From: Thalassomonas actiniarum | Lineage (GTDB): Bacteria; Pseudomonadota; Gammaproteobacteria; Enterobacterales; Alteromonadaceae | Direction: 5' to 3' | NCBI RefSeq assembly: GCF_000948975.2 | Contig: NZ_CP059735.1 | Location: forward strand, 4,958,603-5,022,602 | DNA: 64,000 bases | In this document: piece after piece, positions 1 through 64,000 of the stretch | Numbering within the stretch: the first letter of the stretch is position 1 | How the letters are laid out: each line of letters starts with the position of its first letter | Made by a program: the position numbers and the translations under genes | Notes under the pieces: model-generated | Told to the model about the DNA's origin: nothing | Databases searched by the model: none | What the model saw: the letters and a program-made list of their open reading frames with translations, nothing else

Positions 1-398
1 ATCCATACAGTTTTTTTTATCGTCTCCTATCTCAATGTTTATTAATAATGGTGCAGCCGGCACGGCTTTTATCTCACCAGGCTTTCATGACTTAGCTGTT
101 TTATGCGGGAAGCATTCATGCAAAGAAATAGCGGACATCCGGCAAAGAGCAACCGGTTCAATTTTTTAACGCAGGTGTTTACGGTTTATAACCCAATTAA
201 CCCAATCGACAGGGGAGCATTACCAAGGTAAAAGCTCAGTAATATCAAGTGACAAGCGTGAAGTTGTTTTTTATAGTTGGCGGTACGCCGCCGGGCTGAA
301 CATATATCTAATTTTAAGTAAAAGTACTATTGGCACAGCCTCAGAGCACTTTAAGGATTGCAGCCACCATTTAGCGTCGAAGCGGCCGCAGTCACTTA
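1..398. other. left-edge region without a convincing gene
   Basis: This stretch lies at the window edge and downstream of the leftward XRE gene. A frame open from the edge to a TAA at 167-169 (55 codons) could be the tail of a gene lying outside the window. I do not recognise its translation and do not call it. Nothing else structured was seen here. Confidence 0.4.
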
Positions 399-866
399 TC
401 AGCTGCCCTTGGCCGGTTCCCCTTCAAACCAAATACCGTACTTATCCCCCTGCCATTTTAGCAAGTGAAACAAATAGCCGGTCGTGAGCATCATTAAGCC
501 ACCAACAAGCGCAGCTTCACTGACAAGACCCAAACAGCAAAAAATAAAGCCGCTAACATGCGATACAAGTTCAATTCGAACCGCCGTTTCCCTCCTGGAG
601 CGAAACTGGAGAAAGTTGAAAGCAAACCAGACTTTCAACCAAAGGGGTAAGTTTTTCCAATGCTCTGAATTTTTATTTATCACAAATTTCTCCTGACTCA
701 GGGTTGATACATCAACATTAAGTGCAGAAGCAAGACATTTAAGAGACTCTAAACTGGCATTTTTCCCGCTTTCAATGCGCTGAATGGTTCTAACATTCAA
801 GCCGGACATTTGCGCCAGTTGTTCTTGCGAAAGATGACGGCTGATACGTAATTCTTTAAGAATCAT
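399..866 (-). CDS. XRE-family transcriptional regulator with C-terminal membrane segments
   Basis: A 155-residue protein. Residues about 5-58 form a Cro/C1-type helix-turn-helix (SQEQLAQ...SGLNVRTIQRIESG). Residues about 104-136 form two closely spaced hydrophobic helices, so the regulator is probably anchored in the inner membrane, an arrangement known for XRE proteins carrying a 2TM domain. The start is the ATG preceded by AGAGGAAAA, a good ribosome binding site. The gene stands alone. A 9-bp inverted repeat at 917-952 upstream is a candidate operator. The DNA-binding role is confident from the fold. The signal sensed is unknown. Confidence 0.85.
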   Translation of the reverse strand: MILKELRISRHLSQEQLAQMSGLNVRTIQRIESGKNASLESLKCLASALNVDVSTLSQEKFVINKNSEHWKNLPLWLKVWFAFNFLQFRSRRETAVRIELVSHVSGFIFCCLGLVSEAALVGGLMMLTTGYLFHLLKWQGDKYGIWFEGEPAKGS

Positions 867-916
867 TAAATTTTCCTCTGCACTTAAGAATCACAAGTAT
901 TCATTAATTTCTTTGG

Positions 917-952
917 TGTCGGGTACGAATTTAGCACGACATTTACCCGACA
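917..952. promoter_or_regulatory. inverted repeat upstream of XRE gene, candidate operator
   Basis: TGTCGGGTA at 917-925 is matched by its exact reverse complement TACCCGACA at 944-952, with an 18-base spacer. It lies 50-86 bp upstream of the XRE start codon. No T-tract follows on either strand, which argues against a terminator for the gene ending at 1032. Autoregulation by the XRE protein is inferred from position only. Confidence 0.4.
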
Positions 953-1031
953 GTCAGGGGTTTATAGCTTTATTTGACCATTGAGGACTAATCCAGCCAT
1001 TTTAAACCTAAGTGTAAACAAGAAGACTTAA

Positions 1032-1769
1032 CTATTCGCTCAATAGCTTTCCGCTATGCCGATAATCAGAATAGGTAGTCGTTGACACTTCATCTATTTC
1101 GGTAAAATAGGCAAAGCTGCCCTTCATACGCATTTCAATCTGCTGCGGCAATACCGCCTCATTAAGCTTAATAAAATGAAGAGAAAGCATTAACTCTGAA
1201 ATAGTGGCACTGAACATAGGCGAAAATTCAGCGTTATTGACTATGGTTATTGTTTCAATATATTGGTGCTGTTTGCTATACGACAAGCTGCCTGCCAACT
1301 TTCCTTCAGCGTCGTCTCCCAGCTTTTCCATATGAACCTGAAAACCTAGCCGGGCATGGCTGCTGTTCTCATTCAACAGTTGAAGGCTTTCTTGCTTAAT
1401 TAACGTTTTAAGGTTAATGCTGTAACTTTGACCTTTCGCTTTATTATCAGCATCTTGCTGTTTCTTCCTGGCAAATTTTTTAAGTTGTTTCTTGCTCGGT
1501 ATCTGGTCGTTAATACGTAATAAGGTCCATTGCTTACTTCTATCTTCATTGGGAGTGTAAGCCTCTATGCTACTGGTGATATCGCCCTCTTCATTCTCAA
1601 AGTGCGATATTTGCACCGCCCATTCTTTACGGGGTGCATCGGCTATATCCTTGATAGCTTGAATAACCTTTTGTTCGATTACTGTTGGCGCTGTTATTGG
1701 CTTTTCAGCTGCGTGTACATTAATAACACAACCAATACAGGCTGAGATCCAGCCATATTTTTGAGACAT
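1032..1769 (-). CDS. hypothetical exported protein
   Basis: A 245-residue protein that I do not recognise. Residues 1-21 look like a short signal peptide ending VHA-A, which points to the periplasm. The rest is a mixed alpha/beta, charged protein with a lysine-rich stretch around residues 94-113 and no cysteine in the mature part. The Shine-Dalgarno AAGGGA sits 7 bases before the ATG and is buried in the arm of a 14-bp inverted repeat (1771-1814). A direct-repeat box lies 51 bp upstream (1821-1838). Both suggest tight control, perhaps by an envelope-stress type regulator. Confidence 0.65.
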   Translation of the reverse strand: MSQKYGWISACIGCVINVHAAEKPITAPTVIEQKVIQAIKDIADAPRKEWAVQISHFENEEGDITSSIEAYTPNEDRSKQWTLLRINDQIPSKKQLKKFARKKQQDADNKAKGQSYSINLKTLIKQESLQLLNENSSHARLGFQVHMEKLGDDAEGKLAGSLSYSKQHQYIETITIVNNAEFSPMFSATISELMLSLHFIKLNEAVLPQQIEMRMKGSFAYFTEIDEVSTTTYSDYRHSGKLLSE

Positions 1770-1770
1770 A

Positions 1771-1814
1771 GCACTTCCCTTAACTTCACTTTAAAAGAGG
1801 GTTAAGGGTAGTGC
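1771..1814 (-). promoter_or_regulatory. stem-loop that would bury the ribosome binding site of the 1032-1769 gene
   Basis: GCACTTCCCTTAAC at 1771-1784 pairs with GTTAAGGGTAGTGC at 1801-1814, with one mismatch in 14 and a 16-base loop. In the transcript, the arm next to the ATG contains the AAGGGA Shine-Dalgarno. Folding would therefore block translation. It could instead be a protein-binding operator. Confidence 0.45.
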
Positions 1815-1820
1815 CAATGA

Positions 1821-1838
1821 TGTGAAATCGATGTGAAA
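1821..1838 (-). promoter_or_regulatory. direct-repeat regulatory box (TTTCACAT-NN-ATTTCACA), copy 1
   Basis: On the coding strand of the 1032-1769 gene this reads TTTCACATCGATTTCACA, two half-sites 11 bp apart, ending 51 bp before the ATG. The same box in the same orientation lies 47 bp before the 2876-3949 gene. An 11-bp period of GTGAAA half-sites is the architecture bound by OmpR/CpxR-type response regulators. The identity of the regulator is an inference. Confidence 0.5.
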
Positions 1839-1923
1839 TAAAGCAATTATTTCACCAGCGTTAGTATAAAACCTAAACGGTAAGCAGCTTGATGACAATC
1901 CTGCCCAGCTCTCATATCGCCGG

Positions 1924-2655
1924 TTAAGGGCAAGCTTCAAACGCTATGTTTTTCACCTGATTACTCGTAAGCGGGTCGGCATAAATTCTGACATCGTCAA
2001 TATACGCCGTGGCAAAAGAGTGACTTGACGGCTGGCCGTTACCGCTATGAGAAGCGCCGATAAGCAGGGGGATGGATGTGTCGGCATAAACATCATCCGG
2101 AGAGGTTTTAACATCATACGGATAACCATTCACATAAGTGGTGATATTGCTATTATCGTCGACTAAACAAAAGTGATTCCAGTTGCCGTAATCGTTAAAG
2201 TCTAACATATCCGGAAAATCGCTCAGTTCGGTTAAATTTTTCCCCTTAGACCACATTCTTAAATTATCAGCATTGTCCACCAAAATAGTAAAGCCTGTTT
2301 GATAACTTGAATCCGACTTATATTTTGACACTAAAACATGATGTTTATTGATTCTGTAGGGCTCCAATACATTTGCCCGCAAACACACGGTTGCTGCTTT
2401 TCGCGGCGTTAAGAAGGTGCCGTCCGTTACTTTGATATAACTGCTATTGCCGTCAAAATACATGGCACCGTTTGGGTTATCGCACCTGTCCTGCACAGCA
2501 GTAACATTACCGAAAATTTGCCCGTCGGCTACATTACCGCTTGAGTCTTGGGCATTGCCATTCAGTTCGAAATGCGCCAGCAATTCAACTTCGGCAAAAG
2601 CGCAAGGCGAAGCCAGCGCCAAGACAACAACAGGGGATAATAACTTTTTATACAT
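1924..2655 (-). CDS. secreted LamG / concanavalin-A-like lectin domain protein
   Basis: A 243-residue protein with a clear signal peptide (residues 1-21, cut after CAFA). One LamG/laminin-G-like jelly-roll domain fills the rest: LAHFELNGNAQDSSGN near the start, the WNHFCLVDD strand, and AYIDDVRIYADPLT near the end are typical of this family. Such domains bind carbohydrate or protein outside the cell. No catalytic domain is attached, so it is probably a binding protein. It is transcribed alone, divergent from the DJ-1-like gene at 2876, and the two share a 220-bp promoter region. Confidence 0.75.
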   Translation of the reverse strand: MYKKLLSPVVVLALASPCAFAEVELLAHFELNGNAQDSSGNVADGQIFGNVTAVQDRCDNPNGAMYFDGNSSYIKVTDGTFLTPRKAATVCLRANVLEPYRINKHHVLVSKYKSDSSYQTGFTILVDNADNLRMWSKGKNLTELSDFPDMLDFNDYGNWNHFCLVDDNSNITTYVNGYPYDVKTSPDDVYADTSIPLLIGASHSGNGQPSSHSFATAYIDDVRIYADPLTSNQVKNIAFEACP

Positions 2656-2810
2656 AATAATTTCCTTTTATTTATGAAAGCCTTACCTTTATAGCAAAAG
2701 CAAAACAGCCTTACTAGCCGAACTCAACAATTAAAACCAGGCTAATAAAGCAATCCCCCCGCCTTTGACGGCTATCAATTTTTACTTTTTATTTTTCCGC
2801 AGGCGCAGCG

Positions 2811-2828
2811 TTTCACATTCATTTCACA
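2811..2828 (+). promoter_or_regulatory. direct-repeat regulatory box (TTTCACAT-NN-ATTTCACA), copy 2
   Basis: This reads TTTCACATTCATTTCACA, ends 47 bp before the ATG of the 2876-3949 gene, and matches copy 1 at 1821-1838 in every position except the two spacer bases. Matching orientation and distance to the start codon suggest that one regulator controls both genes. It also lies about 155 bp upstream of the divergent LamG gene. Confidence 0.5.
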
Positions 2829-2875
2829 GGCGGCTTTTTATTCTGGCTTCAACGAAATGAAAAGGAATCATACTC

Positions 2876-3949
2876 ATGCTTAAGAAAATAACAGTTACCT
2901 TAGTAACCTTAGTCATCCTTGGAGCCGGCTTAACATTTGGTGCCAAGTCTTGGGTAAAAAGTTTATTACCCGAAAAAGCCCATTTTGTAGCATTAAAAAC
3001 CACACAAGTAAGCGACTTACCCTATGTTACCGAAAACATTCCAGCAAACAGAGGCAAAATCTTAGCCGTGGTAACCAGTACCGACAAAATGGGACAAGAC
3101 AAAGAGACAGGTTATGAACATACCGAACTGGCCCGTGCCTACTGGGTGTTTATTGCCAATGGCTTTGACGTCGATATTGCCAGTCCAAAAGGCGGTAAAC
3201 CGCCGGTAGTCATCGACGGCGAAGACATGGGCGCATATGATTATGCTTTTTTAAATGACGGCGCTATCCAACAGAAAGTGGCAAATTCTATCGCCCTGGC
3301 AGACGTGAACCCGAACGATTATGAGGCGGTATATTTTGTCGGCGGCAAAGGCACTATGTTTGATTTTCCGGACAACCCCCATGTGCAGGAGATTGCCAAA
3401 ACCCTGTATCAAAACAACAAAGTAGTCAGCGCCGTGTGTCACGGACCTGCCGCACTGGTTAACGTTGAATTAGACAATGGCGAAATGCTGCTGGCAAACA
3501 AGCAAGTCAGCGGCTTTACCAACGATGAAGAATTGTTATTAATTCCCGATGCGAAAGAGATTTTTCCCTTCCTGCTTGAAGATAAATTGATTGAACAAGG
3601 CGCTGAGTTTCAGGCAGGCACCACCTATTTAGAAAAAGTCACCCAGGACGGCAAACTGATCACAGGCCAAAACCCCTGGTCTGTATGGGGGCTTGCTGAA
3701 AAAGTCGTCGCCGAACTGGGCTATCAGCCTAAAACCAGAGCACGTACCCCTGAAGAGCATGCTATTGAACTGTTAATGACCTATGATGCAAACGGCTTTG
3801 ATGCGGCACTGAATGAGCTGAAACATAAGCCATACGCTTATCAACGTCTGCTCATTGTGATGCACAGTATTCTGGCATTTATGCAGTTCGACATAGGTAA
3901 AGGCATTGACCTGTTAAGCCTGGCCAATCAACTGAAATTGTTGAATTAA
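2876..3949 (+). CDS. DJ-1/PfpI (type 1 glutamine amidotransferase-like) protein, membrane-anchored
   Basis: A 357-residue protein. Residues 1-25 are a signal peptide or membrane anchor. Residues about 60-275 are a DJ-1/PfpI domain of the Hsp31 type, with the nucleophile elbow AVCHGPA (Cys188) and a conserved acidic site in HTELARAY (about Glu84). Family members are glyoxalases, deglycases, chaperones or amidases, and the sequence does not decide among them. The extra C-terminal 80 residues are helical and unassigned. An export signal is unusual for the family, which is mostly cytosolic. The gene stands alone with a hairpin after it (3981-4018). Confidence 0.8.
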   Translation: MLKKITVTLVTLVILGAGLTFGAKSWVKSLLPEKAHFVALKTTQVSDLPYVTENIPANRGKILAVVTSTDKMGQDKETGYEHTELARAYWVFIANGFDVDIASPKGGKPPVVIDGEDMGAYDYAFLNDGAIQQKVANSIALADVNPNDYEAVYFVGGKGTMFDFPDNPHVQEIAKTLYQNNKVVSAVCHGPAALVNVELDNGEMLLANKQVSGFTNDEELLLIPDAKEIFPFLLEDKLIEQGAEFQAGTTYLEKVTQDGKLITGQNPWSVWGLAEKVVAELGYQPKTRARTPEEHAIELLMTYDANGFDAALNELKHKPYAYQRLLIVMHSILAFMQFDIGKGIDLLSLANQLKLLN

Positions 3950-3980
3950 AGTTTATACAAACTCTCAGGTCACTCTGCTG

Positions 3981-4018
3981 CCAAAGCACAGGAACAGCTT
4001 GCTTGTCTTGTGCTTTGG
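3981..4018 (+). terminator. probable intrinsic terminator after the DJ-1-like gene
   Basis: CCAAAGCACA at 3981-3990 pairs with TGTGCTTTGG at 4009-4018. It is followed by the weak T-rich stretch CTTATTTGC and lies 32 bp after the stop codon. Confidence 0.5.
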
Positions 4019-4117
4019 CTTATTTGCAAAGACCTGTTTAGGCACTCCCCGTTTATTTCATGATTGCCGGGTTAAGCGGAAGAGGCTGCACCCCTTCTGA
4101 TCAGCTCGGTAAGTTAT

Positions 4118-4738
4118 TTAATTCAACGGAGCCTTTTGATACTCATCCTGCCCGATGGGATAAGTCATCATCCATATCAGCAAAAAAGTCATGCCCAGCA
4201 GGACAAACTTAATATTTTCATATTGATGATATAGCCAGTTCCAGCCGCTAAAAAACCGCGCGCTTTCCCCGCTGAAACCTAACTCGTCCAGGTGACGAAT
4301 AAAATTTTCCCCCAGCGCCAGCAAATCTACCGCCATAAACACCACAAATAAACTGCTGAGGGCAAACTCGGCATTATAAATAAAGATATGATCATAAGGC
4401 TGCTCCCGCGCCGCCAAAAGGCAGCGGGTAACAGGAGCCCTGAATACCACCAAAAAGAACAACAGCACGTCTACCAGCAAATGCACCGAAAAGATAATGG
4501 CATTCACCCACATGGCGCTCAGGGTGTCGCTGGTGGTATCAATAAAGTATTCAAATACCAGCATTTCTCCCAGATAAACCGCCAACAGTGCCGCGCATAA
4601 ATGTACCACGTTAATATTATGCCGGTTCATCAGCATTATCAGCAGCAAGGAAACATCCATCATGATATAGACATGCTGGTGATTTTTACTGAAGATGGCA
4701 TAACAAACACCGATGATAATAACTGCAAATTTAAACAT
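4118..4738 (-). CDS. hypothetical multi-pass membrane protein
   Basis: A 206-residue protein that I do not recognise. It has about six hydrophobic helices: residues 1-14, 25-40, 43-60, 80-100, 125-145 and 178-196. It starts with the ATG at 4738, preceded by AAAGGAACAGG-like sequence. It lies 88 bp downstream of the 53-residue leader-like peptide gene and runs in the same direction, so the XRE gene, the peptide and this membrane protein may form one unit. An export or immunity role for the peptide is possible, but nothing in the sequence proves it. Confidence 0.55.
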   Translation of the reverse strand: MFKFAVIIIGVCYAIFSKNHQHVYIMMDVSLLLIMLMNRHNINVVHLCAALLAVYLGEMLVFEYFIDTTSDTLSAMWVNAIIFSVHLLVDVLLFFLVVFRAPVTRCLLAAREQPYDHIFIYNAEFALSSLFVVFMAVDLLALGENFIRHLDELGFSGESARFFSGWNWLYHQYENIKFVLLGMTFLLIWMMTYPIGQDEYQKAPLN

Positions 4739-4826
4739 TTATTCCTGTTCCTTTAATTTCCCTGTGTTCCCTGACAGCCCTTGCCCCGCTTAACCGCTAA
4801 GGCATTCGGGCTGTTAAAGTGATTAC

Positions 4827-4988
4827 TTAAGGGGTAAGTTCCTGATTGCTCTGGCTTAAAGTCTTTCCCGGTACAGCCCCGGCCGGTTGCAGCGGCGTGC
4901 TCTGTATTTTGGGATCATCCCCTTTTTGTCCCGAGCTTGCGCCGGTTACCCGGACAAGTTCAGCTGCAGTCAATGTTTTCATTAGCAT
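4827..4988 (-). CDS. small leader-like peptide, possible bacteriocin/RiPP-type precursor
   Basis: A 53-residue frame with an excellent ribosome binding site (AGGAG, 7 bases before the ATG). It overlaps the end of the upstream XRE gene by 29 bp, so translation is probably coupled. Its N-terminus, MKTLTAAELVRVTGA after a short MLM start, resembles the MK-LT-EL--V-GG leaders of small exported peptides, with GA in place of GG. The tail is rich in Pro, Gln, Ser and Gly and lacks cysteine. It is too short for ordinary gene callers. Function is inferred from the leader resemblance alone. Confidence 0.5.
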   Translation of the reverse strand: MLMKTLTAAELVRVTGASSGQKGDDPKIQSTPLQPAGAVPGKTLSQSNQELTP

Positions 4989-5334
4989 GGTTTAGCTCCT
5001 TAGTTATTGTGTCGTCAGTTAATGGTTTTGCCTGTTGCAGGTGGTTCTTCTTTTTGGAAGCCCGGTAAAGATTCGGCTTATTGCTATCGCCGTCCTGGCA
5101 GCTGTCGAACAACTCTTTTAGCGCCTCAAGCTGTTGTAGCAACGGCTGTACATTCAAGCGTGCATAAGTCAGAAATTCCAAGGCCTGGTTGATTTTTGGC
5201 TGACTTATTTCATTCTCCCAATTTTCCAGCGTTATCCGGCTGACCCCAAGCTTACGGGCCATCTCTTTGGTCGAGAAGTTAACTGATAAACGTGCCCGCC
5301 TTAAATCGTCTCCGGTGATAAATCTTACAAACAT
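4960..5334 (-). CDS. XRE-family helix-turn-helix regulator
   Basis: A 124-residue protein. Residues about 8-62 form a helix-turn-helix (STKEMARKLGVSRITLENWENEISQPKI). The rest is a charged, probably helical tail. TLENWE is typical of HigA/NadS-like regulators, but no toxin gene is adjacent. The stop lies 29 bp inside the small peptide gene 4827-4988, which suggests that it controls that peptide. The promoter region is shared with the divergent ribbon-helix-helix gene at 5668 and contains the repeated 10-mer array at 5543-5599. Confidence 0.75.
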   Translation of the reverse strand: MFVRFITGDDLRRARLSVNFSTKEMARKLGVSRITLENWENEISQPKINQALEFLTYARLNVQPLLQQLEALKELFDSCQDGDSNKPNLYRASKKKNHLQQAKPLTDDTITKELNHANENIDCS

Positions 5335-5542
5335 CTCAATCCCTAATCTTTTTATTTCATTCCGTCTTTATTAGCTGCAGCCAATGCTGAGCACTAACAC
5401 AACCAACTGTTTTAATTGCCGTAAACAAAAGAAAAGCCAACAAGCTTTCACACACGGTAATCGTTGAATAAGCCCCTTTATTACGGAAACAGACAACACT
5501 AACCGTGCCTTAATCTGCCTTATTTTTTAATGGGGCACTCAA

Positions 5543-5599
5543 CAATGATTTCAATGATTTCAAAGAAATCATTGAGAGTCAAGCAAAATGAAATCATTG
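5543..5599. promoter_or_regulatory. four-copy operator array (CAATGATTTC / GAAATCATTG)
   Basis: CAATGATTTC occurs at 5543-5552 and 5552-5561. Its exact reverse complement GAAATCATTG occurs at 5565-5574 and 5590-5599. The array sits 68 bp before the ribbon-helix-helix gene and about 210 bp before the divergent XRE gene. Symmetric multi-copy operators are typical of autoregulating ribbon-helix-helix proteins. Confidence 0.6.
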
Positions 5600-5667
5600 T
5601 ATACATTAGCTAATGGGCAAATTGCTGTTCCAGCCCAAATACCATTTATCTAAAACAGTGAATAAAT

Positions 5668-5841
5668 ATGAAAAAAGACGCAGTAGTAACTGTCAGGGTT
5701 GAGTCTGAAATACACAGCATTCTTAATGACTTAGCAAAGAAAGATGATCGAACCGTTGCTTGGATTGCCCGCACGCTGATTGCTGAAGCGCTTGAAGCCC
5801 GTAATCTGCTACCTTCTCAAGATAAAGAGCCAAGCAGTTAA
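5668..5841 (+). CDS. ribbon-helix-helix (CopG/Arc-type) DNA-binding protein
   Basis: A 57-residue protein, below the usual calling length. Residues 5-12 (AVVTVRVE) form the DNA-reading beta strand. Residues 13-46 give two helices (IHSILNDLAKKDDRT, then VAWIARTLIAEALEAR). This is the classic CopG/ParD/MetJ-like fold, which works as a dimer. Such proteins are antitoxins, plasmid copy-number regulators or repressors. No toxin frame follows within 500 bp. The four-copy inverted 10-mer array just upstream is the obvious candidate for its own operator. Confidence 0.7.
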   Translation: MKKDAVVTVRVESEIHSILNDLAKKDDRTVAWIARTLIAEALEARNLLPSQDKEPSS

Positions 5842-6376
5842 GGCAGGAAAACGCTTTACCATAGCTAACCCCTTCCCGTCACCACGCCCGGCACATGTAC
5901 AGACAAAGCAAAAACACAAACCCGGTAAAAAAAGCCATTGGTGAATAGCCTCTGCCGGGAATGAATTTAATTTTTTTGCGTATGCAAAGAAATATTACAA
6001 CCGTCCCAGTATACTGACCCACAACAGATAAAATATTAATCGCCCCAAGATTCCCGGCGCGGTAATTAGCTTTATTATTTAAGCCTGAGCCGTATTACCT
6101 ACCCTGCCAGGTTAGATATGAAGGCAGAAAAAAGTGAGTCCAACCCTTTGCCTGCTTCATAACAAACTTCTTTGTAAAGGTGCCAATTACTGTGGATTTA
6201 TCTAGTATTTTGTACTATTACTTAGTGTGTAATCACTACCGGCTTTCAACCAACATAAAAGAGGATTTAAAGAAATATGATGAACAGATAAAAAGTTCAT
6301 GAACAACTAGGCGCTCCCCCTGAGTGCGGACACACCCAGGAGAAGCTAACCACAACCGATAAAACAGGTATCAATT
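5842..6376. other. intergenic region, 535 bp
   Basis: No gene is visible beyond frames of about 15 codons. A 10-bp palindrome GTTCATGAAC lies at 6295-6304, and an AT-rich promoter-like stretch (TATCTAGTATTTTGTACTAT) lies around 6199-6218. These probably belong to the leader of the small coupled pair that follows. Otherwise I see nothing here. Confidence 0.4.
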
Positions 6377-6532
6377 ATGGCTAAGAGTAATGATAAGCCA
6401 GAGTTTCGCACGGCTAAAGTTTTATTAACAAATCTTTTAACAACAGAGTTTCAACACTCACCTTGCCAACCCCCGTTTATTAGACCTGATTATTTTTGTC
6501 CGGTAAGCCTGATACAGGAGCTGGTCTTATGA
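6377..6532 (+). CDS. small hypothetical protein, coupled to the next gene
   Basis: A 51-residue frame starting with ATG after a weak AGG site. Its TGA overlaps the ATG of the following gene (ATGA), a standard sign of translational coupling. The product is MAKSNDKPEFRTAK at the N-terminus and is rich in Pro, Phe and Leu further on. I do not recognise a family. The coupling, rather than the sequence, supports it as real. Confidence 0.45.
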   Translation: MAKSNDKPEFRTAKVLLTNLLTTEFQHSPCQPPFIRPDYFCPVSLIQELVL

Positions 6533-6867
6533 ATACCTCTAAAAATAACCCCGCCCCCAGCTCTTTTAGCGAAGAGCAAAGTTCAAAAAAAGACGCAGCA
6601 AAGGTTCAAACAGAATGTGACATAAAAAATGTTGAGCAAAAGGCTATTTCCGCTGAAGTATTAGCCCTGGCCAATGACTTTCACACCTTCAGTTCAGACT
6701 GCGCCTTTCTCTGTGAAGCCTTCGCCGCTATTGCCAGCGAACAACCCAGAATAGACGGCTATACCGTTTACGGTTTTAACCGTTATAGCCTTTGGATAAA
6801 AGAGCAGGTGGTAGACTTCGATGAAAGGATACAAAAACTGCAGGAGCATATAAGAGAGCAACACTGA
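6529..6867 (+). CDS. small hypothetical protein
   Basis: A 112-residue protein. The ATG at 6529 is chosen because AGGAG lies 8 bases upstream and it overlaps the previous stop; an upstream start would add 11 residues. Residues 1-45 are a polar, low-complexity region. Residues 48-112 form a helical domain with SDCAFLCEAFAAIA and a C-terminal amphipathic helix (WIKEQVVDFDERIQKLQ). The layout resembles small uncharacterised proteins of Pseudomonas and Alteromonadales (DUF3077/DUF6124-like), but that link is tentative. Confidence 0.5.
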   Translation: MNTSKNNPAPSSFSEEQSSKKDAAKVQTECDIKNVEQKAISAEVLALANDFHTFSSDCAFLCEAFAAIASEQPRIDGYTVYGFNRYSLWIKEQVVDFDERIQKLQEHIREQH

Positions 6868-6936
6868 CGTACTCTAAAGTAATTCCCTCAAATAACTAGT
6901 CTTAACTAAGCCTTAGTATGCATGGTAAAACGATAA

Positions 6937-6957
6937 AAGCCCAACTTAGTTGGGCTT
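6937..6957 (+). terminator. intrinsic terminator after the coupled pair
   Basis: AAGCCCAA at 6937-6944 pairs with TTGGGCTT at 6950-6957 with a 5-base loop. Only a short T-stretch follows. It is 70 bp after the stop of the preceding gene. Confidence 0.55.
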
Positions 6958-7084
6958 CAAAACCACAAATCATTCAATTTTATTGAACAAACCAAACAAA
7001 AATTTCATATTACATACCACAATAGTTTGTCATATGGTTGATCTTTTGTTTTCTGCTTTTCATTCAACTCAGAAGGAATATTAA

Positions 7085-7840
7085 GTGTCACAAAACAATA
7101 GCAATAGCACTGTCACTATCAACTTAGGCTTTATTCAATTCACCATCCCTGGTCGGAAATTCTTAATGATTTCCGGCCCAATCTTTTTACTCTTGATGAG
7201 TTATTTAATTTGGCAAGCCAAAATAGACCAATCCTTTAATGAATATTTTTACCCCGAAAGGTCAGAGCAATATAATAAATTCCACGAGCTTCACCCAATA
7301 ATAGAAGAGTTAGCTAATAGATGGAATAAGGTATCTAATTTAAATGGTTATAAAACGAGCAATGTTAGATATATACGTGATCACATTCATGATGCTTTAC
7401 CTCCCTATAAAAACTTAGCACTAGATAAAGTCAATTTGGTTACTCAAATTGCATGGAACTGGCATCTAGCAAGAATCTTTATAATACTCGCAGACATGGA
7501 GTCAAATTACTCCCACATAGAAAAAGCATTTTTACACCTAAAAAAAGCGGAAGAACTAAGCACTAAAAGCCAGCAGCTAGCTCAAAAAGAGCTTAAACAA
7601 TTAAAAGATATATCCATCCATAAAATGATCTTACGAGAGAGGATAAATGCTTATGCTATTGGCTATTTTATTAAAAAAGAACAGCAAGATTTTTTGCTTG
7701 CTAAAAAGCACCTTAAAAGCCTGGGCGGATGTGATGTACTAACCAATGAAAGGTTTTTCCACAAAAAGATAGCTAATGTAATTAACTGTCCTTATTTAGA
7801 ACTAACACAGCCTGAAAATAATGAAGTGAGAACCGAATAA
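7085..7840 (+). CDS. hypothetical protein with N-terminal membrane anchor
   Basis: A 251-residue protein with a GTG start preceded by AGAAGGA. Residues about 25-45 are one transmembrane helix (FLMISGPIFLLLMSYLIW). The rest is lysine-rich and helical, reminiscent of tetratricopeptide-like hairpins around residues 120-180, and is probably periplasmic. The AT-rich codon use differs from the core genes and suits an accessory origin. No family recognised. Confidence 0.6.
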   Translation: MSQNNSNSTVTINLGFIQFTIPGRKFLMISGPIFLLLMSYLIWQAKIDQSFNEYFYPERSEQYNKFHELHPIIEELANRWNKVSNLNGYKTSNVRYIRDHIHDALPPYKNLALDKVNLVTQIAWNWHLARIFIILADMESNYSHIEKAFLHLKKAEELSTKSQQLAQKELKQLKDISIHKMILRERINAYAIGYFIKKEQQDFLLAKKHLKSLGGCDVLTNERFFHKKIANVINCPYLELTQPENNEVRTE

Positions 7841-7865
7841 GCTATCACTTCAACTTATATTCAAA

Positions 7866-8069
7866 CTACGCCGCCCCTATCGCCGACAAAAACTTTTCAA
7901 GAATTGTAGGTTCATCACTCGGTCTGACGGGGGTCCATCCAGCACCACCATTACCTACAATTACTTGCCCTTCCACAGATTGTTCATCACTAAAATCAAT
8001 TGCAGTCGCCACGCCAGTAAAGGCTAGAGCACAGAACAGTGCTTTTATCGGGGTTTGAATTCTCTTCAT
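7866..8069 (-). CDS. small secreted peptide
   Basis: A 67-residue protein. Residues 1-23 are a textbook Sec signal peptide (KR near the start, hydrophobic core, A-T-A before the cut). The mature 44 residues are acidic, contain GNGGAGWTPVRPS, and end in a short hydrophobic helix (FLSAIGAA). The start ATG has AAGGA 9 bases upstream. It lies convergent to the 7085 gene and about 820 bp from the RiPP-like peptide pair. Whether it is functionally linked to them is unknown. Confidence 0.5.
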   Translation of the reverse strand: MKRIQTPIKALFCALAFTGVATAIDFSDEQSVEGQVIVGNGGAGWTPVRPSDEPTILEKFLSAIGAA

Positions 8070-8598
8070 GAGATAGTGTCCTTCCTTTTTTGTAGTTTTA
8101 GCTGTCGTTAACCTTTAATTGCCATTTGTTAAGACGATGTAATTATAACTATTTAATATACATTAGCAAGAACAAGAGCTCTTCTACAAGTCAATATCAC
8201 CAAGTCCACAAATAATGGCGAAAATTTAATGTTATTAACCGCATACCAAATAGTAATACTAACTTTGAAGCAACTACTACTGGCTCAAAGTAAAGCATAC
8301 TCAGCTTTGTTTATCCAATATTCAAATTGACGAATTTACTCCCTATTTGTGATATTTATTTTAATTACACTACTCTTGCTTTATTGTCTGGCAACATTCA
8401 ATAAATAACATCGAAAAAGATTCTGCAAATAACTTTAATTAAATACCACTTTCTTAATAAGTAACATACCATAATAAACTGTTTCAAAGCGGTCAGCTTT
8501 GCCCTGACAAGATTAGTTAACCAGCCTAATCTTCTTCAACAGAACAGCACTTCTTACAGCGCAATCAAAACTTGGTACCTGCATAGCAAAGAAGATAA
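8070..8598. other. AT-rich intergenic region
   Basis: A 529-bp AT-rich region with no coding frame I can support. The right end runs into the decayed antitoxin-like sequence that begins about 8599. Part of the lost N-terminal half of that gene may lie at about 8545-8598 in another frame. Confidence 0.4.
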
Positions 8599-8718
8599 GC
8601 TTCACGCACGTTGGAAAACTGGGAGCAAGGGCCTAGCGTTCCAAATAGGCTAGCCGTTACTCTGCTAAAGCGAGTACAGCGAAATCCTGAAACTATTGTG
8701 CGCATTGCTGAGCTATAA
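8599..8718 (+). pseudogene. remnant of an XRE antitoxin-like regulator (HigA/NadS type)
   Basis: A 39-codon frame, closed upstream by TAA, encodes a fragment beginning SRTLENWEQG. It continues with VPNRLAVTLLKRVQRNPET and ends in RIAEL before TAA. SRTLENWEQG followed by a Pro-containing turn and a leucine-rich helix is the typical C-terminal half of HigA/NadS-like regulators. The N-terminal half appears in a different frame just upstream (AQSKLGT...), so the gene is frameshifted. No intact toxin partner is nearby. Confidence 0.55.
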
Positions 8719-8891
8719 CAAGCAGCCTAAGAACAATTTATCCCGCCTGGTATTTTTAGTTTGCTCAACACTCATGAAGTACTGTTATGTGCCCAACTAA
8801 AGGAAGCCACTTTTCATTGATATTCTGTATTTTTTATGAAAGGATAAAACTCATTAAACTATGGATGGTATTGAAAAATAAGGATATAAAA

Positions 8892-9056
8892 ATGAAGCTT
8901 AAATTAAATAAACAGAAACTTAAAAACCTTTCTAAAGACCATAAAAATTTACCCAAAGAAGTAACGCTTTTAGTGGGTGGTGGAATTGAGCCCAGATCTG
9001 TTATTAATTACACCTGTTATGGTCTGAAAACTTATGATAGCAATTGTCTGGAATAA
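8892..9056 (+). CDS. double-glycine leader peptide, probable RiPP precursor A
   Basis: A 54-residue peptide. The ATG at 8892 is chosen over an upstream in-frame start because residue 1 onward matches its paralogue at 9171-9350, including 20 shared bases around the start (AATAAGGATATAAAAATGAA). The leader is residues 1-31 (MKLKLNKQKLKNLSKDHKNL... ending VGGG). The core, residues 32-54, holds T-C-Y-x8-C (Cys42, Cys52) plus Ser and Thr. The leader type resembles lanthipeptide-like precursors with a GG cleavage site. No modification enzyme or transporter is found in the window, so it would be modified by products encoded elsewhere. Confidence 0.65.
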   Translation: MKLKLNKQKLKNLSKDHKNLPKEVTLLVGGGIEPRSVINYTCYGLKTYDSNCLE

Positions 9057-9074
9057 GGAAATAAATTAAGTTGT

Positions 9075-9143
9075 AGAAGTTCAAATTAGCCTAACAGCAT
9101 ACCCATCATAAACTGATAGCTGTTAGATCTGGTCTGAACTTCT
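9075..9143. terminator. nested inverted repeats between the convergent peptide genes, probable bidirectional terminator
   Basis: The outer arms are AGAAGTTCA (9075-9083) and TGAACTTCT (9135-9143). The inner arms are CTAACAGC (9091-9098) and GCTGTTAG (9119-9126). AT-rich flanks with AAATAAATT and AATTTATTT extend the symmetry. It sits exactly between the two stop codons, so it can end both transcripts. Confidence 0.6.
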
Positions 9144-9170
9144 GCCAAATAAATTTATTTTAATCAAAAG

Positions 9171-9350
9171 TTATTCACAGTCGCGCTCACTAGGTAACAC
9201 CACATAACACGTCGCCAGATCAGGGCCTTTACCACCAGAGAACCTAGTAACGCCACCCGCTCCCCCAACTTGTGGGGTCATTTCTACAGGCAGGGCACTA
9301 TTGTCTTTTGAAAGATTTTTAAGCTTATTCTTGTTCAGTGAAAGTTTCAT
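9171..9350 (-). CDS. double-glycine leader peptide, probable RiPP precursor B
   Basis: A 59-residue peptide, missed by length cut-offs. The leader MKLSLNKNKLKNLSKDNSAL...VGG is about 70 percent identical to precursor A over 30 residues. The core is different in its Gly-rich first part but ends with the same T-C-Y-x8-C pattern (Cys48, Cys58). The sequence upstream of the ATG is identical to that of precursor A. The genes are convergent, as expected from an inverted duplication. The leader ends PQVGG, a typical GG cleavage site. Confidence 0.65.
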   Translation of the reverse strand: MKLSLNKNKLKNLSKDNSALPVEMTPQVGGAGGVTRFSGGKGPDLATCYVVLPSERDCE

Positions 9351-9514
9351 TTTTATATCCTTATTATTTAATTTTCTTATTAGTAAAACATCGACTTAGC
9401 GAATGCCTGAATAAATTATGAAACAAAATGTAACAGTTAAGTTATTTTTAGGTTACAGCATTCAAAGTTTGATCGTGATCAGTATTAGACTGCCCATGCT
9501 CTTCTGACAAAAGT

Positions 9515-10879
9515 TCAAGATTCGGACTCCTTAATTTCTTTCGCAAACTTTCCCGGCCAGGGAACCGTGAAGGAATCCCAAATATCCGCCTTGTTTTTGT
9601 GCTGCTCTTTCATCTGTGCCATTACCAGAACGTCTCCGTTGCTACGCAGGTTGATCAAACCGTAGTGGGTTTTGCTCCCTGAAGTGGCTCGCGCGAGTTC
9701 TGTTGAGAATAGAAGTGGATGAGAGCCTCTGGTGTGACGAGCGACAGCTCCGACGGCATCGGCCATGGGATGATCGAAAGACTTGTTATCTCCTGATGAG
9801 AAGATGTTTACTTGAGGCAATATCTTTTTCAGGAATTCAACGTGAAAATCTGACGAACCGTGATGACAGGCCTTGGCAACGTCCACTCGAAAAGGGTTGT
9901 CGCTGCCATAATGCTCCATCAGATGCTGTTGAGCAGGAATATTCAAATCGCCGCCAAGGAGAATAGTGTGTTGGCCGAATTTAAGCTTCAGGACGATCGA
10001 GTGACCGTTTCGAGTGTGTGAAGAGCTCGGCCTCGGATCAGCATCGGCGATATCATGGGCATCGGGAAACGCAACATACTCCACACTCCCTGACATCTTG
10101 GTAGGTAACGGCCCCAGCACCGAGACAAAGAGCTTGTCATCGTCATCTTGTGCATATCCAGGAAGATTCTCGTCCCTGATAGTTATCCTTTTCGCCTTAC
10201 CAAGGTGCCCATCTTGCTTTGCGTCGAGGGCAGCTTGCCAGAATCTTCGAAAGGCTGGCGCCAAGTGACCGCCATCTACGAGTGTTTTTGCCTGGCTCAA
10301 AGTGTCGAACGTTTCCGTAAGAACGGGCCTGCTTATGCCATTGACATTCTTACGCCGTAGTTTACCAAGGTCGAATTCCGTACCCGATGGCAAATTGTCG
10401 TCATCATAACGAATGATGCCGTTATGGTAGATCGTGCCGACTTTAAACCGGGAATCTTTCAATATAGCGGTCAGGCCGTTGTAGTGATCATAGTCAGGGT
10501 GGCTGACCACCATGGCCTTAATTTCGAGTTGCTGGCCCGATCTTAGAATGCGGCGGTAACGGCGCTTCATGAATTTAAATAAGTTGGAATTCGGACCACC
10601 ATCAACCAACATGATACCTTCCGGCGACTCGACGATGGCACCATCTCCCTGTCCCACATCAACAAAGAAGGTCTTGAGAATAGGAGTGCTTCTGACATCA
10701 TCTTTATGCACCCATCCAGAATCCCCTTTGCCCAGGGAGTCCACTTCCAGCCAATCGCCTTCAGTGCTAACAACCTTCAATATTGAACCGAGGAGGACAT
10801 GGTTTACTCGGCGGGCACGTGAACGTGCAGAAGCTCGAATAACGGTTTCAGGTTTATTCCCGTAAATAAATTGAGACAT
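9515..10879 (-). CDS. SH3-like plus metallo-beta-lactamase-fold hydrolase
   Basis: A 454-residue protein. Residues about 1-63 form a bacterial SH3-like domain (GDWLEVDSLGKGDSGWVHKDD). Residues about 68-400 form a metallo-beta-lactamase fold of the ComEC/Rec2 C-terminal type, with DVGQGDGAIVE, metal-site SHPDYDHYNG (His127, Asp129, Asp131, His132), GGDLN and CHHGSSD. There is no signal or membrane segment, so this is a soluble hydrolase and not a DNA-uptake channel. Nuclease or nucleotide hydrolase activity is plausible. The gene looks clearly more GC-rich than its flanks, suggesting recent transfer. Stand-alone proteins of this type often lie in defence islands, but that link is inferred. Confidence 0.75.
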   Translation of the reverse strand: MSQFIYGNKPETVIRASARSRARRVNHVLLGSILKVVSTEGDWLEVDSLGKGDSGWVHKDDVRSTPILKTFFVDVGQGDGAIVESPEGIMLVDGGPNSNLFKFMKRRYRRILRSGQQLEIKAMVVSHPDYDHYNGLTAILKDSRFKVGTIYHNGIIRYDDDNLPSGTEFDLGKLRRKNVNGISRPVLTETFDTLSQAKTLVDGGHLAPAFRRFWQAALDAKQDGHLGKAKRITIRDENLPGYAQDDDDKLFVSVLGPLPTKMSGSVEYVAFPDAHDIADADPRPSSSHTRNGHSIVLKLKFGQHTILLGGDLNIPAQQHLMEHYGSDNPFRVDVAKACHHGSSDFHVEFLKKILPQVNIFSSGDNKSFDHPMADAVGAVARHTRGSHPLLFSTELARATSGSKTHYGLINLRSNGDVLVMAQMKEQHKNKADIWDSFTVPWPGKFAKEIKESES

Positions 10880-11008
10880 AGATTTCTCCCTTCTTCTAAT
10901 TCATCGATTCAGGTAAGGGCAGCGGCAACTGAATATCTGAGCGAGTCAGCTATCCACCTGCGCTTAAAGCTGTGATGAGTTTACCTCCGGTGCCATCTTT
11001 TTTTAGAG

Positions 11009-11188
11009 CTAAACCTCTTCCCTGTCATTTATTTTTTCAATGATATTTTGATACATCATAAGATCATTAGTAATTTCAACAGCATCATCAGATTCAGGAT
11101 CTAAAATACCTTTACGTTTTATCAGCTCTTCCATTGTTTTTTTAACAGATGTTCTTATCACCCGAAGCTCCATTACACTAAACATCAT
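11009..11188 (-). CDS. small hypothetical protein
   Basis: A 59-residue frame with AAGGT upstream of the ATG. It is charged and helical (residues 10-28, VIRTSVKKTMEELIKRKGI; residues 45-57, MMYQNIIEKINDR) with an acidic middle. Its start overlaps the stop of the frame at 11178-11372 (ATGATGTTTAG), so the two look translationally coupled. No family recognised. Confidence 0.45.
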   Translation of the reverse strand: MMFSVMELRVIRTSVKKTMEELIKRKGILDPESDDAVEITNDLMMYQNIIEKINDREEV

Positions 11189-11372
11189 TTTTTACCTTGT
11201 TATATTGATTGATATGGATAACATGTACATCAGCCCATTCAACGAGCTTTTTCTTCCACATAATGACAGGCATGTCGACAAGCGATCTTATTGTGTAATG
11301 TCCTCTAAATTTACCATCAGTCAAATCTCTAGACAGCGTAAACTCTGGGGCAGAATAGGTCAGCTGGCAATT
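11178..11372 (-). pseudogene. decayed coding sequence, coupled to the 59-residue gene
   Basis: A 64-codon open frame lacks a good early start codon. Its translation is strongly protein-like: APEFTLSRDLTDGKFRGHY, then SLVDMPVIMWKKKLVEWADV, then HVIHINQYNKV. Neighbouring frames just upstream contain short, plausible pieces (beginning MRTPIKFYVKLPADLF), which points to a frameshift near 11350. An opposite-strand frame at 11205-11486 is only its shadow. Function unknown. Confidence 0.4.
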
Positions 11373-11635
11373 TTACATAAAACTTTATCGGCGTACGCAT
11401 ACTCAATGCCCTTATGTAAGCTTTGTTTCATACACCCCAAACTTCATAATAAGAAAATAATAGCTGCTCAAACACGCAGCAGCTAGCTATAATTACAGCC
11501 AACACCACTCGCGATAAACCTATAGCTTTATACTCCTAAACTTTGTAATTAGAGCTACAAGGCCAATGTCTCTACAAAATGAAACCACACCAGGAAAGTC
11601 AAAGAAAAATAGTTGATATTACCTGCCAGGCATAA
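11373..11635. other. intergenic region with decayed sequence
   Basis: AT-rich sequence between two gene remnants. It includes the possible upstream fragments of the 11178-11372 frame. The 6-bp inverted repeat GCTGCT..AGCAGC lies around 11463-11483. No intact gene seen. Confidence 0.35.
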
Positions 11636-11743
11636 CTACGGCGATGTAGTCGTTATCAACGCCTGAAACTAAAAGACAAACATCACAATGTGATCGTCAC
11701 TGCTATTGTCCGGGAAATACTCCTTGGCATTAGCACTTTCTGA
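11636..11743 (+). mobile_element. remnant of an IS110/IS1111-type transposase C-terminus
   Basis: A 35-codon frame encodes LRRCSRYQRLKLKDKHHN followed by VIVTAIVREILLGI. The pattern R-C-x-R-Y-x-R-L-x4-K-H-H-N-V-x-V-T-A-I-x-R-E is typical of the C-terminal end of IS110/IS1111 transposases. The rest of the transposase is missing, and a stop codon precedes the frame. This marks an old insertion. Confidence 0.5.
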
Positions 11744-11818
11744 TTAATGCCAAGATTAATTTAATTTGTATCAATACAATGCCGACATCTAATAACCAGA
11801 CATACCGGCAGGAAAGTA

Positions 11819-12316
11819 ATGCAAGGTGCAGCATTCAGGGAGAAGGACTTAACCAGTGCACTGGTAAGGGTCGTAAAAAGCAGTGTGAAGGATAATGGCG
11901 CTATATCGGTTCCTTGCATAGAGCAGATAATCAGCAAGGCGGGCATCACCCGATCATCCGGTATTAATGTATATCACCTGGTAGAGGCGCGTGCCCTTGT
12001 ACTCTATGAGTTTAAGTTAGACCGTTACGATGCCGAGCTAAAAACCGCATTACTATATTTTATTGCCGACTATCCTGTATTTCGCTGGTCAGAGCTGCGT
12101 TATTTTTTCAGTGATCCGGAGGTAGAAATAGAGAGCATACTACATGAACTCAAATACATCAGCCGGGAACTTGAAGTTGACGGGGAGCTGGAATATGTAT
12201 GGTCGCCCCGATGGTTATGGACAAAAACCGTCCTGAAGAGATTAGCTAATAGAAACAGAGCGGGTGATCCATCTTTCTTTGAATTTTTAAATGGCACATC
12301 AGAGGAAAGAACATGA
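11819..12316 (+). CDS. hypothetical protein
   Basis: A 165-residue protein starting with ATG after AGGA. It is predicted soluble with a helical N-terminus and a charged middle (EVEIESILHELKYISRELEVDGELEYVW). The C-terminus has WLWTKTVLKRLANRNRAG. The organisation suggests a winged-helix-like fold, but this is only an impression. It overlaps the next gene by 4 bp (ATGA), so the pair is translationally coupled. Small coupled pairs like this include toxin-antitoxin systems, but neither product matches a family that I know. Confidence 0.5.
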   Translation: MQGAAFREKDLTSALVRVVKSSVKDNGAISVPCIEQIISKAGITRSSGINVYHLVEARALVLYEFKLDRYDAELKTALLYFIADYPVFRWSELRYFFSDPEVEIESILHELKYISRELEVDGELEYVWSPRWLWTKTVLKRLANRNRAGDPSFFEFLNGTSEERT

Positions 12317-12519
12317 TATATGGCCCAACAATTACAGCTATTATGGGGTTAAATGGAGCACATGACAGTGTTGTTCTGAAACTGATAAAGGTGAAATGTC
12401 CCGCCCAAAAGGCTAATTTTGAAAGGCAAGAGTTAAGGATAATGTCATGCCTGCTTGAGTTGTTGGATACTCTACCGGATGAAGAAAAAAAGGACTTATT
12501 ACAGAAGATAAAAACTTAA
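12313..12519 (+). CDS. small hypothetical protein, coupled
   Basis: A 68-residue protein whose ATG overlaps the stop of the preceding gene. The C-terminal half is an amphipathic helix (RIMSCLLELLDTLPDEEKKDLLQKIKT). No family recognised. It probably acts with the 165-residue partner. Confidence 0.5.
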   Translation: MIYGPTITAIMGLNGAHDSVVLKLIKVKCPAQKANFERQELRIMSCLLELLDTLPDEEKKDLLQKIKT

Positions 12520-12670
12520 TGACTGCTGAACTTGCTAAATTCAGGAAAAGTAATAGTACTAACCGTGGGGCAAGACTCAGAAACTGGTGAAGCCATCGAT
12601 GCTTTAACTTAAGTTGGATTAGTTCAAACCAAACCTGACCACTTTCCTTGAAAAAAAGGCTTACCATGTG

Positions 12671-15094
12671 TCATGAATATAATTTACTCAAAAAGTTATA
12701 GTAACATAAATCACCATTTTTGAGTTGCCTTTCCAAGGCCAAATTTTTTACTTTCATCATGCTTTCGTATTCAGTATTTTGTAAGAAACTCAAAGCTTTA
12801 AAATATTCGTATAATGATTCGAACACCCGGCACAAGGTTTTCTTTACCTGAATTTCATACCCCTTTTCCAGTTTTTCCCGGCCTGCCTCATTATTTTGTT
12901 CGAGTATCAGTGCGGCACCTTCGAACATCAGTCCAACACCTTCATAAAATATAAATCGTTTTTTTCTGGATAAATCAACCAAGGCTTGAGCATACTTTAA
13001 TGCACTTTTCGCATCTTTAATATGTAAGCTTGACCAGGCAGCCCCCTGTAATGCGATAGCCAGGCTAAAGTCATGTTCGAAGCGTTGACAATTGTCTAAG
13101 GTTGCTGCAATTAATGCTTTTGTTTCATCGACTCTTCCCGATTTTGAGGTGATGAGCACTTGAAACATGTCGATCATGCTTCTTGGATCCTGGCCATAAC
13201 GCAGTACCTGCTCGGAGATAAGGGAATTACCAATAAGGGCATTAGCAGCGCTGATATGGGCCTGTGCCACCGCCATATTCCCTTTCCAGTAATATGAATT
13301 CCCCATTGCGATATTTGCCTGGATCAGCACATTATTATCTTTTAAGCGTTCACCAAGGGAGAGGCATTCCTGGGCAATGTTCAATGACTCTTTAATTTCC
13401 AGCGTCCCTAAATGGCAGGCCCACAGGCCAAAAAGTGCAGCCGACAGTTCTTCCACTTCTCCCAAGCCCTTGCATAATTCCCGGATCCTGAGATAAATTG
13501 ATTTTACTTCATTCGAGGTCCAGCCGGTTATCGCTTTAACAGCATTACTCTGCAAAACAAGTACCTTAAGCTCATTTTCCTTAGCCCGGTTATCCGGTAG
13601 TTGTCGGGTAACCGCCAAAGTATTTTCACATATAACATTGGCCTCTTCATAAGCGCCTAAGTTAAGTGCGTTTTTGATTGCCTCAAAGCTGTAGGTCAGG
13701 CTTTTATTGAGATCGCCGGCTTGCAAAAAATGATGGGATAGCTCAGCGGCAACTTCACGGGTGTGATTTTTGTACAGGTTTTCAATCGCAAGACCGACAT
13801 CTTCGTGCAGCAGCATTCTTTCCCTGCGGCCCAAGTCCTCATAAATAAACTTCTGTGTTAAGGCATTGTTGAAATGGAAAAGTGAAAACCATTGCTCTTG
13901 TGAACGGTTCAAATTTCCTTCGAACATAATCTGTAATGACCTTTCCAATTCTTTGGATAGGATACGGACGATTTTACGTTCAGGCACTTCAAGTACTTTG
14001 CTTAATACATATGACCGTGAAGCTATCCCTTCGATGCTTGCCACGGCAAGTACTTCCTTGGTGAAATCGTTTAAACTGTCCAGCCGGTTTCGGAGCAAGT
14101 CCTGAATTCTGTTTGGCAGGTGGCTCCAGTTTAAATCCGGCGTAGAACACCAGTAACCATGCTTGTTTTTTACCAGGTAGGATTTCTCTTGCAATGACTT
14201 TAAAACTTCCATAGCGAACAGTGGATTAGCGTTGGTGTGTTGCAACATGTTCTTTCGAAAATCTTGATCGAAAGTATTATCTTCACGATCCAACAATAAT
14301 GTTAAAAACTGCATTTTTTGTTCATCGGGATCATTGCCTAAAGGCAGGTAGAGGTTCTCGTTGGTTTCGAGTAACTTTTTGGCAACACCCAGCATAGGGG
14401 CTACCCGTCCTTCACGAAGCGCACTTTCTTCCTCCCGGTAACAGCCGAGAATAAAAACCGGAGCTTGACCCAAGTGGTTCATCAGATAAATCAACATGCT
14501 GGCTGATGCGGCGTCTAACCACTGCATGTTATCAATAAACATGACGACAGGTTTTTGTGAGGCAAAAGACTGTAAGAGGCGGGTAAATTGAGGGGCAATT
14601 TTTTCATGCTGCAGCGCCTGGCTGCTGTTTTCGGTATCAAATTTATCTTTTAATTTCTTAAACCAGTCTTCTTTTTCTAATAGCCGGGCACCTAGTTTTA
14701 CCAACATATTGGATCCAGGGATCAGCGAACCAATTAAGTCGGGCGCGTTATCCATTAACAGCTTGCCCGTTTCAGAAACCAGGTTTTTGACCCTGTTTAC
14801 ATTGGCTTGATGGCCACCATCTTGCTCTATGGATTGTGTAATCAACTGCTCGGCAATTTGCCTGAAAGGAAGGTAAGGATCACATAGCCCTACCTGAGCA
14901 TTACAGATTGATTGCGCAACTTGTATGTTTGTCTGATTGCTTAAGTTTTTTAGAAACGCCTGTACTAAACTGGTTTTACCTACGCCAGCTTCACCCGTTA
15001 TCAACCTTATCCCGGCCTGGCCTGCGCAAACCTGCTCAAGGTTTTTTTGCAATTGCTGTAATTCTTGATCACGTCCAACAAAATGACTGGTCAT
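12671..15094 (-). CDS. AAA/STAND-type ATPase with TPR-like C-terminus
   Basis: 807 residues from the ATG at 15094. The frame opens 40 codons further upstream, with an alternative ATG at 15169. The chosen start begins MTSHFVGRDQEL, a typical STAND/AAA_16 opening. The Walker A motif is GEAGVGKT (residues 34-41); Walker B is VVMFIDNMQWLDA. Residues about 450-800 are TPR-like helical repeats (for example HLGTLEIKESLNIAQECLSLGERL). These proteins resemble the ATPase core of MalT- and cyclase-linked regulators, but no output domain (LuxR helix-turn-helix or cyclase) is present. It is likely a signal-responsive scaffold. It is a lone gene. Confidence 0.7.
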   Translation of the reverse strand: MTSHFVGRDQELQQLQKNLEQVCAGQAGIRLITGEAGVGKTSLVQAFLKNLSNQTNIQVAQSICNAQVGLCDPYLPFRQIAEQLITQSIEQDGGHQANVNRVKNLVSETGKLLMDNAPDLIGSLIPGSNMLVKLGARLLEKEDWFKKLKDKFDTENSSQALQHEKIAPQFTRLLQSFASQKPVVMFIDNMQWLDAASASMLIYLMNHLGQAPVFILGCYREEESALREGRVAPMLGVAKKLLETNENLYLPLGNDPDEQKMQFLTLLLDREDNTFDQDFRKNMLQHTNANPLFAMEVLKSLQEKSYLVKNKHGYWCSTPDLNWSHLPNRIQDLLRNRLDSLNDFTKEVLAVASIEGIASRSYVLSKVLEVPERKIVRILSKELERSLQIMFEGNLNRSQEQWFSLFHFNNALTQKFIYEDLGRRERMLLHEDVGLAIENLYKNHTREVAAELSHHFLQAGDLNKSLTYSFEAIKNALNLGAYEEANVICENTLAVTRQLPDNRAKENELKVLVLQSNAVKAITGWTSNEVKSIYLRIRELCKGLGEVEELSAALFGLWACHLGTLEIKESLNIAQECLSLGERLKDNNVLIQANIAMGNSYYWKGNMAVAQAHISAANALIGNSLISEQVLRYGQDPRSMIDMFQVLITSKSGRVDETKALIAATLDNCQRFEHDFSLAIALQGAAWSSLHIKDAKSALKYAQALVDLSRKKRFIFYEGVGLMFEGAALILEQNNEAGREKLEKGYEIQVKKTLCRVFESLYEYFKALSFLQNTEYESMMKVKNLALERQLKNGDLCYYNFLSKLYS

Positions 15095-15222
15095 CCAAGC
15101 TTCCCTGCAGATAGAAAAGTGATTACGGCCGTTTAGGCACTTATCTGCAAGTATAAGTCTGTAGTTCATATGCTTACAAACTGATCGGCTATTCTTGTAA
15201 TGAAAAGAAACCAATATTTATT

Positions 15223-15386
15223 TAGGGCCTGTTTATCTTTGGAGGGGATTAAGATTTTTGAGCGGTTTTTGCACATATCAAGGCAGAAAAATGGACGTGT
15301 AGTTATTCTACATGACATTTTTCTAACGCGGATAGGTGTAAAAACAGCCAAAAAGATAATTCACAGCCAAAGATAAACAGGCCCTA
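15223..15386. mobile_element. 164-bp MITE-like element with perfect 20-bp terminal inverted repeats
   Basis: TAGGGCCTGTTTATCTTTGG at 15223-15242 is matched by its exact reverse complement at 15367-15386. The interior is non-coding and can itself fold (GTAGTTATTCTAC around 15299-15311). The element lies between the ATPase start and the DUF917 gene, so both may take promoter or terminator signals from it. Small elements of this kind are known as MITEs mobilised by transposases in trans. No obvious target-site duplication was found. Confidence 0.65.
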
Positions 15387-15425
15387 GGAACCTCTTCAAG
15401 AAGTTATTTTAAAAAGGAAAGGAAA

Positions 15426-16595
15426 ATGACAAAGCTTAACAATGAGGATTTACAATGGTTATTAGAAGGCGCGACATTTTTGGGCTGCGGCGGCGGCGGT
15501 TCATACTCCGTTGGTAAAGAGATTTTAGCGGCGGCGATTGCGCTAGGTAAAGACATAGTATTAATCAGTGCAGAGGACTTACCCCTAGATTCTCTGGCCA
15601 TTTCGCCAGCAGCCATAGGCTCGCCCGACGCGGTATCTGCTCAGGATGATAGCGTGCCTTTCATAGCATCTGCACCTAAGGCATTTGATGCTTTACAGAT
15701 GGCAATCAACAGCCAGAGAGAAACTCCAGAGCCAGCTGAATATGTGATAGCAGGCGAAACCGGCCCCTGGGCAACAACGATCACCCTGTACCTGGCTGCT
15801 AAAAAGAACTTAACCGTTATTGATGGCGACGGAGGCGGCAGAGCAATGCCGCAGCTTAATATGACCTATTTTACCGCGCAGGAGGTTATAGCTTCGCCTA
15901 TCAGTGTGGCAAATGATGCAACCCAAGCCAGCAAGTCCGTTGTCAGTACGTCCCGGGTTGGCAGTACAGATTTGGCAGGCGATGTGGTACGGGGCATCAT
16001 CAGCACAGACTCTTTTGGTAATACAGGCGCTTTTGCAACCTGGCCTATGGGGAAAAAAGATGTTGTGACAGCCAGTATCACAAATAGTTTGTCATTTACG
16101 TTAAAAGTAGGAGAAGCGATCACCAGGCACAAATCTGATCCGGATAAATATCCTCTCTCAGAGGTTTTAGATGTCCTAAGGGCCGAGCGCGGATTTGCTG
16201 AGATCATCATGAACGGAAAGTTATGTCTTTTCTCGGAAACAACAGACGGCACTTTTGATATGGGCCAGGCACGCTTTAAGGATAAAACAACGGGAAGGTC
16301 ACTTTACATTTATAATAAAAATGAAAATATGATCGCTTATTTCGAAGATGAAACTTCTCCTGCTGCCCTGGCTCCTGATTCCATATGTTTCTTACGTGAG
16401 GATGGCTCTCCCACGACAAATGCCGATATTACGCCCGAAGATATAGGGCAAAGCTTTTACATCATAGGATTTTCGTCTGATCAACGAATGAGAAATCTAA
16501 CAACCGTCACCACGTTTCTCGACGCGCTGAAAGATATGGGGTATGCAGGCAGGTTTGAACCGATAGAGGAGTTAAGCAAGCACTGGCCGGCTTAA
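15426..16595 (+). CDS. DUF917 family protein
   Basis: A 389-residue protein matching the DUF917 layout: N-terminal GATFLGCGGGGSYSVG, then VIAGETGPWA, VIDGDGGGRAMPQLNMTYF, and a C-terminal Ser/Gly-rich lobe. DUF917 includes S-methyl thiohydantoin desulfurase and is related to hydantoinase/oxoprolinase enzymes. The true substrate here is unknown. GGAAAGGAAA lies before the ATG. It directly follows the MITE-like element and has no partner gene such as a hydantoinase or allantoin permease. Confidence 0.8.
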   Translation: MTKLNNEDLQWLLEGATFLGCGGGGSYSVGKEILAAAIALGKDIVLISAEDLPLDSLAISPAAIGSPDAVSAQDDSVPFIASAPKAFDALQMAINSQRETPEPAEYVIAGETGPWATTITLYLAAKKNLTVIDGDGGGRAMPQLNMTYFTAQEVIASPISVANDATQASKSVVSTSRVGSTDLAGDVVRGIISTDSFGNTGAFATWPMGKKDVVTASITNSLSFTLKVGEAITRHKSDPDKYPLSEVLDVLRAERGFAEIIMNGKLCLFSETTDGTFDMGQARFKDKTTGRSLYIYNKNENMIAYFEDETSPAALAPDSICFLREDGSPTTNADITPEDIGQSFYIIGFSSDQRMRNLTTVTTFLDALKDMGYAGRFEPIEELSKHWPA

Positions 16596-16775
16596 TTTAA
16601 TTATGTGGTTCATAGCATTTTAATCTGTACGAGCCGGGTGAATATGCCTCATTTAATCTCTTTTTGGAAGCACTGAAAACGGCCCGTTACCCACAGAAGA
16701 ACAGTAAGCTGATACGCCACTAATTTCCTAGACACCTCCTAGTTAGATAAAATGACTAAAAGAGAGGTGCTTATG
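16596..16775. mobile_element. possible left-end remnant of an IS3-type element
   Basis: The stretch about 16715-16776 reads CTAGACACCTCCTAGTTAG, then AGAGAGGTGCTTATGAG, the layout of an IS3-family end followed by the start of orfA. Nothing of orfA remains: the next bases are the duplicated fragment at 16776-16892. No right end was found, so this is a weak call. Confidence 0.3.
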
Positions 16776-16892
16776 AGCATATTTAAGATATGCCCCCCAA
16801 ATTGCCTGGTAGGCAACCGCAATAGGTACGCAAAATAGCCAGCATATTTTCCAAAACGAATACTGGCAGGTGATTGTTTTTACGTTACTGGG
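16776..16892 (-). pseudogene. 117-bp duplicated fragment of the 19260-19604 membrane protein gene
   Basis: This segment matches 19470-19586 over 117 bp with about 15 differences (roughly 87 percent). It corresponds to the N-terminal part of that gene (residues about 7-45, PIPRQYPFWKICWLF and onward). No start codon or frame of useful length survives. It is a relic copy left by duplication or recombination. Confidence 0.75.
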
Positions 16893-16959
16893 AGGGGAAA
16901 TAAAAGCTAATAACAGCGGACCAAAAAGTTAGAGCTTTTGTGCCCGCTGCCCTGCCTTA

Positions 16960-17772
16960 TTAACTTTCTTTTTCAATAATCAACTTTCTATGGGGAAAGG
17001 GAATTTCAATGCCCTTTTCATCCAGTGCCTTTTTTATCGATTCCGGCACAGAATAGAGAATATCGAAATAGTTTTCTCCCATGCAAAAAGGCCTCACCAG
17101 GAAATCGACCGAGCTGTCATTAAGGGTTTCCACTTCAACAAAAGGGGCCGGGTCTTTCAGGATGTGGGGATGACTTTCCAGCACACTGTCAATTACCTCC
17201 CGAACAGCATCGGTATTTTCTTTATAGGCCACGCCAAAATGCATGTCGACACCGCGCACTTTATGGTGGGAATGATTGATGATCTGGTTGCCCCAAATTT
17301 GGCTGTTGGGGATAATAATTTGTTGATTGTCAAATGTTTGCAAAATGGTGGTAAATAAATCTATTTCCGTGACATTGCCAAAGCGACCAGCAGCCTCGAT
17401 AAAGTCGCCCACCTTATATGGCCGAAATAGCAGTAACATAACCCCGGCAGCCAAATTGGTTAATGTCCCCTGAAGCGCCAGGCCTACCGCTAAACCGGCA
17501 GCACCCAACAAAGCCACAATAGACGCCGTTTGTACGCCAAACCGGTTCAGCACGGCAATGATCACAAAAGCAAGGATAATATACTTGCCTACACTACCTA
17601 AAAAGCGAAACAGCGTATCATCCAGGTTCTCGTATTTCTCGCCGGTTTTACAGATAAGGGTGTTTACTTTGCTGGCGATCATAAGCCCGACAATTAAAAT
17701 CAAAGCAGCAAGTAACACGTTTATCGCCCCGTCGATTAAAACTGGCATATATTTATCCATGAGTTCTGGCAT
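16960..17772 (-). CDS. mscS: small-conductance mechanosensitive channel (MscS family)
   Basis: A 270-residue protein, close to the usual length of about 286 for E. coli MscS. Three transmembrane helices lie at about residues 17-35, 60-80 and 85-118; the third is the pore helix with AALLGAAGLAVGLALQGTLTNLAAG. A beta domain follows (KVGDFIEAAGRFGNVTEIDLFTTILQTFDNQ), then an alpha/beta C-terminus ending EIPFPHRKL. It opens under membrane tension to release solutes during hypo-osmotic shock. It is a single gene with its own upstream region. The name is assigned on family resemblance. Confidence 0.9.
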   Translation of the reverse strand: MPELMDKYMPVLIDGAINVLLAALILIVGLMIASKVNTLICKTGEKYENLDDTLFRFLGSVGKYIILAFVIIAVLNRFGVQTASIVALLGAAGLAVGLALQGTLTNLAAGVMLLLFRPYKVGDFIEAAGRFGNVTEIDLFTTILQTFDNQQIIIPNSQIWGNQIINHSHHKVRGVDMHFGVAYKENTDAVREVIDSVLESHPHILKDPAPFVEVETLNDSSVDFLVRPFCMGENYFDILYSVPESIKKALDEKGIEIPFPHRKLIIEKES

Positions 17773-17896
17773 AGTTAGTGGCCTCTGTAGTTGAGAATCA
17801 ATGTAAGTTCAGTGAGTTAGCGCTTTACATAATAAAAAAGAATAGCGGATTAAACGCACAACAACTAGTTGTAATTCATATTTATGAATGAACTTG

Positions 17897-18547
17897 TTAA
17901 CCACAGCTTTTTATCGGCAGCACCATAGTCGTTGAGCCGGAAAAGCCAATCAGCCGTTGCAAATAAGGGAAGTATTCAGTCTTTAGTACCACAAACCCTT
18001 TTGACTCATATAGTTTTCTCGCCCTGGGATTACTGTCAATAACATCCAGCCTGACCGACTCAAAGCCATTTTCTGATGCGTAATCTATGATGTGATCCAG
18101 TAATTCTGAGCCTATGCCTTGTCCTCTGAACTCTGCATTAACCGCAATGCCATCCATAACCAGCTCCCGGGCACTTGGTTTTCGTTCAAACAGACTAAAA
18201 ATCATACAGGCCCAGGTTCCTTTCCAAAAGCCAAGGTCATTGATTAACTGTGTTGCGCCAATACCTCCGGTGAGTGAGCCGGACAAGACTTGAAAGCCAG
18301 CTAAACCGACAACTCCGTTTTTATTTATCGCAGCAAAAGAAAACTCAGGGACAAAACTTTTAGCGATAATCTCAACCCGTTTTAACCTGTCAGGTATCGC
18401 ACTGCTAAACTTTACACCAAATGCCTCTTCATAAAGCAAGGCAACAGAATGAGCTTGTGCTATATCCCAGCCTTTCTGAAAGTGAATATCCATTTTAAGA
18501 GCTCCCAGTGCATTGGTGACAAGCTTATTAATATTACCACGAGTCAA
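17897..18547 (-). CDS. GNAT-family N-acetyltransferase
   Basis: A 216-residue protein. Residues about 130-195 hold the acetyl-CoA site: IAVNAEFRGQGIGSELLDHII, followed by VIDSNPRARKLYESKGF. Acetyl-CoA-dependent transfer to an amine is the general reaction. The acceptor cannot be read from the sequence. It runs in the same direction as the short membrane protein gene just upstream (24 bp gap), so they may be co-transcribed. Confidence 0.85.
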   Translation of the reverse strand: MTRGNINKLVTNALGALKMDIHFQKGWDIAQAHSVALLYEEAFGVKFSSAIPDRLKRVEIIAKSFVPEFSFAAINKNGVVGLAGFQVLSGSLTGGIGATQLINDLGFWKGTWACMIFSLFERKPSARELVMDGIAVNAEFRGQGIGSELLDHIIDYASENGFESVRLDVIDSNPRARKLYESKGFVVLKTEYFPYLQRLIGFSGSTTMVLPIKSCG

Positions 18548-18572
18548 TCAGCTGAATTTTCATGTTATACCT

Positions 18573-18938
18573 TTACCATGGGCCAAAGATGTAATCCAGA
18601 ATTGATAAAACAAAGACGGGTATTGTGCTTATCATGATTGACCACAGGACAATCATGCTATTTTTGTTGCTTGTTTGAGAGTATTTGCGGCCAGTTAGCA
18701 CACCAGTAATAGCACCGCACAAAAATAAAATGATAAAACCGCCAAGCATGCCGTAGAATCCCCATGCCAGGGCAACAGACTTAACGACATCAGTCACACT
18801 AGCCTCATAAATACTAACGTCCCCTAAAGGACCAATATAACCGATCATGGGAATAGGAAAGCGAAATAGATATGCAAACAATATTGCTGTTAATAGGCTG
18901 GATATTGCTGTAATAATAACTCCTTTTAGTGCATCCAT
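18573..18938 (-). CDS. small membrane protein
   Basis: A 121-residue protein with three hydrophobic helices (about residues 5-25, 50-80, 95-115) and no recognised domain. Upstream is a plausible GGA site. It is the first gene of a possible pair with the GNAT enzyme. Function unknown. Confidence 0.6.
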   Translation of the reverse strand: MDALKGVIITAISSLLTAILFAYLFRFPIPMIGYIGPLGDVSIYEASVTDVVKSVALAWGFYGMLGGFIILFLCGAITGVLTGRKYSQTSNKNSMIVLWSIMISTIPVFVLSILDYIFGPW

Positions 18939-18999
18939 TATCTTACTTATTTGAAGTAACGGGGAGCTTACGAGCCCGCAAGCTTACTTGTTAAGTGAT

Positions 19000-19203
19000 T
19001 TACTTCCATAATTGGCCTTCCTTTTCCACTTTACAGTGATAGCATGCACTGATTTTATTATCGACATTATACCACTCATGCGAACCTCCTTTGGTCTCAC
19101 AATCAGTACCTTTATCTGCAATCCCCAAATCAATGACAAACCAGGGAAGACGACTCCTAAGTAATGTCCTGATTCTATATGGACCTCTCCAATATTGTGC
19201 CAT
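19000..19203 (-). CDS. small zinc-ribbon-like protein
   Basis: 67 residues from the ATG at 19203. A GTG 18 bp further upstream is possible, but GGGGGGAA lies right before the ATG chosen. The sequence contains DCETKGGSHEWYNVD then SACYHCKVEKEGQLW, a Cys/His pattern (C-x5-7-H, later C-x2-C) typical of small zinc-binding proteins. Such proteins are common near phage and accessory DNA. Function unknown. Confidence 0.5.
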   Translation of the reverse strand: MAQYWRGPYRIRTLLRSRLPWFVIDLGIADKGTDCETKGGSHEWYNVDNKISACYHCKVEKEGQLWK

Positions 19204-19259
19204 TGAATTCCCCCCTGTCACTTAACGGCTGGAGCAAGCGTGTATTGTGTGTATGATGC

Positions 19260-19604
19260 TTATAGCAAGGCAAGCCCATTGAATAGGCCCACTACCGTAT
19301 AACCTATAATCCCTGCTATTACCGTGCAAGTTACCAATTTGCTCGCTTGATGCTTGGCCCTGGCAAAAGCCAGTAGAAACCAGAGCATAGTTGAGTAAAG
19401 TACCAACTCACTAGCCAACTTGCCTGCAATTATTTGCTGTGACGTGCCATCGATCCAAATTTGCTCAGGAGCATATTTAAAATACGCCCCCCAAATGGCC
19501 TGGTAGGCGACTGCAATAGGTATGCAGAATAGCCAGCATATTTTCCAAAACGGGTACTGGCGGGGGATTGGTTTTGTGTTATTGGTTTCTCGCGAAATAC
19601 TCAT
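19260..19604 (-). CDS. small membrane protein
   Basis: A 114-residue protein with three hydrophobic helices (about residues 25-45, 60-80, 90-112). A partial relic copy lies at 16776-16892, so this gene or its flank was duplicated locally. No domain recognised. Confidence 0.6.
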   Translation of the reverse strand: MSISRETNNTKPIPRQYPFWKICWLFCIPIAVAYQAIWGAYFKYAPEQIWIDGTSQQIIAGKLASELVLYSTMLWFLLAFARAKHQASKLVTCTVIAGIIGYTVVGLFNGLALL

Positions 19605-19731
19605 AAATTGACTATCTGGTTTTACTCAACGACATCAATAACCTGCGAGCGTAACAAGTTGGCTGCATTGCTTTGTTATGCCAAATAAAGTTATAAATAG
19701 CATGGATATCTTTTCAGACAGTTATAGGTAG

Positions 19732-21069
19732 CTATGCATCGTCGGCCATACCCAGAATCTCCCGCCAGGGGACTTTTAAACCAACTGCGTCGCAGATTTC
19801 ATCGAAGTACTTAGAAGCACTATTAAGATTACCTTTGCTCTCCTTATAGTTCACCAACTTTTCCAATGCCTCAATCACCGGCGCTTCTTCACCTTTTACC
19901 ATCAATGCATTGATCTGGCTGGCCAGCTCCCAAAAATTGCCCGGACTGGGGCCTATGAACCTTTCAAGGGCGGAAAATCGGGCACGTGCGGCTTCGGGCC
20001 CTTCGTGCTTGAGAGTCGCCAGCGCACGCCAATTCAAGAGATAGGCGTCTTTTTCAACCACCGCCTTATTGGCGTCATTGAGTACACTGACGACACGCTC
20101 ATAGGCACCCTTGTCAAAGAGATCTCCAACCATAAGCGCAATAGCTTCCCGGTCTTCAGAAAAAACTTTTGGATCCATATCTTCCATTTTCGCTAGTGTC
20201 TTTTGAAGCTCAGCCTCATCATATTCACGGTATAGTTTTCCCAATGCCCTATGGACCAGCATATCATTAGGAGAAAGACCACGGGCCAACTGCAACTGAC
20301 GGATTGCTTCAGCTTTGTCGCCGATGGCTTCAAAGGCCCGGGCTAGTCGAAGATGAATGCGAAAATCAATGGGCTCGGACTCACCGGCTTTACCTATACC
20401 CAGAAATGCGATGTTAATCCAGCGCTTAGCTGAAGTGGCCCAATGGTAATTCTGCTCTTCCAGCGCCCTGTCGAGTTGAGACAGCCAATTTTGCACCAAG
20501 GGTTCAGAGGCCGGGATCGGGGTGAACCTGAGATCCTCAGAGGCTTGTTCCACAAAGTTTCGAGCCTTTTCATCCAATTGCATAAGAGACTTAGCATAAG
20601 TCTTCCCAAGCTTCTGTTGAAAGGTTTCCAGCAATTCAAAAGCAAATTGGGAAACCGATTCGGGATTGCGTCCATCTTGTGCCTGGTCACCGGCAAAGGG
20701 CCCCATATCTGAGGATGAAATGCCAAAATTCAACACCCGAACACGACCTTCAACGGCTTGCTGCTCGCCTGCTTCCTGTTTCGGTGCTTTGGCCTTGTCC
20801 CGATAATACTGCACTCCGGCAACGGCGCCAGCCTCCCATAGGACCCATCGCCCGCGCAAAGAGGATTCTGTCAAAAGGACTATGGCAACATCACAGTTAA
20901 CGATATTGTCGTCGATCCATTTCTTCCACGGGGTGCCTGTTGGAATGGCGGAGATGTCCGAAGATCGATGAACTTCAAACTTATTATCGGAAATGTCGGT
21001 AAGAAAATTGTGTAGCCGTTCTGCCAGCCGATGATCCGCATGGGAATGACTGATGAATATCTCTGACAT
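19732..21069 (-). CDS. TIR-domain protein with TPR-like repeats
   Basis: 445 residues from the ATG at 21069. This start is chosen because AGGAGG lies 5 bases upstream; a longer frame adds 19 unlikely residues. Residues 1-140 are a TIR domain: EIFISHSHADH, then a DVAIVLLTESSLRGRWVLWEAGAVAG segment in which Glu79 sits where TIR NADases keep their catalytic glutamate. Residues about 200-420 are TPR-like helical repeats (HLRLARAFEAIGDKAEAIRQLQLARG). TIR proteins of this kind are often NADase effectors of antiphage systems. The other genes of a defence locus are not clear here. Confidence 0.8.
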   Translation of the reverse strand: MSEIFISHSHADHRLAERLHNFLTDISDNKFEVHRSSDISAIPTGTPWKKWIDDNIVNCDVAIVLLTESSLRGRWVLWEAGAVAGVQYYRDKAKAPKQEAGEQQAVEGRVRVLNFGISSSDMGPFAGDQAQDGRNPESVSQFAFELLETFQQKLGKTYAKSLMQLDEKARNFVEQASEDLRFTPIPASEPLVQNWLSQLDRALEEQNYHWATSAKRWINIAFLGIGKAGESEPIDFRIHLRLARAFEAIGDKAEAIRQLQLARGLSPNDMLVHRALGKLYREYDEAELQKTLAKMEDMDPKVFSEDREAIALMVGDLFDKGAYERVVSVLNDANKAVVEKDAYLLNWRALATLKHEGPEAARARFSALERFIGPSPGNFWELASQINALMVKGEEAPVIEALEKLVNYKESKGNLNSASKYFDEICDAVGLKVPWREILGMADDA

Positions 21070-21411
21070 GTTAACCTCCTGATTAATTAGCAGATTCCAA
21101 CAAAGGGTCACGGAGCTCTTAAACAAGGCGAATGCGCGGGATCAGACTATTATTTTTCTATCGCCGATGTCCTTGCTAGCAAACACTCCAAATATATAGG
21201 CGTACAAATTAAGGGACAAATTATGTTTTTATAAAAAACAAGACAATACCATGGTCTGTCTCCATTAATTTTTAGTCCATAAAAACCTATCTTGATTTTA
21301 GCTATCTTATATCCACTATCTACACGTAACGCATACATAACAAAAAAATAATAACTGTTTAGGTGTGAAGCGACTAGCTATTATTTTTCCTTATTTATAA
21401 AATTATTATAA
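21070..21411. other. intergenic region upstream of the TIR gene
   Basis: An AT-rich region. A short frame at 21150-21338 is not convincing. The probable promoter of the TIR gene lies within the first 100 bp, but no clear box was seen. Nothing else. Confidence 0.35.
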
Positions 21412-21660
21412 TCATTTATCACCCAGAGCCTCTTTTATTTGAGTGATTAACTCTCTAGCTTGATTCTCATTCAGAGAAAGAGGCATCGATGAGTATGATA
21501 AGACCCCTTTGGTCACAATATTAAGGCCCACACCACTTGAACCATCATCAAGTAAAAGCTTATGAATATCCACTCTGTTTTTCATCAGAGCTTTTCCTAA
21601 AACTTCTACTTCACCTTGTTTACTAAGTTTTTTACCTTGAAAAAAGTTGAAAAATCCCAT
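21412..21660 (-). CDS. small hypothetical protein
   Basis: 82 residues from the ATG at 21660; a GTG 30 bp upstream is also possible. It starts MGFFNFFQGKKLSKQGE and contains LLLDDGSSGVGLNIVTKGVLSYSSMPLSLNENQ, with a helical C-terminus. No signal peptide or membrane segment is obvious. No family recognised. Confidence 0.5.
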   Translation of the reverse strand: MGFFNFFQGKKLSKQGEVEVLGKALMKNRVDIHKLLLDDGSSGVGLNIVTKGVLSYSSMPLSLNENQARELITQIKEALGDK

Positions 21661-21711
21661 AACGATCTTTGTGAATATAATGCCTGACACACTTTTTACA
21701 GTTTTTTGCTG

Positions 21712-22286
21712 CTATTTATTAAGTTTTGCTGCGCCATTTTCTTCTAGATCACCTGCAAGAAAGTTATGAGATAGGACAACTTCAGGAGTCTCCGATGACA
21801 GTTGATATTGCATATAATGGGTTACCGATTGAACTGTTAATGTTCATCCCCCTCAGCCCAAGAATATGGGCTTAACAAAGGCATTTGTGCACCAAACTGA
21901 TTTGTTCCCACGACAACATCATCTAGCCCACGGTCAATACGTTGGAATTTTGTGTTTTCCTCTCCAGATTTGCTGGTAATGGCTTCTGAAATAAACGACT
22001 CAAAAGTCTTGTCATAAACAAATTCCAGAATATATGCGACTAGCTTAGTGCCCGCATTCGAATATTGGTATTGCTCGCCGGAAACAGAAAGCAGGTCAGG
22101 TTTACCAAGAGCATTAAAAAATTTGTCTTTGGAGTAGTTTGACATTCGTTCAATCATCAGTCCTTTTTTGGCATCATCATCGCTGTATGCTAAATCTTTA
22201 GGAAGCCCGCTGGTATGGGTAGCTAGATGCCGTAAGGTAATGTACTTACCCGACAACGCCAAATTTTCATATTTGTTCGTTTCCAA
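21712..22286 (-). pseudogene. remnant of a beta-lactamase-family serine hydrolase
   Basis: Two frames make up a broken gene. The first (21837-22286) encodes ITLRHLATHTSGLP and YQYSNAGTKLVAYILE, hallmarks of the serine beta-lactamase/transpeptidase-like family (YxN motif). The second, in another frame (21712-21836), continues with TVQSVTHYMQYQLSSETPEV and a tail typical of the same family, so a frameshift lies near 21837. The N-terminus with the SxxK nucleophile is missing. The gene is inactive. Confidence 0.7.
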
Positions 22287-22709
22287 ATAATTCCTTTAGC
22301 TTTGGTTGTTATGGACATATAACGTCACCAGAAATTTGCAGAACCGGTTTGACTTGCCTTGTTAATTGCCACCTCTAATTTTTAAAATTATGCCATTATT
22401 GCAGTTACTTATAAATCGGAAACACAGATAACCAATGGCCACATACCCGACAAAAACCGAGAATTTCCCAATGTCATCATTAACGTCAGAGGTTTTTGAC
22501 AGAGACACTTCTTCGCCAAAAACAAAAAAGCGAGCCACACCCAGATTTTCCATTAAAAAATCAATTAGTTATCGACAATGACGATTGTAACTAGAGCAAC
22601 TAAATTTTAAAGCTAACTATTAATGAAGTCTGTGACTAAACTTATTCATTTAGAATGAATTTGCTCTTTATTTTAATAAAGTTTGTGACCAGCAACTCTA
22701 TATTCAAAT
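22287..22709. other. intergenic region, decayed
   Basis: No gene supported. A 63-codon frame at 22362-22553 (minus) has a membrane-like segment but no good ribosome binding site, so I do not call it. The lost 5-prime half of the serine hydrolase should have been here, yet no trace of the SxxK motif was seen. Confidence 0.35.
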
Positions 22710-24974
22710 TTATGCTCTTTTCTGTAGGGATGCTAAGCACCTTAATACCTTGTTTGATTGATGAGCAAAAGCAACATATCTACTGTCTACTGGGGCTCCT
22801 GTTTCAGGGTGCTCAGCAGTTATCAGCGGCTCTCCATTTTTATGAACCATTGCTTCAAATAATTCAGCTTCATCTAGCTCTGCTGCAAGCATCAAAGGTG
22901 TAAACCCATTAATTCTAGTTTTATGACGGGCATTAGCGTCAGCACCTGCATTTATGAGTAATTTGGCTATTTCTCTCATGCCCTCTAATGTCATAAAGTT
23001 TTTGACTCTCTCTATCATCAAGTTGCCCATACTGCCTGTAAACTTTTGAAACAACGGGTCCTGTGATTGCTTCTCATAATTTCTTTTGACTTCATCTAAT
23101 GAAGCCCCCATCAGGCCATTAGAATGCCGCCTTATAGTATCTAGTAATTCATCGTTCAAAGGGTGGCTTTGCATCAACTCCTGACTAACATCAGGTCTTT
23201 TTATCATTCCAATCCTAGATAGTGTTGCGAAAAGCGCAGATTGATTATCAGAATTACCTCTGAGATTAACGTTTGCTCCCATCTCTATTACCTTAGCTAC
23301 CACTTCCGGTCTGCCTGTATCAACAGCGCAAACTAAAGGTAATAGTTTTTTCTTCGAGGTTTTAGTATTAACAACATCGTTATGGTGCTTCACGGAGGTA
23401 ACAAGTTTGAACAGACTATCATCCATACTTGAACTATGATCCAGCACGTCCATTTGCAAAATTGAAAAAAGTAATGCAGATTCATTGGAATCAGAAAGAG
23501 CATTTACATTTACATCTTTATTAATCAATTGAGAAACAGCTTCCACCCTGTTCATCCATGAAAAGTAAACTATTTGAGGCATCTGCTTACCCCAAGTATC
23601 TCCAACAACTATTTTTTTATTTGGGCTTCGGAAATTAGGCCTAATGCTTTGCTCAAAAGTACCTAATAATGGTCCTATCCGTTGTGATGCAGTTGAAGAG
23701 CTGACATTAAATTGTAAAGTCGATGGAAAGTGCTTCTGAAATGTTGCTTCATATAACTTTATTTCCCATTCCTCAACGACACTATCAAAACGATTAGCTT
23801 CTAATTGGCTTTTACCTTCCTTATGCAAAGGTATATCAATACCAAATAGGATTGCAGAATTTTTTAACCTCTTAATAAAAGCTTTATCTGGTGTTGGTTT
23901 AAGGCTAGAAGCAATACTAAGGGCTTCTTTTATAATTTCAGGCATCGATGGTCCAGCAAAAAATAAAGCTTGTTCAAACGTTAATTTAAAATGGGTATTT
24001 GCTTCTTTAAGCTCCCCGCCCAAAGCATGCCATCGAGCTCGATACCAGTTCAGCCAATATTCCATATTAAATTTAGAGCACTTAAATGTTGAGACTTCAA
24101 GCTCTTCAATCAACGTTTTAGAGCGTTGTTTTCGCTCGGTACCAGAGAGTTCTCTATAGTCATGCTTTTTATAAAAAATATAATCTATCTCTAACCCCTG
24201 TTTCCCAAGCGACTTGAGCCAATCTTGATTATTACCCTTTAAATACCAAATATATTCTTCAACTTGCTTTAAGCTCAATACAGCAACATTAACTAACTTT
24301 TCTGGATAAATACCAGCATAATGACGCTGTAAGTTATCAATAAAACGTGCAGCTAAAATAACAACTTTAATCTTTTCCCATTCATGCCCTTCAACTTCAG
24401 AGTTAGGAAGGTAATCTGGAATATTTGTTATGTTAGATAGCTTTGGCAGTTCATCATTACTTTTCCAAAGCTTAAAACGATGACGTTTTTCTTTTGGAAT
24501 ATATTTAAGAAAACTATCCCACCATTCAATGTTTAACGATAACCAATCAAACGCCTGAGTTATTCCGTTGGGATGAAGGTTATTTATCGTTAAATAATTT
24601 GGCCCTTCAATTACTTTTCCCATAAAAAGATTGAATTCAACAGCAACAGTATCAAGGACCCACCTGGTAAGAATTGCTTCAGTCTCTTCTCTAGTTATAC
24701 CATCCATAGAGATTGAGTTAACCAACTCAGTATATTCCCCAATCATTGATTCAAATTTAGCTTCTAATTTTTTAGAAAAATCTTTATTGATGAACTTAGA
24801 AAGAGGAACTGAAATAGACTCTTTGAACAAACTTGAAGCTAAGGTATAAGGCTGGTCATACTTGAAAGCAAAAGTGTCTAGCTGTTTATTTGATGCTTTA
24901 ACTCCTATTGCACTCGCAATAATACGTACGATTTCAACAGGTGTCATAAATGGGTGGAGCTTTTCTTTAGACAT
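22710..24974 (-). CDS. large ankyrin-repeat protein
   Basis: 754 residues from the ATG at 24974, which overlaps the stop of the HicA-like gene by 8 bp. The first 430 residues are a helical region I do not recognise (aromatic-rich: FDWLSLNIEWWDSFLKYI). Ankyrin repeats lie in the C-terminal half: VEAVSQLINKDVNVNALSD, VVAKVIEMGANVNLRG and MREIAKLLINAGADANAR, followed by GFTPLMLAAELDEAELFEAM. These serve as protein-protein interaction surfaces. Its position in a unit with a HicA-like protein is unusual and makes it a candidate effector or partner. Confidence 0.7.
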   Translation of the reverse strand: MSKEKLHPFMTPVEIVRIIASAIGVKASNKQLDTFAFKYDQPYTLASSLFKESISVPLSKFINKDFSKKLEAKFESMIGEYTELVNSISMDGITREETEAILTRWVLDTVAVEFNLFMGKVIEGPNYLTINNLHPNGITQAFDWLSLNIEWWDSFLKYIPKEKRHRFKLWKSNDELPKLSNITNIPDYLPNSEVEGHEWEKIKVVILAARFIDNLQRHYAGIYPEKLVNVAVLSLKQVEEYIWYLKGNNQDWLKSLGKQGLEIDYIFYKKHDYRELSGTERKQRSKTLIEELEVSTFKCSKFNMEYWLNWYRARWHALGGELKEANTHFKLTFEQALFFAGPSMPEIIKEALSIASSLKPTPDKAFIKRLKNSAILFGIDIPLHKEGKSQLEANRFDSVVEEWEIKLYEATFQKHFPSTLQFNVSSSTASQRIGPLLGTFEQSIRPNFRSPNKKIVVGDTWGKQMPQIVYFSWMNRVEAVSQLINKDVNVNALSDSNESALLFSILQMDVLDHSSSMDDSLFKLVTSVKHHNDVVNTKTSKKKLLPLVCAVDTGRPEVVAKVIEMGANVNLRGNSDNQSALFATLSRIGMIKRPDVSQELMQSHPLNDELLDTIRRHSNGLMGASLDEVKRNYEKQSQDPLFQKFTGSMGNLMIERVKNFMTLEGMREIAKLLINAGADANARHKTRINGFTPLMLAAELDEAELFEAMVHKNGEPLITAEHPETGAPVDSRYVAFAHQSNKVLRCLASLQKRA

Positions 24975-25182
24975 AATCAACTTCCATTGTCATTATTCTT
25001 TTTAGGTTTCGTTTGAAATTAAGGTATGATCGTCTATCGCTCGGTGTACAAGGAACAGTAATGCGACCACCTTTGGGTGCATATATTAAACCGTGCTTTT
25101 TCCCTTGCTTGAACACCCAACCAGACTTGATTAATTTTTTTACCAACTTACTAATTTCCTTATCTTTACTATATGCAGACAT
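24967..25182 (-). CDS. HicA-like small protein
   Basis: 71 residues from the ATG at 25182. The sequence runs MSAYSKDKEISKLVKKLIKSG, WVFKQGKKHGLIYAPKGG, then RITVPCTPSDRRSYLNFKRNLKRI. This matches the dsRBD-like HicA fold: GW, a K-x-H active region and an R-(I/V)-T-V-P strand. HicA proteins are mRNA interferases of HicAB systems. No HicB antitoxin frame is adjacent. It overlaps the ankyrin gene downstream and follows the 50-residue peptide gene, forming one operon. Confidence 0.6.
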   Translation of the reverse strand: MSAYSKDKEISKLVKKLIKSGWVFKQGKKHGLIYAPKGGRITVPCTPSDRRSYLNFKRNLKRIMTMEVDYV

Positions 25183-25230
25183 AATCAAAATAATGGGCTA
25201 GGAAGTCAATCACTTCCCAGCCCATACTCC

Positions 25231-25383
25231 TTAACCGTTTTTATTATTACCGGCAGCACGAGCAGCTCTTACAGCAAAGCCTCTAGGTAACGCTTGACCG
25301 CCATTAGCTTTTGCCTCACTACTTTGAATGCGGGCAACAGCTTTTGTGGTCATAGGTGTTTGATTTGATTTTGGCTTAGACAT
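25231..25383 (-). CDS. small conserved-type peptide, first gene of the operon
   Basis: A 50-residue frame with GGAGAG before the ATG. The composition is basic and Ala/Gln/Ser/Gly-rich: MSKPKSNQTPMTTKAVARIQ, then SSEAKANGG and FAVRAARAAGNN. Small basic proteins of this style (MTTKAVARIQSxxAKANGG) occur widely in proteobacteria with no known role, as I recall. It is too short for typical gene callers. It leads the HicA-like/ankyrin operon. Confidence 0.6.
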   Translation of the reverse strand: MSKPKSNQTPMTTKAVARIQSSEAKANGGQALPRGFAVRAARAAGNNKNG

Positions 25384-25540
25384 AATTCTCTCCGAGATTT
25401 AATTAACCCGACATTGGGTGATGTGTAATCTATAAAGAAAATTTAAATTCGTCAGTTATGTAACTGGCTGAGAAATTTTTATTTTTGTAACGGCCTATTT
25501 ATTGAACAATATTAATTCCCTATAGTTATGACATAAAAAA

Positions 25541-25560
25541 AGCGAACCAATCGGTTCGCT
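25541..25560 (-). terminator. intrinsic terminator of the glycine cleavage operon
   Basis: A perfect stem AGCGAACC/GGTTCGCT with a 4-base loop. On the minus strand it is followed by TTTTTTT. It lies 70 bp after the gcvP stop codon. On the plus strand only TTTTA follows, so the leftward direction is favoured. Confidence 0.85.
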
Positions 25561-25630
25561 TTTATAGTTTCATTTGGGGTACTGATGTTATTTAGTCACA
25601 AACTTTATTATCAGTCACCATCAATTGACA

Positions 25631-28519
25631 TTAATCTTTATAAGTATCAACCGCAGGACAAGAACAAATCAGGTTACGGTCACCAAACACGTCATCGATG
25701 CGGTTAACCGTCGGCCAGAACTTGTTAGCCGCAGCAGCCGGTACCGGGAATACCGCCTGAGCGATGGAATAACCACGCTCCCAGGTATCGGTGATATCGG
25801 CTAAGGTATGCGGCGCATTGTGCAGCGGGTTGTCTTCCAGCGTCCACTCTCCCGCTTCTACTTTACGGATTTCATCGCGAATGCAGGTCATGGCTTCAAT
25901 AAAGCGGTCCAGCTCAGGTTTGGCTTCTGACTCTGTCGGCTCTATCATCAGAGTGCCTGCTACCGGGAATGACATAGTCGGCGCATGGAAACCGTAATCC
26001 ATCAAACGCTTGGCAACATCCATTTCGGTAATGCCGGAAGCTTCTTTAATCGGACGCAGATCTACGATACATTCGTGCGCCACCCGGCCATTAGCCCCGG
26101 TATATAAAATCGGGTAATGCTGGCTTAACTTGTGGGCCAGATAGTTCGCATTAGTAATGGCATACTTAGTCGAATCTGTTACCCCTTGCTTGCCTAATAA
26201 GGCAATATACAGGTAAGAGATACATAAAATTCCGGCACTACCATAAGGGGCAGCAGAAACCGCGCCGTTGCCTTGGGTGCTCTCATCAACATTTATCAGG
26301 GCATGATCCGGTAAAAAAGGCGCCAGGTGTTTTTTAACACCAATTGGTCCCATACCCGGTCCGCCGCCGCCGTGAGGAATAGCGAAGGTTTTATGCAGGT
26401 TAAGGTGTGATACGTCTGCGCCGATAAAACCAGGAGAGGTTAAACCTACCTGGGCATTCATGTTGGCGCCGTCAAGGTATACCTGGCCGCCGTGTTCGTG
26501 AATCACGTCACAAATTTCAGCTATGGTAGTTTCATATACCCCGTGGGTAGACGGGTAAGTGATCATGATACAAGACAGGCTGTCTGCCATTTCACTGGCT
26601 TTGGCGCGCAGGTCGTCCATATCGACGTTACCTTGCTTGTCGCAGTCTACCACAACCACTTTCATGCCAACCATTTGCGCCGAAGCCGGGTTGGTACCGT
26701 GGGCAGACGACGGGATCAAACAGATGTTTCTGTGCCCTTCGCCACGGCTTTCGTGGTATTTGGCAATCGCCACCAGACCGGCGTACTCCCCTTGTGCGCC
26801 CGAGTTAGGCTGCATGGAAATATTGTCGTAACCGGTCAGCTCTACCAGCCAGTCGCCCAGCTCGTCGATCATCTGCTTATAGCCTTGTGCCTGATCTTTC
26901 GGGGCAAACGGGTGCATATTGGCAAATTCAGGCCAGGAAACCGGGATCATCTGCGCGGTGGCATTTAATTTCATGGTACAGGAGCCCAGTGAAATCATCG
27001 AGTGGTTCAGGGCCAAATCCTTGTTTTCCAGCTTTTTGATGTAACGTAACATCTCGGTTTCCGAGTGGTAGCTGTTAAACACAGGATGGGTCAGTATCGC
27101 CGACTCACGTAGCAATGACGCCGGGATTGACTGGCTGCCGTTAGCGATAATTTCGCTGTCTAATGCGGCAACGTCTAAACCGTGGCCTTCGCCCAATAAA
27201 ATATCGAACAAGGTGTTGATGTCTGCACGGGTGGTGGTTTCATCAATAGAGATGCTTACCTGACCGTCAACGTCGGTGCGCAGGTTAACCTGGTTGTCCA
27301 GGGCACGCTTAACAACAGCGTCTTTGTCTGCGCCTAAATCAAAAGTAACGGTATCAAAGTAAGTGCCGTGCACTGGCGTTAAACCTTTGCTGCTAACACC
27401 TGTTGCCAGGATATCGGCAAAGCGGTGAATACGCTCGGCAATCACTTTTAAGCCTTTAGGGCCGTGATATACCGCGTAGAAAGCCGCCATGTTGGCTAGT
27501 AATACTTGCGCAGTACAAATGTTGGAGTTGGCTTTTTCGCGGCGAATATGCTGCTCGCGGGTTTGCATGGCCATACGCAGTGCGGCATTGCCGCGGGTAT
27601 CTTTAGATACACCGATAATACGGCCCGGCAGTGAACGCTTGTATTTGTCTGAGGTTGTAAAGAAAGCGGCATGTGGTCCGCCGTAGCCCATAGGCACACC
27701 AAAACGCTGGGTTGAACCGATCACGGCATCTGCGCCCAGTTCACCCGGCGCTTTAAGCAGTACTAAGCTCATGATGTCGGCGGCAACGGCTACGATACCC
27801 TTTTTCTCGTGTACCTTGGCAATTAAGTCGCTGATGTCTTTTACTTCACCGCTGGCACTCGGGTATTGCAATAAAGCACCGAATACGTCGTGATTTACTA
27901 CGTCATCCGCTGGCGCAACCACCACGTCAAAACCGAACATATCGGCACGGGTTTTCACTACGTCTATGGTTTGCGGGTAAACATCACTTGAAATAAAGAA
28001 CAGGTTAGATTTTTTATTTTTCGACACCCGTTTGGCCAGCGCCATGGCTTCGGCAGCGGCGGTGGCTTCATCCAGTAAGGAAGCACTTGCTAAATCCAAG
28101 CCGGTGAGGTCTAAACACATTTGCTGATAGTTTAATAACGACTCCAAACGGCCCTGGGCAATTTCCGGCTGATAAGGGGTATAAGCGGTATACCAGCCCG
28201 GATTTTCCAGCACGTTACGTAAAATCACGTTCGGGGTCAAAGTACCGTAATAACCTAAACCTATATAGCTGGTATTTACCTGGTTTAATGCTGCCACGGC
28301 TTTTAAGTCTGCCAGTGCCTGTACTTCGGTTTTACTTTCTTCGATGGCAGGCAAGCCAGATAAACGTATGCTTTGGGGAACAATCTCATCAATCAGGGCA
28401 TCAACCGACTCGGCGCCCATTTCATTAAGCATTACTTGGGTTTGCTCGCTATCGGGTCCGATATGGCGGCGAATAAAATCTTGTGTTTGTTCCAGCTGGG
28501 ACAGGGATTGGGTAGTCAT
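25631..28519 (-). CDS. gcvP: glycine dehydrogenase (decarboxylating), P protein
   Basis: 962 residues, the normal length. The ATG at 28519 is preferred to an in-frame TTG upstream because it is preceded by AGGA and starts [11 protein letters not shown]. It is the PLP-dependent subunit that decarboxylates glycine and passes the aminomethyl group to lipoyl-GcvH. The PLP lysine is in [18 protein letters not shown]; the N-terminal half contains RRHIGPD, and [18 protein letters not shown] is conserved. Last gene of gcvT-gcvH-gcvP, with a terminator-like hairpin before it (28556-28588). Confidence 0.97.
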
Positions 28520-28555
28520 AAACAACAAATCCTATACTTCAAGCAGTAAAAAAAT

Positions 28556-28588
28556 AAGCCCCGGACATCAATGATCAGTGCGGGGCTT
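28556..28588 (-). terminator. terminator or attenuator between gcvH and gcvP
   Basis: AAGCCCCG (28556-28563) pairs with CGGGGCTT (28581-28588). On the minus strand the stem is followed by ATTTTTTT. It sits in the 92-bp gap inside the operon, 36 bp before the gcvP start. If active, it would lower gcvP relative to gcvT and gcvH. Confidence 0.55.
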
Positions 28589-28611
28589 GAAATTAAGTTA
28601 ACAACAAAGAA

Positions 28612-29001
28612 TTAATCTTCGTCGATGGAGTTTGCGTAACCTTCGGCGTCAAGTAAGTCGTTCAGCTCTGACTCATCGTCAAGCTTAACCTTAAACATCC
28701 AGCCGTCACCAAAAGCGTCTGAGTTGACCAGCTCAGGTGAATCTTCTAAATCTTCATTCACTTCAACCACTTCACCGGAAATCGGCGCGTAAATGTCAGA
28801 AGCCGCTTTTACCGACTCAGCCACGGCAACATCGTCACCTGTGCTGATGTTTTCACCCACTTCAGGCAACTCAACAAAGACCATATCACCTAACAATTCT
28901 TGTGCGTGCTCGGTAATACCGATAGTTACCGTACCGTCACCTTCGTTACGTACCCATTCGTGCGATGTTGCATATTTTAGTTCTGAAGGAATGTTGCTCA
29001 T
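28612..29001 (-). CDS. gcvH: glycine cleavage system H protein
   Basis: A 129-residue lipoyl-carrier protein. The lipoylated lysine is Lys65 in [12 protein letters not shown]. The fold is the biotinyl/lipoyl-like barrel ([13 protein letters not shown]) and the family length matches. It carries the aminomethyl intermediate between GcvP and GcvT. Second gene of the operon, about 144 bp after gcvT, with an inverted repeat (29063-29070/29100-29107) in the gap. Confidence 0.97.
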
Positions 29002-29145
29002 CTTTTTGTTCCTAATTTATTATCTTTGCTAGTTAATTTTGTTTGAAACCGGACCCTATTATCCCTGCTGCTATGGCTTGATATCATGCCTTTTACAAAC
29101 AGCAGGGCTAATTATTAAACACTATCAATTTGGTTTAAATAGAGT

Positions 29146-30228
29146 TTAGAAAACTTTTTTGCCATTGCGAACAAAACTTGGCTTGATAACCTGTACCGTT
29201 ACCAGTTTCTTACGCATTTCTACTTCACAGGTTTCGCCGATAGAGCGCGGTACCCGGGCCATGGCAATACTGTGCCCTAACGTCGGTGAGAAAGTACCTG
29301 AGGTGATCACCCCTTCTTCACCGTTAACCATCACTTTTAAACCGCTGCGCAGTACGCCTTTTTCTTCCAGTACCAGGCCAACCAGTTTATGTTGGTCACC
29401 GGCGGCTTTTTGCGCTTCAAGGGCTTTACGGCCGATAAAGTCACGATCGCTTGGCTCCCAGCTGATGGTCCAGGCCATGTTAGCCGCCAGCGGCGATACG
29501 CTTTCGTCCATGTCCAGGCCATATAAGTTCATGCCCGCTTCCAGACGCAGGGTATCACGTGCGCCTAAACCACAAGGGCTAACACCGGCATCGGTTAATT
29601 GCTGCCATAAATCTTCTGCCATGGTTTCAGGAACAACGATTTCATAACCGCTTTCACCGGTGTAACCTGTGGTGGCAATAAATAACTCGCCCGCCTGCAC
29701 GCCAAAAAACGGCTTCATACCGTCAACGGCAGCGGTTTGCTCGGCGTCAAGAATGGTGGCCACTTTGGCTTTTGCCTGAGGGCCTTGTACCGCAATCATG
29801 CCATACTCAGGGCGCTCGGTGATGGTAACGTCAAAATCAGCCGACTGCTCAGCCATCCAGGCCAGATCTTTTTCACGGGTCGCGGAATTTACCACTAAGC
29901 GGTAAAAATCATCGGCCAGGAAATAAACAATTAAATCATCAATCACGCCACCTTCATGGTTTAACATGCCGGTGTATAACGCTTTGCCGCTGACATTGAG
30001 TTTTTCAACGTCATTGGCCAGTAAATAACGCAAAAACGCCTTCACGCCGCTGCCTTTGATGTCCACGATAGTCATGTGGGAGACATCAAACATACCGGCA
30101 TCCTGACGCACAGCGTGGTGCTCTTCTATCTGCGAGCCATAGTTAATCGGCATTTCCCAGCCGTGAAAGTCAACCATTTTCGCGCCGGCGGCTACGTGTT
30201 TTGCATGTAATACGGTTTTATTCGTCAT
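29146..30228 (-). CDS. gcvT: aminomethyltransferase, glycine cleavage T protein
   Basis: A 360-residue protein. It transfers the methylene group from aminomethyl-GcvH to tetrahydrofolate and releases ammonia. Motifs: [14 protein letters not shown] near the N-terminus, [27 protein letters not shown] and the C-terminal [15 protein letters not shown]. First gene of the operon. No glycine riboswitch signature is seen upstream. Confidence 0.97.
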
Positions 30229-30520
30229 TGCGTTTCACCTGGTGATGAGTTTTTGATCCTGATAAAAGCTAGGATTAAAACTGAAAAATTACAAAGTTGC
30301 CATGGATTATAGCGATGAGTAACTGGTGATTCAACAGACAAAAGCACAATTTTCAAATAAAAAACCGACTATTTAAATAATACCAAATTATATTTTCAAA
30401 AAGGTACACCTTAAAAATATAGTTCAATTTCAGCAGGCATGAATTATCGATACCGGAGAATATTCTACAGCGGAAATTTCCTGTCATAAATGACGGTTTT
30501 TGTGCGATTAACGCCAACAA
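30229..30520. other. gcvT upstream region
   Basis: Holds the expected promoter and regulatory region of the glycine cleavage operon. It is AT-rich, with CCAAATTATATTTTCAAAA around 30383-30401. No tandem glycine aptamer pattern was found. No gene. Confidence 0.4.
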
Positions 30521-30550
30521 AAAACCTGTGTCTAAGCAGACACAGGTTTT
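30521..30550 (-). terminator. intrinsic terminator after ubiI
   Basis: AAAACCTGTGTCT (30521-30533) pairs perfectly with AGACACAGGTTTT (30538-30550), loop of 4. On the minus strand the stem ends in a T-rich stretch (TTTTTTGTT). It is about 100 bp after the ubiI stop. Confidence 0.85.
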
Positions 30551-30647
30551 TGTTTTAAGGGGGGCTGCTGCCAGGACCTTTCAGCAAAAACAAACCGTTT
30601 TTTAAAGCACTTAAAGCCGGCCCGGCCATGTACTTTGCCCGGCTTAT

Positions 30648-31883
30648 TTAATCAACCGATTTAGCCAGCTCGGGCAACTTACCTTTATAACCCAGCGCCT
30701 GGCGGATCAACTGCTTTTTCGCCGGAGAAAAGTTATCCAGCAAAGACATGCCGATACCGCGAATAAACTTGCTGACTTCCTGTTGCGGGGTAAACAGCTG
30801 CTTGATCGCCTCCATCGCGGCGATCATTTCCGCCGCTTCGGATTTACGCCAGCGGGCAAACTGCTTTAACAGTATTTCATTGCTGATGTTATCCAAACTT
30901 GACTGCTCAGCGGCCAATTGCCCGGTGAGGGTTTGCGCCAGTGCGGCGGCATCAAGCAAACCAAGGTTGACCCCCTGCCCGGCCAGCGGATGTATGGTGT
31001 GGGCGGCATCGCCGATTAACACCACTTTATCTTTAACAAAGTCCTGTGCCAGGCGCATCATCAGCGGATAACAGCCCAGTTCGCTTTCCAGGTTTACCCG
31101 GCCCAACTTGCCGTCGGTGGCCGCGGTAATTTCCTTGCCAAAGGCTGCTTTATCCAGGGCGCGCAATCGCTGTGCTTCCTCAGGCGAAGTCGACCAGACA
31201 ATCGAACATAGGTTTTGCTGGTATAGTGGCAGGAAAGCCAACGGGCCTGTGGGCAGAAAAACCTGCCAGGCGGTATCCTGATGTCCCTGCTCGCAGCTCA
31301 CCGTTGCTACCAGGGCATGGTGGTCATAATCGCGAAAGGTGATCGGCATATTGATTTGCTTGCGCACCCAGGAGTTGGCGCCATCGGCCCCCACCAGTAA
31401 TTTGGCGGTGATCGGCATGCTTGAGCCGAAACTGGCGAAAACTTCACTTTCCCCGACCCCGATGCTGGCAATGGCTTCATCGGTAAAAAAGCTGATGCCT
31501 TCATCCATCTGGGCCTTATGCCACAGGGCATTGCGGATCACCTTGTTTTCGATGATCCAGCCAAGCTGATCCGGTTTGCTGCTGCCGCTGACATCAGCAA
31601 GGTTAAAATCAAGCTTACCGTATCCGGCCTTATCCCAGATATGCATATGGTGGTAAGGCTGGGATCTTTGCCCGACAATATCATCCCAGACATTTAAGCG
31701 GGTAAAAATTTGCTGACTGGCAGCGTTAATGGCGCTGACCCGGGTTTCAGGCTGGTCGGTTAACTCTGTCAGTGCCTGGGTATCGGCAAGGGCGACCGTT
31801 AAATCGCTTTGCTTGCGAATTGCCAATGCCAGTGTCAGGCCGACCATGCCGCCACCGACGATAAGTACATCAAATTTTTGCAT
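30648..31883 (-). CDS. ubiI: FAD-dependent 2-octaprenylphenol hydroxylase (C5 of ubiquinone)
   Basis: A 411-residue flavoprotein monooxygenase of the UbiH/UbiI family: FAD-binding VLIVGGGMVGLTLALAI at the N-terminus and GDAAHTIHPLAGQGVNLGLLDA near the C-terminus. It adds the first hydroxyl of the ubiquinone ring under aerobic conditions and acts at the membrane in the Ubi complex. It is last in ygfB-pepP-ubiH-ubiI, the order found in E. coli, where it is also called visC. Confidence 0.93.
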   Translation of the reverse strand: MQKFDVLIVGGGMVGLTLALAIRKQSDLTVALADTQALTELTDQPETRVSAINAASQQIFTRLNVWDDIVGQRSQPYHHMHIWDKAGYGKLDFNLADVSGSSKPDQLGWIIENKVIRNALWHKAQMDEGISFFTDEAIASIGVGESEVFASFGSSMPITAKLLVGADGANSWVRKQINMPITFRDYDHHALVATVSCEQGHQDTAWQVFLPTGPLAFLPLYQQNLCSIVWSTSPEEAQRLRALDKAAFGKEITAATDGKLGRVNLESELGCYPLMMRLAQDFVKDKVVLIGDAAHTIHPLAGQGVNLGLLDAAALAQTLTGQLAAEQSSLDNISNEILLKQFARWRKSEAAEMIAAMEAIKQLFTPQQEVSKFIRGIGMSLLDNFSPAKKQLIRQALGYKGKLPELAKSVD

Positions 31884-31953
31884 GCTTATTGCTCTAAACT
31901 TTTTGTTGTAAGCCCTTTATTGCCAGCGCTTTATCAGCCAATAAAGGGTTTTA

Positions 31954-33183
31954 TTAATAACCCATGGTCTTTTGCACAAAGGCATTTTTCAGCGGCGACA
32001 GATAATTTAATACCTTAAGGCCGATATTGCGCCCCACTACTAACGGCGGCAAGCGATTGGAGAAAAGCGTCACTAAAGAATCGGTTAAAGTGATCACTTG
32101 TTGCTGATCCGCCGCCCTTTGCTCCTGGTAGTTGCTTAACAGGGCAAAATTACCGATATCCTGTTTTTGCTCCAGCGCTGCTTTGATCAAGGCCGCCAGT
32201 TGCTCAACATCCCGGACCCCAAGGTTAAAGCCCTGTCCGGCTATCGGGTGTATGGTATGTGAAGCATTACCCACCAGCGCCATACGGTGATAGACCTGCT
32301 GCTCTGCCTGGATAAGATTAAGGGGATAAACAAAACGTTCACCCGCCTGGGTGATCTGTCCCAAATAGCTGCTAAAGGCATCTTCCAGTGCCCGCTTAAA
32401 CGCTTGATCATCCAGGCCCTGTATTTCTTCGGCCTGCTGAGGGGTTAGGGTCCATACCAGCGAGCACCGGTTGCCGGATAAAGGCAACATGGCGATAGGC
32501 CCGGTTTCGGTAAAACGCTCATAAGCCACGCCCGAATGGGGAATAGCGGTGCTGACATTGGCAATTAACGCCGACTGCCGATAGCTTTGCTGGCGCACCT
32601 TGATATTGGCAAACTCCCTACAAGCCGACATGCCGCCGTCACAGCCCAGCAGAAGCTTGGTAGTTAACCCCTGGCCCGAGTTCAGTGCCAGGGTGACCTT
32701 ATCCGTTTGCCAGTGGATTTTTGCTATGCTGTCGGGACGGTACCAGCAAATATTACTGAAGCTTTCCAGCGATTTAAGCAAGGCCTTGCCGATCAACGCC
32801 ATTTCCACCACATAACCTAAAGCCGGTACCTGATGATCTTCGGCATACACCCGGGCCTTGCCATAATGGCCGCGATCGGAAATATGAATGGTTTTGATTG
32901 CCTCGGCATCTTGTTGCAGATACTGCCAGGCACCCAGCGCTTGTAAATAAGCACTGGTGCCGTGGGACAGGGCCAGCACCCTGTCGTCAAAACTCAGCGA
33001 TACGTCTTTCACCACGGGATTGGCTTCAACAATGGCAATTGATAAAGGCTGGCCGTTTGCCTGTTTTAACGGGGCTAAACTCAGCGCCATTAGCGCACCG
33101 GATAAACCGCCGCCGGAAATCACCACATCGAAATGGTTTAATTCTCCTTCAGCCAGGGCATTCACGGTTAACTCGTCTGTCAT
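31954..33183 (-). CDS. ubiH: 2-octaprenyl-6-methoxyphenol hydroxylase
   Basis: A 409-residue paralogue of UbiI: N-terminal FDVVISGGGLSGALMAL and C-terminal GNASHTIHPIAGQGFNLGVRDV. It hydroxylates the ring at C1 in aerobic ubiquinone synthesis. Placed between pepP and ubiI, as in E. coli. Identity over UbiI/UbiF relatives rests mainly on gene order. Confidence 0.9.
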   Translation of the reverse strand: MTDELTVNALAEGELNHFDVVISGGGLSGALMALSLAPLKQANGQPLSIAIVEANPVVKDVSLSFDDRVLALSHGTSAYLQALGAWQYLQQDAEAIKTIHISDRGHYGKARVYAEDHQVPALGYVVEMALIGKALLKSLESFSNICWYRPDSIAKIHWQTDKVTLALNSGQGLTTKLLLGCDGGMSACREFANIKVRQQSYRQSALIANVSTAIPHSGVAYERFTETGPIAMLPLSGNRCSLVWTLTPQQAEEIQGLDDQAFKRALEDAFSSYLGQITQAGERFVYPLNLIQAEQQVYHRMALVGNASHTIHPIAGQGFNLGVRDVEQLAALIKAALEQKQDIGNFALLSNYQEQRAADQQQVITLTDSLVTLFSNRLPPLVVGRNIGLKVLNYLSPLKNAFVQKTMGY

Positions 33184-33201
33184 GAACTGTCCTTGGCTGA
33201 A

Positions 33202-34608
33202 TTAGTGGCTGTGTTGACCGGTAACATCTGCTTCAGCCCCGGTATTTTCAGCCATCAGGGCTTCAATCTCAGCGATGGTTTTCGGGGCATTAACGGTCAG
33301 GTTTTCATAGCCGGTTTCTGTCACCAGGATATTATCTTCGATACGCACACCGATGCCGCGCCATTTCTCATCCACCGGCGTTGCAATGTCTTCATTAACA
33401 TCATGCAAAGGAATATATAACCCCGGCTCTATGGTCATCGCCATACCCGGCTCAAAAGCACGTAATTGCTGACGCTTTTTATCCACCTGATAATCGCCGA
33501 CATCATGCACATCTAATCCCAACCAGTGGCCAAGGCCGTGGATAAAGTATTTTTTACAGGCGCGGGCGGCAATCAGCTCAGTTAAATCGCCGGTTAAAAT
33601 GCCTAACTGGTGTAGTCCCCGGGTAAGGAACTCACAGGTGATTTCATTAAGGTAAGCCAGGGTTTTCCCCGGGGCAATGGCTTTAATCGCCAGCTCCTGG
33701 GCATCAAGCACCAGTTGGTAAATGGCTTTTTGCTCCGGGGTAAATTTGCCGTTTACCGGGAAGGTACGGGTAATATCGGCGGCATAACCCGCCAGCTCGC
33801 CACCGGCATCAATCAATAACAGTTCATTGTTTTTTAAAATATCGTTATTGTCGGTGTAATGCAGGATATTGGCATTATCGCCGCCGGCGACAATAGAGCC
33901 GTAAGCCGGATGACGGGCGCCGTGGCGGGCAAATTCATGCAAAAGCTCGGCTTCAATCTGGTATTCAAACTTACCCGGACGGGTTTTCTCCATCGCCCTT
34001 TGATGCGCCTGACCGCTGATGCGGTTGACCTTACGCATGATGTCCAGTTCATCCGGCGATTTGATCAGGCGCATTTCATCAATAATAGCGCTGCAATCAA
34101 TCAATACCCCCGGCGCCTTGCCCCCTTGCCTGACTTTTGCTTTTACCTGGCTGTTCCAGTTAAGCACCCGGCGGTCAAATTTTTCATCCGCCCCCTGGCA
34201 AAACAGCAACTGCGCTTTATCTTCAAGGTATTTAGGCACTAACTCATCGATTTCTTCGCAGGCGAAACTGGCATCAAAACCGTATTCGCCTGACGCCTGC
34301 TCCGGCCCGATCCGCCGCCCGTGCCAGATTTCCTGCATCGGGTTTTTCTCCCGGCAAAACAGTACCGACTGACAAACAAGCTCGTCTGCTTCCTTTTGCT
34401 TGATAAGCAGCAATAAGGCGTCCGGCTCGTTAAAACCGGTCAGGTAGTAAAAATTTTTATTCTGGCAAAACGGATATTCGGTATCGTTGCTGCGGGTCAC
34501 TTCTTCGGCGGCAGCAAAAAGCGCCACACTGTTATCCGGCATCTGCTCGAAAAAACGCGCACGCCGGCCGGTAAATTCACTAACCGCTAATAAGGTGTGT
34601 TTCATCAT
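33202..34608 (-). CDS. pepP: Xaa-Pro aminopeptidase
   Basis: 468 residues, somewhat longer than the E. coli enzyme (441). It is an M24B metallopeptidase removing an N-terminal residue from Xaa-Pro peptides. Two-metal ligands are visible: LLIDAGGELAGYAADITR (two Asp), IHGLGHWLGLDVHD (His), MTIEPGLY (Glu) and IGVRIEDNIL (Glu). The start overlaps the stop of ygfB (TAATG), so the genes are coupled. Confidence 0.95.
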   Translation of the reverse strand: MMKHTLLAVSEFTGRRARFFEQMPDNSVALFAAAEEVTRSNDTEYPFCQNKNFYYLTGFNEPDALLLLIKQKEADELVCQSVLFCREKNPMQEIWHGRRIGPEQASGEYGFDASFACEEIDELVPKYLEDKAQLLFCQGADEKFDRRVLNWNSQVKAKVRQGGKAPGVLIDCSAIIDEMRLIKSPDELDIMRKVNRISGQAHQRAMEKTRPGKFEYQIEAELLHEFARHGARHPAYGSIVAGGDNANILHYTDNNDILKNNELLLIDAGGELAGYAADITRTFPVNGKFTPEQKAIYQLVLDAQELAIKAIAPGKTLAYLNEITCEFLTRGLHQLGILTGDLTELIAARACKKYFIHGLGHWLGLDVHDVGDYQVDKKRQQLRAFEPGMAMTIEPGLYIPLHDVNEDIATPVDEKWRGIGVRIEDNILVTETGYENLTVNAPKTIAEIEALMAENTGAEADVTGQHSH

Positions 34609-35186
34609 TAATGCAGGGTCTTAGGTTGCTGGGGATCTTCCGTCTCACTCGGAGGCGTGCCTAATTCGCTAAAACATAATAATGCCGACATCCGGGCATA
34701 TTCGGCTATTTCATAATAAGCCTGCTCGGTTTCTTCGTCTTCTTCAACATCATCAGAGAGGTTGGCGATCTCGGCAAAGTCTGTCAGCACTTCTTTGACA
34801 TCGTCGGATAATACCGGGTTATTTTTCTGCTGCAGGCCAAAACCTAAGTTAAAGCCCTGCACCCAGACACCAAGGGCATGGCCACGTTCGACAATGGTTT
34901 CGTCATCGTCGGGCAGTAACAGCTGAAAACGGTACGACTCATCAAGCAAGTCCTGCCATACCTCACCAAACATTTGTTTTACAACATCTTTAAGGTCTTT
35001 CGGCAAACCTTCGCCGTTATTGAACAAGTCATTGATCATCGCCATATAATCATGATCATCAAAAGAAAAACCTGCGCAAATCAAGCCCGTTAATACTCCG
35101 TGCAACTCCGCACCGTGGGCATTAACACCTGAAGCTGTAATGACTGCCTGCACCGAGGCAAAGTCTAATCTTGTTTCGTCAGCCAT
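34608..35186 (-). CDS. ygfB: UPF0149 family protein
   Basis: A 192-residue acidic protein of the YgfB/UPF0149 family: LTGLICAGF, QGFNLGFGLQ and YYEIAEYARM. The biochemical role is not settled; in Pseudomonas a YgfB homologue has been linked to gene regulation. Here it is the first gene of the pepP/ubi operon, as in E. coli, and is divergent from zapA. Confidence 0.9.
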   Translation of the reverse strand: MADETRLDFASVQAVITASGVNAHGAELHGVLTGLICAGFSFDDHDYMAMINDLFNNGEGLPKDLKDVVKQMFGEVWQDLLDESYRFQLLLPDDDETIVERGHALGVWVQGFNLGFGLQQKNNPVLSDDVKEVLTDFAEIANLSDDVEEDEETEQAYYEIAEYARMSALLCFSELGTPPSETEDPQQPKTLH

Positions 35187-35521
35187 AAGTCTCTAATTTC
35201 ACCTTAAATTAATTAGCCGCTATCCTAACACCAGCCTGGCTTTGATACCAGAAAAGGATATCAGAAAAGGACGCCCGAAGCCCGCGCCTGACAGGATTGA
35301 GTTAAACTTGCCCCGGGCAGTGAATATCTTGGCGCTGCTCCTTGCATAGTCAAGGCTGCGCCGTTATAGTGCGGGCACGAGGTGACTTATTTTAAGAAAT
35401 AATTGTTTACCAAGAATATTTTTAATAAAACAACCAATAGAATACAATAAGTTAAGTTGTACTAAGCTAAGATTAACACCCCTTGCCTTAGTTAAAAGAT
35501 CACCAGGAATTTTTTGCCGCT
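35187..35521. other. divergent promoter region between ygfB and zapA
   Basis: 335 bp between two outward genes, so it must hold promoters for both. AT-rich around 35391-35455. No other feature seen. Confidence 0.45.
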
Positions 35522-35833
35522 ATGAGCCCGCAGACCATTGAAATTAAAATTGCTGATAAAAGGTTAAAAGTTGCCTGCCCGCAAGGTCAGGAATCAGCGC
35601 TGATTTCTGCTGCCAGTGAATTAAATGCCCGCCTGGAAAAAACCAGAAGCAGCCCTGCGGTTGCCACCCTGGAGCAAGCCCTGTTATTGACGGCACTGAA
35701 TCTGAGCAACGACCTGCTACAGTTGCAGCAACAAAAAGAGCAGGAGCAGCAGCAAACTCAAGAGCAAATCCAGCTATTGCAAGCGACCATAGAACAGGCG
35801 CTTATCGAGCAAAAAAACAGCCCGGAAAAATAG
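35522..35833 (+). CDS. zapA: cell division protein ZapA
   Basis: A 103-residue FtsZ-ring assembly protein. The N-terminus (TIEIKIADKRLKVACPQGQE) forms the globular head. The glutamine-rich C-terminus (LQLQQQKEQEQQQTQEQIQ) forms the coiled-coil used for tetramerisation. Followed by the 6S RNA gene, as in E. coli. Confidence 0.92.
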   Translation: MSPQTIEIKIADKRLKVACPQGQESALISAASELNARLEKTRSSPAVATLEQALLLTALNLSNDLLQLQQQKEQEQQQTQEQIQLLQATIEQALIEQKNSPEK

Positions 35834-35902
35834 CGAGTCAAAACAGCGGGAAAAATCAAGTAAAAAAAAGCGTAATTCGCGTCTTTTATCGCAATAAAAT
35901 AC

Positions 35903-35932
35903 TTACATTGCCTGATAATGTTTAGCTATAAT
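35903..35932 (+). promoter_or_regulatory. promoter of 6S RNA
   Basis: The -35-like TTACAT at 35903-35908 and the -10 TATAAT at 35927-35932 are 18 bp apart. The RNA 5-prime end would be at about 35940. Confidence 0.65.
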
Positions 35933-35940
35933 GAATTCAG

Positions 35941-36120
35941 TCTTCTAGGATGTTTGTTTGTCAATTATGTCCCTGAGCCGATAAGTTTTACATAAGGAAG
36001 TTAAACGTTATCTATTGTGCAAGCCTGGCTCGTATCAGGAAGCCTACGGGTGATGTGCTATTTCCGCCTTGAGCACACGGTGTTCAAGGGCTGACATTGA
36101 CGGCGGCATTCTGGAAGCAC
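35941..36120 (+). ncRNA. ssrS: 6S RNA
   Basis: About 180 nt. The 5-prime CTTCTAGGATG pairs with 3-prime CATTCTGGAAG to close the long hairpin. Internal conserved pieces are CCCTGAGCCGAT, CCTTGAGC...GTTCAAGGG and GGCGGCAT, as in E. coli 6S. It mimics an open promoter and sequesters sigma70-RNA polymerase in stationary phase. The gene that follows in E. coli (ygfA/fau) is absent here. Confidence 0.93.
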
Positions 36121-36250
36121 TAATTCTTTTTAGGGAAGAAGTTTCAACACCACCTCCCCGGGATATTCATCCTGTTTAAAATCTTAACTTACTTTATTTC
36201 TCTGTATTTCCAGGTGGTCTACTTCCATGTAAACCTTAATCTCATGGCCT

Positions 36251-37582
36251 TTACCCTAACACGGCTTGCTCAGTCTTTTTAACTTCCCCGTCAAACTCCG
36301 GCCTGGGCAGTTTATCGAGCAGGCTGTACAAATAAATCACCACTAAACACAGCAAAGCACCGCTAAAGAACAAGGCCGGTCCGCCGAAGTGGTCTAAAAT
36401 CAAGCCGCCGCCAAACGGGGCAATGGCAAAACCCATGGAATAAAAGGATGCCGCACCGAAGTAGGCCCCGCGCAGATGAGCCGGTGCCAGACGGTCGATA
36501 TGCACATTCATGGTCGGGAATAATATCGCTTCCGCCAGCGACATCACCACCACGGCACCGATCCAACCCCAAAAGAAGGTGAGCGGATTAAGTGCCAGCC
36601 AAATTTGGGAGCAGATAAGGATCCCTAAACCGATTTGAATACGTTTAACGATCGCCAGCGCCGACATCATTTTCAGCAACACAAACTGGAAACAAATAAT
36701 CACCAGCGAGTTAGTGACTATCATCGCCGAAATTAACTGCAGCAAATCCGGCACCTCCGCCCGGGTCAGATACTGGACCAGGGAAGTATCCATTTGCGAA
36801 TAGATGAACATACAAAGGATATTCGCCAGGATCAGACATTGCAGTACCCTGTCCTGCTTGAGGATACTTAAGGTTTGCCTTATCTGACCAGGCTTTTGTT
36901 CGGGGCCGCTTTCTTGCTCAGGGCTGTTCACCTGCTCAAGGCTGTTCACCTGCTCAAGGCTGTTTTTTTCCCCCTTTTGTCGGACGGCAGGCTCTTTACC
37001 CTGTAAAGCAAAACCCCATTTGAGGATCACCAGCAATAAAGCAAAACAACCGGCGGTAATATAGAAACTCGATTGCTGACCGGTAAAGCCAAACCAGACA
37101 CCCAACATAGGTCCCAATGCTGCACCGACATTGACCACAAAGTAGCGCGCCTGCATCGCCAATTCCCGGGTTTTAGCATCTTCAAGCAAATCGCCGATCA
37201 ACGCCGAAGTCGGTGGCTCCCAGATAGCTTTGGCAATTGAACACAAGGTAATAATTAACACATATCCGGGCAAAGTTTCTGCGCTGGCCAGCAAAGAAAA
37301 AGAGACTACGTATAACAAGCCGCTGGCAAACATCAACTGGTGACGGCCAAAGTGATCAGACAAGGCGCCGCCGACAAAACCGATAAACACCGAAACCAGG
37401 GCGGCAGCCGATAAAATCAACCCCACTTCGGTCGCGGAAATAGCAAACTTTTGATATAGAATAACCGCCAGGAATGGCCATACCATGTAATAGCTGCCGC
37501 GGGTAATAAAAGCACCAAACAATAAAATCCAAATCAAAGGCGGAAATTGTTTGATCCGGGAGAGCGAAACATCACTGTGCAT
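36251..37582 (-). CDS. MFS transporter
   Basis: A 443-residue protein with about 12 transmembrane helices and the MFS motif GGALSDHFGRHQLMF between TM2 and TM3. It resembles drug/metabolite exporters of the MdtH/YceL group, though the substrate is unknown. The central cytoplasmic loop contains an imperfect tandem peptide repeat (SLEQVN-SLEQVN-SPEQES-GPEQKP) encoded at about 36890-36965. The gene is divergent from murI. Confidence 0.85.
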   Translation of the reverse strand: MHSDVSLSRIKQFPPLIWILLFGAFITRGSYYMVWPFLAVILYQKFAISATEVGLILSAAALVSVFIGFVGGALSDHFGRHQLMFASGLLYVVSFSLLASAETLPGYVLIITLCSIAKAIWEPPTSALIGDLLEDAKTRELAMQARYFVVNVGAALGPMLGVWFGFTGQQSSFYITAGCFALLLVILKWGFALQGKEPAVRQKGEKNSLEQVNSLEQVNSPEQESGPEQKPGQIRQTLSILKQDRVLQCLILANILCMFIYSQMDTSLVQYLTRAEVPDLLQLISAMIVTNSLVIICFQFVLLKMMSALAIVKRIQIGLGILICSQIWLALNPLTFFWGWIGAVVVMSLAEAILFPTMNVHIDRLAPAHLRGAYFGAASFYSMGFAIAPFGGGLILDHFGGPALFFSGALLCLVVIYLYSLLDKLPRPEFDGEVKKTEQAVLG

Positions 37583-37775
37583 TGAGAATTTCCCTTTTTA
37601 TATACAACAAGGTTATGCAGGTAAAATAGCAAAGCAACCCCAATATGTAAACATAAAACTTTACAAAGTATTTTAAGCCTCTTTTTTAACCTCTTATATA
37701 AGTGAAACTTTACTTTCCCGGGAAAAGCCAATATAAATGCCCGGCGATAGGCCATAATAAGATCCCCGGCAGGCA

Positions 37776-38666
37776 ATGACATCAAACACACTTAAACAAC
37801 AGCTGACAGCTTTAGCCAATAACCAGGCAGGTGAAAACCCGTCACCGGCCACAATCGGCATTTTTGATTCCGGTGTCGGCGGCTTGTCCATTGCGAAATG
37901 TATCCGGCAACATTTACCTCAGGAACAACTGGTTTATGTTGCCGACAGCGCCTATGCCCCCTATGGCGACAAAGGGGTTGAACTTATCACCGAAAGAGTC
38001 AATTTAATTGCCGGGCAGTTAATCAAGTTAAATGCCAAAGCCCTGGTAATTGCCTGTAATACCGCGACCGTCAATGCCATAGACCAGCTCAGGGCACAAA
38101 TCGCCTTGCCGGTGATCGGGGTTGAACCGGCGATTAAACCCGCCGCCAGGCACAGTAAAAGTAAAAAAGTGGCCCTGCTGGTGACCAGCGCCACGGCAAC
38201 AAACCAGCGCTTTTTATCCCTGGTAGAAAAATACAGTGTCGGGGTAGAAGTCTTTATTCAGCCCTGTCCCGGACTGGTGGAGTTAATTGAACAAGGGAAG
38301 TTAAACAGCCCTGAATGCACCGGCTTATTACAGCAGTATTTACACCCCCTGATGACACAAGGCATAGATACCTTAGTGCTCGGCTGTACCCACTACCCTT
38401 TTTTACTGGAAAAAATTCAATTGATCACAGGTCCGGGTATTAAGGTCATTGAAACCGCCACCCCCGTTACCCGGGAGTTAAAGCGCCAGCTGGACAGGCA
38501 TCAGCTTTGCGCCCCCGAGCGCCAAAGCGGCAACATCCGCTTTTTTACTTCATCCTTCACTCAAGAGGCAAATCTGGCATCGGAGCAGGTAATTAACCGG
38601 GAGCAATACCAGCTATTTTCACAATTATGGCAAGCATCCGTATCACTGGAAGAGCTGGCCGTCTAA
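37776..38666 (+). CDS. murI: glutamate racemase
   Basis: A 296-residue protein. It interconverts L- and D-glutamate for peptidoglycan. Catalytic cysteines are in IACNTATVNA and GCTHYPFL; the N-terminus IGIFDSGVGGLSI is diagnostic. Followed by an imperfect palindrome (38687-38708) and then metK. Confidence 0.95.
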   Translation: MTSNTLKQQLTALANNQAGENPSPATIGIFDSGVGGLSIAKCIRQHLPQEQLVYVADSAYAPYGDKGVELITERVNLIAGQLIKLNAKALVIACNTATVNAIDQLRAQIALPVIGVEPAIKPAARHSKSKKVALLVTSATATNQRFLSLVEKYSVGVEVFIQPCPGLVELIEQGKLNSPECTGLLQQYLHPLMTQGIDTLVLGCTHYPFLLEKIQLITGPGIKVIETATPVTRELKRQLDRHQLCAPERQSGNIRFFTSSFTQEANLASEQVINREQYQLFSQLWQASVSLEELAV

Positions 38667-38925
38667 AATCCCTCACATATAGTAATAGTGAAAATTAATT
38701 TATTCACTTATAGATCATTACTTTAAATACCCATCCTCTCTGCTTTTGACCTTCTTCAGCAAGCAATTCCACCAGCAGCCTAGATTATAAATTCAAGCCA
38801 TTTAGCCATCTAGGCGTAAATAATAATAGAAAAAGCTTAAACATATAGGTAGAATTGTGAAAAATTTTAACGCCAGTTACACCTGTGAGCTTTGCCAGGT
38901 ACTTGTTAATTGATATTGAGGGTTT

Positions 38926-40113
38926 ATGTCTACACATCTTTTTACTTCGGAATCGGTTTCTGAAGGACATCCGGATAAAATTGCCGACCAAATTTCAGAT
39001 GCGGTGCTTGATGCCATCATCGCTGAAGATAAATATGCACGGGTTGCCTGTGAAACCATGGTAAAAACCGGTGTTGCTATTATCTCGGGTGAAATCTCAA
39101 CTTCTGCCTGGGTGGATCTGGAAGAACTGACCCGTAATGTGATCAATGACATAGGTTACACTTCTTCTGAAGTTGGTTATGACGGCAGTACCTGCGGTAT
39201 CATGAACCTCATTGGTAAACAGTCTGTAGATATTGCCCAGGGCGTCGACCGCTCTAAGCCGGAAGATCAGGGCGCCGGCGATCAGGGGTTAATGTTTGGT
39301 TATGCCAGCAACGAAACCGACGTTTATATGCCGGCGCCAATTTGTTATTCGCACCGTATTGTCGAGCGTCAGGCTGAAGCAAGAAAATCCGGCCTGCTGC
39401 CGTGGTTACGCCCGGATGCCAAAAGCCAGGTCACTTTTGTTTATGAAAATGACAAACCGGTTGCCATCGACACCGTAGTGTTATCCACCCAGCATAACCC
39501 GGAAGTCAAACAATCGGACTTGCAGGAAGCGGTAATGGAGCTGATCATCAAGCACACCTTGCCGGAAGAATTACTGACCAAAGCCACCAAGTTTCATATC
39601 AACCCCACCGGCAACTTTGTTATCGGCGGCCCGGTAGGCGATTGTGGCTTAACCGGCCGTAAAATCATCGTTGATACCTACGGCGGCATGGCACGTCATG
39701 GCGGCGGTGCTTTCTCTGGTAAAGATCCGTCAAAAGTTGACCGTAGCGCCGCCTATGCCGGCCGTTATGTTGCGAAAAACATCGTTGCCGCCGGTCTTGC
39801 CGATCGTTGTGAAATTCAAATTTCTTATGCTATCGGTGTTGCCGAGCCGACGTCCATTCACGTGGAAACTTTCGGCACCGGCAAAATCGCCAACGACAAG
39901 CTGGTTACTTTGGTACGTGAACACTTTGACTTACGTCCGTATGCCATCACTAAGATGTTGGATTTATTACATCCTATGTATCGTCCGACAGCGGCCTACG
40001 GTCACTTCGGCCGCACCCCGTTTGAAATGACGGTCGGCGATGATACCTTCACCGCCTTTACTTGGGAAAAAACCGACAAAGCCGACGAATTACGCCAGGC
40101 TGCCGGTTTATAA
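38926..40113 (+). CDS. metK: S-adenosylmethionine synthetase
   Basis: 395 residues, with [20 protein letters not shown] at the N-terminus, [12 protein letters not shown] and [19 protein letters not shown]. It makes SAM from methionine and ATP and is a tetramer in relatives. The good ribosome binding site GAGGGT precedes the ATG. No SAM riboswitch or clear MetJ box was seen upstream. Confidence 0.97.
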
Positions 40114-40143
40114 ATCAAGTTCATTGCGAATTTAAAAAACCTG

Positions 40144-40175
40144 AAACCAACACAGTTCTTGTGTTGGTTTTTTTT
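40144..40175 (+). terminator. intrinsic terminator after metK
   Basis: AAACCAACACA (40144-40154) and TGTGTTGGTTT (40160-40170) form an 11-bp stem, followed by TTTTT to 40175. Confidence 0.9.
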
Positions 40176-40505
40176 ATACATGGAAATATTTCAGCCTTCT
40201 CTATAGGTGAATAGGGCTCCAGGCATAAACTAAGTACTTACTTCCTGTAAGCAATCCTGCGAGTTCATGGATGAACAGGAGCAGGGCTTATACATAAAGA
40301 TACAAATGTATTTCCGCTGATATCTTTCGAAAAGAGAAAAATCCCCCCTGCCATTGTAATTTAACTTCCACGCCCTTATCTTGGTAGCAGAGACTTTTTT
40401 AAAATTTCAGCCTAAATAAACAAGTTAATCAAATCACTAGCTAGTGAAAGATAACCCGGTAAAAAACGGCGGAAATAAATGACCTAAGGTAACCCTTAAC
40501 CAGAG
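40176..40505. other. intergenic region between metK and rsmE
   Basis: No gene. Contains the palindrome GTTCATGGATGAAC (40263-40276) inside a longer stem with CCTGC (40256-40260) and GCAGG (40281-40285). TTCATGGATGAACA here (40264-40277) matches the 49-bp repeat units after purL in 13 of 14 bases. The rsmE promoter should lie near its right end. Confidence 0.45.
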
Positions 40506-41255
40506 ATGCGAAATCCGCGAATTTATCAAGACCAGCCGTTAAAAGTTGGCGAAAAAGTGCAATTAAATGCCGATGCATTCGGTCATACCATCAGGGTACT
40601 CAGATTAAATGAGGGTGATATGGTCACCTTATTTAATGGTCAAAGAGAAGACGACGGTAACTACTGCCAGTACCAGGGAGAGCTGAGCAACGTCAGTAAG
40701 AAGCAAGCCGAGGTATTGCTGACCGATCGCCAGGTGGTCGAAAACGAATCGCCGTTAAATATCCATTTAGGCCAGGGGATCTCCCGGGGCGATCGCATGG
40801 ATTTCACCCTGCAAAAATCGGTGGAACTCGGGGTTAATACCATCACCCCGTTATTTACCGAACGTTGCGGGGTAAAACTCAGCGGTGAACGCCTGGCGAA
40901 AAAACGCGATCAGTGGCAAAAAATCGTCATCAGTGCCTGCGAACAAAGCGGCCGTTGCGCCGTACCTAAGGTGGCCGACCCTATCAGTTTGTCCGACTGG
41001 TTTAGCCAGGAAACCTCAGCGTTAAAACTGAATTTACATCCCAGAGCAAAGCACTCCGTCATGACCTTACCGCAAGAAAATCAAAGGGTGAGGTTATTGA
41101 TCGGCCCGGAAGGCGGATTAAGTGACGAGGAAATAAGCCAGGCCAATAATGCCGGTTTTATTGATATTTTACTCGGCCCCAGGATATTGCGCACAGAGAC
41201 GGCAGCCTTAACGGCTATTTCGGCATTACAGTGCCGATTTGGTGATTTAGCTTAA
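40506..41255 (+). CDS. rsmE: 16S rRNA (uracil1498-N3)-methyltransferase
   Basis: A 249-residue SPOUT-class enzyme that methylates 16S U1498 using SAM. The knotted SAM site is RLLIGPEGGLSDEE plus LLGPRILRTETA. The N-terminal PUA-like domain recognises RNA. Lies 18 bp before gshB; the genes are co-oriented as in E. coli. Confidence 0.93.
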   Translation: MRNPRIYQDQPLKVGEKVQLNADAFGHTIRVLRLNEGDMVTLFNGQREDDGNYCQYQGELSNVSKKQAEVLLTDRQVVENESPLNIHLGQGISRGDRMDFTLQKSVELGVNTITPLFTERCGVKLSGERLAKKRDQWQKIVISACEQSGRCAVPKVADPISLSDWFSQETSALKLNLHPRAKHSVMTLPQENQRVRLLIGPEGGLSDEEISQANNAGFIDILLGPRILRTETAALTAISALQCRFGDLA

Positions 41256-41273
41256 AGAACATAGGAAAATTAA

Positions 41274-42224
41274 ATGACAATCAAACTTGGTATCGTGATG
41301 GATCCCATCTCGCAGGTGAACGTAAAAAAAGATTCCTCGATGGCGATGATGCTCGAAGCACAAACCCGGGGTTATGAAATCTACTACATGGAGATGCAGG
41401 ATTTATATCTGAACCAGGGAGAGTCACGGGCACAGACCCATCGCGTGCGTGTCTTTAATGATCCCGAACACTGGTATGAGCTCAGCGACCCTAAAGATAT
41501 TGCCATCAGCGAACTCGATGCGGTATTGATGCGCAAAGATCCGCCTTTTGATACCGAATATATTTACGCCACTTATATGCTGGAGCGGGCTGAGCTTGAA
41601 GGTACCCTGATAGTCAACAAGCCGCAAAGCCTGCGCGACTGCAATGAAAAACTGTTCACCGCCTGGTTTTCCGAGCTTACCGCCAAAACCATGGTCACCC
41701 GGGATTGCGAGCGTATCCGCAAGTTTCACCAGCAGCATAAAGACGTCATTATCAAGCCTCTGGACGGCATGGGCGGCTCTTCCATTTTCCATATCAAACC
41801 AAACGATGCCAATATCGGCGTCATTTTAGAAACGCTTACCGCACATGGCAGCCAATATGCTATGGTTCAAGAGTACATGCCGGAAATTAAAGACGGCGAT
41901 AAACGTATTTTGATTGTTGACGGCGAGCCTATGCCCTACTGCCTGGCACGGATCCCGGCCCAGGGTGAAACCCGCGGTAACTTAGCCGCCGGCGGACGCG
42001 GCGAAGCAAGACCGTTAACCGCCAGCGATCGCTATATTGCCGAAACCATAGCGCCGGAGCTAAAAAAACGCGGGTTAATTTTTGTCGGTTTGGATGTGAT
42101 CGGCGACAAGGTGACGGAAATTAATGTCACCAGTCCAACCTGTATCAGGGAGATTGAAGCGGCGTATCCGATCAATATCAGCGGCAAGTTGATGGACGCG
42201 ATAGAGTCACGCCTGGGTCGATAA
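41274..42224 (+). CDS. gshB: glutathione synthetase
   Basis: A 316-residue ATP-grasp enzyme joining gamma-glutamylcysteine and glycine. Motifs: KLGIVMDPI at the N-terminus, KPLDGMGGSSIF for ATP binding, and NVTSPTCIREIE near the C-terminus. Conserved neighbour of rsmE. Confidence 0.96.
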   Translation: MTIKLGIVMDPISQVNVKKDSSMAMMLEAQTRGYEIYYMEMQDLYLNQGESRAQTHRVRVFNDPEHWYELSDPKDIAISELDAVLMRKDPPFDTEYIYATYMLERAELEGTLIVNKPQSLRDCNEKLFTAWFSELTAKTMVTRDCERIRKFHQQHKDVIIKPLDGMGGSSIFHIKPNDANIGVILETLTAHGSQYAMVQEYMPEIKDGDKRILIVDGEPMPYCLARIPAQGETRGNLAAGGRGEARPLTASDRYIAETIAPELKKRGLIFVGLDVIGDKVTEINVTSPTCIREIEAAYPINISGKLMDAIESRLGR

Positions 42225-42301
42225 ACGGGCCTTGTTTTCTATCAAAAAAAGCTCGGGAAAGAGCTAAGGTAAATGTTTAAGGTGATTATCGGAGGTAAAA
42301 A

Positions 42302-42856
42302 ATGGAAAGCTTAGAGAACCAATTTCTTATTGCGATGCCTTCATTGGGAGACTCGTACTTTAGTAAAACCGTCACTTATATCTGCGAGCATAATGACGAA
42401 GGCGCTATGGGACTGGTGATTAATATGCCTGTAAATATCACCTTAAACGAATTGCTGACCCAGATAGATGACGGTCTGGAAGAGAACCCGAAATTAGAGC
42501 AGCAGGTGCTTTCCGGCGGCCCGGTGTCGCAACAAAGGGGCTTTGTTTTGCATAGCCCGCAAAGCGGCTGGAACAGCTCTTTGTCGTTAAGTGACGATGT
42601 GATGATCACCACCTCAAAAGATATCCTGATGGCCCTGGGCACAGACAAGGCGCCGGAGCACTTTATGGTGACTTTAGGTTATTCAGGTTGGGGACCGGGG
42701 CAGCTGGAAGAAGAAATACAGCAAAACTCCTGGCTGGTGATCGATGCCGACAACGATATTCTTTTCAATACCCCGATAGAAGAGCGCTGGAAAAAAGCCA
42801 CCGAAAAAATCGGCATCAATATCGCGAACCTGTCTTCCGATGTCGGCCATGCTTAA
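42302..42856 (+). CDS. yqgE: UPF0301/AlgH-type protein YqgE
   Basis: A 184-residue YqgE/AlgH family protein: NQFLIAMPSLGDSYF, GAMGLVINMP and VLSGGPVSQQRGFVLH. The function is not well defined; the Pseudomonas homologue AlgH is linked to regulation of alginate. Preceded by GGAGG, it sits just upstream of ruvX. Confidence 0.93.
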   Translation: MESLENQFLIAMPSLGDSYFSKTVTYICEHNDEGAMGLVINMPVNITLNELLTQIDDGLEENPKLEQQVLSGGPVSQQRGFVLHSPQSGWNSSLSLSDDVMITTSKDILMALGTDKAPEHFMVTLGYSGWGPGQLEEEIQQNSWLVIDADNDILFNTPIEERWKKATEKIGINIANLSSDVGHA

Positions 42857-42913
42857 TGTCGCAGGTAATAAACACAAGAAACAAGCACAATGAACAAGAA
42901 CAGGACATAGTTA

Positions 42914-43357
42914 ATGAGCCGCAGCAGTAAAAATATCGGCGAACGCACGGTGTTAGGTTTTGATTTTGGTAAAAAGTATATCGGTGTCGCCGTTGGTCAG
43001 GAAATTACCGGCAGTGCCTCCCCGCTGGGATCGGTCAAAGCCAACGACGGTATTCCCCACTGGGACAACCTGGAAAAGTACCTCAAAGAATGGCAACCGG
43101 ATTACCTGGTGGTGGGCTTGCCTTTAAATATGGACGGCAGCGAACAGCAGCTGACCCTGGATGCGAAAAAGTTCGGCAATCGCCTCGCCGGACGCTTTGG
43201 TAAAAAGGTAGAATTTCAGGACGAAAGGCTGACCACTGCCGATGCCAAAGAAAGGTTATTTGCCCAGGGGGGCTATCGTAATCTGAAAAAAGACAATATT
43301 GATGCCCAGTCTGCCAAGCTGATCATCGAAAGCTATTTTGAACACCTCTACGATTAA
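42914..43357 (+). CDS. ruvX: Holliday junction resolvase-like YqgF (RuvX)
   Basis: 147 residues with the RNase H-like motif [14 protein letters not shown] and [10 protein letters not shown]. The E. coli homologue takes part in 16S rRNA 5-prime-end maturation. It follows yqgE by 57 bp. A hairpin (43366-43394) follows. Confidence 0.93.
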
Positions 43358-43365
43358 ACCTGTAC

Positions 43366-43394
43366 TCTGCTCCTGGCATACAGCCGGGAGCAGA
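43366..43394 (+). terminator. hairpin after ruvX, terminator-like
   Basis: TCTGCTCC (43366-43373) pairs with GGGAGCAGA (43386-43394). It is 9 bp after the stop codon. No T-tract follows, so it may be a weak or Rho-assisted end. Confidence 0.45.
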
Positions 43395-43494
43395 TAATAA
43401 AACAAAGCACTTTTCTTCACCTGTATCTTTACCGGTGCTTTAATATTTATTTAATAATAAACAAATAACAATACCCCGGGTCACATAAGCCTTC

Positions 43495-44460
43495 ATGAAT
43501 ATTATTTCCGTTATCTCCCCTCTTATCCTGGTGGCCCTGCTGGGCTTTATCTTATGCAAAAGCAATAAGTTAAACAAAAGCCAGGTAGATGCCTTAAGTA
43601 AATTTACCTTCTTTTATTCCATTCCGGCTTTTTTATTTTATCAAATGGCCAATGCCGATTTTTCTGGCATGGTAGATCCGAAATTCTTTGCCGGGTTTTA
43701 CCTGCCGCTGCTTTGCTGTTACCTGCTGGCGGGACTGGCTAATTATTTATTCCACAAAAAATACCAGAAGCATTATCCCGCCTCGGCGGTGTTTGCCCTC
43801 GGGGCCAGTTATTCCAATACCGTGATTGTCGGCTTACCTGTGTTGCTGATGGTGATAGGCGAGCAAGTGGTGGCGCTGGTGTTTTTAATTATCACTTTCC
43901 ACAGCACCTTATTGTTTGGCCTCACCAGCGCCATTGCCGCCCGTGGCGCGCCACAGGAACAAACATCTTCTAGTAAGGCTTTAGCTAAAAGACGTAGCTT
44001 TGACTGGCAGGGATTTTTTAAACAGACCTTTAATAATCCGCTGATCATCAGCATCTTATCCGGACTGGTATTTAACCTGCTGGCAATTCCCTTACCCGGA
44101 ATTATCGGCGATGCCCTGGTGCTCTTGGGCAAACCCGCGATAACCCTGGCACTGTTTATTCTCGGCGCTTCCCTGGCCTATTACCAGGTGCGCAATGAAA
44201 TTAACTTTATCATGCTGGCAAGTATTTTTAAGCTGATGCTTTTGCCGGCCCTGGTTTACGGCGCGGCTCATTACCTGTTCCAGCTGGAGCCGATGATCAT
44301 TACGGTATTGGTGATTTTAAGCGCCAGCCCGATAGGGGTAAATGCCTATTTGATTGCCAAGATGCAGGAGGTGCACCAGGAAACCCTGGCCGGTGCCGTA
44401 GTGGTCAGCACCGTGATGTCGGTGTTTACCGTTCCCGCCTGGTTATGGTTTTTAGGATAA
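43495..44460 (+). CDS. AEC-family permease
   Basis: A 321-residue protein with about 10 transmembrane helices and internal symmetry typical of the auxin efflux carrier family (NTVIVGLPVLLMVIGEQ; ILSASPIGVNAYLIA). The substrate may be malonate, malate or another small acid. It is a single gene. Confidence 0.85.
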   Translation: MNIISVISPLILVALLGFILCKSNKLNKSQVDALSKFTFFYSIPAFLFYQMANADFSGMVDPKFFAGFYLPLLCCYLLAGLANYLFHKKYQKHYPASAVFALGASYSNTVIVGLPVLLMVIGEQVVALVFLIITFHSTLLFGLTSAIAARGAPQEQTSSSKALAKRRSFDWQGFFKQTFNNPLIISILSGLVFNLLAIPLPGIIGDALVLLGKPAITLALFILGASLAYYQVRNEINFIMLASIFKLMLLPALVYGAAHYLFQLEPMIITVLVILSASPIGVNAYLIAKMQEVHQETLAGAVVVSTVMSVFTVPAWLWFLG

Positions 44461-44494
44461 GCTCTAAAAGGCGGGAACAGCTCAGCTAAAACGG

Positions 44495-45625
44495 TTAATT
44501 ATCGCTATCTGGCTCCAGGCCGTCTATGGTGACACCGCTCAGGCCACCCAAGCCGGTTTGGTCATTGCTGCGCAGTTTGATCATCAAGCGCAGATCATTG
44601 GGTGAGTCGGCATGATGCAAGGCATCGGCATAATTGATTTGCCCTTGCTGATACAGGTTAAACAGCGCCTGATCAAAGGTTTGCATCCCCAGTTCGTTGG
44701 ACTTTTCCATCACCTCTTTAATGCTGCCCACATCGCCTTTTTTAATAAGTTCGGCAACAAAAGGCGAGTTAAGCAAGATCTCAATCGCCGCCACCCGGCC
44801 ATTGCCGTCCGAGGTAGGAATAAGCTGCTGGGCAATAATACCGCGCAGGTTTAACGCCAAATCAAACAGCAGCTTGCCATGCTGCTCCGCCGGCACCAGG
44901 TGCATGATACGGTCGATGGCCTGGTTGGCATTGTTGGCGTGTAAGGTAGCAATACACAAATGCCCGGTTTCGGCGAAACTGAGCGCATATTCCATGACTT
45001 CCTGGCTGCGGATCTCACCGATTAAGATCACATCCGGCGCCTGGCGCAGCGAGCTTTTCAGGGCGGCATCAAAGGATTCGGTATCCAGTCCCACTTCGCG
45101 CTGGGTCACCATACACTTGCCGTGGTCATGCACAAACTCCACCGGATCTTCTATAGTCAGGATATGGCCGCGGGAGTTACGGTTGCGAAAACCTATCAGG
45201 GAGGCCATAGAGGTTGATTTACCCGTGCCGGTACCACCGACAAAGAGCACTAAACCACGTTTTGACATTACCACGTCTTTAAGCACCGATGGCAAACCCA
45301 GGTCGTCAACGTCCGGGATGTCGGTGACGATACGGCGGATCACCATGCCTGCCATGTCCCGTTGCCAGAAGGCTGAAACCCTGAAGCGGCCGATACCGTC
45401 AACGGAAATGGCAAAGTTACATTCCTTGCTTTCGTCAAACTCCTGCTTCTGCTTTTCTGTCATGGCATCATGTACTAAACCCAGGGCTTCTTCCGGGCTT
45501 AGAATCTCATCATGTATCGGCTGGAGCTCGCCGTTAATTTTCGCACTCACGGCAAGTTTGGCGGAAACAAACATATCCGAGGCGTCTTCCTGGATCATTT
45601 TTCTCAGTAAATCATGAAATGTCAT
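44495..45625 (-). CDS. pilU: type IV pilus retraction ATPase PilU
   Basis: A 376-residue secretion-type ATPase with Walker A GGTGTGKST (residues 130-138), Asp box LTIEDPVEFVHDHGKCMVTQREVG, and His box LCIATLHANNANQAIDRI. It assists PilT in retracting type IV pili. Downstream of pilT with a 64-bp gap. Confidence 0.94.
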   Translation of the reverse strand: MTFHDLLRKMIQEDASDMFVSAKLAVSAKINGELQPIHDEILSPEEALGLVHDAMTEKQKQEFDESKECNFAISVDGIGRFRVSAFWQRDMAGMVIRRIVTDIPDVDDLGLPSVLKDVVMSKRGLVLFVGGTGTGKSTSMASLIGFRNRNSRGHILTIEDPVEFVHDHGKCMVTQREVGLDTESFDAALKSSLRQAPDVILIGEIRSQEVMEYALSFAETGHLCIATLHANNANQAIDRIMHLVPAEQHGKLLFDLALNLRGIIAQQLIPTSDGNGRVAAIEILLNSPFVAELIKKGDVGSIKEVMEKSNELGMQTFDQALFNLYQQGQINYADALHHADSPNDLRLMIKLRSNDQTGLGGLSGVTIDGLEPDSDN

Positions 45626-45689
45626 AAGCCTTACCCTGTCTAAACCTGAAGTTAAATCTTGTTATACATAAGCGGATGTTCTTCCGGGA

Positions 45690-46733
45690 TTAATAACCGG
45701 AAAACTGGTTTTTATCCGCCGCTTTATCCCTGGCATCCTGGCGTGAAATCAGGCCGCGGTTGACCAGGTTCAACAGGCATTGATCCATGGTCTGCATGCC
45801 GTGGGACATACCGGTTTGAATGGCCGAGTACATCTGGGCAATTTTATCTTCACGAATGAGGTTACGGATCGCCGGTACGCCGATCATAATTTCATGGGCC
45901 GCCACCCGGCCGCCGCCGACTTTTTTCACTAAGGTCTGGGAAATAACCGCCCGCAATGATTCTGAAAGCATAGAGCGCACCATGTCTTTCTCTTCTCCCG
46001 GGAAGACATCGATAATACGGTCAATGGTTTTTGGCGCCGAGGTGGTATGCAGGGTGCCGAATACCAGGTGACCGGTTTCTGCGGCGGTCATTGCCAAACG
46101 TATGGTTTCCAGATCCCGCATCTCCCCCACCAGGATCACATCCGGGTCTTCCCTTAAAGCCGAGCGCAGCGCCGCGCTAAAGCTCAAAGTATCCCGGTGC
46201 ACTTCCCTCTGGTTGATCAAACAGGATTTATTGTCATGCACAAATTCTATCGGGTCTTCTATGGTCAGGATATGATCATGTTTATTCTGGTTGATATAAT
46301 CTACCATGGCCGCCAAGGTGGTGGATTTACCCGAACCGGTAGGGCCGGTCACCAACACTAAACCGCGCGGGTTATCGGCAATATCGCGAAAAATATCAGG
46401 ACAGCCGAGATCTTCCAGAGTCAAAATTTTACTGGGAATGGTACGAAACACCGCTGCCGGACCGCGGTTCTGGTTAAAGGCATTGACCCTGAAGCGCGCC
46501 AGGTTCGGCACTTCAAAAGAAAAATCCACTTCTAAATTTTCTTCATAGTCTTTGCGCTGGCGGTCGTTCATAATATCATAGACTAAAGCGTTAACGTCTT
46601 TTTCATCAAAAGCCGGGATATTAAGCTTACGGACATCACCGTCAACCCTGATGGAAGGCGGCGTCCCCGTGGATAGATGTAGATCAGATGCATTATGTTG
46701 CACACTAAATGCTAATAATTCGGTAATGTCCAT
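45690..46733 (-). CDS. pilT: type IV pilus twitching motility ATPase PilT
   Basis: A 347-residue hexameric retraction motor. Walker A GPTGSGKST (residues 130-138), LTIEDPIEFVHDNKSCLINQREV, LVFGTLHTTSAPKTIDRI, and the C-terminal AIRNLIRED motif required for retraction. Divergent from yggS, as in many gammaproteobacteria. Confidence 0.96.
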   Translation of the reverse strand: MDITELLAFSVQHNASDLHLSTGTPPSIRVDGDVRKLNIPAFDEKDVNALVYDIMNDRQRKDYEENLEVDFSFEVPNLARFRVNAFNQNRGPAAVFRTIPSKILTLEDLGCPDIFRDIADNPRGLVLVTGPTGSGKSTTLAAMVDYINQNKHDHILTIEDPIEFVHDNKSCLINQREVHRDTLSFSAALRSALREDPDVILVGEMRDLETIRLAMTAAETGHLVFGTLHTTSAPKTIDRIIDVFPGEEKDMVRSMLSESLRAVISQTLVKKVGGGRVAAHEIMIGVPAIRNLIREDKIAQMYSAIQTGMSHGMQTMDQCLLNLVNRGLISRQDARDKAADKNQFSGY

Positions 46734-46802
46734 AACAACCTCTTTGGCAATGTTTTGTCGAATTGATTTTCGTACAAATAACTGGGAATTGAAATAAGTT
46801 AA

Positions 46803-47480
46803 ATGATTAACATTAAAGATAATCTAGCCTTGATTGAACAGCAAATTTCACAAAGCTGCCAACAGGCAAGCCGCACCAAAGAAACGGTAGCGCTGCTGGC
46901 GGTCAGCAAAACCAAACCCGGCGCTTTAATCGAACAGGCTTACCAGTGCGGACAACGGGCGTTTGGCGAAAGTTATGTCCAGGAAGCGGTTGACAAGATC
47001 GCACAGTTAAAACACTTGCCCGATATTTGCTGGCATTTTATCGGTCCGATCCAGTCCAACAAAACCCGGGCGATTGCCGAAAACTTTTCCTGGGTCCACA
47101 GCATCGACCGGGTAAAAATCGCCCGGCGTCTTAACGAAGGCCGCTCCGGCCACGATACTCCGCTAAACGTCTGTTTACAAGTCAATATTAGCGGCGAAGC
47201 ATCCAAGTCAGGCGTCACGGTAGCAGACCTAGATGAGCTGGCCGAGGTCATCGCCAACTGCCCCCATTTGCGTTTAAGGGGGCTAATGGCGATACCGGAA
47301 AAAAATGCGCCACTGTCCAGCTACAGCAAAATGCAGAACTTGTTTAGACAATTACAGCAGCAATACCCCGAGCTCGATACCCTGTCGATGGGCATGTCCG
47401 GCGATTTGCAAGCGGCGATAACCAACGGCTCAACTATGGTCCGAATTGGTTCGGCTATTTTTGGTTCAAGAGAACAATAA
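46803..47480 (+). CDS. yggS: PLP homeostasis protein YggS
   Basis: A 225-residue single-domain PLP-binding protein. The cofactor lysine is in LLAVSKTKP (Lys36); conserved FGESYVQEA, WHFIGPIQSNK and LSMGMSGDLQAAI are present. It controls PLP and amino-acid balance. Next to proC, a classic pair. Confidence 0.93.
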   Translation: MINIKDNLALIEQQISQSCQQASRTKETVALLAVSKTKPGALIEQAYQCGQRAFGESYVQEAVDKIAQLKHLPDICWHFIGPIQSNKTRAIAENFSWVHSIDRVKIARRLNEGRSGHDTPLNVCLQVNISGEASKSGVTVADLDELAEVIANCPHLRLRGLMAIPEKNAPLSSYSKMQNLFRQLQQQYPELDTLSMGMSGDLQAAITNGSTMVRIGSAIFGSREQ

Positions 47481-47494
47481 CTTAAGAGTACATT

Positions 47495-48310
47495 ATGAAT
47501 AAAATTGCATTCATCGGCGCCGGTAATATGAACCGTGCCATTATCGCCGGCCTGATCAACAACGGCTTCGCCCCACAAAATATTATCGTCTCCAACCCGT
47601 CGCCGGAAAAACGTTTGGCGCTGGCTGAAGAATTCGGTATTCATCAGACGCCGGACAACCTGGAAGCGGCCCAGTTTGCCCCCACCATAGTGCTCGGGGT
47701 TAAACCTCACCTGATCGCCGGTGTTTGCCTGCAAATCAGGGAAAACCTGGATATTTCGGATAAATGTTTTATCTCTATCGCCGCCGGCTGCACCATGGCG
47801 CAAATTCAGGCGGCGTTAGGGGGCGGACAATCGGTGATCCGTACCATGCCTAATACCCCGTCCCAGCTGGGTCTCGGTGTCACCGGCATTTTTGCCTCTC
47901 CCGAAGTCAGCGAGGCACAGCGCGATATTGCCGATGAGATGATGAAAGCGGTAGGCATAGTGATGTGGCTGGATCAGGAAAAACAGATTGATGATATCAT
48001 CGCCGTCTCCGGCTCCGCCCCAGCCTACTTCTTCCTGTTTATGGAAATCATGGAGCAGCACGCACAAACCCTGGGCTTTTCCGCCGAAGACAGCCGCAAG
48101 CTGGTGCAACAAACGGCCCTGGGAGCGGCACAGATGGTATGCCAGAATGACGACTCCATCGGCCAGTTGCGAGAGAACGTTACCTCCAAAGGCGGCGCAA
48201 CCCAGGCAGCCCTGAACCAGTTCTACCAGGGGGATTTATCACAATTAGTTACAAAAGCCATGGATGCGGCATTGCAACGTAGCCAGGAAATGGCGCAAAA
48301 TAATGGCTAA
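47495..48310 (+). CDS. proC: pyrroline-5-carboxylate reductase
   Basis: A 271-residue enzyme making the last step of proline synthesis. NAD(P)-binding FIGAGNMNRAII at the N-terminus; C-terminal SGSAPAYFFLFMEIM and TSKGGATQAAL bind substrate. 14 bp after yggS. Confidence 0.95.
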   Translation: MNKIAFIGAGNMNRAIIAGLINNGFAPQNIIVSNPSPEKRLALAEEFGIHQTPDNLEAAQFAPTIVLGVKPHLIAGVCLQIRENLDISDKCFISIAAGCTMAQIQAALGGGQSVIRTMPNTPSQLGLGVTGIFASPEVSEAQRDIADEMMKAVGIVMWLDQEKQIDDIIAVSGSAPAYFFLFMEIMEQHAQTLGFSAEDSRKLVQQTALGAAQMVCQNDDSIGQLRENVTSKGGATQAALNQFYQGDLSQLVTKAMDAALQRSQEMAQNNG

Positions 48311-48409
48311 CTCGTTTTAAACAGGTAAAATACTATTGATTTATATAAAAATAATAGAAGTTTGCTGTAAAAGAAATGAGTCTTTTCATCCCGATAATTG
48401 GAGTTTTTA

Positions 48410-48958
48410 ATGGAAGCAATTAATTATTTGCTGGACTTTGTCTTTAATGCGCTAGTATGGGTATTGGTGCTGCGATTATGGTTACAGCTGGTGAAAGCGG
48501 ACTTTTACAATCCCTTCAGCCAGTTTATTGTTAAAGTCAGTAACCCTATGGTAGTGCCGCTGCGCCGGGTGGTTCCAGGGCTTGGCGGGATAGATCTCGC
48601 CACCTTATTGCTGGCCTATCTTGTTGCCAGTTTAAAGTTTATTGTTATTCCGCTACTCAATAGCGGAGGATTTGATATCCCAAGTTCCATGATTTTTGGT
48701 GCTTTATACCTGCTGAAGCAAACCGGAGTATTGCTGTTTATTATCATGCTGGTCATGGCGTTGATGAGCTGGGTGGTGCAGGGATATAACCCGACCCAAG
48801 TGATTTTTCACCAGCTAACCGAACCCTTTTTACGCCCGATCCGCCGGATCATCCCGAATATCGGCGGCCTGGATTTATCGGTATTGGTGGCGTTTCTATT
48901 ATTAAATGTCATTAATATCTTCATCGGCGGCGCTATCCCTGTGTGGCGCATGCTTTAA
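48410..48958 (+). CDS. yggT: YggT family membrane protein
   Basis: 182 residues from the ATG at 48410, chosen because GGAG lies 7 bases upstream. Two YggT units of paired helices: LWLQLVKADFYNPFSQFIVK and PLRRVVPGLGG in the first, ending PFLRPIRRIIPNIGGLD in the second. Inner-membrane protein linked to turgor or ion homeostasis. Follows proC. Confidence 0.9.
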   Translation: MEAINYLLDFVFNALVWVLVLRLWLQLVKADFYNPFSQFIVKVSNPMVVPLRRVVPGLGGIDLATLLLAYLVASLKFIVIPLLNSGGFDIPSSMIFGALYLLKQTGVLLFIIMLVMALMSWVVQGYNPTQVIFHQLTEPFLRPIRRIIPNIGGLDLSVLVAFLLLNVINIFIGGAIPVWRML

Positions 48959-49058
48959 TTCCCGGCAGGCAGCGGCTGAGATCTCAGCTGCTGCTAACCT
49001 ATTTTGAGGCTATGGCTTATACTTAAGGCCACAGCCAGTAACTATATGGAACATAACG

Positions 49059-49496
49059 ATGAATTTCTTCTCCCGCCCCCTGCTCTGCTTGCTGCTCGGC
49101 TTAGTTTTCACCTCCTCGGCGAGTGCAGAAAACATGAAAAAAATCGGCAACCTTGATGTCCATTACATGGCCATAGGGGCAACATTTTTAACCCCGGAAA
49201 TCGCCAAGGCTTACGGCATAGAGCGCAGCCGCTATAACGGCCTGGTGAATATTTCCGTGCTCGACAACAGCCAGAAAAATACCCCGGCAAAAACCGTAGT
49301 GATGATGGGTAAGGCCCGCAATGACTTAGGCCAGATAAAATCGCTGGAATTTCGAGAAGTTAAAGAAGGTATGGCGGTGTATTACCTGGCACAAATCAAA
49401 TACTCCAACGAAGAAACCATACATTTTGATATCGACATCATAGACGGCACTGAAAAACATAAGATTAAGTTTTCACAGAAATTCTACGTGGATTAA
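49059..49496 (+). CDS. DUF4426 family exported protein
   Basis: A 145-residue protein. Residues 1-23 are a signal peptide ending ASA. The mature part (NLDVHYMAIGATFLTPEIAKAYGI; KGMAVYYLAQI-like) matches DUF4426, which usually sits near yggT. Function unknown; probably periplasmic. Confidence 0.8.
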   Translation: MNFFSRPLLCLLLGLVFTSSASAENMKKIGNLDVHYMAIGATFLTPEIAKAYGIERSRYNGLVNISVLDNSQKNTPAKTVVMMGKARNDLGQIKSLEFREVKEGMAVYYLAQIKYSNEETIHFDIDIIDGTEKHKIKFSQKFYVD

Positions 49497-49815
49497 TGCG
49501 CTTAGCCCAATCAGGCTTGCTGGCTCTCCCAGGCTAAAAACTGGATAACCAGCAAGCTTCCTTCAATAGACAGGCCAGCCACCAATTTATATATATTTTA
49601 CTTTAAGTAAATTCCTCACAAGGTTTTAAGCGCTATCCTAATACTGTCAATATTAACCTAATCCCGTCATATTAATTTACACTATTGCAACACAGTAGTA
49701 TGATGCAAACTTCAAGTTATTAAAAACTTTGCTTATTACCCAATCGCTAATCCAGTTAGCACTATGCTACAGGTAATCGTATTTCATTATAAAACTCATT
49801 AATAAGGACTTCCCG
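49497..49815. other. intergenic region before the lipoprotein gene
   Basis: A hairpin GCTTGCTGG (49515-49523) / CCAGCAAGC (49549-49557) probably ends the DUF4426 transcript. After it, AT-rich sequence with repeated TATTAATTTACACTATTGC-like stretches should hold the promoter of the next gene. No gene. Confidence 0.5.
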
Positions 49816-52197
49816 GTGACATTTCACTCGACTTATAGATACAGAGTTCTCCTTTTATCCATTTTACTCCTGACCGCCTGTGGCGGGGGAAGTGAAGAAA
49901 CCAAAGAAACACCTCAATACACAATAACCACCAGCGCCAATGGTGGCGGCGAAGTCACACCGGCAAGCATCGATGTTGCTTCAGGCCAATCTACTGATTT
50001 TGAATTATCGGCAGATGATGGCTTTGTCGTTACCCATGCTAGCGGCTGTAACGGCACACTTAACGGCACAACCTACAGCACAGGAAACATTACATCAGCT
50101 TGTGCTGTCACTGTGACTTTTGAGACGGTCGAAGTAGCCCATGAGCAGACCGCACCAAGCGTCGATATTCTTTTCCCCTGGACTTCTTCTCGCACAGATG
50201 CCGATACCTTGGTTGTTAGGGGGATTGCAAGTGATCCTAACGGTGTCGCTGCAATTAGAGTGAATGGTATTGAAGCAGAAATTCAGACAAATACGTCTGC
50301 CTCACTGGCCAAAACCACCAACACCAGGCAACTTTCATCCACAAATGAAACCGTTGAAAACACTGAGGTGAACTGGCAAGTAAGCATTCCAGTATCAAAG
50401 CCCACCCTGAAAATCAGCGTTGAAAGTGAGGATAATTTAGGCAATACAGATGAATCAGCCTCGGCAAACGTTATTTCTTATAATCTCCCAAGCACTTTTA
50501 CCCTGGATAATATCAATAACCGCTTGATTGGCCGAAATAGCTATGACAGTTTGCTTACTGTTGATTTGTTGACAAAAGAGGTTTCCAAAATAACCTTAAC
50601 AAATGCGAGTATAGAAACCAGGTTAGATAGAGCCAGCAATATTGAATATATTGAATCACAAAACTCAATAATCTACCCTGTTTGGGAAGAAAATATTTTA
50701 TCGTTATACTCCATAGACTTAAATAGCAAAGAAATCTCTTCTCTTATACATCATGAGTTAGATTCCCGCCCGGTAAATATAACCATGGATTTTTCACAAA
50801 GTGAGAACATCCTGTACCTGAACCTGGTTTATTGGTCTACAGATGAGGGGCCAGGTAAATCACACATTGTAAAATACGTGATGGAAACAGGCGAAATAAC
50901 AACTGTTGCAAATGGCACCACAGCATCTGGGAAACGAATTTACAGCGGCGACATCGCTTATTCTGACAATGGCCTCGTAGTATTCAATGATCTTCACGGT
51001 GCATGGTATGACGGGTTACTTAGCCTGGCTTTTGATGGTTCAGATTTAGTTACTTTAACCGAACCAGAAAATTTAGAGATGAGCAGAATAACCGTCGATG
51101 TCGCAGCAGGCATTGTCTATCAAACAGGCACAGAGGGTGTCATCAAGGTTGATTTAACCACAAGAGAGAAAATCAATATCTCTCCCAGTAGCGAGGAAAC
51201 AGAACTTAACTTTTCGTCATACTATGGCTCGAACGCACTCGATCTAAGCAACCAAAAATTACTGGTTCATGAATGGGAAACAGATGTCATCATATCGGTT
51301 GATTTGGAAAATGGTGAACGGGCTGAATTCCTCAGCAATGGTATCGGCACAGGAATAAAAATAGCTCAGCCAAGATCAATCACATTAGATGTAGAAAATA
51401 ATATAGTTTATGTCCTCGATGGCGGAATAAATGAAAACGAAGCGATAGTGTCCGTCGATTTAGCTACAGGAAACAGGAAACTTATTTCAAAAATTAAAAC
51501 TCTCCAAGATGATGGCGATGTTTATGATATGGTACTGGACAGCGCCGCACAACAATTATACGTGCTCCTGGAAAGAAGAGAGATTATCCGCATAGATATC
51601 GCCTCTCAAACCAGTACGGTATTTAGTAGCAGTACCGTTGGCTCAGGTGTCGACTTTGATGTACTAACCGGCATGACATTAGATAAGGGCAACAATCGAC
51701 TGCTGACAACAGATTGGCGATTGATGGCTTTACTTGCCATTGACCTTAGCACCGGCGAGCGCACGATTATCGCCGACTCAGATACAGTAGGTAACGGCGA
51801 CTTCTTTAACGGTCCCGACGACGTCGAATTTGACACCGAAAATAACCGGGCCTTTATCCTTAACGGTGATTTAGGCGCAATATTTTCCGTTGATTTAAGC
51901 AATGGCCATAGCGAGCAGATATTAGATACTTGTTTGAATGACGATCTGGAAGATGTGCTGGTGCCCGATGTTGGTTATTTAAGCCGTATTTCTTTCAATG
52001 CTGCTAGCCGCCAGCTGTTAATTGGTGCCCGTAACTTGCTTTCCTATGATGTCGATAGCAATACTTGTCTATCTTCAAGCACGACAGCCCCTCTGGACTT
52101 TATCCTAACAGATGATAATCAAATTTTTGCAGTAGGCTCTAATAAACTGGAATTACTGGATTTTAAATCGGCAGAGACGGTTACCATTTCCAAATAG
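49816..52197 (+). CDS. large lipoprotein with beta-propeller-like repeats
   Basis: A 793-residue protein with a GTG start after AAGGA. Residues 1-22 form a lipoprotein signal (LLLTAC, Cys22), so it is lipid-anchored outside the inner membrane. Residues 33-100 form a beta-rich InlB/Big-like module (ITTSANGGGEVTPASIDVASG). Residues about 225-790 contain recurring blocks such as DFDVLTGMTLDKGNNRLLTTDW and IFSVDLSNGHSEQI. These suggest an NHL/SMP-30-like beta propeller. No enzyme motif seen; probably a surface binding or adhesion protein. Confidence 0.7.
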   Translation: MTFHSTYRYRVLLLSILLLTACGGGSEETKETPQYTITTSANGGGEVTPASIDVASGQSTDFELSADDGFVVTHASGCNGTLNGTTYSTGNITSACAVTVTFETVEVAHEQTAPSVDILFPWTSSRTDADTLVVRGIASDPNGVAAIRVNGIEAEIQTNTSASLAKTTNTRQLSSTNETVENTEVNWQVSIPVSKPTLKISVESEDNLGNTDESASANVISYNLPSTFTLDNINNRLIGRNSYDSLLTVDLLTKEVSKITLTNASIETRLDRASNIEYIESQNSIIYPVWEENILSLYSIDLNSKEISSLIHHELDSRPVNITMDFSQSENILYLNLVYWSTDEGPGKSHIVKYVMETGEITTVANGTTASGKRIYSGDIAYSDNGLVVFNDLHGAWYDGLLSLAFDGSDLVTLTEPENLEMSRITVDVAAGIVYQTGTEGVIKVDLTTREKINISPSSEETELNFSSYYGSNALDLSNQKLLVHEWETDVIISVDLENGERAEFLSNGIGTGIKIAQPRSITLDVENNIVYVLDGGINENEAIVSVDLATGNRKLISKIKTLQDDGDVYDMVLDSAAQQLYVLLERREIIRIDIASQTSTVFSSSTVGSGVDFDVLTGMTLDKGNNRLLTTDWRLMALLAIDLSTGERTIIADSDTVGNGDFFNGPDDVEFDTENNRAFILNGDLGAIFSVDLSNGHSEQILDTCLNDDLEDVLVPDVGYLSRISFNAASRQLLIGARNLLSYDVDSNTCLSSSTTAPLDFILTDDNQIFAVGSNKLELLDFKSAETVTISK

Positions 52198-52230
52198 AAG
52201 CTGAACTTTATCTCTCAGAATATAAAACAG

Positions 52231-52265
52231 ATTAATGGCCTTCTGCTATGCAGAAGGCCATTAAT
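52231..52265. terminator. perfect 16-bp palindromic hairpin between convergent genes
   Basis: ATTAATGGCCTTCTGC (52231-52246) and GCAGAAGGCCATTAAT (52250-52265) pair fully around a 3-base loop TAT. It lies between the lipoprotein gene and the convergent EamA gene. There is no T-tract on either strand. Confidence 0.55.
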
Positions 52266-52358
52266 GACTAACTGACATAGTGTATGAAAAACCGTCCATC
52301 ATCATTCCAAATGAAGATTAATGAAGCTGCTCCCTCTTTCTTTATATTAATCTATCCG

Positions 52359-53288
52359 TTAATCAAAAGTTTCAGCCTGTTTTTTATCGCTAAATTTTTT
52401 TTTGACAAAAACCAGCAACTGTCCTCCGGTAACATTCAACACCAGCCCGGACATCACCAACACGATTCCCAACCATTGTTGCAGGTTTATCACCTCATCA
52501 AGAAAATACCCGGCAGCGGCTAATCCTACCACAGGTACGGCTAAGGTCAGCGGCGCAATTTGCGCAGCGGGATATCGCCCCAATAAATAACTCCATAAAC
52601 TGTAACCGATAATAGTGGCAGCAACCGCCAGATAAAGTAACGCCGCGAATGTAGTTAGCTGAATATTAAACAACGCCTCCCGTATCGCTTCGCCCCCCTC
52701 AAAGTAATAACTGGCCAGCAAAAAGGGAATCGGCGGGATCCAGGCAGACCAAATCACCAGGCCAAGATTAGCCTGGTAGCCGCGTTTATTGATGGTGCGA
52801 TTGACGATATTGCCCAGCCCCCAGCACATGGCCGCAGCCAGGGTTAAAATAAAACCTAAAGTGGTCATGGCACTCGCTTGGCTACTTTCTCCTCCTGCCA
52901 CCAGGTACAAGCCTATGCAGGCTATCAGCATCGCCAATAACTGCTGCGGGCTAATGCCTTCTTTTAACAATAAGGCGGCAAAGAGCAAGGTAAATAACGC
53001 CTGGGATTGCAACACCAGCGAGGCCAGGCCTGCCGGCATGCCAAAGGCCATGGCAGAAAATAAAAAGGCAAACTGGCCAAAACCTAAAGTCAGGCCGTAA
53101 GCCAGCAACCATTTCCAGGGCATCTTGGGCGGCTTAATAAATAAACTGCCGATCAAAGCGACCAGCAGGAAACGGCAAGCGCCCATCAGCAAAGGCGGCA
53201 TGCCTTCAAGCCCCCAGGCAATCACCACAAAGTTAATGCCCCAGAGGAAAATGATCAAAAATCCTAAAATACTGTCTTTTAACGTCAT
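52359..53288 (-). CDS. EamA-family (DMT) transporter
   Basis: A 309-residue protein with ten transmembrane helices in two EamA halves (start LIIFLWGINFVVIAWGLEGMP, second half IIGYSLWSYLLGRYPAAQIAPLTLAVPVVG). Resembles amino-acid/metabolite exporters such as YdeD/EamA; substrate unknown. It is convergent to the lipoprotein gene. Confidence 0.85.
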   Translation of the reverse strand: MTLKDSILGFLIIFLWGINFVVIAWGLEGMPPLLMGACRFLLVALIGSLFIKPPKMPWKWLLAYGLTLGFGQFAFLFSAMAFGMPAGLASLVLQSQALFTLLFAALLLKEGISPQQLLAMLIACIGLYLVAGGESSQASAMTTLGFILTLAAAMCWGLGNIVNRTINKRGYQANLGLVIWSAWIPPIPFLLASYYFEGGEAIREALFNIQLTTFAALLYLAVAATIIGYSLWSYLLGRYPAAQIAPLTLAVPVVGLAAAGYFLDEVINLQQWLGIVLVMSGLVLNVTGGQLLVFVKKKFSDKKQAETFD

Positions 53289-53493
53289 ATCAGATCACAT
53301 CTGTTTGATTTATTATTATTTATCGATATTCCGGAATTGAGCACATGCATCCGGAAAGTGAATTATTTATCTTTTCTGATACTGTTTCTATCACACTTTA
53401 GCCGACATTGCTGTATTATGCCGTCCATAAATCATGGTTGAGGGCTTGAGACCTTATTAACCATAAATCCAGCGACGAGTACAAGGGTAAAGC

Positions 53494-54084
53494 ATGTCGA
53501 CTATCGTCTTAGCCACAGGCAACAAAGGTAAAGTAAAAGAGCTGAGTGAATTATTGGCCGCCGAGCAGATCACTATCGTGCCGCAAAGTGATTTCCAGGT
53601 GCCGGACGTTCCGGAAACCGGAACAACTTTCGTGGAAAATGCTATTATCAAGGCCCGCCACGCGGCAAAAATCACCGGTAAACCCGCCATCGCCGACGAC
53701 TCGGGACTGGAAGTGGATGCCCTTAACGGTGCCCCCGGGGTTTATTCTGCCCGTTATGCCGGTGAAGACGCCAGCGACCATGATAATATCGTCAAATTAC
53801 TTGAGCAGCTAAAAGGCGTACCGGCAGAAAAAAGAACCGCTCGTTTCCATTGTGTCTTAGTTTATATGCGCCATAGCGAAGATCCCACGCCGGTGATTTG
53901 CCATGGTAGCTGGGAAGGTCAGATCACCCTGGAAAAACAGGGCGAGCAGGGCTTTGGTTATGATCCCGTCTTCTGGGTTGAACAGCAACAGCTCACCTCG
54001 GCACAACTGCCCAGGGAAGTGAAAAACCAATTAAGCCACCGCGGCCAGGCACTGGCCCAGCTCGTGAAACATTTCGGAAAATAA
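53494..54084 (+). CDS. rdgB: XTP/dITP diphosphatase
   Basis: A 196-residue house-cleaning enzyme that removes dITP and XTP. Conserved [12 protein letters not shown] at the N-terminus, [34 protein letters not shown] and [10 protein letters not shown]. It is 2 bp before hemW. Confidence 0.95.
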
Positions 54085-54086
54085 TC

Positions 54087-55232
54087 GTGTTACAATTGCC
54101 GCCGCTTTCTTTATACATACATATTCCCTGGTGTGTGCAAAAATGTCCCTATTGCGACTTTAACTCCCATGCCTTAAAACATGATATCCCCGAGGGCGAT
54201 TATGTCCGGGAGCTGATCGCGGATCTCGATGCCGATATTAAGCGTTTTAATCTGAGCGATCGCCCCTTGCACAGCATTTTTATCGGCGGCGGTACCCCGA
54301 GTTTATTTTCTCCCGAAGCGATACAGTCGCTGCTTAACCAGGTCTTATCCCGTTTTGAGCATAAAGCAGACATTGAAATTACCCTGGAAGCCAATCCCGG
54401 CACGGTAGAGGCAGGCAAGTTTCGCGGTTTTTACCAGGCGGGGGTTTCCCGTTTATCCATAGGGGTGCAAAGTTTCGCCTCGGATAAGCTGATCAAATTA
54501 GGCCGGATACATGACGGCAGCCAGGCCGCCAAGGCGGCAGAGCTTGCCACCCAATGCGGCGTCTCCAGCTTCAACCTCGACCTGATGCACGGCCTGCCGC
54601 AACAGAGCATAGAAAACGCCCTGGATGATTTAAAAACCGCCATCAGCTTAAATCCGACACATTTATCCTGGTACCAGCTTACCATAGAGCCCAATACCCC
54701 GTTTTATTCCCGCCCGCCGACACTGCCGGAAGATGAAGTTTTGTGGACGATACAGGATCAGGGCGTTGCCTTATTAGAGGCCGCGGGTTACCGCCAATAT
54801 GAGATCTCCGCCTATAGCCGGGAAGGCTACCAGTGCCAACACAATTTAAATTACTGGAAATTTGGCGACTATCTCGGCATCGGCTGCGGCGCCCACGGCA
54901 AGATCACCGATGTTAAAACCGGGGAAATTTACCGCACGGTAAAAGTGAAGCATCCCAAAGGTTACCTGGAAAAAGACCGTCCGCACCTGGATCAGTTAAA
55001 AACCGTGGCAGAAGAAGAATTACCTTTTGAATATATGATGAACCGCCTGAGGTTACATTCCCCTTTTCATCTGGATGAATTTCAGGCCTATACGGGATTA
55101 ACTGCCACGATAATCTCAACCTTACTTGAGCAGGCACAACAAAAACAATTATTGTCCAACCAGGGGCAAGAGTGGCAGGTGACCACAACCGGGCACCGCT
55201 ACCTCAATGACCTGTTAAGCCTGTTTTTATAA
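54087..55232 (+). CDS. hemW: radical-SAM heme chaperone HemW
   Basis: A 381-residue radical SAM protein. GTG start, 2 bp after the rdgB stop. The iron-sulfur cluster site is CVQKCPYCDF (Cys16, Cys20, Cys23), and the SAM loop includes IFIGGGTPS. C-terminal HemN_C-like domain. HemW inserts heme into respiratory proteins and is not a true coproporphyrinogen oxidase. Pair rdgB-hemW as in E. coli. Confidence 0.93.
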   Translation: MLQLPPLSLYIHIPWCVQKCPYCDFNSHALKHDIPEGDYVRELIADLDADIKRFNLSDRPLHSIFIGGGTPSLFSPEAIQSLLNQVLSRFEHKADIEITLEANPGTVEAGKFRGFYQAGVSRLSIGVQSFASDKLIKLGRIHDGSQAAKAAELATQCGVSSFNLDLMHGLPQQSIENALDDLKTAISLNPTHLSWYQLTIEPNTPFYSRPPTLPEDEVLWTIQDQGVALLEAAGYRQYEISAYSREGYQCQHNLNYWKFGDYLGIGCGAHGKITDVKTGEIYRTVKVKHPKGYLEKDRPHLDQLKTVAEEELPFEYMMNRLRLHSPFHLDEFQAYTGLTATIISTLLEQAQQKQLLSNQGQEWQVTTTGHRYLNDLLSLFL

Positions 55233-55306
55233 GCACTTGAGCTTTCAGTTTTATTTATCCATATTCTTTAGCCATATTCTATACCCATAAATAATGAATT
55301 TTCACC

Positions 55307-55804
55307 ATGACAGAAAACAGCAGAGCACAAGACAAGCTTTTTATGCAGCGCGCCTATGAACTGGCACAACAGGCAGAAGCCATGGATGAAATTCCGGTAG
55401 GAGCCGTGATAGTCAGCGGCGGTAAAATCATCGCCGAAGGTTTTAACCAGTCGATTTGCAACAACGATCCCTCGGCCCATGCGGAAATGGTCGCGATACG
55501 TCAGGCGGGGCAAGCCATCAATAATTACCGTATGCTCGACTGTACCTTATATGTCACCCTGGAGCCCTGCGCTATGTGCGCCGGTTTATTGGTACACAGT
55601 CGGATCAAACGTCTGGTTTATGCCAGTGACGATAAAAAAACCGGTGCCGCCGGCAGTGTCTTTAACCTGGTCGAGTGTGATCAGCTTAATCACCAGCTGG
55701 AGATCACTTCCGGGGTGATGCAGGCAGAGTGCAGCGAGTTGTTGTCGGCATTTTTTAAACGCCGCCGCGCAGAAAAGAAAGCAGAAAAAAGAAAAAACAA
55801 ATGA
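55307..55804 (+). CDS. tadA: tRNA-specific adenosine deaminase
   Basis: A 165-residue zinc deaminase that converts A34 to inosine in tRNA-Arg. Zinc-site HAEMVAIRQ with catalytic Glu, and LEPCAMCAG. C-terminus is lysine/arginine-rich. It follows hemW by 74 bp. Confidence 0.95.
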   Translation: MTENSRAQDKLFMQRAYELAQQAEAMDEIPVGAVIVSGGKIIAEGFNQSICNNDPSAHAEMVAIRQAGQAINNYRMLDCTLYVTLEPCAMCAGLLVHSRIKRLVYASDDKKTGAAGSVFNLVECDQLNHQLEITSGVMQAECSELLSAFFKRRRAEKKAEKRKNK

Positions 55805-56237
55805 CCTGACGGTTTTGATAATAAAACCAATAGAGTTAATAAGTTGGTGTTTAATAAAAGCTAGTTCAGTGCAAGCTCATTCAGTATAAGCTAATGCAGT
55901 ACAAGTTAACTTTTTTCATGCAGCAAAATTTGCAAATAAAAAACCTGGCGCCGGTTGTTTGATTTGGCTTGCTGCCTGCGCAATTGTCTTCTTCTTTGTG
56001 TCGTAACTAAATGATGTCTCTTTGCTCTCATAGTAATCCCTTGCTCGAATTTATTAACACTTTATACCTTAGATATAGGATATTGAGGCGAATATGTTAA
56101 CTTCAAGTTATGAAGAAAATATGACAACGAATAAATGCATATCCGCCGTATTTAATCTGCTCTAGCTCATTAAGCAGCTTCTCTTTTTCGCCTTTTCATC
56201 CAAATGCCGTATTAACTTCATCTTTTAAATTTAGCAG
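55805..56237. repeat. intergenic region with tandem 15-bp repeats and a duplicated mltF fragment
   Basis: Three 15-bp units with consensus AAGCTNRTNCAGTRY start at 55858, 55873 and 55888, plus a partial fourth (AAGTTAAC). Further right, 56158-56203 closely repeats the 3-prime end of mltF at 56295-56340 (both end CGCCTTTTCATCC). No gene is visible. The region probably holds the end of the mltF transcript. Confidence 0.55.
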
Positions 56238-57701
56238 CTACTCACCACTGAGGCTAAGCTGCTCTGTCTCATTAGACTCATCTGTCTCATTAAGCTGCTC
56301 AACTTCATTGAGCATCTTCTCTTTTTTCGCCTTTTCATCCATCCAGGTCAGGGTATCGTAATAACGCCGGATATTTTCCACATAATTCACCGGCTCATCA
56401 CCGCGGGCATAGCCGTATTTGGTGTGCTTATAGTATTTTTTCTGTTTCAGCAACGGCAGCCGGGTTTTCACTTCCACCCAGCGATCCGGATCTCCCCCCT
56501 GGCGCTCGGTAATGATCCGGGCATCATTTAAATGGCCAAAACCAACATTATAAGAGGCCAGGGCAAACCAGATACGGTCCGGGGCAGGAATACGCGCCGG
56601 CATTAAATTAATCAGCTTTTTAAAGTACTTGGCGCCGCCGCGTATACTTTGCTCGGCATCGAGCCGGCTTTTAATGCCCATTTGCTTGGCGGTGGCCAGC
56701 GTGAGCATCATCATGCCCCTGACCCCGGTATAAGAGCGGGCATGGGGCTCCCAGTGGGACTCCTGATAGCTGATGGCCGCCAGCAGGCGCCAGTCAAGCT
56801 CCTGGTTATGCTTAACAAATAGCTCCTGGTACTTGGGTAATTTTTTTTCTATCGCCTTGATGAACATCCGGGTGTCGACGTAATTGAACTGCTCGACATG
56901 ACCGTAATATTTATCGTCCAGCGCCAGCAAGGTGCCGTCCTGGTGAACTTCGCCAAAAAACTCGATCAAACTGGCTAAAATAGAATCGTCCTGCTGCTTA
57001 CTCACCAGCCAGGCCAGCGGCTCGGGTTGTTTGATGGTAAAACCTATGCTGATTTCCGGATAATAACGGCGGTTGATCGCCAGGGTATGGCTGTCGGACA
57101 CGGTATAATCCAGCTCCCCTGCCAGCACTTTAACCAGCAGCTCTTCACTGTCAAGCTCAGACGTTTCCTGCCAGCTGAGCTCACTGTGCTCTTCTTTAAG
57201 CTTCACCAGGTTTTCCGCATGGCTTGAGCTTGAAGCCACCATAAAGCTGCCGGTGAGATCTTTTAATGCCCTCGGGCGGATATTACCTTGCTTAAATACC
57301 AGCTTCTGGCTTACTTCATCATAGCTGGGAGCAAAATTATAACGGGCTAAACGTTTCGGCGTCACCGCCAAGCCGGCCGCTAAAAAGTCGACATCGCCGC
57401 TATCCAGTTTGGGAAAAAGCTCTTCCAGGTTATAGCTGGGCACCACCTTGAGCTCGACGTCAAGGTGATCGGCATATTTTTTTGCCAGTTCATATTCAAA
57501 CCCGGCAGGCCCATGGGCATCGAGGTAATAACTGTTGGGACCAAACAAGGTGCCGACATTGACATAACCGCGCTCGATAATGCGCTCTAACCCGGCGGTT
57601 TCCTTCATCGGCTGACAGCCGGAAACAAGGGTCAGCGCCAGCACAAATATGCTGAAGATGAAACACTTGATGTGATTGAACTTTTCGTTTTTATTCTTCA
57701 T
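56238..57701 (-). CDS. mltF: membrane-bound lytic murein transglycosylase F
   Basis: A 487-residue protein. N-terminal lipoprotein-like signal (LVSGCQ, Cys29). Residues about 37-265 form a periplasmic substrate-binding-like domain ([21 protein letters not shown]); residues about 290-440 form the SLT lytic domain with catalytic Glu in [13 protein letters not shown]. It cleaves peptidoglycan glycan strands. The C-terminal tail ([19 protein letters not shown]) is repetitive and extended compared with relatives. Confidence 0.92.
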
Positions 57702-57854
57702 ATTTTCTAATTGTGTCGCTTGTCTGGATTTTTAGCAAAGATATTTTTATCCCGATAAAAATAATAACTGAATTTTGATCGCTTTAAACGCTTATCAAGG
57801 CGGAGCATTTCATCTATAATACGCGCGATTTTTATCCCTACTTTAACTAAACTG

Positions 57855-60800
57855 GTGAATAAGTTTATGGCGATGTTGATGAAAACCCTTCGCGGAGCTC
57901 CGGCACTATCTGATTTTAGAATAAAGAAAATATTATCTCAGTGCGCCGAACTCGGGCTGCCGATCACGAATATCTACGCTGAGTATATGCATTTTGCAAA
58001 TATTTCGGCAGAGTTTTCAACTGAAGAATTCCATGTTTTACAAAAACTTCTTAAATATGGACCGAGTATCGAAGAACACGAACCCTCAGGAAATCTTCTC
58101 TTAGTCACTCCCCGCCCCGGCACTATCTCCCCCTGGTCTTCCAAATCTACCGACATCGCACACAATTGTGGTCTACAACAAATTATCCGGTTAGAACGCG
58201 GTTTAGCTTATTACATTACCGGCGACAGCTTAAACCAAGAGCAGCAGCAACAGCTCAGCAACCTGCTCCATGACCGCATGATGGAAACCATTTTCACCGA
58301 GATGCAACAGGCAGAAATCTTATTTGCCAGCGCCGAACCCGGCACTTTAACCTCGGTCGATATTTTAGCCGGCGGCCGCGAGGCCCTGGCAAGTGCCAAC
58401 ATCAGTTTAGGACTGGCACTGGCAGACGATGAAATAGATTACCTGGTAGAGAACTTCACCAAGCTCGGCAGAAATCCCCACGATATTGAGCTTTATATGT
58501 TTGCCCAGGCAAACTCAGAGCATTGCCGCCACAAGATCTTTAATGCCGACTGGACCATAGACGGGGAAAAACAGCCTAAGTCTTTGTTCAAAATGATCAA
58601 AAACACCTATGAAGTCAACAGTGACTTTGTCCTCAGCGCTTATAAGGATAATGCCGCGGTGATGACAGGTAACCCGGGCGGACGTTTCTTCCCGGATCAC
58701 GAGTCTAAGGTTTACGGTTATAACCACGAAGATATCCAAATTTTAATGAAGGTGGAAACCCATAACCACCCCACCGCTATTTCCCCCTACCCGGGAGCCG
58801 CCACCGGCAGCGGCGGTGAGATTCGCGATGAAGGGGCCACCGGTATCGGCTCTAAGCCCAAAGCCGGTTTAGTCGGTTTTACCGTCTCCAACCTGCGTAT
58901 CCCCAACTTTGAACAGCCGTGGGAAACGGATTTTGGCAAACCGGAACGTATCGTTTCCGCACTCGATATCATGACCGAAGGGCCGCTCGGCGGCGCCGCC
59001 TTTAACAACGAGTTCGGCCGTCCCAATATCCTGGGTTATTTCCGTACCTATGAAGAGCAGGTCAATTCTTTCAATGGCAGTGAAGTACGCGGCTACCACA
59101 AACCTATTATGCTTGCCGGCGGTTTAGGTAATATTCGCGATCAACATGTGCAAAAAGGTGAAATCTGTGTCGGCGCCAACCTGATCGCCCTGGGCGGACC
59201 GGCCATGAACATCGGCCTCGGCGGCGGTGCAGCCTCTTCCATGGCATCCGGCCAGTCGGCAGAAGATCTCGACTTTGCCTCGGTGCAGCGTGAAAACCCG
59301 GAAATGGAACGCCGCTGTCAGGAAGTAATCGACCGCTGCTGGCAGTTAGGTGACGATAACCCTATCCTGTTTATCCATGATGTCGGTGCCGGTGGTTTAT
59401 CCAATGCTTTCCCTGAGCTGGTCTCAGACGGCGGCCGCGGCGGTAACTTTGAACTGCGTAAAGTGCCCAACGACGAGCGCAGCATGTCGCCGCTGGAAAT
59501 CTGGTGTAACGAATCTCAGGAACGCTATGTATTGGCGGTTTCCGACGAGCAACTGCCGGTCTTTACCGCCATCTGTGAACGTGAACGCGCACCGTTTGCC
59601 GTGGTAGGTAAGGCCATCGAAGAAGAGCATTTAACCCTGACCGATGCCCACTTTAAAGATGATGCCAAAAATGCCACGCCGATTGATTTATCATTAGATT
59701 TATTGTTAGGCAAGCCGCCGAAAATGCACAGGGACGTTCAAAGCTTATCAGAAACCGGCGCACCATTAGCTCTGGATAATGTCACCCTTGAAGATGCCGC
59801 ACAGCGCTTACTGAGCCTGCCGACCATCGCCGAGAAAACCTTCCTGATCACTATCGGTGACCGCTCGGTAACGGGTATGGTAAACCGGGATCAAATGGTC
59901 GGCCCCTGGCAGGTACCGGTTGCCGATTGCGGCGTTACCGCCTCAGCCCTGGACAGCTACCACGGTGAAGCCATGTCCATGGGGGAACGTACCCCGGTGG
60001 CATTGTTAAACTACGGCGCCTCGGCACGTCTGGCGGTGGCGGAGTCTTTAACCAACATTGCCGGCACCGATATCGGCGACTTGAACCGTATCAAATTATC
60101 TGCCAACTGGATGGCCGCCGCCGGTCACCCGGGGGAAGATGCCGGTTTATACGAAGCGGTAAAAGCCATCGGCGAAGAACTTTGCCCGGCGCTGGGCTTA
60201 ACCATTCCTGTGGGTAAGGACTCCATGTCCATGAAAACCCAGTGGCAGCAAGACGGCGAAGACAAGTCAGTCACCTCGCCGCTGTCTTTAGTGATCACCG
60301 CTTTTGGCGCGGTCAAAGATATCCGTAAAACCGTAACCCCTCAGCTGCGCACCGATTTGGGCGACAGCCGCATCGTTGCCATCGACCTGTCCGGCGGAAA
60401 AAACCGTTTAGGCGGCTCATGTCTGGCGCAGGTTTATAAGCAGTTGGGTCAACAAACGCCGGATGTCGATAACCCTGAAACATTAAAAGGTTTCTTTAAT
60501 GCCATGCAGGAGCTGGTTGGCGACAACAAGTTACTGGCCTACCATGACAGATCCGACGGCGGTTTATTTACCACAGTCGCGGAAATGGCCTTTGCCGGTT
60601 TTACCGGAGTTGATATCGATATCAGCAAATTAGCCGGTGACGACTTGGCGGTATTGTTCAACGAAGAGCTCGGCGCCGTGATTCAAATTCGCGAAACCGA
60701 TGTCGATGCCATACATACCGTGTTTGAAAAACACGGTATCCTGGCCTTATGCACAGATATCGGCCGTATCAATAACGATGACATGATCCGCGTTAGCCGC

Positions 60801-61796
60801 GACGGCGAAGAAGTGCTGGCCAACAGCCGTACTTATTACCGTACCACCTGGGCAAAAACCACTTATCATATGCAGTCAATGCGCGATAACCCGGAATGTG
60901 CCCAACAAGAGCATGACGTCAAATACGATACCGAAGATCCGGGATTAAATGTTGACTTAAGCTACGACCTGAACGAAGATATCGTCGCTGATCTTATCGT
61001 GAAAGACGCGGTAAACGGCACCAACCCGAAAGTGGCTATTTTACGTGAGCAGGGAGTTAACTCCCATGTAGAAATGGCCGCCGCCTTTGACCGCGCCGGT
61101 TTTATCGCTGTCGATGTCCATATGTCGGATGTGCTCGCGGGCCGGGTTAACCTCAACGAATTTAAAGGTCTGGTTGCCTGTGGCGGTTTCTCCTACGGTG
61201 ATGTTTTAGGCGCAGGTGAAGGCTGGGCCAAGTCCATCCTGTTTAATGCCGGTGCCCGGGAAATGTTCCGCGAATTCTTCCACCGCGAAGATACTTTCTC
61301 TTTAGGGGTCTGTAACGGTTGTCAAATGCTGTCTAACCTGAAAGAAATTATCCCGGGAAGTGAAAGCTGGCCGCGTTTTGTCCAGAACAAATCTGAACGT
61401 TTCGAAGCCCGCTTCTCGCTGGTAGAAATTCAGGAAAGTCCGTCCATCTTCTTTGACGGTATGGCCGGCTCTCATATGCCGATTGCCGTTTCCCACGGTG
61501 AAGGCCGCACCGAATTCAGCTCAGATGAGGCCGTTAATGCCGCCAATGAGTCGGGCACGGTAGCCATGCGTTATATCAATAACTATGGCGACGTTACCGA
61601 AACCTATCCGGCAAACCCGAACGGCTCGGTTGACGGTATCACTTCGTTAACCACCACAGATGGCCGGGTCACCATTATGATGCCGCATCCTGAGCGGGTC
61701 TTCCGCAGCGTTGCCAACTCCTGGCATCCGGATGAGTGGCAGGAAGATTCTCCCTGGATGAGAATGTTCCGTAACGCCCGTAAGTTTGTCGGTTAA
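57855..61796 (+). CDS. purL: phosphoribosylformylglycinamidine synthase
   Basis: Up to 1313 residues (E. coli 1295). It catalyses the fourth step of de novo purine synthesis. N-terminal domain, FGAM-synthase halves ([21 protein letters not shown]-like, [31 protein letters not shown]), and a C-terminal glutaminase with nucleophile in GVCNGCQML. Start uncertain: the GTG at 57855 lacks a clear ribosome binding site, and ATG at 57867 or 57873 is possible before [11 protein letters not shown]. Followed by a strong terminator. Confidence 0.96.
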
Positions 61797-61819
61797 TCGC
61801 AACTTCCCCCCTTAAACAA

Positions 61820-61843
61820 AAAGCGCCGCAAGGCGCTTTTTTT
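61820..61843 (+). terminator. intrinsic terminator after purL
   Basis: AAAGCGCC (61820-61827) and GGCGCTTT (61832-61839) with loop GCAA, followed by TTTT to 61843. It ends exactly where the tandem repeat begins. Confidence 0.9.
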
Positions 61844-61844
61844 A

Positions 61845-62040
61845 TGTTCAGGACGAACGGTATAATGCGCCTTCATGGACGAACAAAAGCATATGTTCAG
61901 GACGAACGGTATAATGCGCCTTCATGGACGAACAAGAGCATATGTTCAGGACGAACGGTATAATGCGCCTTCATGGACGAACAAGGGCCTATGTTCCGAA
62001 GAAAGGCAATGCTGCGCCTTTATGAATAAAAACCGGCCTG
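61845..62040. repeat. 49-bp tandem repeat, three full copies plus a degenerate one
   Basis: Units start at 61845, 61894, 61943 and 61992, period 49. The first three are nearly identical; the fourth has drifted. Each full unit contains TGTTCAGGACGAAC, then GGTATAATGCGCC, then TTCATGGACGAAC. The TATAAT looks like a -10 box. Part of the unit matches the 40264-40277 palindrome. A short open frame across the array is spurious. Confidence 0.85.
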
Positions 62041-62047
62041 AATTTTA

Positions 62048-62674
62048 TCAATCACGCACCGGGAGATTGAAATCTTCTGTCTGGATAACAAAGGCAAGTA
62101 ATTGCGGAAAGAAGACCTCAAAGGCCTGCTGGTAAGCCTGATAATGCTCCTGCACTTCGTCAATAGCCCCTAGCAAGTGGTTATCAAAGCGTATCCGCCG
62201 GCTGACACCGTCTAAGGCCGGCCCCACCGAAGATAAGTCCTGATATCCCGAGAGCCAGTCATGCGCTATCATGCGTGAAACCATCCACTGCATTTTTTCC
62301 GGCATCAACTCAATATGTTCAGCCAGCTGCCGGTAGCAAGCGCTACTGAAGTGGTTCAGGGGCTCAGAGGAGTATGAGGTAAATTCTTTTGCCAGGAAGT
62401 GATCAAACACGATATCGGAAATGATCCCGGAAAAACGTTTTCTTTTCCCACTCAGTAAACTTTTTAACCGGATCACCTCTTGATGCTGGTCGGTATATTT
62501 ATCGATAAGCCTGTGCTGATATATGCCACTGACCACCTCAGCTGGATATTGGCTAAATTGCCGCCCTTTAACGAAATCTCCCATCAGATTTCCCACCAGG
62601 GTTAAAGCTTGCTTTTCTGGTGGCAATCGACTTGATGCCGCTTGGGCTAAAAACAGGTGAGCGAGGTAATTCAT
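62048..62674 (-). CDS. acpH: acyl carrier protein phosphodiesterase
   Basis: A 208-residue protein of the AcpH/DUF479 family: MNYLAHLFLAQ at the N-terminus, LVGNLMGDFVKG, and ISDIVFDHFLAKEF. It removes the phosphopantetheine arm from holo-ACP. The stop region reaches the degenerate fourth repeat unit. Single gene or first of a leftward group with two small genes upstream. Confidence 0.9.
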   Translation of the reverse strand: MNYLAHLFLAQAASSRLPPEKQALTLVGNLMGDFVKGRQFSQYPAEVVSGIYQHRLIDKYTDQHQEVIRLKSLLSGKRKRFSGIISDIVFDHFLAKEFTSYSSEPLNHFSSACYRQLAEHIELMPEKMQWMVSRMIAHDWLSGYQDLSSVGPALDGVSRRIRFDNHLLGAIDEVQEHYQAYQQAFEVFFPQLLAFVIQTEDFNLPVRD

Positions 62675-62710
62675 GGAAAAAGTTCGGCAATAGCGCTTAA
62701 GGGCTAAAAG

Positions 62711-62929
62711 CTATTGCTCGATATCCAGTTCAATATCAGTACAGCCCTTTTTACAGCTTACGGTGAGTTTTTCACCGGCTTTGGCCTGGGCTAACGCGAT
62801 TGTTTGCCCGCAAACGGGGCAAATACTTTTCTTGCCGGCCATCACTTTTTTGATCAGGGATTTTTGCCGGTGAAAAGAATCACTGCTGTTTTTTTGCAGC
62901 TGAGAAAATAACTTGCTATCGAGCGCCAT
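62711..62929 (-). CDS. small zinc-ribbon protein
   Basis: A 72-residue protein. Zinc-binding pairs are CPVCG and CKKGC, with a basic N-terminal helix. It overlaps no gene and ends 37 bp before acpH. Likely a small nucleic-acid- or protein-binding accessory; no specific role known. Confidence 0.7.
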   Translation of the reverse strand: MALDSKLFSQLQKNSSDSFHRQKSLIKKVMAGKKSICPVCGQTIALAQAKAGEKLTVSCKKGCTDIELDIEQ

Positions 62930-62931
62930 GG

Positions 62932-63279
62932 CTATCCGCCCTTTTTAACACAATACCAGCCGTCATATTTTCCTTGAAAAGGTTGAGCGCTGTTTTCCAG
63001 CAACTCCTGATAGGCGGCAATATTTTCATAACTGGCTTCCACTTCAGGATATGCCGTGATTTCCCAGGGAAAGTCCTTATCATCGGGATAAGGGCAAAAA
63101 GAAAGTTTCTGGTTATTTTCCAATAATAACTGACCATATTTCAGCGCCTGCTGCTCGCTGGCAAATAATACCGAAAACTGTATTTCTCTCGGAATTGAAA
63201 GGTCATCGCCTTCCTGTAGCATTTGCCACAGGGCGTCGCCGATATTGTCTTGGGGATAAAGCTCTAAATCACGTTCCAT
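62932..63279 (-). CDS. RraB-like ribonuclease E inhibitor family protein
   Basis: A 115-residue protein matching the RraB/DUF1260 layout: an N-terminal DALWQMLQEGDDLSIPREIQF, a middle FPWEITAYPEVEASYENI and C-terminal GKYDGWYCV. RraB regulates RNase E in E. coli, but this short member may do something else. It is 2 bp before the zinc-ribbon gene, so the pair is an operon. Confidence 0.75.
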   Translation of the reverse strand: MERDLELYPQDNIGDALWQMLQEGDDLSIPREIQFSVLFASEQQALKYGQLLLENNQKLSFCPYPDDKDFPWEITAYPEVEASYENIAAYQELLENSAQPFQGKYDGWYCVKKGG

Positions 63280-63506
63280 TCATTACTCTTTCTACTGCTT
63301 AACTGATAAAGCTATAGTAGCGCCGATACTTATTAAAACCCAGCCTAAACTGGCTTTATTAAACAAATTTATTTAAAAAGTCCGGCCGCAGATTTTTTAT
63401 GCCCCTGCCGCCCCTGCATAGTGTTATCATAACTGGCGGTTATAAACACCTTAGTATTTCTTAACAATAAAAGCTTGAGAGTAAAAAGCAGCAGGATTTG
63501 AGCAAA

Positions 63507-64000
63507 TTGGACATTATAGAGCAACATATTGATGTAGAAAACGAAAGTGAGTCGGTGATCTCCCTGCTGAGCAACCATTGCCAGATGTCTGTTGCCGAAT
63601 TAAAACAGGCCATCAATAAAGGCGCTCTGTGGCTAACCCGGGGCAAGCATACCCAAAGATTACGCCGGGTAAAAAAACCGCTTAAAGCACAGGATGTTTT
63701 ACATTTTTATTATAACCGCCAGGTACTGGCACAAGAAGTGGCCCCGGCCCGGCTGATCAGTGATCTTAAAGATTACAGCGTCTGGTATAAGCCCTACGGC
63801 ATGTTATCTCAGGGCTCCAAATGGAGCGATCACTGCACCATAAGCCGCTGGGCGCAAACCCACCTTAAGCCGGAGCGCCCGGTATTTATTGTCCACCGTC
63901 TGGACAAGGCCGCCACCGGGTTAATCTTGCTAGCCCACAGTAAAACCGCGGCGCGGGCCTTATCCGCCATGTTTGAGCAGCATGCCCTGGAAAAACATTA
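63507..64000 (+). CDS. RluA-family pseudouridine synthase, 3-prime end cut by the window edge
   Basis: 164 codons are visible and the frame runs off the edge. Start is uncertain: TTG at 63507 with AGGA 10 bases upstream is preferred to TTG at 63498. Residues 1-75 look like an S4-like RNA-binding part; residues about 90 onward contain the pseudouridine synthase motif HRLDKAATGLILLA, which includes the catalytic Asp. It modifies a uridine in rRNA or tRNA. Specific target not assigned. Confidence 0.85.
   Translation, partial: MDIIEQHIDVENESESVISLLSNHCQMSVAELKQAINKGALWLTRGKHTQRLRRVKKPLKAQDVLHFYYNRQVLAQEVAPARLISDLKDYSVWYKPYGMLSQGSKWSDHCTISRWAQTHLKPERPVFIVHRLDKAATGLILLAHSKTAARALSAMFEQHALEKH

Follow-up and report, generated by a model that had tools for sequence, protein, structure and literature searches.

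The window analysed here, a stretch of 64,000 nucleotides, covers C1:4958603-5022602 of the 7.49-Mb genome of Thalassomonas actiniarum (G000), which consists of two contigs, C1 and C2. Two short open reading frames face each other within it, as had been described in an initial annotation made from the sequence alone, one on the forward strand (precursor 1, 8892..9056, 54 aa) and one on the reverse strand (precursor 2, 9171..9350, 59 aa). The first peptide is composed of a 30-aa leader, MKLKLNKQKLKNLSKDHKNLPKEVTLLVGG, and the core GIEPRSVINYTCYGLKTYDSNCLE, the second of the leader MKLSLNKNKLKNLSKDNSALPVEMTPQVGG and the core AGGVTRFSGGKGPDLATCYVVLPSERDCE, and both leaders were confirmed to end in GG at residues 29-30. 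An identical 20-mer, AATAAGGATATAAAAATGAA, was indeed found at the start of both frames (8877-8896 and the complement of 9346-9365) and includes the Shine-Dalgarno sequence AAGGA. The translation-initiation stretch of precursor 1, AATAAGGATATAAAA (8877..8891, forward strand), recurs with the same letters ahead of precursor 2 (9351..9365, reverse strand) and at a precursor at C2:698236. Between the convergent genes a long hairpin is located (9052..9165; about -34 kcal/mol and z -6.2 on the forward, -30 kcal/mol and z -5.0 on the reverse strand), which perhaps serves as a two-way terminator; a simple terminator scan did not call it, and a promoter scan of the pair gave no excess over shuffled sequences.

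The leaders, initially annotated as near-identical, are less alike than that: they agree at 21 of 30 residues, and at the DNA level their identity of 63% takes rank 237 among the 406 own-genome pairs. The window genes are therefore not recent duplicates of each other, and an inverted or recent duplication of one gene was ruled out. Still, tblastn of one peptide against the other (E 1.1e-5) displays a family likeness beyond chance. The T-C-Y-x8-C motif, taken before as a shared core, is present in both cores; its significance is less secure. A Cys-tripeptide and spaced Cys common to two such cores has a chance p of about 6e-4; among the 25 cores outside the tandem set on C2, three shared Cys patterns were seen versus 0.9 in shuffles (p 0.073), and a global core-core alignment gave p 0.066, so that the motif is suggestive and not established. 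Neither peptide matched a Pfam family at E <= 10 and hence no Nif11 leader. The search with lanthipeptide leader models, which the initial annotation had recommended, stayed below the cut-off: the 59-aa peptide reached 12.3 bits against a curated 27 with NCBIfam NF038158 (lant_leader_L1b), its weak likeness to lant_leader_L1b/L1a extending over leader residues 2-18, and the 54-aa peptide was not listed. NCBIfam gave sub-threshold matches only, among them one to ModD that was taken as chance.

The pair resides in an accessory stretch (6448..9502), in which 3055 bases stand against 534 precursor-free bases in Thalassomonas sp. RHCl1 (G061). The two genomes agree at 95-96% on the left as far as 5369 and again from 9503 rightwards; the 4133 window bases between those flanks face 1463 in G061, where 5370-6447 is represented by no more than two patches of lower identity (71% and 78%). 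No orthologue of the pair was found among the copies fetched from the three sampled Thalassomonas congeners, so that the homologous precursors anticipated in relatives exist for the family as a whole but not for these two cores. Two further frames were observed in the vicinity. A 67-aa frame with a signal-peptide-like start (7866-8069, reverse strand) adjoins the pair in the stretch missing from G061, and a 123-aa frame is situated at 6496-6867 on the forward strand (region 6400-6867); neither has an NCBIfam match. The DNA of the latter recurs at seven places in the congener G013 (73-78% identity) and, as numerous shorter matches, in G095 and G061; from these repeats the frame reads as a member of a repeated accessory gene family.

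Regarded at first as orphans, the two genes proved to belong to a genome-wide set. A search of the own genome with the 59-aa peptide yielded 29 places, 23 of them at E <= 1.1e-5 (itself included), and translation and rescanning of the fetched stretches resulted in 29 intact precursors, 27 of them elsewhere than the window pair, plus one 21-aa stub, distributed over both contigs. Most are single genes, apart from four grouped together at C2:518-519 kb and a small number of pairs, and Shine-Dalgarno-like sequences are consistent among the copies. A mobile element as dispersal vehicle was rejected, as the 400-base flanks of the 29 share only the start region, save for flanks containing another precursor. 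Mean leader identity is 64%, while paralogous cores are 25% identical versus 22% when shuffled; many dispersed precursors with one leader and variable cores, the hallmarks of a prochlorosin-like set, are thus present. A scan of 23 members with curated class I leader models of NCBIfam gave four matches, with a best E of 0.11.

Cysteine is found in 27 of the 29 own cores, two or more in 22, and Ser/Thr precedes a Cys in all 27. The same holds for 121 of 126 cores from six genomes, which have Cys with Ser/Thr ahead. Cys accounts for 10.5% and Thr for 11.3% of the residues in 147 cores from 18 genomes, compared to 1.1% and 5.4% in the window's long open frames, which were picked mechanically; these 147 were kept from 153 frames after dropping five (<20 bits or <40 aa) and one without a clear leader end, and the broken or weak copies of G040 and G042 contribute no frame. 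The two Cys-free own cores are precisely those beside C39 exporters (C1:86139-86312 and C1:6396465-6396662), and the second precursor is kept in all three congeners. In G096 (L126:4356-4748) one leader-family core, beside LanB and LanC, is unusually long at about 100 residues and repetitive, with recurring G-S-T-C units.

None of the LanB, LanC/LanM and C39 loci detected genome-wide falls within the window, in agreement with the initial annotation, which had noted no modification enzyme or protease-transporter there. A LanB with adjacent LanC is located at C1:5.278-5.283 Mb (PF04738 455 bits, PF14028 213 bits), 310 kb from the window pair, which is consequently not LanB/LanC-adjacent; two other precursors with the same type of leader adjoin it, with cores of 25 aa and three Cys and of 26 aa and two Cys. 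The best PDB match of this LanB is 9g04 (E 1.9e-58), and NisB (4wd9) matches over nearly the full length (E 1.4e-29). In addition, the genome possesses a lone LanC (C1:2734928-2736148; L060:8929-10149, reverse strand) and a class II LanM of 1116 aa (C2:773089-776439; L059:10090-13440, reverse strand; TIGR03897 997 bits). LanC, lone LanC and LanM display the usual C and C-H ligand motifs, which in LanM read WCHG and CHG, not CCG. Leader-family precursors lie near both the lone-LanC orthologue of G013 (L209) and a further lone LanC of that genome (L135), which suggests that the lone LanC is an accessory cyclase.

Two C39/HlyD exporters, at C1:0.090 Mb (C39a) and C1:6.394 Mb (C39b), each stand beside a leader-family precursor. 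C39b combines a peptidase domain with a membrane and an ATPase domain, and its best counterpart in the PDB is 4ry2 (E 3.6e-101); three further, weaker C39 matches are found on C2. With these three left out of the count, the distance to the nearest of the five enzyme and exporter loci is at most 5 kb for four of the 29 precursors, 9.5 and 13.4 kb for two, and more than 50 kb for 23. The earlier proposal of RiPP precursors whose maturation genes lie elsewhere is thereby supported. Features of class I lanthipeptide precursors are present, namely cores with Cys and Ser/Thr, LanB (PF04738 and PF14028) and LanC in the genome and a leader of the LanB-linked type; the leaders end in GG (or GA/AG) and a C39 exporter is linked to the family, cleavage being predicted.

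In a sample of 196 genomes of the family, the leader was detected in 20 genomes of 10 genera by a profile from 28 own-genome leaders, the own count thus being given by construction. The four Thalassomonas contain 29, 29, 23 and 15 copies, two genomes of another genus 22 (G146) and 13 (G018), and the other 14 genomes one to three. The search of related genomes for enzymes, likewise suggested initially, was rewarding: LanB (PF04738) occurs in 25 of the 196, i.e. in all 20 leader-bearing genomes and in five leader-free ones, and LanC (PF05147) in 19 of those 20, G185 being the exception. While 19 LanB of leader-bearing genomes are full-length at 365-479 bits, the gene of G040 being in pieces, those of the five leader-free genomes are divergent and score only 65-122 bits. 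A second LanB match was obtained in G073 and G175, in the latter with its own leader-family precursor. By chance the overlap of LanB and leader would have a value of about 5e-23 if draws were independent; as the genomes are related (10 genera), the count overstates independence and this is no true probability. C39 is present in 144 of the 196 genomes, and its co-occurrence was discarded as uninformative. LanM-sized frames with a LanC domain are absent in G013, G018 and G146, all with many leaders, and present in the leader-free G011 and G047; LanM as the necessary enzyme was ruled out by the first three. The order-wide search, which scored no more than 20 candidates in each genome, recovered the leader in at least five of 394 genomes, with one genome from outside the family (G286) among the matches listed, and a LanB scan of the genome-contig collection gave a single locus, in Thalassomonas sp. 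RHCl1.

When 17 leaders located <=8 kb from LanB, drawn from 13 genomes other than Thalassomonas, were combined in a profile, it detected all 29 own precursors (E 4e-17 to 3.4e-8), among them precursor 1 with 44.2 bits (E 1.5e-11) and precursor 2 with 50.4 bits (E 1.7e-13), and the next own frame, at E 0.02, is a truncated copy. Orphan and LanB-linked leaders thus form a single family; independent discovery is not demonstrated by this test, because the 17 training leaders had originally been picked up via the own-genome profile.

Of the LanB loci of 19 genomes, 17 have an intact leader-family precursor within the stretch taken, G042 has one with a stop and G018 has none. HlyD and C39 are included in the LanB stretch in 13 of 15 non-Thalassomonas genomes; of the other two, G110 has HlyD at the margin of the stretch and C39 some 4 kb away from LanB, and G185 has a C39 about 12 kb from LanB. 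The four Thalassomonas, by comparison, possess LanB/LanC without exporter and C39b elsewhere, alone with one precursor, and in the three relatives a C39 is at the syntenic place beside the orthologous precursor. C39b is 76-79% identical to the C39 of G018, G146 and (for the part fetched) G025. Given the joint operon of the relatives, Thalassomonas appears to have broken up an operon that included a precursor, with precursors multiplying away from it. The cleanest case is G018, with one LanB, one LanC, one C39, no LanM and no precursor found within the 13 kb around the operon; of its 13 leaders 10 are listed, all away from the operon. G146 likewise has one LanB, one LanC, one C39 and no LanM, and of its 22 leaders one of the 21 listed is at the operon.

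Counted among the fetched relative copies, syntenic orthologues of the 29 precursors number 24 in G061, 12 in G095 and 12 in G013, the latter two with 11 distinct genes each, as a single gene there corresponds to two tandem copies of the own genome. For 21 unlinked orthologous pairs with G061, a set which does not include the window pair since it lacks orthologues, dN/dS is 0.10 in the leader (bootstrap 0.05-0.16) and 0.18 in the core (0.03-0.34), and 12 of the 21 cores are identical at a core dS of 0.24. The unlinked orthologues are under purifying selection in leader and core, and these copies therefore behave as working genes whose single products matter. Cores are sometimes replaced, because two of the 24 syntenic pairs with G061 are <60% identical there. 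Truncated copies are known from G000 (the 21-aa stub, C1:86462, near C39a) and G095 (23 aa, C1:5489640, in a viridisin-type cluster), and stop-bearing ones from G061, G042 and G040, where LanB (L232) is broken into several frames; stubs and stop-bearing copies point to loss as well as gain.

From the family, its dispersal, its co-occurrence with LanB, the match to LanB-linked leaders and the selection on leader and core, all obtained by computation, we infer that both window genes encode class I lanthipeptide precursors that stand alone and belong, with 27 other intact dispersed ones, to a set sharing one recognition leader, matured in trans by LanB/LanC and cut by C39; a probability of roughly three in four is given to this reading. 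Against it speak the sub-threshold scores with the curated leader models, the Cys-free cores of the two precursors beside the C39 exporters, the absence of LanC from G185, and a LanM and a TOMM-like YcaO in the same genome. Binding, ring formation, cleavage, export and any activity are predictions from here on. Each small gene would be transcribed on its own. The single LanB, a thalassomonasin-type dehydratase (C1:5.28 Mb), would bind the leader and dehydrate Ser/Thr of the core, upon which the adjacent LanC, perhaps together with the lone LanC (C1:2.73 Mb), would add Cys to form (methyl)lanthionine rings, in the window cores presumably one or two around T-C-Y-x8-C. The C39 peptidase ABC exporter and its HlyD partner at C1:6.39 Mb would finally cut after GG and secrete the product. 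It is somewhat less certain, but still rather probable, that the system constitutes a class I counterpart of the prochlorosins, in which one LanB/LanC and one C39 mature about 13 to 29 dispersed precursors, in Thalassomonas and separately in G018/G146, the operon being broken up in Thalassomonas, with cores that are kept by purifying selection and gained or lost singly.

The rivals differ mainly in the enzyme assumed. On a class II route the orphans would be prochlorosin-like substrates of the lone LanM (C2:0.77 Mb), and LanB/LanC would serve only its two adjacent precursors. The complete LanM (997 bits, TIGR03897) without a nearby leader-family precursor in G000 and G061, a precursor 0.9 kb downstream of LanM in G095, and the 29, 29 and 23 leaders of the Thalassomonas with LanM versus 15 in the LanM-free G013 speak for such a route. 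It is nevertheless unlikely, as G013 (15), G146 (22) and G018 (13) are leader-rich without a LanM-sized frame, such a frame occurs in G011 and G047 in the absence of any leader, the LanM-like frame of G040 (two weak leaders) is 30% identical to the Thalassomonas LanM, the leaders match LanB-linked ones, and the LanM ligands are the ordinary C and C-H and not the CCG of ProcM. A share of the copies may still go to LanM, because of the G095 precursor beside it and the own LanM with none adjacent. Slightly less probable again are unmodified or disulfide-bonded GG-leader peptides, of the kind of microcins or signals, which C39 would cleave and secrete and which would contain no lanthionine. The GG leader, the C39 and HlyD beside two family precursors with Cys-free cores, and the several Cys in most other cores would suit them; yet C39 is found in 144 of 196 genomes as against 20 with the leader, and 121 of 126 cores have Cys with Ser/Thr ahead. 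Of the two products left open before, lanthipeptide and disulfide peptide, the former is now favoured as a predicted chemistry, because 20 of 20 leader-bearing genomes carry LanB.

Another Cys/Ser/Thr chemistry, with azoles formed by a TOMM-like YcaO or a modification by a radical SAM enzyme, is very improbable. A 717-aa YcaO frame, followed by an FHA-like frame, exists at C1:3179615-3180556 (L248) and resembles a TOMM cyclodehydratase, probably belonging to another RiPP locus, and two of 23 members weakly match TIGR04149 (rSAM-modified RiPP; best E 0.035). The precursor nearest to this YcaO (C1:3.18 Mb) is, however, about 99 kb away, and genome-wide only one weak SPASM match represents radical SAM. 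A second YcaO frame, roughly 2 kb away from a precursor, looks like a housekeeping-type fusion of OsmC and YcaO; the 6-kb stretch around the G013 copy contains an orthologue of it, the corresponding stretch for G061 does not. Least credible of all is that the copies are dispersed relics of once clustered precursors which yield no products any more. The stubs in G000 and G095, the stops in copies of G061, G042 and G040 and the lack of the window pair in three relatives would fit decay, but the core dN/dS, the identical cores in 12 of 21 pairs and the consistent Shine-Dalgarno-like sequences speak against it.

The class I lanthipeptides thalassomonasins A and B from T. actiniarum and viridisins VdsA1-3 from T. 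viridans XOM25 are known; according to a review thalassomonasin A is antibacterial, and lanthipeptides of the genus have already been made in E. coli. By number, core length and Cys count (25 aa/three, 26 aa/two) the LanB-adjacent precursors of G000 and G061 fit the thalassomonasins as described in that review, and those of G095 fit the viridisins by number and Cys count. Precursors of this type have the same leader family as the window pair, but adjoin LanB/LanC, whereas the window pair and most others are far off and have unrelated cores. Prochlorosins and synechococsins of marine picocyanobacteria are described with one enzyme per genome and tens of precursors with hypervariable cores, many scattered singly; ProcM has 29 substrates and SyncM 79, and the CCG zinc site was proposed as a reason for their promiscuity (PMC10783134). 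The organisation is alike here, with one enzyme set, dispersed precursors and variable cores, although prochlorosins depend on a class II LanM with CCG site and a Nif11 leader, in contrast to class I LanB/LanC and a short GG leader, and although, unlike in prochlorosins, two species here share 12 of 21 unlinked orthologous cores unchanged. Compared to known C39 exporters (4ry2 and relatives), C39b is alike in its domains, but C39 is placed in the LanB/LanC operon in relatives and C39b with a lone precursor in Thalassomonas. The simplest account would be a chemistry as in thalassomonasins and viridisins and an organisation as in prochlorosins, i.e. leader-guided class I biosynthesis in trans.

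To our knowledge, lanthipeptide libraries with one enzyme and many substrates are known only for class II (ProcM/SyncM). In the literature searched, to which the primary papers (Thetsana 2022; Vermeulen 2022) did not belong, no report of dispersed class I precursors in Thalassomonas was found. While further lanthipeptides from Thalassomonas would be nothing unusual, stand-alone class I precursors that are spread over a whole genome and served by a single LanB/LanC would be, as far as the literature covered extends. If the proposed reading is true, a natural library would rest on one promiscuous class I dehydratase and cyclase, and broad tolerance would have evolved a second time, with tRNA-glutamate dehydration, a separate cyclase and ordinary zinc ligands. 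Some 25 unexplored stand-alone peptides would be added in this genome, most of them conserved in a second species, and cluster-based mining is likely to skip such precursors because the genes stand alone. Since lanthipeptides of Thalassomonas were made in E. coli, a direct test is possible, and the sets of orthologues let genetics probe what the scattered peptides are for.
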